Assembly: GCA_029863065.1 (NCBI GenBank)
Contig: JAOTWE010000005.1
Coordinates: 1 to 34,955, forward strand
DNA length: 34,955 nt
From: Betaproteobacteria bacterium
GTDB taxonomy: Bacteria > Pseudomonadota > Gammaproteobacteria > Burkholderiales > SG8-39
Direction of reading: 5' to 3'
Shown here: positions 1 to 34,955 of the stretch, one piece after another
Numbering within the stretch: the first letter of the stretch is position 1
Layout: each line of letters begins with the position of its first letter
Made by a program: the position numbers and the translations under genes
The notes under the pieces: generated by a model
Told to the model about the DNA's origin: nothing
Database searches by the model: none
What the model saw: only the letters and a program-made list of their open reading frames with translations

Positions 1-327
1 GAACTGTTTTCGCTCGTGCAGCAAGTGCTGCGCGAGTCCGGATTCGAGGAACTCCTGTCCTCGGGCGTGGTGCTGACCGGCGGCAGCTCGGTGATGCGCG
101 GCATGGTCGAGCTCGGCGAGGAGATCTTCCACATGCCGGTGCGCGTGGGCGTGCCGAGATACGCCGGCGGACTCGCCGATGTGGTGCGCAGTCCGCGCTA
201 CGCTACGGCGGTAGGCCTGCTGATGGAAGGCGTGCAGCAGCACCGGCAGGGGCAGCTGTCGCGCCAGGATGGATCGATGCGCGCCGTGCTGGCGCGCATG
301 CGCGAGTGGTTCCAGAGGAATTTCTGA
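1..327 (+). CDS. ftsA: Cell division protein FtsA, C-terminal part (5' end outside window)
   Basis: The open frame enters the window in codon phase 1 and ends in TGA, leaving 108 residues of the C-terminus. FtsA is an actin-like protein that tethers FtsZ to the inner membrane. Visible family marks are the nucleotide-pocket segment VVLTGGSSVMRGM, the PVRVGVPRYAGGLADVV stretch and the terminal amphipathic membrane-targeting helix (RMREWFQRNF). The position immediately before ftsZ, 30 nt away, is the standard dcw-cluster arrangement. The identification is based on these motifs plus context; the N-terminal two thirds cannot be judged. Confidence 0.95.
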   Translation, partial: ELFSLVQQVLRESGFEELLSSGVVLTGGSSVMRGMVELGEEIFHMPVRVGVPRYAGGLADVVRSPRYATAVGLLMEGVQQHRQGQLSRQDGSMRAVLARMREWFQRNF

Positions 328-357
328 CGTTGTTTCAACTGGCAAGGAGGAAACACC

Positions 358-1524
358 ATGTTTGAGATCGTAGACAGTCAAGCGGCAGGGCCGGTCATCA
401 AGGTGATCGGGGTCGGTGGCGCCGGCGGCAACGCTGTCAACCACATGATCGAGCAGGGCGTCGAGGGCGTGGAGTTCATCGCCGTCAACACCGACGCGCA
501 GGTGCTTTCGCGCAACAAGTCGCGCAACCAGCTCCAGCTCGGCTCGAGCGGACTGGGCTCCGGCGCCAAGCCCGAGGAGGCGCGCGCAGTGGCGCTCGCC
601 GAGCGCGACCGCATCGAGGAGTCGATTTCCGGCGCGCACATGGTCTTCATCACCGCCGGCATGGGCGGCGGCACCGGCACCGGTGCCGGCCCGGTGATCG
701 CGGAAGTGGCGCGCTCGCTCGGCATTCTTACCGTGGCGGTGGTCACCAAGCCTTTCTCTTTCGAAGGCTCGAAGCGCATGAAGATCGCCGAGCAGGGCCT
801 CGCCGAGCTTTCACCGCACGTCGACTCGCTGATCGTCATCCTCAATGACAAGCTCGAAGAGGTGCTGGGCGAGGACGTGACGCAGGAGGAGGCGTTCCGG
901 GCCGCCGACGACGTGCTGAACGACGCCGTCGCCGGCATCGCCGAGATCATCAACCAGCCGGGCCTGGTGAACGTCGATTTCCAGGACGTGCGCACGGTCA
1001 TGTCCGAGCAGGGCATGGCCATGATGGGCTCGGCGACCGCCGCCGGCGTCGACCGCGCGCGCATCGCCGCCGAGCAGGCGGTGGCCTGCCCGCTGCTCGA
1101 GGGCGTAAACCTCGCCGGGGCACGCGGCGTGCTGGTCAACATCAGCGCCTCGCGCACCAGCCTCAAGCTGCGCGAAACCAAGGAAGTGATGAACACCATC
1201 CGCGCCTTTGCCGCGGAGGATGCAACCATCATCTACGGCGGGGTGTACGACGACGGGCTCACCGACAATCTGCGCGTCACGGTGGTGGCGACCGGACTCG
1301 GTGCGCCGCTGATGGCGCGCCAGGGCAAGCCGCAGCTGGTGGTGTCGCAGAAGACGGGCACCGATGACCAACCGCTGGCAGGCCAGGGCGCCGTGGATTA
1401 TCAGCAGCTCGACTCGGTGCCGGCGGTGATCCGCCGCAACCGCGCCTCGACGGTCGAAGCCCTGCAGCAGAGCGGCGTCGACAAGTACGACATTCCGGCG
1501 TTCTTGCGCAAGCAGGCCGACTAG
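358..1524 (+). CDS. ftsZ: Cell division GTPase FtsZ
   Basis: Tubulin-like GTPase that polymerises into the Z-ring at midcell. The 388-residue product has the N-terminal nucleotide-binding segment (VIGVGGAGGNAVNHM), the tubulin signature GGGTGTGAG near residue 101, the T7-loop region NVDFQDVRTVM, and the conserved C-terminal peptide DIPAFLRKQ that binds FtsA and ZipA. The ATG is preceded by a strong Shine-Dalgarno AAGGAGG at 344-350, 7 nt upstream, which fixes the start. It follows ftsA by 30 nt and probably shares its transcript; a hairpin lies downstream before lpxC. Length and motifs are normal for the family. Confidence 0.99.
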   Translation: MFEIVDSQAAGPVIKVIGVGGAGGNAVNHMIEQGVEGVEFIAVNTDAQVLSRNKSRNQLQLGSSGLGSGAKPEEARAVALAERDRIEESISGAHMVFITAGMGGGTGTGAGPVIAEVARSLGILTVAVVTKPFSFEGSKRMKIAEQGLAELSPHVDSLIVILNDKLEEVLGEDVTQEEAFRAADDVLNDAVAGIAEIINQPGLVNVDFQDVRTVMSEQGMAMMGSATAAGVDRARIAAEQAVACPLLEGVNLAGARGVLVNISASRTSLKLRETKEVMNTIRAFAAEDATIIYGGVYDDGLTDNLRVTVVATGLGAPLMARQGKPQLVVSQKTGTDDQPLAGQGAVDYQQLDSVPAVIRRNRASTVEALQQSGVDKYDIPAFLRKQAD

Positions 1525-1544
1525 CAGCGCGCTCGCCGGCGACG

Positions 1545-1591
1545 ACGGCGGAGCGCTGCCTATGTCCTCCTTGCCGGAGGCGCTCCGCCGT
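1545..1591 (+). terminator. Hairpin after ftsZ, possible terminator/attenuator
   Basis: An 11-bp perfect inverted repeat (ACGGCGGAGCG ... CGCTCCGCCGT) with a 25-nt loop begins 20 nt after the ftsZ stop. It is followed by a T-rich stretch (GCTTGTCTGTT) but not by a clean U-run, so termination is uncertain. It overlaps the region where an lpxC promoter would sit. Confidence 0.4.
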
Positions 1592-1601
1592 GCTTGTCTG
1601 T

Positions 1602-1607
1602 TAGAAT
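1602..1607 (+). promoter_or_regulatory. Possible -10 box for lpxC
   Basis: TAGAAT lies 25 nt before the chosen lpxC ATG. No convincing -35 hexamer is visible at 16-18 nt spacing, so this is only a candidate based on -10 similarity and position after the ftsZ hairpin. Confidence 0.3.
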
Positions 1608-1632
1608 CTATCGTTCTCTCAAGAAGTTAGGC

Positions 1633-2547
1633 ATGCTCAAGCAACGCACCCTGAAGACCCTGATCCGCGCCAAGGGCGTGGGTCTGCATACCGGGCAGAA
1701 AATCAACATGACGCTGCGGCCGGCGCAGCCCGACACCGGCATCGTCTTTCGCCGCGTCGATCTCGATTCGCCGGTGGACATCCCGGCGCGCGCCGATCTC
1801 GTCGGCGAGACGCGGCTGTCGTCGTGCCTGGTGCACCAGGACATCAAGGTCTACACGGTCGAGCACCTGATGTCGGCGCTCGCCGGCCTGGGCGTGGACA
1901 ACGCCTACATCGATCTCGACGGCCCGGAAGTGCCGATCATGGACGGCAGCGCCGCGCCGTTCGCGCTGCTCCTGCAGCAGGCGGGTCTCGAGCAGCAGGC
2001 GGCGCCCAAGCGCTTTCTGCGCGTGACGCGGCCCATCGAAGTGCGGGACGGCGACAAGTGGGCGCGCCTCGAGCCCTACGAGGGGCTGCGCCTCGCCTTC
2101 TCGATCGATTTCAATCACCCGGTGATCGACAAGACGCGCCAGTCGGTGAGCGTGGATTTCGCCGAGACGTCCTACCTGAAGGAAATCGCGCGCGCGCGCA
2201 CCTTCGGCTTCATGCATGACGTCGAGCGCCTGCGCGAGAACGGGCTGGCGCTGGGCGGCGGCCTGGAAAACGCGCTGGTGCTGGACGAGTACCGCTTGCT
2301 CAACGCCGAGGGCCTGCGCTTCGCCGACGAATTCATCCGCCACAAGGTGCTCGATGCGATCGGCGACCTGTACTTGCTCGGCCGGCCGCTGCTGGGCGCG
2401 TTCTCGGCGCACAAATCGGGGCACGCACTGCACAACAAGCTGCTGCGCGCGCTGCTGGCGCAAACCGCAGCCTGGGAGATGGCGAGCTTCGAGCACGCCG
2501 AACAGGCACCGGCCGGCGTTGCCGGCCTCGTTCGACTGCCGGTCTAG
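1633..2547 (+). CDS. lpxC: UDP-3-O-acyl-N-acetylglucosamine deacetylase LpxC
   Basis: Zn-dependent deacetylase, the first committed step of lipid A synthesis, acting in the cytoplasm. The 304-residue product aligns along its length with my recollection of E. coli LpxC (305 aa), including MLKQRTLK at the start. Zinc ligands fit His78 (YTVEH), His237 and Asp241 ([12 protein letters not shown]), and His264 (SGHALHNK) matches the catalytic histidine. The ORF track begins at an upstream TTG (1594), but homology supports the ATG at 1633. A gene for a small membrane protein starts on the very next base after the stop. The presence of LpxC indicates a Gram-negative LPS producer. Confidence 0.97.
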
Positions 2548-2733
2548 GTGCTGCTGGCGCGAGTCCTCGGGCTGCTTGTGGCGGTGGGGCTGGGCGGCTG
2601 CGTGCTGTTGTACCTCGCGAGCGGCGAGCGCAGGTACCTGGACTACGCCTGGCGCATCTTCAAGTACGCGGTTTACCTGTCCGCCTTCGTCCTGTTGCTG
2701 ATTTTTGCGGAGCGGTTGGCGGGCGAATTCTGA
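2548..2733 (+). CDS. Small two-helix membrane protein of unknown function
   Basis: A 61-residue ORF starts at a GTG directly abutting the lpxC stop codon, which suggests translational coupling. It holds two predicted membrane segments (LLARVLGLLVAVGLGGCVLLYL and the YAVYLSAFVLLLIFA stretch) separated by a short polar link (ASGERRYLDYAWRIF). I do not recognise a family or catalytic motif. The position suggests co-expression with lpxC and perhaps an envelope role, which is inference. Its 3' end overlaps the convergent DUF721 gene by 74 nt. It could be spurious, but the abutting start and the clean hydrophobic pattern argue for a real gene. Confidence 0.6.
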   Translation: MLLARVLGLLVAVGLGGCVLLYLASGERRYLDYAWRIFKYAVYLSAFVLLLIFAERLAGEF

Positions 2734-3166
2734 TTCCCTGCCGCTCGAGCAGTACGCCGAGCGCCCGGCGCACCGGGGACGCCGGGCTCAGACGCTCATA
2801 AAGTGCTGATAATTCAGTCTTTCCGCCCTCCGAGAGGGCTATTGCCTTGGGCGGCGCCGGAGCCTCGGCGTGTGACCGAGTTGGTTGCACCCTTACGGAA
2901 ACTGAATTAACCTTCGAACCCTGTTGTAACAAGAACTTACGCAAGCTCTCGGCAATTAACTTTAGCTTTGCCGCCGCCGCCGGATTCGCGGCAAGAAGTG
3001 ATAGTTCGCCGTCGCGGAGATTGACGGCGCGCATTTGTCGAGAGAGCGCAGGCGGGAGAAAATCGGTGCACGATCGGGTGAGCGAGCGCAGTTCGCGCGC
3101 CTTGGCAACGACGCGCTCCATGCCCGCGTCGGCGGTCAGGAAGCGGTCGGCTTTTGAGGGTAGCAA
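2660..3166 (-). CDS. DUF721/DciA-like protein
   Basis: The frame gives a small basic protein with the DUF721 pattern: an N-terminal helix (ERVVAKARELRSLTRSC), then LPPALSRQMRAVNLRDGELSLLAANPAAAAKLK and a strand ending in SVSVRVQP, followed by a disordered Arg/Lys-rich tail. Family members include DciA, the helicase loader of bacteria lacking DnaC/DnaI; whether this copy loads DnaB is inference. The gene order lpxC-DUF721(minus)-M23-secA is a betaproteobacterial pattern. The start is uncertain: TTG at 3166 (168 aa) keeps the segment FLTADAGMERV that I expect in the family, while the first ATG is at 3121 (153 aa). Neither has a clear Shine-Dalgarno. The C-terminus overlaps the convergent small membrane ORF. 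Confidence 0.75.
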   Translation of the reverse strand: MLPSKADRFLTADAGMERVVAKARELRSLTRSCTDFLPPALSRQMRAVNLRDGELSLLAANPAAAAKLKLIAESLRKFLLQQGSKVNSVSVRVQPTRSHAEAPAPPKAIALSEGGKTELSALYERLSPASPVRRALGVLLERQGIRIRPPTAPQKSATGRRRTGKPRT

Positions 3167-3193
3167 GGGGAGTTTGGGTAAAGGGAGTGCCGA

Positions 3194-4144
3194 GTGCAGA
3201 TTATCGTAATACCTGACCGTCTGGCCAAAGCTAGGACGCTGAATGTGTCGACGCGCCACCTGGTGGTGTCGCTGTTCGGCGCCTTGGTGCTGCTGCTGGT
3301 GATGACCGCGGGGCTGTACTGGGTCACGTTTCGCTTTGCCACCGACATCAAGGTGCCGCTGGTGCAGCAGCTGGTGCTGTCGGCCCAGCAGGGCGAAGCC
3401 GAGCGCGCGCGCCAGTTCGTGCAGCAGAACCTCAACGCCATGGCCGTGAAGCTGGGCGAGATGCAGGCGCAGCTCGCGCGTTTGGATGCCCTCGGCGATC
3501 GGCTGTCGAGCATGGCCGGAATCCGGCCCCAGGAATTCCGCTTCAGCGAGGCCCCGGGCCTGGGCGGCGCGCAGCCGACCGCACTGCCGCCGCAGAACCT
3601 GTCGCTCGCCGAGTTCGGCGAAAAACTGTACGTGGTATCGCGCCAGATGGAGAACCGCACCGACATGCTGGGCGTGCTGGAGGCGCAGCTGTTCGAGCAG
3701 GCGGTGAAGAAGAAGCTCATTCCGACGATGATGCCGGTGAACGCGCCCTTCAACGCTTCCGGCTTCGGCATGCGCATCGATCCCTTTACCGGCATGCAGG
3801 CGATGCACGAAGGCATCGATTTCCTCGCCGACCTGGGCTCGCCAATCGTCGCCGCTGCGGGCGGCGTCGTCATATTCGCCGGTTTCCATCCGCAATACGG
3901 CAACGTCGTCGACATCGACCACGGCAACGATCTCGTGACGCGCTACGCCCACGCCACCAAGCTGTTCGTCAGGGAAGGCGACGTCGTGCAACGCGGTCGG
4001 CACGTCGCCGACGTCGGTACGACGGGCCGCTCCACCGGTCCGCACCTGCATTTCGAGGTGCGATTCAAGGGCGTGGCGCAGAATCCGGCGCGCTTCGTGC
4101 TGGCATCGCAGGGCTCGCTGCAGGCCGCGCGCAGCGGCCGCTAG
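3194..4144 (+). CDS. M23 family (LytM-type) metallopeptidase
   Basis: Predicted envelope murein endopeptidase or LytM-type activator. The 316-residue product has a short cytoplasmic N-terminus, one membrane anchor at about residues 24-45 (HLVVSLFGALVLLLVMTAGLYW), a helical, probably coiled-coil, region at about 60-105, and a C-terminal M23 domain at about 190-300. Zn ligands are visible: H and D in MHEGIDF, and the HLHFE motif near the end with the upstream RYAHA histidine. Because the ligands look intact, this is more likely an active endopeptidase than a degenerate activator. The GTG start has AAGGGA 7 nt upstream. It occupies the slot before secA where gammaproteobacteria carry secM. Confidence 0.93.
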   Translation: MQIIVIPDRLAKARTLNVSTRHLVVSLFGALVLLLVMTAGLYWVTFRFATDIKVPLVQQLVLSAQQGEAERARQFVQQNLNAMAVKLGEMQAQLARLDALGDRLSSMAGIRPQEFRFSEAPGLGGAQPTALPPQNLSLAEFGEKLYVVSRQMENRTDMLGVLEAQLFEQAVKKKLIPTMMPVNAPFNASGFGMRIDPFTGMQAMHEGIDFLADLGSPIVAAAGGVVIFAGFHPQYGNVVDIDHGNDLVTRYAHATKLFVREGDVVQRGRHVADVGTTGRSTGPHLHFEVRFKGVAQNPARFVLASQGSLQAARSGR

Positions 4145-4152
4145 CCGGGCCT

Positions 4153-4174
4153 CGCCGGGGCGTCCGCCCCGGCG
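4153..4174 (+). terminator. Strong GC hairpin between M23 gene and secA
   Basis: CGCCGGGGCG TC CGCCCCGGCG is a perfect 10-bp inverted repeat, starting 9 nt after the M23 stop. A T-run follows only after the sequence TGCGTGCTAAAATTTT, so it is an imperfect intrinsic terminator. The hairpin occupies the place where the -35 of the candidate secA promoter would lie. Confidence 0.45.
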
Positions 4175-4181
4175 TGCGTGC

Positions 4182-4187
4182 TAAAAT
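4182..4187 (+). promoter_or_regulatory. Possible -10 box for secA
   Basis: TAAAAT lies 54 nt before the secA ATG, just after the hairpin. No good -35 is visible. It would give a leader of roughly 45-50 nt. Confidence 0.35.
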
Positions 4188-4241
4188 TTTGAGTTTGAAG
4201 GGTATTTTCGCGCGTCCGCAGCCTGGATTGCGCCTGCGCCG

Positions 4242-6989
<2,748 letters not shown>

Positions 6990-6993
6990 GCGC

Positions 6994-8205
6994 ATGGCAG
7001 TGAACCTGCCGGCGCCGGACCCGGCGCAGTTGCATGCCGTTTCCGGCGTCGAGCTGGGTATCGCACGGGCCGGCATCCGCAGGCCCGATCGCAAGGACCT
7101 GCTGATCATGCGGCTCGCGGCGGGCGCGACGGTGGCAGGCGTCTTCACCAGGAACCGCTTCTGCGCGGCGCCGGTCGTGCTGGCGAAGGCGCACCTGCGC
7201 CATGCGGTGCGCGCCCTGGTCGTGAACACCGGCAACGCCAATGCCGGGACAGGGCGCGACGGACTGGCGCGGGCGTTTGCCGTGTGCAAGGCGGTTGCCG
7301 AGGGAATCGATTGCCGCCCGCAGCAGGTATTGCCGTTCTCGACGGGGGTGATCATGGAATCGCTGCCGAGCGATCGGATCGCGGCAGGGCTGCCAGCCGC
7401 ATTGCGGGATTTGCGCGCTGCCAACTGGGCCTCGGCGGCCGAGGCGATCATGACCACCGATACGGTGCCGAAGGCGTATTCGCGAAAGGTGCGTCTGGCC
7501 GGCGGCGTGGCGACGGTCACCGGCATCGCCAAGGGTTCGGGCATGATCCGGCCGGACATGGCGACCATGCTCGGGTTCGTGGCGACGGATGCCCTGGTTT
7601 CGAAGGCAGTCCTCCAGCGCATCACGAAAGCGGCCGCCGATCAGTCGTTCAACGCCATCACAGTTGACGGGGACACGTCGACGAACGACGCCTTCATATG
7701 TCTCGCCACCGGGAAAGGCCCGGTGGCGAGATCGAGAAAGGACGTAAGCGCCCTTGGCCATGCGATCACCGAGGTCGCGCGGCAGCTGGCGCAGGCCATC
7801 GTGCGCGACGGCGAGGGCGCGACCAAGTTCGTGACGGTGCGCGTGGAGCGCGGGCGCAGTCTCGCCGAGTGCCGCAAGGTCGCTTACGCCATCGCCCATT
7901 CGCCCCTGGTGAAGACGGCGTTCTTCGCCGGCGACCCGAATCTCGGGCGCATCCTTGCGGCGGTCGGCAACGCCGGCGTCGCCGGGCTCGACACGTCGAA
8001 AGTGGACCTTTACATTGACGCCGTCCGCGTCGCGAGCCGCGGCGGACGCGATCCCGGCTATCGGGAAGAGCAAGGGGCGGCGGCGATGAAAAAGCCGGAA
8101 TTCTTGGTTCGCGTCGTGCTCAAACGCGGCAAGGCTGCGTGTACGGTGTGGACCTGCGATTTCTCGTACGACTACGTGAAGATCAACGCGGAATACCGAT
8201 CGTGA
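6994..8205 (+). CDS. argJ: Bifunctional ornithine acetyltransferase/N-acetylglutamate synthase ArgJ
   Basis: Transfers acetyl from N-acetylornithine to glutamate in the cyclic arginine pathway. The precursor self-cleaves into two chains at an Ala-Thr bond. The 403-residue product contains the cleavage and nucleophile motif [14 protein letters not shown] with the expected Ala-Thr, the NTGNANAGTG loop near residues 73-82, [10 protein letters not shown], and the C-terminal [15 protein letters not shown] ending typical of ArgJ. The ATG is 4 nt after secA. Whether this copy also makes N-acetylglutamate from acetyl-CoA (bifunctional) cannot be told from sequence by eye. Confidence 0.97.
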
Positions 8206-9062
8206 GCGAGGACCTGGAGAAGCTTCTGGCGCGGCTCGAGCTGTTGCTGCCGCCGGCGCCGGCGCCGACCGACTGGAGCGCGAGCATCGCCTTGCGCTGG
8301 CGGAAGACTTCGGGATGGAACGCCCGCGGCTGGCTGCAGCCGGTGCGCCACGTGCACCGCATGCGCCTCGCGGATCTGCAGGGCATCGGCCCGCAGATCG
8401 CCAGGGTGGAGCAGAACACGCGCCAGTTCCTGGAAGACCGGCCGGCCAACAACGTGCTGCTCACGGGTGCGCGCGGTACCGGCAAGTCCTCGATCGTCAA
8501 GGGGCTTCTCAACAAGTACCACAAGCAGGGTCTGCGCCTGATCGAAGTGGAGAAGAACGACCTCGTCGATCTGCCCGCGATCACCGACTTGGTGGCCGGC
8601 CGTCCGGAGCGCTTTCTCGTGTTCTGCGACGATCTCACTTTCCACGGCGCGGAAGACGGCTACATCGCCCTGAAGGTCGCGCTCGACGGCTCGATCTCAA
8701 CCACCTCGGACAACCTGTTGATCTACGCCACCTCCAATCGCCGCCACCTGATGCCCGAGTACATGGCCGAGAATCTGGAGACCAAGTATGTCGGCGACGA
8801 AATTCATCCCGGGGAGACGGTCGAGGAGAAGATCTCGCTGTCGGAGCGCTTCGGCCTGTGGGTTTCCTTCTACCCATTCGACCAGGACGAATACCTGGAG
8901 ATCGTGGCGCACTGGCTCAAGACCTTGGGTTGCGGACCCAAGGAGGCCGCGGCGGCGCGCGAAGAAGCCCTGCAATGGTCGCTGCAGCGCGGCTCGAGGA
9001 GCGGCCGGGTGGCATACCAGTTCGCGCGGGACTGGGCGGGCAAGCACGCCGGGAAGAAGTAG
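8202..9062 (+). CDS. DUF815-family AAA ATPase
   Basis: A single-domain P-loop ATPase of the DUF815 family, usually found between argJ and a mutT-type gene in betaproteobacteria. The GTG start overlaps the argJ stop (GTGA) and gives 286 residues; the ORF track's longer start at 8139 would lie inside argJ. Walker A is GARGTGKSS (about residues 89-97) and Walker B is LVFCDDLTF (about 139-147). A conserved [11 protein letters not shown] segment looks like sensor 1. No membrane segment or protease domain is present. The cellular role of this family is not established, so I give no function beyond ATP-dependent remodelling in general. Confidence 0.9.
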
Positions 9063-9063
9063 G

Positions 9064-9972
9064 GTGCCGCTCGAGGTCGCCGCGGCCGTGATCCAGCGCG
9101 CCGACGGCGCCTTCCTGCTGGCGCAGCGACCGGCAGGCAAGGTCTACGCCGGCTACTGGGAGTTTCCCGGCGGTAAGATCGAGCCGGGCGAGGCCCCCGA
9201 GCGGGCGCTGGCGCGCGAGCTGCGCGAGGAACTCGGCATCGAGGCCTGCACCAGCTTTCCCTGGCTGACGCGCGAGTACACTTATCCGCACGCCTCGGTA
9301 AGACTGAATTTCTTCCGCGTCACGGCGTGGAAGGGAGATCCGCATCCCAAGGAGCAGCAGGCGATCGCCTGGCAGAGATTTGGCGCACCGCTCGCCGCAC
9401 CGATGCTGCCGGCGAACGCTCCGGTGCTGGCTGCGCTCGAGCTGCCGCACGAGTACGCCATCACCGACGCGGAAGGCCGAGGCACGCGGGAAATGCTCGC
9501 GCGCGTGCGCGCGCGGCTGGCACAGGGGCTGAAGCTGATCCAGGTGCGCGACCGGGGATTGCAGGGCCGCCCGGGATTTGTTCGCGCCGTGGTGCGCTTG
9601 GCGCGCCGCCACGGCGCCCGGGTCCTGGTGAGCGGTGCGCCAGCGGGGGGCGACGGCGTGCACTATACGGCCGCGCAGCTGATGCAGCTCGAGTCTCGCC
9701 CGCGCGACGGCTTGGCCGCGGCGTCCTGTCATGGCGCCGAGGAACTGCGGCGCGCGATGGAACTGAACCTCGACTTCGCGGTGCTCGGACCGGTCAAGCC
9801 CACGCCTTCGCACCCGGACGCGCGCCCCCTCGGCTGGGACGGCTTCGCGGGCATTGCGCGCGGCGCCAGCATTCCGGTCTACGCGATCGGCGGCATGCGG
9901 CGCGGCGATCTCGAGGCCGCCTGGCGCGCGGGCGCGCACGGCGTGGCGATGATCAGCGGCGCCTGGGCCTAG
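9064..9972 (+). CDS. Nudix hydrolase (MutT-like) fused to a ThiE/TenI-like domain
   Basis: The GTG start, 1 nt after the ATPase stop, gives 302 residues. Residues about 1-130 are a MutT-type Nudix domain with a full Nudix box (G37-x5-E43-x7-R51-E-x2-EE), preceded by [18 protein letters not shown]. This is the 8-oxo-dGTP sanitising type. Residues about 135-300 resemble thiamine-phosphate synthase/TenI ([41 protein letters not shown]). The canonical metal-binding Asn-Asp of ThiE is not seen ([12 protein letters not shown] instead), so true thiamine synthesis is doubtful. The stop codon overlaps the convergent yacG stop by 2 nt. Confidence 0.92.
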
Positions 9973-10148
9973 TCGGCTGCGTCATCGGGCTTGCGGCCGG
10001 TCTCCGGCACGCGATAGTTCTCCGCTGCCCAGTTGCCGAGGTCGATCAGCCGGCAGCGCTCGCTGCAGAACGGCCGCCAGACGTTGTCCACGGCGAAGGG
10101 CGCCGGCATGCCGCAGCGCGGGCAGGGGACCGTTCTTACAGGTTGCAA
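9969..10148 (-). CDS. yacG: DNA gyrase inhibitor YacG
   Basis: A small zinc-ribbon protein; in E. coli YacG binds GyrB and inhibits gyrase. The product is about 59 residues if the TTG at 10148 is used. It has four cysteines in CPRCG and FCSERC plus the family ending [17 protein letters not shown]. No ATG or GTG lies upstream of the first Cys pair in a sensible place, so a TTG start overlapping the last codons of zapD ([11 protein letters not shown]) is the most likely. The ORF track's 154-aa version extends back through zapD and is not credible. It ends overlapping the Nudix-ThiE stop. Confidence 0.9.
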
Positions 10149-10894
10149 AAGGTGAGCTCGAAGGCGACGTCCCAGTCTGCGGCCCGCGGCTTGGGGTCTT
10201 CGCTCGCCTGCGTCAGGAAGCGGATGTTGAGCACGTACTTGTTGGCGCTGATTTCGGGTACGCAGTTGGCCGTCGGGTCGAGGCGCACGCGCAGCATCTG
10301 CGCGGTCTTGCCGCCCAGCATCTGCTGAAAGGTGCCAAGCGGCGCCGAGAGGCGCTGCGGCTTGCCGGATTCGCGCAGGATGCGCAGGATGATCGCGGTG
10401 CCGTCGCGCAGCGGAAACAGCGGCCCGGTCCACGCGGCGAGCTGGCCAATGCGCTCTTCAGCCGGGCGATGCAGCCAGAAGTGGTACGACGGCAGATCGA
10501 ATTCACAGGCGCCACCGGGGATGCCGGTGCGCTGCTTGATCGACATCAGCCAGTCGTTCTCCCGGATATACTGGCCAATCTTGCCGGTCATGGAGAAGAG
10601 TGCCGCCGCCGCCTGCTCGATGTCGCGCAGCACGCTCGCCAGCGCCTCCTCGGAGATCTCCGGATTGTTGCGGAACGACATCAGAACCTGCTTCTGCCGT
10701 TCCAGCTCCTGCAGCAGGTCCGATTTCAGGTCGGCGCGGCTCGACACCTCGAGGATCTCGAACAGCGTGAGTATCGCCACGTGGTGATCGAGCGGGTCGG
10801 TGCGCGCGATGAAATGGCGCGAGCGCTCGAACAGATCCTCCAGTCGCAGCAAGGTCCGTATGCGCTCGTTGAGCGGGTATTCGTATGTGATCAC
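10136..10894 (-). CDS. zapD: Cell division protein ZapD
   Basis: ZapD cross-links FtsZ filaments in the Z-ring. The 252-residue product begins at a GTG ([21 protein letters not shown]), matching the typical family N-terminus, and has the helical N-terminal domain and C-terminal beta-domain of ZapD (ends FELTFCNL). The ORF-track start at 11020 would run into coaE and is rejected. It lies in the minus-strand run coaE-zapD-yacG, as in many beta- and gammaproteobacteria, and its 3' end overlaps yacG by about 13 nt. Confidence 0.95.
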
Positions 10895-10949
10895 GGCCGC
10901 CCTGCGAAGGTTTGGCGGATTCTGAGTGATTTGCGCGGCGATGACAAAT

Positions 10950-11558
10950 TCACGCCGGTGTCCGGGCCATGTCCAGGTACCGGACGTGCAGCGCGCGCAC
11001 CTGCTTGTGCAGCGCGTCAAGCGGCCCTGAATTGTCGATCACATCGTCCGCCGCCGCGAGGCGTGCTGCCCTCGGCATCTGCGCCGTGATGATGCGCTTG
11101 ATTTCCGCTTCATCAAGCCCGTTTCGCTGGCGTACGCGCTCCGTTTGCACCTGCGGCGGGCAGTCCACCACCAGCACCCGGGACGCGCGCTGGCGATAGC
11201 CCGGCGATTCGAGCAGCAGCGGCACCACGTGCACGACATAGGGGGCGCGCGCGGCAGCGATGCGCCGCTCGGATTCTGCGCGGATCATGGGATGCAGCAG
11301 GGCTTCGAGCCGCGCCTTGGCGGCCGTATCGGAGAACACGAGCGCGCGCACCTCGGCTCGGTCCATCGCGCCCGTAGCGTCGATGAACTCGGCGCCGAGG
11401 ACGCGGCGCACGTCGGCGATCGCAGCGCCGCCCGCGCGTGTCAGTTCGCGCGCGATGGCGTCGGTGTCGACCACGGCGGCGCCGAGCCGCGCGAATTCCT
11501 CGGCGGCGGCGCTCTTGCCGCTGCCGATGCCGCCCGTGAGTCCGACGACGAAAGCCAT
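10950..11558 (-). CDS. coaE: Dephospho-CoA kinase CoaE
   Basis: Last step of coenzyme A synthesis: ATP-dependent phosphorylation of dephospho-CoA. The 202-residue product has P-loop GLTGGIGSGKS at residues 6-16, the dephospho-CoA-binding VVDTDAIARELTR segment, and HVVPLLLESPG with VVDCPPQVQTERVRQRNG in the lid/CoA region. The ATG overlaps the pilD stop (TGATG, 1 nt), so it is translationally coupled to pilD. The longer 420-aa ORF-track version is a read-back into the pilD region in another frame. Confidence 0.97.
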   Translation of the reverse strand: MAFVVGLTGGIGSGKSAAAEEFARLGAAVVDTDAIARELTRAGGAAIADVRRVLGAEFIDATGAMDRAEVRALVFSDTAAKARLEALLHPMIRAESERRIAAARAPYVVHVVPLLLESPGYRQRASRVLVVDCPPQVQTERVRQRNGLDEAEIKRIITAQMPRAARLAAADDVIDNSGPLDALHKQVRALHVRYLDMARTPA

Positions 11559-12424
11559 CAGCCGAGGATCGGCAACCAGCGGCGGGTGATGAGCTCGCCC
11601 CAGAACAGCGCGATCACCCCGGCGGCGGCAAGGTACGGGCCGAAGGGAATCGGCTTCTCGCGCCCATGGCGCGCAAACACGATGAGCGAAATGCCGACGG
11701 CGGCGCCGACCACGGACGAGAGCAGAATCACCAGCGGCAGCTTCTGCCAGCCGAGCCAGGCGCCAATGGCGGCGAGCAGCTTGAAGTCGCCATGGCCCAT
11801 GCCCTCCTTGCCGGTGGCGAGCTTGAACGCCCAGTACACCAGCCACAGCGACAGATAGCCCGCGACGGCGCCGATCACCGCCGTGCGCAGCGGCGCGAAG
11901 GCGCCGCTGAAATTGATGAGCAATCCGGCCCACAGCAGAGGCAAAGTGATGTCGTCGGGCAGCAACTGCGTATCCAGATCGATCACCGCCAGCGCGAGCA
12001 GGGCCCAGCCGAAGGCTGCGGCACCGAGCGCCGCGAACGTCGGCCCGAAGCGCCACGCGGCGTAGCCGGCGATGACCCCGGCGGCAAGCTCGACGATCGG
12101 ATAGCGCGCAGCGATGCGCGCGCCGCACGCCGCGCATTTGCCGCGCAGCGCGAGCCAGCTGACAATCGGGATGTTTTCGGCGGCGGTAATCTGATGACCG
12201 CAGGCGGGGCACGCGGAGCGTGGCACGAGCAGGTTGTAACGCGCTTGCGGGGCCGGGGCCGCCGGCGTTCCCGCGATTTCAGCGCACTGCTCGCGCCACT
12301 CGCGCTCCATCATCTTCGGCAAACGATGAATGACGACGTTCAGGAACGAGCCGATGCATAGTCCCAGGGCCAGCGCTACCCAGGGCAGGACCGCAGGCTG
12401 GGCCAGCCAGCCGAAGGCCGCCAT
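11558..12424 (-). CDS. pilD: Type IV prepilin peptidase/N-methyltransferase PilD
   Basis: Inner-membrane aspartic peptidase (A24) that cleaves type IV prepilin and type II secretion pseudopilin leaders and methylates the new N-terminus. The 288 residues show the N-terminal domain with paired Cys motifs (CPACG, CAACG), the first catalytic Asp region IDLDTQLLPDD, the second in GMGHGDFKLLAAIG, and about eight hydrophobic helices. It starts immediately after the pilC stop and overlaps coaE by one base, forming a pilC-pilD-coaE operon. Confidence 0.97.
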   Translation of the reverse strand: MAAFGWLAQPAVLPWVALALGLCIGSFLNVVIHRLPKMMEREWREQCAEIAGTPAAPAPQARYNLLVPRSACPACGHQITAAENIPIVSWLALRGKCAACGARIAARYPIVELAAGVIAGYAAWRFGPTFAALGAAAFGWALLALAVIDLDTQLLPDDITLPLLWAGLLINFSGAFAPLRTAVIGAVAGYLSLWLVYWAFKLATGKEGMGHGDFKLLAAIGAWLGWQKLPLVILLSSVVGAAVGISLIVFARHGREKPIPFGPYLAAAGVIALFWGELITRRWLPILG

Positions 12425-13651
12425 CTAGACGACTTGGCCCATCTTGAAGATCGGCAGGTACATGGCGATCACCATGCCGCCGATCAGCGTGCCGAGGACC
12501 ACCATGATCATGGGCTCCATGAGCGAGGAAAGCGCCTCGACCGCGTCGTCGACCTCGGCTTCGTAGAAGTCGGCCACCTTGCTGAGCATCGCATCGAGGG
12601 CGCCCGTTTCCTCGCCGATCGAGCACATCTGCAGCACCATGTTCGGGAACACCCCGGAGTTCTGCATCGCCATGGTGAGCGAGGTGCCGGTCGAGACCTC
12701 AACCTGGATCTTCCTGGTCGCGGTCAGGTAGACATGATTTCCGGACGCGCCGCCCACCGAGTCCAGCGCCTCGACCAGCGGCACGCCCGCCGCGAACATG
12801 GTAGCGAGTGTGCGCGTCCAGCGCGCAATGGTCGACTTGAGGACCAGGTCGCCGAACACCGGCAGCCTCAGCATCAGGCGGTCCATGAAGATCTGTACCG
12901 GCACCGAGCGCTTCCAGGCCTCCAGGAAGCCGATCACGCCGCCGATCACCGCCGGAAAGATGACGTACCAGTTGGCGACGAACCAGTCGGAAACGGCCAT
13001 GACCACCAGCGTCGGCGCCGGCAGGTCGGCGCCGAAGTTAGTGAACACCTCCTTGAACGCCGGGATGACGAAAATCATGATCACCGCGGTGATGATGAAG
13101 GCAACGACGACGATGGCGATGGGGTAGAACAGCGCCGACTTGATCTTCGATTTGATGGCGAGGATCTTTTCCTTGTAGGTCGCGAGGCGGTCGAGCAGCG
13201 TTTCCAGAATCCCCGCCTGCTCGCCGGCCGCCACCAGGTTGCAGAACAGGGCGTCGAAGTACAGCGGGTACTTCCGAAACGCCGCGGCGAGCGAGGAACC
13301 GGTCTCGACTTCGGTCTTGATCTCCACCAGCAGCCGCGCCACCGCCGGATTGGACGCACCCTTGCCGACGATATCGAAGCACTGCAGCAGCGGCACGCCG
13401 GCTTTCATCATCGTCGCCAGCTGGCGCGTGAACAGCGAGATGTCTTTGTCGGTGACCTTGCCGCCCCTGCCGTACGTCTGCTTCTTGACCTTCTTGACGA
13501 TGATGCCCTGGCGGCGCAGCGTGGCGTTGACCGCCGCCTCGCTCACCGAACGCAGTTCGCCGCGGATGACCTTGCCGCCCTTGTCGCGGCCTTCCCACAG
13601 GAAGTTGAATTCCTTGGGCCCGCGAGCTTTCGCCGCTGCTGCCGTTGCCAT
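12425..13651 (-). CDS. pilC: Type IV pilus inner-membrane platform protein PilC
   Basis: Polytopic GspF/PilC platform protein that couples the assembly ATPase to pilin insertion. The 408-residue product has two T2SF cytoplasmic domains (about 75-195 with LFTRQLATMMKAGVPLLQ, and about 275-400 with WTRTLATMFAAGVPLVEAL) and three membrane helices (about 175-200, 225-245, 375-400). A Shine-Dalgarno GGGGAG lies about 7 nt before the ATG. Unusually, the gene upstream is corC rather than pilB; see findings. It is likely cotranscribed with pilD, which starts at the adjacent base. Confidence 0.97.
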   Translation of the reverse strand: MATAAAAKARGPKEFNFLWEGRDKGGKVIRGELRSVSEAAVNATLRRQGIIVKKVKKQTYGRGGKVTDKDISLFTRQLATMMKAGVPLLQCFDIVGKGASNPAVARLLVEIKTEVETGSSLAAAFRKYPLYFDALFCNLVAAGEQAGILETLLDRLATYKEKILAIKSKIKSALFYPIAIVVVAFIITAVIMIFVIPAFKEVFTNFGADLPAPTLVVMAVSDWFVANWYVIFPAVIGGVIGFLEAWKRSVPVQIFMDRLMLRLPVFGDLVLKSTIARWTRTLATMFAAGVPLVEALDSVGGASGNHVYLTATRKIQVEVSTGTSLTMAMQNSGVFPNMVLQMCSIGEETGALDAMLSKVADFYEAEVDDAVEALSSLMEPMIMVVLGTLIGGMVIAMYLPIFKMGQVV

Positions 13652-13704
13652 CGCGTGCTCCCCGATATCCTTGCCGTCGCTGCAGGACTGAGCGGCGATG
13701 ATGC

Positions 13705-13734
13705 CCTGAGGCCACTGTTTTGTAAAGCCTCAGG
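13705..13734. other. 8-bp inverted repeat in the pilC leader region
   Basis: CCTGAGGC and GCCTCAGG flank a 14-nt AT-rich loop (CACTGTTTTGTAAA), 54 nt upstream of the pilC start. On the plus strand it is followed by TTT, on the minus strand by no U-run. It could be a protein-binding site, leader hairpin or weak terminator; the 138-bp gap otherwise holds no gene. Confidence 0.35.
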
Positions 13735-13789
13735 TTTCGCGTCTAAGCTGCTGACCCACCAAGATTTTGAGACATTCTTGGCGGCCGGT

Positions 13790-15085
13790 TCAGGTCGGCG
13801 CGGATGCCGCCGCGACCGGCGCCGGCGGACGGAAAATGCGCACCGTCTTCACGCTGCGTCCCTGCGCATGCACGATCTCGAAGGGCACCTCGCCGATCTT
13901 GATCGAAACGTCGGCCTCGGGGATGTCGCGCAGGTGCTCGAGGATCAGGCCGTTCAGCGTCTTCGGTCCCTCGGTAGGGAGCTCCAGGCCGAGCGCGCGG
14001 TTCACCTCGCGCACCGGCGTGGCGCCATCGACGGTGGCACTGCCATCCTCGCCCCAGGCGAGGGTGTGCGCAGCCGCCGGCACCGAGGTGGTGAATTTGC
14101 CGATGATCTCCTCGATGATGTCTTCCAGGGTCACCAGACCCATGAGCTCGCCGTACTCGTCGACCACGAGGGCGATGCGCTCGCGGTTTTCCTGGAAGTA
14201 CTGCAGCTGCGCAAGTACCGGCGTCGATGCCGGCACGAAGTAGGGTGCGGTGAGCAGCGCTTCGATCTCCGCCTTGTTGAGCGTTCCGGCCAGCAACGGC
14301 GCAAGCACCTTGCGCAGATGCAGGATGCCCACGACATCTCCCCGCGAGTCGCGGAACACGGGCAGGCGCATGTGGTAGCTGGTGGCCAGGTGGCGCGCCA
14401 CGGCTTGCAAGTCCTCGTCCAGGGTCACCGATTCGATGCGCGCACGCGGCAGCATGATGTCCTGAACGGTGACACTGCCCAGGTCGAACAGGTTTAGCAG
14501 GATCGAGATGTGCTTTTTCGGCATGAAGCTGGAGGATTCCAGCACCAACGTGCGAATCTCCTCCGGCGACAATTTCTCGATCTCCGTGGTCTCGCCCGAA
14601 CGGATGCCGGCGACGAACAGCAGCGGCCGCACGAACAGGTTGACGAACCACACACCCGGCTGCACCAGGATCTGCACCGGACCGAGAATGTGGGAGAGCG
14701 GCAGCGCGATACGCTCCGGGTAGGTCGCGCCGATCACCTTGGGCGTGATTTCCGCGAACACGAGAATCAGCATCGTGATAACGATGGTACTGGCGCCGAG
14801 GATCAACTCGCTGTCGCCGAATAGCTGGATCGCGATCACGGTCACCAGCGTGGTGGCTGCTGCGTTGACCAGGGTATTGCTCATCAGAATCGCGCCGAGC
14901 ACCCGGTCGGTGCGTTTCAAGAGCGCTTCGGCCTTTATCGCACCGCGGTGGCCCTGCGACACGAGATGCCTGAGCCGATAGCGGTTGACCGCCATCATGC
15001 TGGTCTCCGCGATCGAAAAGAAACCGGAGATCGCGAGCAGCACGAGCAATCCGGCGATCTGCCAGGAGAGAGAAACGCCGAGCAC
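13790..15085 (-). CDS. CNNM/HlyC-CorC family transporter-associated protein
   Basis: The 431-residue membrane protein has an N-terminal CNNM (DUF21) domain with about four helices (residues 1-175, including GFFSIAETSMMAVNRYRL and VFAEITPKVIGA). A CBS-domain pair follows at about 195-320 (VQDIMLPRARIESV, ALVVDEYGELMGLVTLEDIIEEIIG), then a C-terminal CorC/HlyC domain at about 335-420. Proteins of this class take part in magnesium/cobalt efflux or resistance; the substrate here is not shown. The GTG start overlaps the ccsA-like stop by one base (TAGTG), so the two genes are coupled. Confidence 0.93.
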   Translation of the reverse strand: MLGVSLSWQIAGLLVLLAISGFFSIAETSMMAVNRYRLRHLVSQGHRGAIKAEALLKRTDRVLGAILMSNTLVNAAATTLVTVIAIQLFGDSELILGASTIVITMLILVFAEITPKVIGATYPERIALPLSHILGPVQILVQPGVWFVNLFVRPLLFVAGIRSGETTEIEKLSPEEIRTLVLESSSFMPKKHISILLNLFDLGSVTVQDIMLPRARIESVTLDEDLQAVARHLATSYHMRLPVFRDSRGDVVGILHLRKVLAPLLAGTLNKAEIEALLTAPYFVPASTPVLAQLQYFQENRERIALVVDEYGELMGLVTLEDIIEEIIGKFTTSVPAAAHTLAWGEDGSATVDGATPVREVNRALGLELPTEGPKTLNGLILEHLRDIPEADVSIKIGEVPFEIVHAQGRSVKTVRIFRPPAPVAAASAPT

Positions 15086-15963
15086 TACATGCGTCCCAGC
15101 AGCACTTCCAGCACGAAGCGGCTGCCGACGTAAGCGAGCAGCAGCATCACGAACCCGCTCAGCGTCCAGCGCAGCGCCACGCGCCCGCGCCAGCCGTAGA
15201 GATAGCGCCCGCCGAGCAGGACCGCGAACGTCGCCCAGGACAGCACGGCGAACAGCGTCTTGTGGTCGAAGCGCAGCGCGCGGCCGAACAGCGACTCGGA
15301 AAAGACGATGCCGCTCGCCAGCGTCAGCGTGAGCAGCACGAACGCAGCCGCGATCATGCGAAACAGCAGTCGCTCGAGCGTGAGCAGCGGCGGCAGCGCG
15401 CCCAGCGGGCCCGAGAGCACGGCCGCACCCTCGGCGGGCAGCCCGGCGCGTGCCGCCGCGCTACCGTGCAGGCGCCGCTCGAGCAGCGCCATCAGCAGCG
15501 CGTGCAATATGGCGATGGTGAACAGGCTGTAGGCGAGCATGGCCATGACGAGGTGCAACTTGAACTCGAACGACGCGGCGAGCGCGCCGCTGGTGCGCCC
15601 CGGGAACAGCGCCGGCAGCGGCACCGCGAGCGCCGCGAGCGCGAGCGCCGGCGGCTGCATGCCGTCCAGGTTGTAGAACAGGCTCTCGAACCAGTAGAAC
15701 AGCACCGCCATCCAGAACATGGTGGAAAGCGCTTGCGCGAAGCCGAAATGGAGTTCCCGTGGCGCAATCAGCTCCGAATAGAGGAGCACGGCATGCAGCG
15801 CGAGCGGCACGAGCAGGGCGGCACGCTCCCACGGACGCGGGCCTTGTGCCGCCACCGTGCCCTGGGGCAGCGCGCGCCAGCGCGTGCGCCAGAAGTGCCA
15901 CGCCAGCCCCGCGTAGGCAGCCGCGGCAGCCGCGGTGACCGCGTGAATTACAATGTCGGGCAC
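15085..15963 (-). CDS. Cytochrome c assembly (CcsA/HemX-like, YpjD-type) membrane protein
   Basis: An integral membrane protein of 292 residues with about eight hydrophobic helices. It contains the family stretch SFEFKLHLVMAMLAYSLFTIAILHALLMALLE and a C-terminal block with LRFDHKTLFAVLSWATFAVLLGGR. This matches the CcsA/HemX-like proteins encoded next to ffh and corC in betaproteobacteria. A role in haem handling or cytochrome c maturation is family-level inference; I do not see the canonical WWD motif. The start is a GTG with weak signals, only 18 bp from the divergent ffh start. Confidence 0.88.
   Translation of the reverse strand: MPDIVIHAVTAAAAAAYAGLAWHFWRTRWRALPQGTVAAQGPRPWERAALLVPLALHAVLLYSELIAPRELHFGFAQALSTMFWMAVLFYWFESLFYNLDGMQPPALALAALAVPLPALFPGRTSGALAASFEFKLHLVMAMLAYSLFTIAILHALLMALLERRLHGSAAARAGLPAEGAAVLSGPLGALPPLLTLERLLFRMIAAAFVLLTLTLASGIVFSESLFGRALRFDHKTLFAVLSWATFAVLLGGRYLYGWRGRVALRWTLSGFVMLLLAYVGSRFVLEVLLGRM
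15949..15954 (+). promoter_or_regulatory. Possible -10 box for ffh
   Basis: TACAAT lies 27 nt before the ffh GTG, inside the first codons of the divergent ccsA-like gene. No good -35 is visible. The 18-bp gap between the two starts is too small to hold promoters of its own. Confidence 0.3.
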
Positions 15964-15981
15964 CTCTTCAGTTTATCACCC

Positions 15982-17331
15982 GTGCTCGACAATCTGACCG
16001 CGCGCCTGGCGCGCATCGTAAAGACCCTCCGCGGCGAGGCGCGCCTCACCGAAGCCAACGTCCAGGACGCGCTGCGCGAAGTGCGCGTGGCGCTGTTGGA
16101 AGCCGACGTGGCGCTGCCGGTCGTACGCGATTTCGTCGCGGCAGTCAGGGAAAAGGCGCTCGGCGAGGCAGTGGTGGGCAGTCTGTCGCCGGGCCAGGCG
16201 CTGATCGGCGTGGTGCACCGCGAGCTGACGCGTGTCATGGGCGACGCGAATGCCGCACTCGATCTCGCAGCGCAGCCGCCGGCAGTGATCCTGATGGCGG
16301 GCCTGCAGGGTTCGGGAAAGACCACCACGACGGGCAAGCTCGCCCGGCTGCTGCAGGCGCAAAAGAAGAAGGTCCTGCTGGTCTCCTGCGACGTATACCG
16401 GCCGGCGGCGATCGAGCAACTCGCCGCCGTGGCCGCGCAGGCGGGCGTGGACGTGTTCCCTTCGGCCGCGGGCGAGGCGCCGCAGGGCATCGCGCTGCGG
16501 GCGCTCGAGCACGCGAAGACGCGCTATTACGACGTGCTCGTTGTCGACACCGCGGGCCGCCTGGCGATCGACGAGGCGATGATGCAGGAGATCGCAGCGC
16601 TGCACGCGGCGCTCAGGCCGGTGGAGACGCTGTTCGTGGTGGATGCCATGCAGGGCCAGGACGCGGTCAACGTGGCGCGCGCCTTCGGCGAGCGGCTGCC
16701 GCTCACGGGCGTCATCCTCACCAAGCTGGACGGCGACGCGCGCGGCGGCGCGGCGCTCTCGGTGCGCCAGGTTACCGGCAAACCGATCAAGTTCGCCGGC
16801 ACGGGGGAAAAGCTTGATGCACTGGAACCGTTCCACCCCGAGCGCATGGCCGCGCGCGTGCTCGGCATGGGCGACATCCTGTCGCTGGTCGAAGATGCGC
16901 ACAAGCAGGTCGACCTCGAGGACGCGAAGCGCGTCGCCGACAAGATCAGGAAGGGCAAGGGCTTCGATCTCGAGGATTACAAGCAGCAGATCGCGCAGAT
17001 GCAGAAGATGGGCGGCCTCGCCGCGATGCTGGACAAGCTGCCGGCGCAGCTCGCCGGACAGGTCAATCCGGCGCAGCTCCAGGACGACCGCCAGCTGCGG
17101 CGCATCACGGGCGTCATCAATGCCATGACGCCGCAGGAGCGCACGCACCCCGAGCTGATCAAGGCTTCGCGCAAGCGCCGCATCGCCGCCGGCGCCGGCG
17201 TGCCGGTGCAGGAGGTGAACCGCCTGCTCGGCCAGTTCGAGCAAATGCAGAAGATGATGAAGATGATGAAGGGCGGCAACATGGCGCGCATGGTGCGCAA
17301 CCTGAAGGGCGCGCTGCCCGGGGCGCGCTAG
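15982..17331 (+). CDS. ffh: Signal recognition particle protein Ffh
   Basis: SRP54-type GTPase that binds 4.5S RNA and signal sequences and delivers ribosomes to FtsY. From the GTG at 15982 the product is 449 residues, close to the E. coli length; the ORF track's 689-aa frame extends back through the ccsA gene and is wrong. Domains in order: N domain (LDNLTARLARIVKTLRGEARL), G domain with P-loop GLQGSGKTTTTGK near 105, DVYRPAAIEQL, DTAGRL and TKLDGDARGG, and a Met-rich M domain (EQMQKMMKMMKGGNMARM). The stop is 1 nt from the convergent corA stop. Confidence 0.98.
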   Translation: MLDNLTARLARIVKTLRGEARLTEANVQDALREVRVALLEADVALPVVRDFVAAVREKALGEAVVGSLSPGQALIGVVHRELTRVMGDANAALDLAAQPPAVILMAGLQGSGKTTTTGKLARLLQAQKKKVLLVSCDVYRPAAIEQLAAVAAQAGVDVFPSAAGEAPQGIALRALEHAKTRYYDVLVVDTAGRLAIDEAMMQEIAALHAALRPVETLFVVDAMQGQDAVNVARAFGERLPLTGVILTKLDGDARGGAALSVRQVTGKPIKFAGTGEKLDALEPFHPERMAARVLGMGDILSLVEDAHKQVDLEDAKRVADKIRKGKGFDLEDYKQQIAQMQKMGGLAAMLDKLPAQLAGQVNPAQLQDDRQLRRITGVINAMTPQERTHPELIKASRKRRIAAGAGVPVQEVNRLLGQFEQMQKMMKMMKGGNMARMVRNLKGALPGAR

Positions 17332-17332
17332 G

Positions 17333-18298
17333 TCAGAGCCAGCCCGCCTTGCGGAAGCGGTAGAACAGGTACACGTCGAGGGCCGCCATCACCGCCACGG
17401 TGAGCGGATAACCGAAGGCCCATTGCAACTCGGGCATCAGCTTGAAATTCATGCCATAGATGCCGGCAATCATCGTCGGCACGGCCACCAGCGCGGCGTA
17501 CGCCGCAAGGCGCTTCGTGACCTCGCTTTCGCCGATGGTGATCATCGCCAGGTTCACCTGGATCGCGGTGGTCACGGTGTCGCGCAGGGTGTCGAGCGAC
17601 TGGTTGAGCCGGAACAGGTGGTCATACACGTCGCGAAAGTAATCGCCGAGCCCCGCGCAGGCGTGCGGCACGCGCCCCCCGTACAGGCGGCTGGAGGCGT
17701 CGAGCAGCGGTCCGGCGGCGTGCTTGAGGGTCATCAGCTTCTGCTTGACGTAGTACAGCGCCTCGATGTTCTCGCGCGGCGCCTTGCCAGTGAAGATCTG
17801 CTCCTCGAGCGCCTCGAGCTCGGTCTCGACCGCGTCGAGCACCGGGAAATAGCGGTCGACCACGGCATCCATGAGCGCATAGAGCACGTAGCCCGAGCCG
17901 TGGCGCAGCAGCTCCGGCTCGCGCTCGCAGCGCGTGCGCACGTCCTGGAAGCCGCGCTCGGTCTTCTGCCGCGCCGACAGCACGTAATTGCGGCCGACGA
18001 ACACGTCCATCTCGCCGACCTTCAGTTCCTCGCCCGCTACTTCGACGGTCTGTAACACGACAAACAGCGAATCGCCGTATTCCTCGATTTTGGGGCGCTG
18101 GTTGCCGTGACGCGCGTCTTCCACAGCCAGCTCGTGCAGGTCGAACTCGTCCTGCATTTCCGCGAGGTCCGCCGCGTCGGGGTCCCTGAGCGCCACCCAG
18201 ACGAAGCAGTCCGGCCGTCCGAGGTAGGCGCGGATCTCGCGCTTCGGGATCTCGGCGAGCTTGCGGCCGTCCTGGTAGGCGACGCAGTTGACGAGCAT
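17333..18298 (-). CDS. corA: CorA magnesium/cobalt transporter
   Basis: Homopentameric Mg2+/Co2+ channel of the inner membrane. From the ATG at 18298 (MLVNCVAYQDGRKLAEI) the product is 321 residues. It has the large N-terminal cytoplasmic domain, the long helix leading to the pore, and two C-terminal membrane helices with the signature YGMNFKLMPEL after the first. The ORF-track start at 18526 would overlap the divergent aminotransferase gene and is rejected. It is unrelated in sequence to the CNNM/CorC protein further left. Confidence 0.96.
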   Translation of the reverse strand: MLVNCVAYQDGRKLAEIPKREIRAYLGRPDCFVWVALRDPDAADLAEMQDEFDLHELAVEDARHGNQRPKIEEYGDSLFVVLQTVEVAGEELKVGEMDVFVGRNYVLSARQKTERGFQDVRTRCEREPELLRHGSGYVLYALMDAVVDRYFPVLDAVETELEALEEQIFTGKAPRENIEALYYVKQKLMTLKHAAGPLLDASSRLYGGRVPHACAGLGDYFRDVYDHLFRLNQSLDTLRDTVTTAIQVNLAMITIGESEVTKRLAAYAALVAVPTMIAGIYGMNFKLMPELQWAFGYPLTVAVMAALDVYLFYRFRKAGWL

Positions 18299-18318
18299 GG
18301 TCGGGAATCGTAGCACTG

Positions 18319-18324
18319 TAAAAT
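18319..18324 (+). promoter_or_regulatory. Possible -10 box for the aminotransferase-nudJ-mnmA operon
   Basis: TAAAAT (in TGTAAAATGCG) lies 20 nt before the aminotransferase ATG, with AGGGGGA between as Shine-Dalgarno. A TTGACG is present at 18288-18293 but 25 nt away, too far for a standard spacer. Confidence 0.35.
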
Positions 18325-18344
18325 GCGTGGTCCAGGGGGAACGC

Positions 18345-19559
18345 ATGCCCGACATCAGCCGCCGCGCCCGCAACCTCGGCACCGAGAACGCCTTCGTCGT
18401 CCTCGCCGAGGTGAACGCGCTCGCCCGCCAGGGCAAGGACATCATCAGCTTCTGCATCGGCCAGCCGGATTTCCCGGCGCCCGAAAACGTGCAGGAGGCC
18501 GCGATCAGGGCCATCAAGGGCGGCAAGCACGGCTACACGCCCTCCGCGGGCATCGACGAGCTGCGAGCCGCGGCTGCGAAGTACATGGCGGGCATGCGCG
18601 GCGGCCTGCCGATCCGCCCCGAGGACGTCGTGGTGGGAGCCGGCGCCAAACCCTTCATCGCCTACGCCATCCTCTCGACCACCGATTACGGCGCGGGCGA
18701 CGAAGTGATCTACCCCAATCCCGGCTTCCCGATCTACGAGTCGCAGATTCTCGCCAACGGCGCGCAGCCGGTGCCGATCCACCTGCACGAGGCGCGCGAT
18801 TTCGCCTTCGATCCGGCGGAGCTGGAGCGCCTCATCACGCCGACGACCAAGCTGCTCATCCTCAACACCCCGCACAATCCCACCGGCGGCACGCTGTCGC
18901 GCCGGGACCTGGAGGCGATCGCCGCAATCCTGAGGAAGCATCCACAGGTGTGGGTGTACGCCGACGAAATCTACTCGCGACTCTCCTACGCCGCCGAGTT
19001 CTTTTCCATCGCCCAGCTCCCCGGAATGTACGAGCGCACGATCATCTCCGACGGCGCCTCCAAGACCTGGGCCATGACCGGCTGGCGGATCGGCTTCACC
19101 TCCAATCCCGCGCTTGCGCCCGTTTTCACGCGTTGGATCACCAACACCGAGTCCTGCGCCTCGCAGATCTCGCAGTGGGCAGCGCTGGAAGCGATCACCG
19201 GACCGCAGGACGCCGCGGCGCGCATGCGTGCGAGTTTCCTGGAGCGGCGCGACCTCATCGTCGGGCTGCTGAATGGCGTGCCGGGCGTCACCTGCCGCAA
19301 TCCCGGCGGGGCGTTTTACGTTTGGCCGAACGTGACCGAGGCCTGCAAGCAGATCGGCGTCGCCGACTCGGAAGAGTTCAGAAAGCGCCTGCTGAACGAA
19401 GCCGGCGTCGCGGTTCTGGCCGACATCCACTTCGGCACGCGCGTCCCCGGCGAAGGGCAGCACCTGCGCTTTTCCTACGCCGCATCGAAGCAGGCGATCG
19501 AGCAGGGCGTGGCGCGCATGGCCGAATTCATCGCGAAGAACACCCGCAAGGCTGCATGA
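18345..19559 (+). CDS. PLP-dependent class I/II aminotransferase
   Basis: Fold-type I aminotransferase of 404 residues. PLP-site residues are visible: GAGAKPF near 98, NPTGG (Asn178), ADEIY (Asp207, Tyr210), the Schiff-base lysine Lys240 in SDGASKTWAMTGWRIG, and a C-terminal RFSYA that should hold the carboxylate-binding Arg. The substrate cannot be decided; aspartate/alanine-type aminotransferases look like this. The start is the ATG with AGGGGGA 4 nt upstream, not the ORF-track start at 18288. Its stop overlaps the nudJ start (ATGA), so it heads an operon with nudJ and mnmA. Confidence 0.93.
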   Translation: MPDISRRARNLGTENAFVVLAEVNALARQGKDIISFCIGQPDFPAPENVQEAAIRAIKGGKHGYTPSAGIDELRAAAAKYMAGMRGGLPIRPEDVVVGAGAKPFIAYAILSTTDYGAGDEVIYPNPGFPIYESQILANGAQPVPIHLHEARDFAFDPAELERLITPTTKLLILNTPHNPTGGTLSRRDLEAIAAILRKHPQVWVYADEIYSRLSYAAEFFSIAQLPGMYERTIISDGASKTWAMTGWRIGFTSNPALAPVFTRWITNTESCASQISQWAALEAITGPQDAAARMRASFLERRDLIVGLLNGVPGVTCRNPGGAFYVWPNVTEACKQIGVADSEEFRKRLLNEAGVAVLADIHFGTRVPGEGQHLRFSYAASKQAIEQGVARMAEFIAKNTRKAA

Positions 19560-20011
19560 GCCGGTGGCGGCCGAGCGTCACCGTCGCCGCGGTGATCGAG
19601 CGCGACGGGCGCTTCCTGTTCGTCGAGGAGGAGGCGAACAGGCGGCGCGTGCTCAACCAGCCCGCCGGCCACCTGGATCCCGGCGAATCGCTCGCGCAGG
19701 CGGTGACGCGCGAGGTTCTGGAGGAGACCGCGCTTCGTTTCGTGCCCACGGGCCTCGTCGGCATCTACCGCTGGCGCTACGACAAGGAGGAGGATGTCAC
19801 CTTCCTGCGCTTTGCGTTCCACGGCCGCGTGGAGGGCGTCGAGGAGGGGCGGGCGCTCGACAAGGAGATCATCGCACTTGCCTGGCTGACTCCCACCGAG
19901 CTCAGGGCGCGGCGCCCCGAGCACCGCTCGCCACTGGTGCAGCAGTGCGTGGACGACTACCTCGCGGGGCGGAGCTTCCCGCTCGAAGTGCTGTCCAAAC
20001 CCTATGCGTGA
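19556..20011 (+). CDS. nudJ: Nudix hydrolase, NudJ-type phosphatase
   Basis: A 151-residue Nudix protein with box G38-x5-E44-x7-R52-E-x2-EE ([21 protein letters not shown]). The N-terminus [21 protein letters not shown] and the PAGHL context match NudJ/YmfB, which hydrolyses HMP-pyrophosphate and nucleoside triphosphates in E. coli. The placement directly before mnmA, as in E. coli, supports the name. The ATG overlaps the aminotransferase stop by 4 nt, and mnmA starts 8 nt inside its end. Substrate is inferred from the family. Confidence 0.88.
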
Positions 20012-21062
20012 AAAGGTCGTGGTCGGCTTGTCCGGCGGCGTGGACTCGTCGGTGGCGGCGCTGCTGCTCAAGCGCGCCGGCTACGATGTCGTCGGCCTGT
20101 TCATGAAGAACTGGGAGGACGATGACGACGACGAGTACTGCTCGACGCGCCAGGACCTGATCGACGCTGCCGCCGCCGCGGATGTCATCGGCGTGGAGCT
20201 GGAAGCGGTGAATTTTGCCGACGAGTACCGCGAACGGGTTTTCGCCAGTTTCCTCGCCGAGTACGCGGCGGGCCGCACGCCGAATCCCGATGTGCTGTGC
20301 AATGCCGAGATCAAATTTCGCGCGTTCCTCGACCACGCGTTACGAATGGGCGCCGGCCGCATCGCCACCGGCCATTACGCGCGATTGCGCGAGCGGGACG
20401 GGAGAATGGAACTATTGCGGGGTGCGGACGGCGCCAAGGACCAGAGCTATTTCCTGCACCGCCTGACGCAAGAGCAGCTCGCGCGCGTCCTTTTCCCGGT
20501 CGGCGGCCTGAAGAAGTCCGAGGTGCGGCGGCTCGCGGCCGAGGCCGGATTGCCCAACCACGCCAAGAAGGATTCCACCGGCATCTGCTTCATCGGCGAG
20601 CGGCCGTTCCGCGAGTTTCTCAACCGCTACCTGCCGAAGACCCCGGGCCCGATGGTCACCGCGCAGGGCAGGCGCGTTGGCGAGCACATCGGGCTCGCCT
20701 TTTACACCATCGGCCAGCGCAAGGGCATCGGCCTGGGCGGAGCCGGGGAGCCGTGGTACGTGGCGGAAAAGCGCATCGATACCAACGAGCTGGTCGTGGT
20801 GCAGGGGCACGACCACCCGCTGCTCATGCGCTCGTCGCTGCGGGGACTGGACGCGAGCTGGGTGCTGGAGCCGCCGGCGCGAGGTTCGTTGCACGGTGCG
20901 AAGACCCGCTACCGCCAGGCAGACGCCGCGTGCACGGTGGCCAGCATTGCGGGAGGGGAGTTGGCGGTGGAATTTCCACAGCCGCAGCGGGCAGTCACGC
21001 CCGGCCAGTCAGTTGTGCTCTACGACGGCGAGGTGTGCCTCGGCGGGGCGGTAATCGCCTAA
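20004..21062 (+). CDS. mnmA: tRNA-specific 2-thiouridylase MnmA
   Basis: Makes 2-thiouridine at the wobble position 34 of tRNA-Lys, -Glu and -Gln, using sulfur relayed through the Tus system and ATP to adenylate the base. The 352-residue product has the PP-loop GLSGGVDSS at residues 8-16, the catalytic cysteine pair Cys99 ([12 protein letters not shown]) and Cys195 ([10 protein letters not shown]), ATGHYAR near 121, and the C-terminal barrel ([14 protein letters not shown]). The 8-nt overlap with nudJ indicates coupling. A large inverted repeat starts 3 nt after its stop. Confidence 0.98.
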
Positions 21063-21064
21063 TT

Positions 21065-21129
21065 GGGGACAGACCTCATTTTTCTCATTTGCACCTGATT
21101 CGCAAATGAGAAAAATGAGGTCTGTCCCC
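21065..21129. repeat. Perfect 28-bp inverted repeat, REP-like (GGGGACAGACC type)
   Basis: GGGGACAGACCTCATTTTTC... (28 nt) and its exact reverse complement flank a 9-nt loop (ACCTGATTC). It fills the space between the convergent mnmA and GST genes. The GGGGACAGACC start resembles intergenic palindromes that I associate with REP-associated tyrosine transposases (RAYT/TnpA_REP, COG1943) in proteobacteria; no transposase is in the window. The AT-rich arms contrast with the surrounding GC-rich DNA, which indicates acquisition by transposition. It may also act as a bidirectional terminator. Confidence 0.85.
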
Positions 21130-21136
21130 CTTTACT

Positions 21137-21748
21137 TTACGCAGCCGGCACCGTGTCGGCGAACGCCGGCCGTTCCATCAGCTTGTCGTAATGCTTGGCC
21201 AGGTCCTCGTAGCCGGCGCGCCAGTCGATGCCGGCGGGTTTCCTGAAGCCGATCCATCCCAGGCAGCAGCCGAGCGCGACGTCGGCGAGCGTGTAGCGCT
21301 CGCCCTGGCACCACGGCTGCGCGCCAAGGTCGGACTGCAGCTGCGCCAGGCCGCGCCGCACGCGCGAGGTCTGCTTGGCGATCCAGGCGGCGCTCTGCTC
21401 GCCCGCCGGCCGCAGCGACTCGTAGCGAATGAGCAGTCCGGCGTCCAGCACGCCGTCGGCGAGCGCCTCCCAGCGGCGCACCGCGATGCGCTCGCGGTTG
21501 TCCTTGGGAATCAGGCGGTTGTTCGCCGTCATGTTGTCGAGGAACTCGACGATGACGCGCGAATCGTAGATCGCCGTGCCGTCGTCCAGGACCAGCGTCG
21601 GGATCTTGCCGAGCGGATTATGGGCGTTGACCGGGTTTTCCTGCGGCTGCACGTCAACCGTCTCGATGTCGCAGTCGATACGCTTTTCGGCGAGCACGAT
21701 CCTCACTTTGCGCGCAAAGGGGCTGGCGGGTGCGGAGAGCAGCTTCAT
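21137..21748 (-). CDS. Glutathione S-transferase family protein
   Basis: A 203-residue cytosolic GST. It has an N-terminal thioredoxin-like domain (MKLLSAPASPFARKVRIVLAEK; the cis-Pro/GSH-binding GKIPTLVLDDGTAIYDSRVIVEFLD) and an all-helical C-terminal domain with TLADVALGCCLGW. The pattern is close to YibF-type GSTs. The Ser in SPFARK may activate glutathione. The substrate is unknown. The ATG is preceded, with no Shine-Dalgarno, by a TATAAT box only 11 nt upstream. Confidence 0.93.
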   Translation of the reverse strand: MKLLSAPASPFARKVRIVLAEKRIDCDIETVDVQPQENPVNAHNPLGKIPTLVLDDGTAIYDSRVIVEFLDNMTANNRLIPKDNRERIAVRRWEALADGVLDAGLLIRYESLRPAGEQSAAWIAKQTSRVRRGLAQLQSDLGAQPWCQGERYTLADVALGCCLGWIGFRKPAGIDWRAGYEDLAKHYDKLMERPAFADTVPAA

Positions 21749-21760
21749 GGCGGGCGCGAA

Positions 21761-24494
<2,734 letters not shown>

Positions 24495-24520
24495 GAAAAG
24501 CCGGGCGCCGGGCCCGATTC

Positions 24521-25462
24521 TCAGACGACGGCGCCTTCGTGTTCGTCCTTGCCGGCCTTCTTCACCGGCTTCACGAACTGCGTGCGGTCCACGCCCAGCC
24601 ACATGAGCAGCGGGCTGGCGACGAGCACCGAGGAGTAGATGCCGAAGAGGATGCCGATGGTGAGCGCGAGCGCGAAGTAGTGCAGCGCCGGACCACCGAA
24701 GATGAGCATCGTTGTCACCATCACCTGCGTGCTGCCGTGGGTGATGATGGTGCGCGAGATGGTGCCGGTAATGGCGGTGTCGATCACTTCCGGGATGCTT
24801 GCCTTGCGCAGCTTGCGGAGCATCTCCCGCACACGGTCGAAGACCACCACCGATTCGTTCACCGAATAGCCGAGCACCGCCAGCACTGCGGCCAGCACCG
24901 GTAGGGAGAATTCCCACTGAAAGAATGCAAAAGAGCCGAGGATGATCACCACGTCGTGCAGGTTGGCGATGATCGCCGACAGTCCAAAGCGCCACTCGAA
25001 GCGCATCCACAGGTAGAGCACGATGCCCACCGCGGTGACCAGCAGGGCGAGGGCGCCGTATTCGGCGAGTTCCTCGCCCACCTGCGGCCCGACGTACTCC
25101 ACGCGCCGCAGCTCCACCGCGCCATCGCTGGTGCGCAGCAAGTTGAGCACCTTCTGCGACAGGTCGGCATTCGACTGGCTCTTGTCGACGTGCATGCGGA
25201 TCAGCACGTCGCGCGATGAGCCGAAGTTCTGCACCTCGGCTTTGTAGCCCGCCTTCTCGAGCGACTGGCGCACGCCTTCCACGTCGGCGGACTGCTGGTA
25301 GCTCACCTCGAGCAGCGTGCCGCCGGTGAACTCGATGGAGAAATTCAGGCCGCGTGTGGCGAGGAAGAACACCGCGAGCAGGAACGTGACCAGGGAAATG
25401 ACGTTGAAGACGAGCGCATACCGCATGAACGGAATGGTGCGCCGGATCTTGAAGAACTCCAT
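24521..25462 (-). CDS. secF: Protein translocase subunit SecF
   Basis: Inner-membrane partner of SecD that uses the proton gradient to help pull preproteins into the periplasm. The 313-residue product has TM1 (MRYALVFNVISLVTFLLAVFF), the D1-type FSIEFTGGTLLEV motif near 40, a periplasmic P4 domain, and five C-terminal helices with GYSVNESVVVFDRVRE. It follows secD by 8 nt in the yajC-secD-secF operon. The ATG is supported by the conserved N-terminus. Confidence 0.98.
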   Translation of the reverse strand: MEFFKIRRTIPFMRYALVFNVISLVTFLLAVFFLATRGLNFSIEFTGGTLLEVSYQQSADVEGVRQSLEKAGYKAEVQNFGSSRDVLIRMHVDKSQSNADLSQKVLNLLRTSDGAVELRRVEYVGPQVGEELAEYGALALLVTAVGIVLYLWMRFEWRFGLSAIIANLHDVVIILGSFAFFQWEFSLPVLAAVLAVLGYSVNESVVVFDRVREMLRKLRKASIPEVIDTAITGTISRTIITHGSTQVMVTTMLIFGGPALHYFALALTIGILFGIYSSVLVASPLLMWLGVDRTQFVKPVKKAGKDEHEGAVV

Positions 25463-25470
25463 GCGTCAGC

Positions 25471-27330
25471 TCACTTCCACGCCGTGTCGCCGATCATCAG
25501 CCGCTGCACCTTGCGCCGGTGCCCGTAGACCAGGTTGACGACGGCGCGGGATACCACCACCGAGGAGAAGATCGAGGTGAGGATCCCCAGCACGTGCACT
25601 ACGGCGAAGCCGCGCACCGGTCCCGAGCCGAAGATCAGCAGCGACAACCCGGCGATGAGCGTGGTGATGTTGGAGTCGAGAATCGTGCCCCAGGCGCGCT
25701 CGTAGCCGGCGGCGATGGCCGCCTGCGGCGTCGCGCCGCCGCGGATTTCCTCGCGGATTCGCTCGTTGATCAGCACGTTGGCGTCGATCGCCATGCCCAG
25801 CGTAAGCGCGATGGCGGCGATGCCCGGCAGGGTGAGCGTCGCCTGCAGCAGCGACAGCAGGGCCACCAGGAAAAGCAGGTTGACGGCGAGCGCCGCCGAG
25901 GAAATCACGCCGAACGCCACGTAGTACACCGACATGAAGACGACGATGGCGAGAAAGCCCCAGCGCGTGGCGTCGAAACCCTTCTCGATGTTCTCGCGGC
26001 CGAGGCTCGGGCCGACGGTGCGCTCCTCGATGATTTCCATGGGCGCGGCGAGCGAGCCGGCACGCAGCAGCAGCGCGATGTCGTTCGCCTCCACCGAGCT
26101 CATACGCCCCGAAATCTGCACGCGGCCGCCACCGATCTCGGTGCGGATCACCGGCGCCGTCACCACCTCGCCCTTGCCGCGCTCAAACAGCAGGATCGCC
26201 ATGCGCTTGCCGACGTTCTCGCGCGTCACTTCCTTGAAGATGCGCGCGCCGGGGCCGTCGAGCGTCAGATGCACGGCCGGCTCCTGGGTCTGGTTGTCGA
26301 AGCCCGGCTGGGCGTCCGTCAGGCGCTCGCCGGTGAGCACGACCTGCTTCTTCACCAGCAGCGGCGCGCCGTTCCTTTCGACGTAGAACTCGGTGCCGAA
26401 GGGCACGTCGCCGCGCGCCGCCGCCGCGAGCAGCTCGGGGGTCATCTTCTCCTCGTCGATCATGCGGATCTCGAGGGTGGCGGTGCGCCCGAGAATGTCC
26501 TTCGCCTTGGCTGTGTCCTGCACGCCCGGCAGCTGCACGACGATGCGGTTCGCGCCCTGCTGCTGGATGACGGGCTCGGCCACGCCGAGCTCGTTGATGC
26601 GGTTGTGCAGGGTGGTGATGTTCTGCTTCAGTGCGTACTCCTGCGTGCGCTTGGCGGCCGTGGGCTTGAGCGTGGCAACGAGCAGGAAGTCCGGTCCCTC
26701 GTCGCGCTCGGTGAGCGTCAGGTCGGCGATGCCGACGGCGAGGACATCGCGCGCCCTTTCGCGGGCCGCCGTGTCGCGGAAGCGCACGCGCAGGGTCTGC
26801 CCCTCGCGCGTGACGCCGCCGTGGCGGATTCCACGATCGCGCAGCAGCGTGCGGATGTCGCCGGTCAGGCTGTCCAGGCGATTGGTAAGCGCCGCCGGCA
26901 TGTCCACCTGCAGCAAGAAGTGCACGCCGCCGCGCAGGTCGAGCCCGAGGTACATGGGCAGGGCGCCGAGCGCCGTCAGCCAGCGCGGCGAGGACGGCAG
27001 CAGGTTCAGCGCCACCACGTAGCCCGGATTCCGGGCATCGGTATTGAGCGCGCGGTCGATGGCGTCCTTTGCCTTCAACTGCGTGTCGGTGTCAGCGAAA
27101 CGCACGCGCACGCTGCCGACCTCGAGCAAGGACCCGGTATAGGGGATGCCGGCCTGCGCCAGGGCGCCTTCCACGCGCTGCAGCAGCGCCGGGTCCACGT
27201 GCACGGCGGTTCTTAGACTCGAGATTTGGACCGCGGGCGACTCGCCGAAGAAATTCGGCAGCGTGTAGAAGAACGCCACGGCCACGCACAGCGCGACCAA
27301 CGCGTACTTCCAGACCGGAAAGCGGTTCAC
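25471..27330 (-). CDS. secD: Protein translocase subunit SecD
   Basis: Partner of SecF in the proton-driven late stage of Sec export. The 619-residue product starts at GTG (NRFPVWKYALVALCVAVAFFYTLPN). It carries the conserved GLDLRGGVHFLLQVD motif near 130, the P1 head domain in the middle (ERTVGPSLGRENI at its end) and six membrane helices in all, with GMAIDANVLINERIREE in the C-terminal half. Length is normal for betaproteobacteria. It lies 7 nt after yajC. Confidence 0.98.
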   Translation of the reverse strand: MNRFPVWKYALVALCVAVAFFYTLPNFFGESPAVQISSLRTAVHVDPALLQRVEGALAQAGIPYTGSLLEVGSVRVRFADTDTQLKAKDAIDRALNTDARNPGYVVALNLLPSSPRWLTALGALPMYLGLDLRGGVHFLLQVDMPAALTNRLDSLTGDIRTLLRDRGIRHGGVTREGQTLRVRFRDTAARERARDVLAVGIADLTLTERDEGPDFLLVATLKPTAAKRTQEYALKQNITTLHNRINELGVAEPVIQQQGANRIVVQLPGVQDTAKAKDILGRTATLEIRMIDEEKMTPELLAAAARGDVPFGTEFYVERNGAPLLVKKQVVLTGERLTDAQPGFDNQTQEPAVHLTLDGPGARIFKEVTRENVGKRMAILLFERGKGEVVTAPVIRTEIGGGRVQISGRMSSVEANDIALLLRAGSLAAPMEIIEERTVGPSLGRENIEKGFDATRWGFLAIVVFMSVYYVAFGVISSAALAVNLLFLVALLSLLQATLTLPGIAAIALTLGMAIDANVLINERIREEIRGGATPQAAIAAGYERAWGTILDSNITTLIAGLSLLIFGSGPVRGFAVVHVLGILTSIFSSVVVSRAVVNLVYGHRRKVQRLMIGDTAWK

Positions 27331-27337
27331 TGCGGGA

Positions 27338-27658
27338 TTACTGGAGGGTCTTCATCGTGCCTTTGGGCAGCAGGGTCTGCACTGCCGCGCGTTGCACGCT
27401 GATCTCGGTATTGGGCGCGATCTCGAGGGTCAGATAGGCGTCGCCCATCCTGCTGATGCGGCCCACCACGCCGCCGGCGGCAATCACCTCGTCGCCCTTC
27501 TGCAGCGCCTCGATCATCTGCTTTTGTTCCTTGGCGCGCTTCATCTGCGGCCTGATCATGAGGAAGTACAGCAGCACGAACATCAAAACGATGGGCAGAA
27601 AGCCGATCAACCCTGCGTCGCCGCTGCTGGCGGCCTGTGCGTATGCATTGGAAATCAT
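27338..27658 (-). CDS. yajC: Preprotein translocase subunit YajC
   Basis: A single-span membrane protein associated with SecDF. The 106 residues have a membrane helix at about 20-38 (FLPIVLMFVLLYFLMI), the family signature RPQMKRAKEQKQMIEAL, and a C-terminal cytoplasmic domain with GDEVIAAGGVVGRI. It is the first gene of yajC-secD-secF, downstream of tgt. A TATAAT box about 30 nt upstream overlaps the tgt stop, so this operon probably has its own promoter in addition to read-through from queA-tgt. Confidence 0.97.
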   Translation of the reverse strand: MISNAYAQAASSGDAGLIGFLPIVLMFVLLYFLMIRPQMKRAKEQKQMIEALQKGDEVIAAGGVVGRISRMGDAYLTLEIAPNTEISVQRAAVQTLLPKGTMKTLQ

Positions 27659-27687
27659 CGCTGCGGACTCACTGGGAAAGGGCGCGA

Positions 27688-29806
<2,119 letters not shown>

Positions 29807-29807
29807 C

Positions 29808-29813
29808 TATAAT
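29808..29813 (+). promoter_or_regulatory. -10 box for tRNA-Leu
   Basis: TATAAT on the plus strand, 13 nt before the mature tRNA 5' end, which predicts a short 5' leader for RNase P. The discriminator downstream is GC-rich (CCGGTCCC). No -35 consensus is visible. Confidence 0.55.
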
Positions 29814-29826
29814 CCGGTCCCTCCGC

Positions 29827-29913
29827 GCCGGAATGGCGGAACCGGTAGACGCAGCGGACTCAAAATCCGCCGGTGGCGACACCATGAGAGTTCGAGTCTC
29901 TCTTCCGGCACCA
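29827..29913 (+). tRNA. tRNA-Leu, anticodon CAA
   Basis: The 87-nt sequence folds as a class II tRNA. The acceptor GCCGGAA pairs with TTCCGGC, with discriminator A and encoded CCA. The D-arm contains GGTAGACGC, the anticodon stem GCGGA/TCCGC carries the loop CTCAAAA (anticodon CAA), a long variable arm follows, and the T-arm is GAGAG TTCGAGT CTCTC. The long variable arm and the anticodon identify leucine (reads UUG). It is transcribed away from queA and lies 118 nt before rpfG. Confidence 0.97.
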
Positions 29914-29934
29914 GCCGCCCCCGGCCACGGCGGC
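29914..29934 (+). terminator. Weak hairpin after tRNA-Leu
   Basis: GCCGCC ... GGCGGC (6-bp stem, 9-nt loop) starts right after the tRNA CCA. A T-rich stretch (CGTTTTCTTGCTTTCC) follows about 10 nt later. It could end tRNA transcription, but the stem is short and the U-run displaced. Confidence 0.3.
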
Positions 29935-30031
29935 AAGGCATCACGTTTTCTTGCTTTCCCGTCAGCCGCTTAGCTGGACATCGGCGTGGCCGCGGGGTAG
30001 TCTAGCCAGCACCTTTTCGCAGAGGGAATGC

Positions 30032-31123
30032 ATGGCGAAGGCGCAGGTCCTCGTGATGCCGGCGGCCCGCAACACGGCCATGATCGTCGATGACCAGTCG
30101 ACCGGTCGCGCCATCCTAGAGCAGGTGGTGCGCTCGCTCGACGAGCGGGTCGCGGTTGAGGCATTTGGACGTCCGGTGGACGCGGTGGTATGGGCGACGC
30201 GGCATGTCGCCGACCTGGTGCTGATCGACTATATGATGCCAGACATGAACGGCATCGAGCTCGCCACGCGGTTGCGGGCGCTGCCCGGCTACGAGCACGT
30301 GCCGATCATGATGGTGACGGCGCACGACGACCGCAAGGTGCGCTACGACGCGCTTGACGCCGGCGTCACCGATTTCCTCATCAAGCCGGTGGACGCGCGC
30401 GAGTGCATGGCGCGCTGCCGGAACCTGCTGACCCTGCGTCGGCAGCACCTGGCGCTAGAGGACCGGCGGCGCCTGCTCGAGGGCATGGTAGACGACGCGA
30501 CGCGCGAGGTGCGCAATCGCGAGAAGGAAACGCTGATGCGCCTGGCGCGCGCCGGCGAATTTCGCGACGAGGAGACCGGCTATCACCTGGTGCGTATGGC
30601 GCGCTACTCGCGCCTCATCGCCGACACCATTGGCCTGGAGCGCGACGAGGCGGAATCGGTCGAGCTCGCCGCGCCGCTGCACGACATCGGCAAGATCGGC
30701 ATTCCCGACCAGATTCTGCTCAAGTCGGGCCGGCTGGACGAGTCGGAGGCCAAGATCATGCGCCGCCACCCGCTCATCGGCCACGAGATCCTGAAAGGCA
30801 GCGCCTCGAAATACGTACGCATGGGCTCGCTCATCGCGCTCGGCCATCACGAGAAGTACGACGGCACCGGCTACCCCAACGGCCTGGTCGGCGATCACAT
30901 CGCGCTTTGCGCGCGCATCGTGGCGGTCGCCGACGTCTACGACGCACTGACCTCGATCCGGCCGTACAAGAAAGCGTGGGCGAACGAGCAGGCCTTCGAC
31001 TTCCTCGGCGCGCAGCGCGGCAAGCATTTCGATCCGCAGCTGGTGGCCGCGTTTTCCAGCGTGCGCGATGCGGTGGCGCGAATCCAGGAAGAGCTGCGCG
31101 ACCCGGAGGCGAAACAGGCATGA
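30032..31123 (+). CDS. rpfG: RpfG-type response regulator, receiver plus HD-GYP domain
   Basis: Predicted cyclic-di-GMP phosphodiesterase activated by phosphotransfer from RpfC. The 363 residues have a receiver at about 14-135 (acidic pocket Asp20/Asp21, phospho-acceptor Asp66 in LIDYMMPD, Lys118 in FLIKPVD), a linker helix, and an HD-GYP domain at about 165-350 with HDIGKIGIPD (His217, Asp218), GHHEKYDGTGYP and DVYDALTSIRPYK. The ATG at 30032 has AGAGGGA just upstream; the ORF-track start at 29951 lacks one. The stop overlaps the next gene's ATG (ATGA). Name by architecture and pairing with an RpfC-like kinase; other HD-GYP regulators look similar. Confidence 0.88.
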   Translation: MAKAQVLVMPAARNTAMIVDDQSTGRAILEQVVRSLDERVAVEAFGRPVDAVVWATRHVADLVLIDYMMPDMNGIELATRLRALPGYEHVPIMMVTAHDDRKVRYDALDAGVTDFLIKPVDARECMARCRNLLTLRRQHLALEDRRRLLEGMVDDATREVRNREKETLMRLARAGEFRDEETGYHLVRMARYSRLIADTIGLERDEAESVELAAPLHDIGKIGIPDQILLKSGRLDESEAKIMRRHPLIGHEILKGSASKYVRMGSLIALGHHEKYDGTGYPNGLVGDHIALCARIVAVADVYDALTSIRPYKKAWANEQAFDFLGAQRGKHFDPQLVAAFSSVRDAVARIQEELRDPEAKQA

Positions 31124-33645
31124 AGCTTCCGGGCTCGGTCTGGTGGCGTTGGGTGCGCGCGCGGCTTGCGGCGCGGCCGGACACGGAGCACGAGCAGGCA
31201 ATCGTGCGCGTGGCGATCGGTGCGTTGCTCGGCCTTTACCTACTGCCCGAGATCCTTGATCGGCACGCCGAGGGCCTGCCCGAGCGGCATATCCTGGTAT
31301 GGATCAGCTTCCTGGTTGCCTCGACGGTCATTTTCGGCGCAATTCTCGCGTCTCCGCGCGCATCGCCGGCGCGTCGCGTCGTCGGCACAGTCCTCGATAC
31401 CGCCACCCTCAGCTGGTGCATTGCGTATTTCCAAGAGCTGGGCATTCCGCTCTTCCTCGTCTACCTCTGGGTCACCTACGGCAACGGCTTTCGCTACGGC
31501 GCGCGTTACCTCCTGATATCGCTGGTTCTGAGCATGCTTGGATTCGCGGCGGCGCTGAACGTGAGCGAGTACTGGCAGGCGCGTCTCAACGTCGGCGTCG
31601 GCATGATGGTCGGATTCGTCGCCTTGAGCCTGTACGTGCTGACGCTCGTAAGGCGCATGTTCGACGCCATCGATCGCGCCGAAGCCGCCAACCAAGCTAA
31701 ACGCCGCTTCATCTCCGTGGTCAGCCACGAGATGCGTACTCCCCTGAACGCCATTATTGGCATGGCCGACCTGATGCGCGACACGCCGCTCACGCGCGAG
31801 CAGGCGGACATGCTGCAGACGCTGCGCGGCTCGAGCCAGGTGATGCTGGGCCTGGTGGAGGACGTGCTCGATTTTTCCAAGATCGAGGCCGGCAAGCTGG
31901 TGCTGGAGCGCACCGACTTCGATCTGCACGCGCTCGTCAACAGCACCAGCCGCATCCTGCAGGCGCAGGCGCAGGCGAAGAGCATCGAGTTCGTCGTGTC
32001 AATCATGCCGGAGGTGCCGCCGGGGTTGCGCGGCGACGCGCACCACCTGCGCCAGGTACTCATCAATCTTGCCGGCAACGCGGTCAAGTTCACCGAGCGC
32101 GGCAGCGTCACCGTGCACGTGTCGCTACAGGATGAGACGGACACGCGCGTGCGCCTCAAGTTCTCGGTGCGAGACACGGGCGTCGGCATTGCGCCGGAAG
32201 CGCAGCAGCGCATCTTCGACAGCTTTACGCAGGCGGACCAGTCCACCACGCGGCGCTTCGGCGGCACGGGCCTCGGCACCACGATCGCCAAGCAGCTGGT
32301 CGAGCTGATGGGCGGGCGCATCGGCCTGGAGAGCGCGGTCGGTCTGGGAAGCACGTTCTGGTTCGAAAGTGCATTCGACAAGCAACCGGAGCGCGCGGGC
32401 GCCGGTGCCGGCGAGCTCGCGCTGGCGCGCGTGATGCTGATCGGCTTCCCGCCTGCGAGCGCGCAGCCTGTCGAGCAAGCGCTCGCGACATGGGGCGCAG
32501 TAGCGGTGCGCGCCGCTTCGGTGGACGAAGGCGCGGACCGGCTGGTCGCCGACATCGCGCTCGCCAAGCCCTACCACAGCGTGCTCCTGTACTCCGAGCA
32601 CGGGGACGCAGAGCTGGCGCGGCGCCTGCGCCGGGCGGCACCCGAGCCCGCGCCGCCCTCGGTGCTTGCAGTCCCGCGCGAAGCCGAAGTGCAGCGTTTT
32701 GCCGCGCTCTCGGCAGGCTTCAGCGCGGTGCTCGAGCTGCCCGCGGAGACGCGCCAGCTGTTCAACGTGCTGCACTCGATTTCGTCGACGGACGAGGTAC
32801 GCGAGGGCGTGGTGCGGCTGCAGGACTACGCCAAGCGCGACCAGGACGCGAAACGCCTCAATGTTCTGATAGCGGACGACAATCACACCAATCGCGAGGT
32901 GCTTGGCAAAATCCTCGAGCGCGGCGGCCACGCGGTCACCCGCGTCGCCGATGGCGACCAGGCGCTGGACGCGTTGGAGGCCGGCCGCTTCGACATCGTG
33001 CTGCTTGATCGCAACATGCCGGGTTTGAGCGGGCTGGAGACGCTGCAGGCGATCCGCCTCATGACCCGCGGCCGCGAGCGTTTGCCGGTGGTCATATTGT
33101 CCGCGGACGTGACGGTCGAAGCACGGCGCGAGTGCCTCGAGGCCGGCGCCGACAGTTTCGTGCCCAAGCCCGTGGAGGCGATGCGCCTGCTGGACGAGTT
33201 GCGCACCCTTACGGCCGGCGCGCCCAGGGAGGCGCCGCGCACGGCTCTGCCCGCCGGCAGCACGGTGCCCGCCGCTGCGGCGGAGGTCGTGAACCCGGAA
33301 ACGCTGACGCACCTGGAGGAGCTCGGCTCCACGCCAGACTTTCTCGAGCGCCTGGTGGGGGTGTTCGTGGCCGACAGCCTGTCACTGCTGGCGAAGATGG
33401 AGGCGGCGGTGGCCGCGCGCAATTTCGGCGAATTCCGTTCGCATCTGCACGCGATGAAAGGCTCGGCGGCGAGCATCGGCACAGAGCGCCTGACGCGGCT
33501 TTGCGCCAGTCTCGGAAAGTACTCGGACGCGGAACTGAGGCTGCAGTCGGCAGGTCTGATGCACTCGCTGAGCGAGGAGTTCGAGCTGGGCCGCTCGGCG
33601 CTGGAGCGCCACGTGCAGGAGAAGAGCAGCAGGTCGGCAAGCTAG
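31120..33645 (+). CDS. rpfC: RpfC-type hybrid sensor histidine kinase (TM-HisKA-HATPase-REC-HPt)
   Basis: Predicted inner-membrane DSF sensor of 841 residues. About five membrane helices lie within 27-178, and the periplasmic loops are very short, as in RpfC. They are followed by HisKA with His203 (SVVSHEMRTPLN) and an HATPase with LINLAGNAVKF, DTGVGIAP and GGTGLGTTIAKQL. A receiver-like but degenerate segment spans about 434-555, then comes a true receiver at about 580-695 with Asp630 (LLDRNMPG) and Lys683, and an HPt domain at about 725-835 with His777 (HLHAMKGSAASIG). It is longer than the classical RpfC because of the extra receiver-like segment. The ATG overlaps the rpfG stop by 4 nt, so they form an operon. 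Identification rests on architecture and on the neighbouring RpfF-like gene. Confidence 0.85.
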   Translation: MKLPGSVWWRWVRARLAARPDTEHEQAIVRVAIGALLGLYLLPEILDRHAEGLPERHILVWISFLVASTVIFGAILASPRASPARRVVGTVLDTATLSWCIAYFQELGIPLFLVYLWVTYGNGFRYGARYLLISLVLSMLGFAAALNVSEYWQARLNVGVGMMVGFVALSLYVLTLVRRMFDAIDRAEAANQAKRRFISVVSHEMRTPLNAIIGMADLMRDTPLTREQADMLQTLRGSSQVMLGLVEDVLDFSKIEAGKLVLERTDFDLHALVNSTSRILQAQAQAKSIEFVVSIMPEVPPGLRGDAHHLRQVLINLAGNAVKFTERGSVTVHVSLQDETDTRVRLKFSVRDTGVGIAPEAQQRIFDSFTQADQSTTRRFGGTGLGTTIAKQLVELMGGRIGLESAVGLGSTFWFESAFDKQPERAGAGAGELALARVMLIGFPPASAQPVEQALATWGAVAVRAASVDEGADRLVADIALAKPYHSVLLYSEHGDAELARRLRRAAPEPAPPSVLAVPREAEVQRFAALSAGFSAVLELPAETRQLFNVLHSISSTDEVREGVVRLQDYAKRDQDAKRLNVLIADDNHTNREVLGKILERGGHAVTRVADGDQALDALEAGRFDIVLLDRNMPGLSGLETLQAIRLMTRGRERLPVVILSADVTVEARRECLEAGADSFVPKPVEAMRLLDELRTLTAGAPREAPRTALPAGSTVPAAAAEVVNPETLTHLEELGSTPDFLERLVGVFVADSLSLLAKMEAAVAARNFGEFRSHLHAMKGSAASIGTERLTRLCASLGKYSDAELRLQSAGLMHSLSEEFELGRSALERHVQEKSSRSAS

Positions 33646-33901
33646 GCGGGTGCCCGCCACGTCAGGCAGCCGATCGGTTGAACGGCGCCGCCGCCTCGAT
33701 TTCTTCCGAAGAAGGCGTCATTGCGACTTTCCAAGTTGCCGCAGCGGCCGGTGAAGCAGCAATTTTACATTGCGCGCTGCCGATCACGAGCGTGCGGGCG
33801 GTCCGTCGCGCTAACCAGCGGGGGTGTTCTTATTCACTGTTACGGCAAGCGAAGCGACAGCGAGGATACAATCTCGGCGCTTGCTTGTCGGGGGGAAGGC
33901 G
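33646..33901. other. Intergenic region between rpfC and the di-iron oxidase-like gene
   Basis: 256 bp without a recognised gene. It holds a short minus-strand ORF of 19 codons (33662-33721), MTPSSEEIEAAAPFNRSAA, with GGAAAG upstream of its ATG. An imperfect inverted repeat GCAAT-TTTAC-ATTGC lies at 33759-33773, and a TACAAT box at 33867-33872 may serve the next gene. The base composition is less GC-rich than the flanking genes. The size is enough for a promoter, so the downstream gene is probably transcribed separately from rpfGC. Confidence 0.4.
33867..33872 (+). promoter_or_regulatory. Possible -10 box for the di-iron oxidase-like gene
   Basis: TACAAT (in GGATACAATCTC) lies 29 nt before the GTG start, with GGGGGAAGG as Shine-Dalgarno between. 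No -35 at standard spacing. Confidence 0.35.
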
Positions 33902-34567
33902 GTGTCGTTCTTCATCACGCTGATTGAGAGCTCCGACGCCAGCCGGCGCGCGCTCGAGGCGGAGCCACGCGTGCACGCCATGGTCCGCGACGGCCTGACG
34001 CTCGAGGAATACCGGGCCTTCCTGCACGAGCTGTATCACATCGTGTGGCATTTCTGCCCGGTCATGGCCGCGGCCGCGGCGCGTTGCGGAGACGAGTTCC
34101 GCGAAGTGCGCTACGCGCTTTACGAGCGTATCGAGCAGGAGAAGGGGCACGAGGACTGGGTTCTGGAAGACGTCGAGGCAATGGGAGGCGATGTCTCCGC
34201 GGTGCGTGCCATGCTGCCGAGCGCTCCGATGCAGGCGATGACGGCGTACAACTACTATGCGGCGGAACATGTGCATCCGTGCTCGGTGCTCGGCATGCTC
34301 TTCGTGCTCGAGGTGATCGCCTCGGTGTATGGCGGGCGCTTGGCGGGCGCGATCGCGCGCAAGATCGGGCGCGATGCGGCGGCGGGCGGCTTCAAATTCT
34401 TGTCTTCTCACGCCACCATGGAGCTCGACCACATGGCGAGCCTCAACCGCCTGGTGAACAAGATCGAGGACCCCGCCGCGCAGGCGGCCATCGTCCACTC
34501 GACGAACGTGAACTTCCATCAGTTCGGCCAGATCTTCAGGGCCGGCGGTCCCCTGGGTCCGGGTTAG
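33902..34567 (+). CDS. Heme-oxygenase-like di-iron oxidase (HDO/TenA-PqqC fold) family protein
   Basis: An all-helical 221-residue protein of the iron-containing redox enzyme type, with regularly spaced acidic and histidine residues able to bind two irons: Glu43 and His46 (HELYHIVWH), Glu80/His83 (EQEKGHEDW), Glu122-His123 (YAAEHVHP), His170 and Glu174/Asp176/His177 (HATMELDHM). HDO enzymes oxidise varied substrates; UndA in this superfamily acts on medium-chain fatty acids. No substrate can be read from this sequence. The GTG at 33902 has GGGGGAAGG just upstream; the ORF track's earlier start is not supported. It sits between rpfC and the convergent rpfF-like gene (4-nt gap), suggesting a link to DSF chemistry, which is inference. 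Confidence 0.8.
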   Translation: MSFFITLIESSDASRRALEAEPRVHAMVRDGLTLEEYRAFLHELYHIVWHFCPVMAAAAARCGDEFREVRYALYERIEQEKGHEDWVLEDVEAMGGDVSAVRAMLPSAPMQAMTAYNYYAAEHVHPCSVLGMLFVLEVIASVYGGRLAGAIARKIGRDAAAGGFKFLSSHATMELDHMASLNRLVNKIEDPAAQAAIVHSTNVNFHQFGQIFRAGGPLGPG

Positions 34568-34571
34568 GCGC

Positions 34572-34955
34572 TCAGCCGGCGGCCGCCAGTGCCTCGGCGG
34601 CAATATCGGTGATATCGCCTTGCTCCATGCGCCGCATCTGCGCGCGCACCACCCGGCCCATCATGCGCAGGTCCTTGTCTTCCAGACGCAGGGCGCAATC
34701 CACCCAGGTGTCGGCGACGGCGTCCAGCTCCTCGCGCTTTACCGGGAATACTTGCTGGCGCGCACGCAGCACGCCTTGCAGGCCGTTACGGCGCTTGGCG
34801 TTCGCGGCGATCCAGTCGCGCACTGCGGTTTCGCCCTCGCCATCCTTTGCCAGTACGTCGACCACGCCCATTTCATGCAGCTTGGCGGCCGGCAGCACGC
34901 GCCCGGACAAGATCAGGCTTTCCGCCTCGCGCATGCCGATACGCCGCGCGAGCAG
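34572..34955 (-). CDS. rpfF: Crotonase-fold protein, probable DSF synthase RpfF (C-terminal part)
   Basis: The minus-strand frame is open to the window end (LLARRIGMREAESLILSGR...) and ends in TGA at 34572, showing the last 127 residues. AEKIILSG-type helix, KLHEMGVVDVLAKDGEGETAVRDWI and a long helical tail are typical of enoyl-CoA hydratase/isomerase superfamily C-termini and resemble RpfF as I recall it. The catalytic glutamates of RpfF lie upstream and cannot be seen. The neighbouring rpfG-rpfC pair makes DSF synthase much more likely than a generic enoyl-CoA hydratase. The gene is convergent to the di-iron oxidase-like gene. Confidence 0.75.
   Translation of the reverse strand: MLARRIGMREAESLILSGRVLPAAKLHEMGVVDVLAKDGEGETAVRDWIAANAKRRNGLQGVLRARQQVFPVKREELDAVADTWVDCALRLEDKDLRMMGRVVRAQMRRMEQGDITDIAAEALAAAG

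Follow-up and report, generated by a model that had tools for sequence, protein, structure and literature searches.

The window, a 34,955-nucleotide stretch of Betaproteobacteria bacterium DNA, carries in its rpf locus a gene for a predicted heme-oxygenase-like di-iron oxidase (HDO), and homologues of this gene are systematically linked to rpfF. We propose that the HDO is an optional, dedicated partner of RpfF that would oxidise the released acyl product and so give a modified DSF. This reading, whose reaction and substrate are suggested by gene linkage, gene fusions and a retained metal site, stands at about an even chance in our judgement.

The rpf locus and the HDO gene

As shown in Table 1, genes for an RpfG-type response regulator and an RpfC-type hybrid kinase lie upstream of the HDO gene and rpfF lies downstream, which bore out the placement in an earlier note on this DNA, between the DSF sensor and the presumed DSF synthase. 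The rpfF gene is split over two assembly contigs (window 34955 / G000:C233:2); its N-terminal 182 codons were found on the other contig of the same genome (G000:C233:2-547), and both glutamates aligning with conserved Xanthomonas RpfF positions are present in this part. For the full-length relative P0001, the nearest solved structures were RpfF proteins (7zq7, 3m6m and 6dgn; 3m6m at 9e-48); it scored 200 of 550 bits, under the NCBIfam RpfF equivalog cut-off, and passed PRK08788. Judged by sequence, the window locus is a predicted Rpf/DSF gene set, with an RpfF that has both glutamates, an RpfC-type kinase and an RpfG-type response regulator with an HD domain. It resembles the Xanthomonas Rpf/DSF locus (PMC4504480) in its tandem RpfG- and RpfC-type genes, which face an RpfF-family crotonase gene in convergent orientation, and in the retention of both aligned active-site glutamates by this crotonase. 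Unlike the reviewed Xanthomonas rpfGHC-rpfF layout, which has no HDO, the loci studied here hold an HDO, and in some relatives other lipid-type genes, in the rpfC-rpfF interval, or have the HDO fused to RpfF.

The HDO reading frame is a real gene and its coordinates are exact, with the stop codon at 34565-34567. The GC content by codon position was 0.67/0.43/0.86, a coding pattern for a GC-rich host genome. The protein matched Haem_oxygenas_2 (PF14518) at E=7e-18, with a score of 65 bits (cut-off 28.9). Since this was the sole Pfam report at E<=0.001, without PF01126 or PF03070, a canonical heme oxygenase and a TenA protein were both rejected. A scan for promoters and terminators found none.

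Table 1. Coordinates of the genes and predicted metal-ligand codons in the window, and of interval genes in related loci (prefixed with the locus).
Feature	Position	Strand	Remark
RpfG-type response regulator	30032..31123	+	HD-GYP-like HD domain
RpfC-type hybrid sensor kinase	31120..33645	+	5 hydrophobic N-terminal segments, HisKA-HATPase-REC-Hpt
HDO gene	33902..34567	+	GTG start, 221 aa, PF14518
E80 codon, predicted metal ligand	34139..34141	+	first core helix, E-x2-H; aligned with conserved CADD Glu
H83 codon, predicted metal ligand	34148..34150	+	invariant 87/87
E137 codon, predicted metal ligand	34310..34312	+	invariant 87/87
H170 codon, predicted metal ligand	34409..34411	+	H-x3-D/E-x2-H, invariant 87/87
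E174 codon (GAG), predicted ligand position	34421..34423	+	Asp in other 86 relatives
H177 codon, predicted metal ligand	34430..34432	+	invariant 87/87
rpfF, C-terminal 127 codons	34572..34955	-	convergent with HDO gene, 4-bp gap, cut by contig end
PF04116 fatty-acid hydroxylase	L002:5009-5953	-	between rpfC and HDO
PF04116 fatty-acid hydroxylase	L005:5023-5937	-	between rpfC and HDO
Alpha/beta-hydrolase	L186:5559-6470	-	
Alpha/beta-hydrolase	L187:8349-9260	-	
Alpha/beta-hydrolase	L190:6397-7404	+	
Alpha/beta-hydrolase	L002:4067-4978	+	together with HDO
Alpha/beta-hydrolase	L054		in rpfC-rpfF interval
ACP and ketoacyl synthase	L057:5615-7143	+	g5

Fold and predicted metal site of the HDO

The AF2 model of the window HDO was all-helical, with a pLDDT of 90.4 and a pTM of 0.87. 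Alignment with the conserved residues of CADD placed a predicted 3-His/3-carboxylate (3H/3C) site at E80-x2-H83, E137 and H170-x3-E174-x2-H177. The individual CADD ligands, under their residue numbers, were transferred to the window protein by the profile alignment. Conservation was counted over 87 aligned sequences, the window protein and 86 relatives. E80, H83, E137, H170 and H177 were invariant (87/87), and position 174 was Asp in 86 of the 87 and Glu in the window alone, where it may reflect divergence or an error. H46 and H50 were dropped as metal ligands because both vary among the relatives. The 3H/3C ligand pattern has been described for HDOs (PMC13108848), and the window protein is predicted to be an HDO-superfamily oxidase with a di-iron (or mixed dimetal) centre, a complete site of this kind being spread over three core helices. 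The earlier note had described an all-helical protein with E/H/D spacing as in di-iron HDOs and had suggested structure prediction as a check; model and alignment agreed with the description, and the complete metal site was retained in both.

We compared the protein with solved structures and characterised HDOs. Foldseek placed the model nearest to 3dde (TM 0.84), CADD (TM 0.82) and UndA (TM 0.77), and a profile built from both HDO clades, the rpf-linked one and its sister, matched 3dde at 6e-49, CADD at 4e-11, MboA at 9e-8 and UndA at 0.002. The nearest solved structure by both sequence and fold is therefore 3dde, an HO-fold protein of unknown function from Shewanella denitrificans, and the profile is nearer to 3dde, CADD and MboA than to UndA. 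The fatty acid decarboxylase UndA, which converts C10-C14 fatty acids into 1-alkenes, shares the fold and the 3H/3C site, and a fatty-acid substrate would be a further likeness, although its profile similarity to the window family is weak. All six metal positions of CADD, a pABA synthase, align with the window HDO. However, the self-sacrificing residues of CADD, Tyr27 and Lys152 (PMC11965152), are replaced at the aligned places by V24 and L147, and their absence led us to reject a pABA-synthase function. MboA, the mangotoxin acetylenase/desaturase, provides an example of desaturation by an HDO, but it acts on a peptide and has a redox partner, MboB (PMC13185094).

Linkage to rpfF and RpfF-HDO fusions

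A sequence search yielded 22 relatives, in which the HDO gene adjoined rpfF wherever the contig reached far enough. Of the 98 genomes in the window's family, 25 had a strong HDO match, with rpfF adjacent in 24 of them, including L008, whose rpfF is a fragment at a contig end; in the 25th the contig broke off at this point. Across 399 genomes surveyed at the level of the order, rpfF stood beside 7/7 strong HDO matches, while about 50 weaker matches lacked it as a neighbour. Many of these genomes are MAGs related to one another, and shared ancestry makes the counts partly non-independent. The neighbourhood survey that the earlier note had put forward thus found a systematic linkage (24/24 in the family, 7/7 strong matches in the order and four fusions), which holds for the rpf-linked HDO subfamily and fails for PF14518 at large. 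The sister clade is unlinked to rpfF and has an AMP ligase and an SDR as neighbours, even in rpfF-positive genomes, and we therefore rejected the idea that PF14518 proteins in general are linked to rpfF. One locus, L009, was kept out of the main evidence: besides its first HDO copy it carries another with a frameshift, a fatty-acid desaturase and an internally deleted rpfF (L009:326-3842), and it looks damaged or misassembled.

The 33 rpf-linked HDOs form one clade, falling on one side of a branch with an SH-aLRT of 94, against 54 sister HDOs, and an AMP ligase and an SDR were found beside 54/54 of the sister HDOs and 0/33 of the rpf-linked ones. The sister HDOs have 30-34% identity, the same metal site and an acyl-activating neighbour, but they stand away from rpfF, and ten positions are fixed differently between the clades. 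Several are fused to the acyl-activating AMP ligase (L136, L161, L215-L222), indicating that acyl-type partners recur. The sister operon is widespread (L068:6537-10829 and relatives), in the order thermostable-hemolysin-like / AMP ligase / HDO / SDR / TPR-like, and the thermostable-hemolysin-like gene preceded the AMP ligase in 8/9 larger sister regions.

Four related alphaproteobacterial genomes encode RpfF and the HDO as a single polypeptide (628-688 aa); one of them is the MAG L023, and the other three came from a search of its order (L023/G850, 630 aa; G891, 628; G866, 688; G883, 675; all reading frames free of stops). In the AF2 model of the L023 fusion, residues 335-406 form a disordered linker between two folded domains. 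All four fusion genes are divergent from a response regulator/kinase gene, beyond which a complete RpfC-like hybrid kinase was found in L023/L228 and L226, with contig ends nearby in L225 and L227. Fusion is the strongest sign that the HDO and RpfF share a pathway.

The gene order was found to vary. In most loci the HDO gene comes after rpfC and converges on rpfF; the two need not then be co-expressed, which counts against the dedicated-partner reading; other loci have same-strand rpfC-HDO-rpfF (Noviherbaspirillum L017/L019/L020), overlapping HDO and rpfF reading frames (L060) or the fused gene. Pairwise HDO and RpfF distances correlate at r=0.93 over 31 loci, which is in favour of a partnership, although common ancestry by itself would also produce such a figure. 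If the HDO made an unrelated metabolite and had stayed in the locus by descent, its position would carry no functional meaning. Close loci do share most of their gene order, which makes the counts non-independent. However, the linkage outlasts changes of order, four fusions occur, and the rpf-linked clade had no copy away from rpfF in the surveyed genomes, the extra copy of G803, which has one paralogue beside rpfF and one elsewhere, being of the sister type. We therefore regard a purely positional association as very improbable.

Among the family genomes, 50 have rpfF and 24 have the HDO-rpfF pair, so that about half of the rpf loci lack an HDO and DSF signalling presumably works without it, a further point against our preferred reading. 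HDO presence mapped on the RpfF tree gave about 10 changes, suggesting that the HDO is an optional module.

Proposed role of the HDO in DSF signalling

Other genes were found in the rpfC-rpfF interval. A PF04116 fatty-acid hydroxylase gene was present in 6/31 non-redundant HDO loci and 0/38 rpfC loci without HDO (Fisher p=0.006, uncorrected for relatedness). Besides the two copies of Table 1, it lies between rpfC and HDO in L007, L010, L025/L062 and L175, and it is confined to HDO loci. An alpha/beta-hydrolase (Hydrolase_4) occupies the interval in several loci, usually where the HDO is absent, and L002 has both. In one genus, g5, an ACP and a ketoacyl synthase are found there (L057, L194, L195 and L196). 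This content is consistent with an interval in which enzymes that modify or supply lipids gather.

RpfF dehydrates 3-hydroxyacyl-ACP and frees the cis-2-enoic acid, with saturated acids among its other products (PMC4504480). In UndA, which acts on mid-chain saturated acids, lauric acid is bound through Fe1 (PMC13108848). On the proposed route, the HDO would receive a free C10-C14-type acyl acid from RpfF, or its 3-hydroxy or 2-enoyl precursor, and the carboxylate would be bound at the HDO iron, as laurate is in UndA. The HDO would then activate O2 and desaturate or hydroxylate the acyl chain, and RpfC would sense a modified, O2- and iron-dependent DSF-family signal. The PF04116 hydroxylase-like protein may add a second modification in some species. 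A chain oxidation that retains a signal is favoured because the HDO is joined to the synthase, desaturation by an HDO is known from MboA, and a second fatty-acid oxygenase stands beside some copies. It speaks against an acyl substrate that MboA and BesC, both well-studied 3H/3C HDOs, act on a peptide or an amino acid. The Glu at the conserved Asp ligand position of the window copy also counts against our preferred explanation.

The earlier note had held that the HDO may tailor or consume DSF. Action on an RpfF-related acyl substrate is likely in view of the adjacency to rpfF, the fusions and the retained metal site. We consider the decarboxylation of DSF itself in the manner of UndA unlikely: in one of the mechanisms put forward for UndA, hydrogen is taken from C3, and on chemical grounds C3 of a cis-2-enoic acid, being vinylic, is ill-suited to this. 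The same point weighs against a turnover role, in which the HDO would use O2 to inactivate DSF and so bring signalling to an end. Turnover would draw on the same linkage and fold evidence, and the alpha/beta-hydrolase that replaces or accompanies the HDO in several lineages (L186, L187, L190 and L054; both in L002) speaks for it. However, a synthase fused to the degrader of its own product would be unexpected, as fused partners more often process the product forward, and we consider turnover fairly unlikely.

Two further substrates were weighed. The HDO might clear away the saturated acids freed by the RpfF thioesterase, releasing them as 1-alkenes as UndA does, in a role comparable to that of Xanthomonas RpfB; the thioesterase side reaction and the counter-role of RpfB are on record (PMC4504480), UndA takes mid-chain saturated acids (PMC13108848), and the fold is close to UndA. 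But the profile lies nearer to 3dde, CADD and MboA, and every second rpf locus does without an HDO, which leaves such a clean-up a fair but unlikely alternative. The HDO could also act upstream, on acyl-ACP or a 3-hydroxyacyl compound, and so provide RpfF with an unusual acyl chain. The ACP and ketoacyl synthase of the g5 relatives (L057, L194-L196) would suit such precursor supply, yet in 3H/3C HDOs of known structure the substrate is bound directly at Fe1, and to our knowledge no 3H/3C HDO acts on an ACP thioester. We hold this upstream action to be quite improbable.

For oxidation of the RpfF product, the reading we prefer, a wider picture is conceivable. DSF diversity is usually attributed to the precursors reaching RpfF. 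Within the open-licence literature that was the scope of our search, no description of an HDO paired with DSF or RpfF was found. It is possible, though we would put it somewhat below an even chance, that in one branch of DSF signalling the signals are oxidised and depend on O2, their synthase being an RpfF-HDO pair encoded by two genes or joined as two domains. Such signals would form an undescribed class, with variants arising through the exchangeable lipid-type genes of the interval.

Carriers in culture (Noviherbaspirillum, among them the environmental strain sp. Root189) and the single-chain fusions make the proposal testable now, and those working on HDO biochemistry would gain a candidate for which a fatty-acid substrate is strongly implied. 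If the proposal is true, the HDO would be a dedicated DSF tailoring or turnover step that ties quorum sensing to oxygen and iron.
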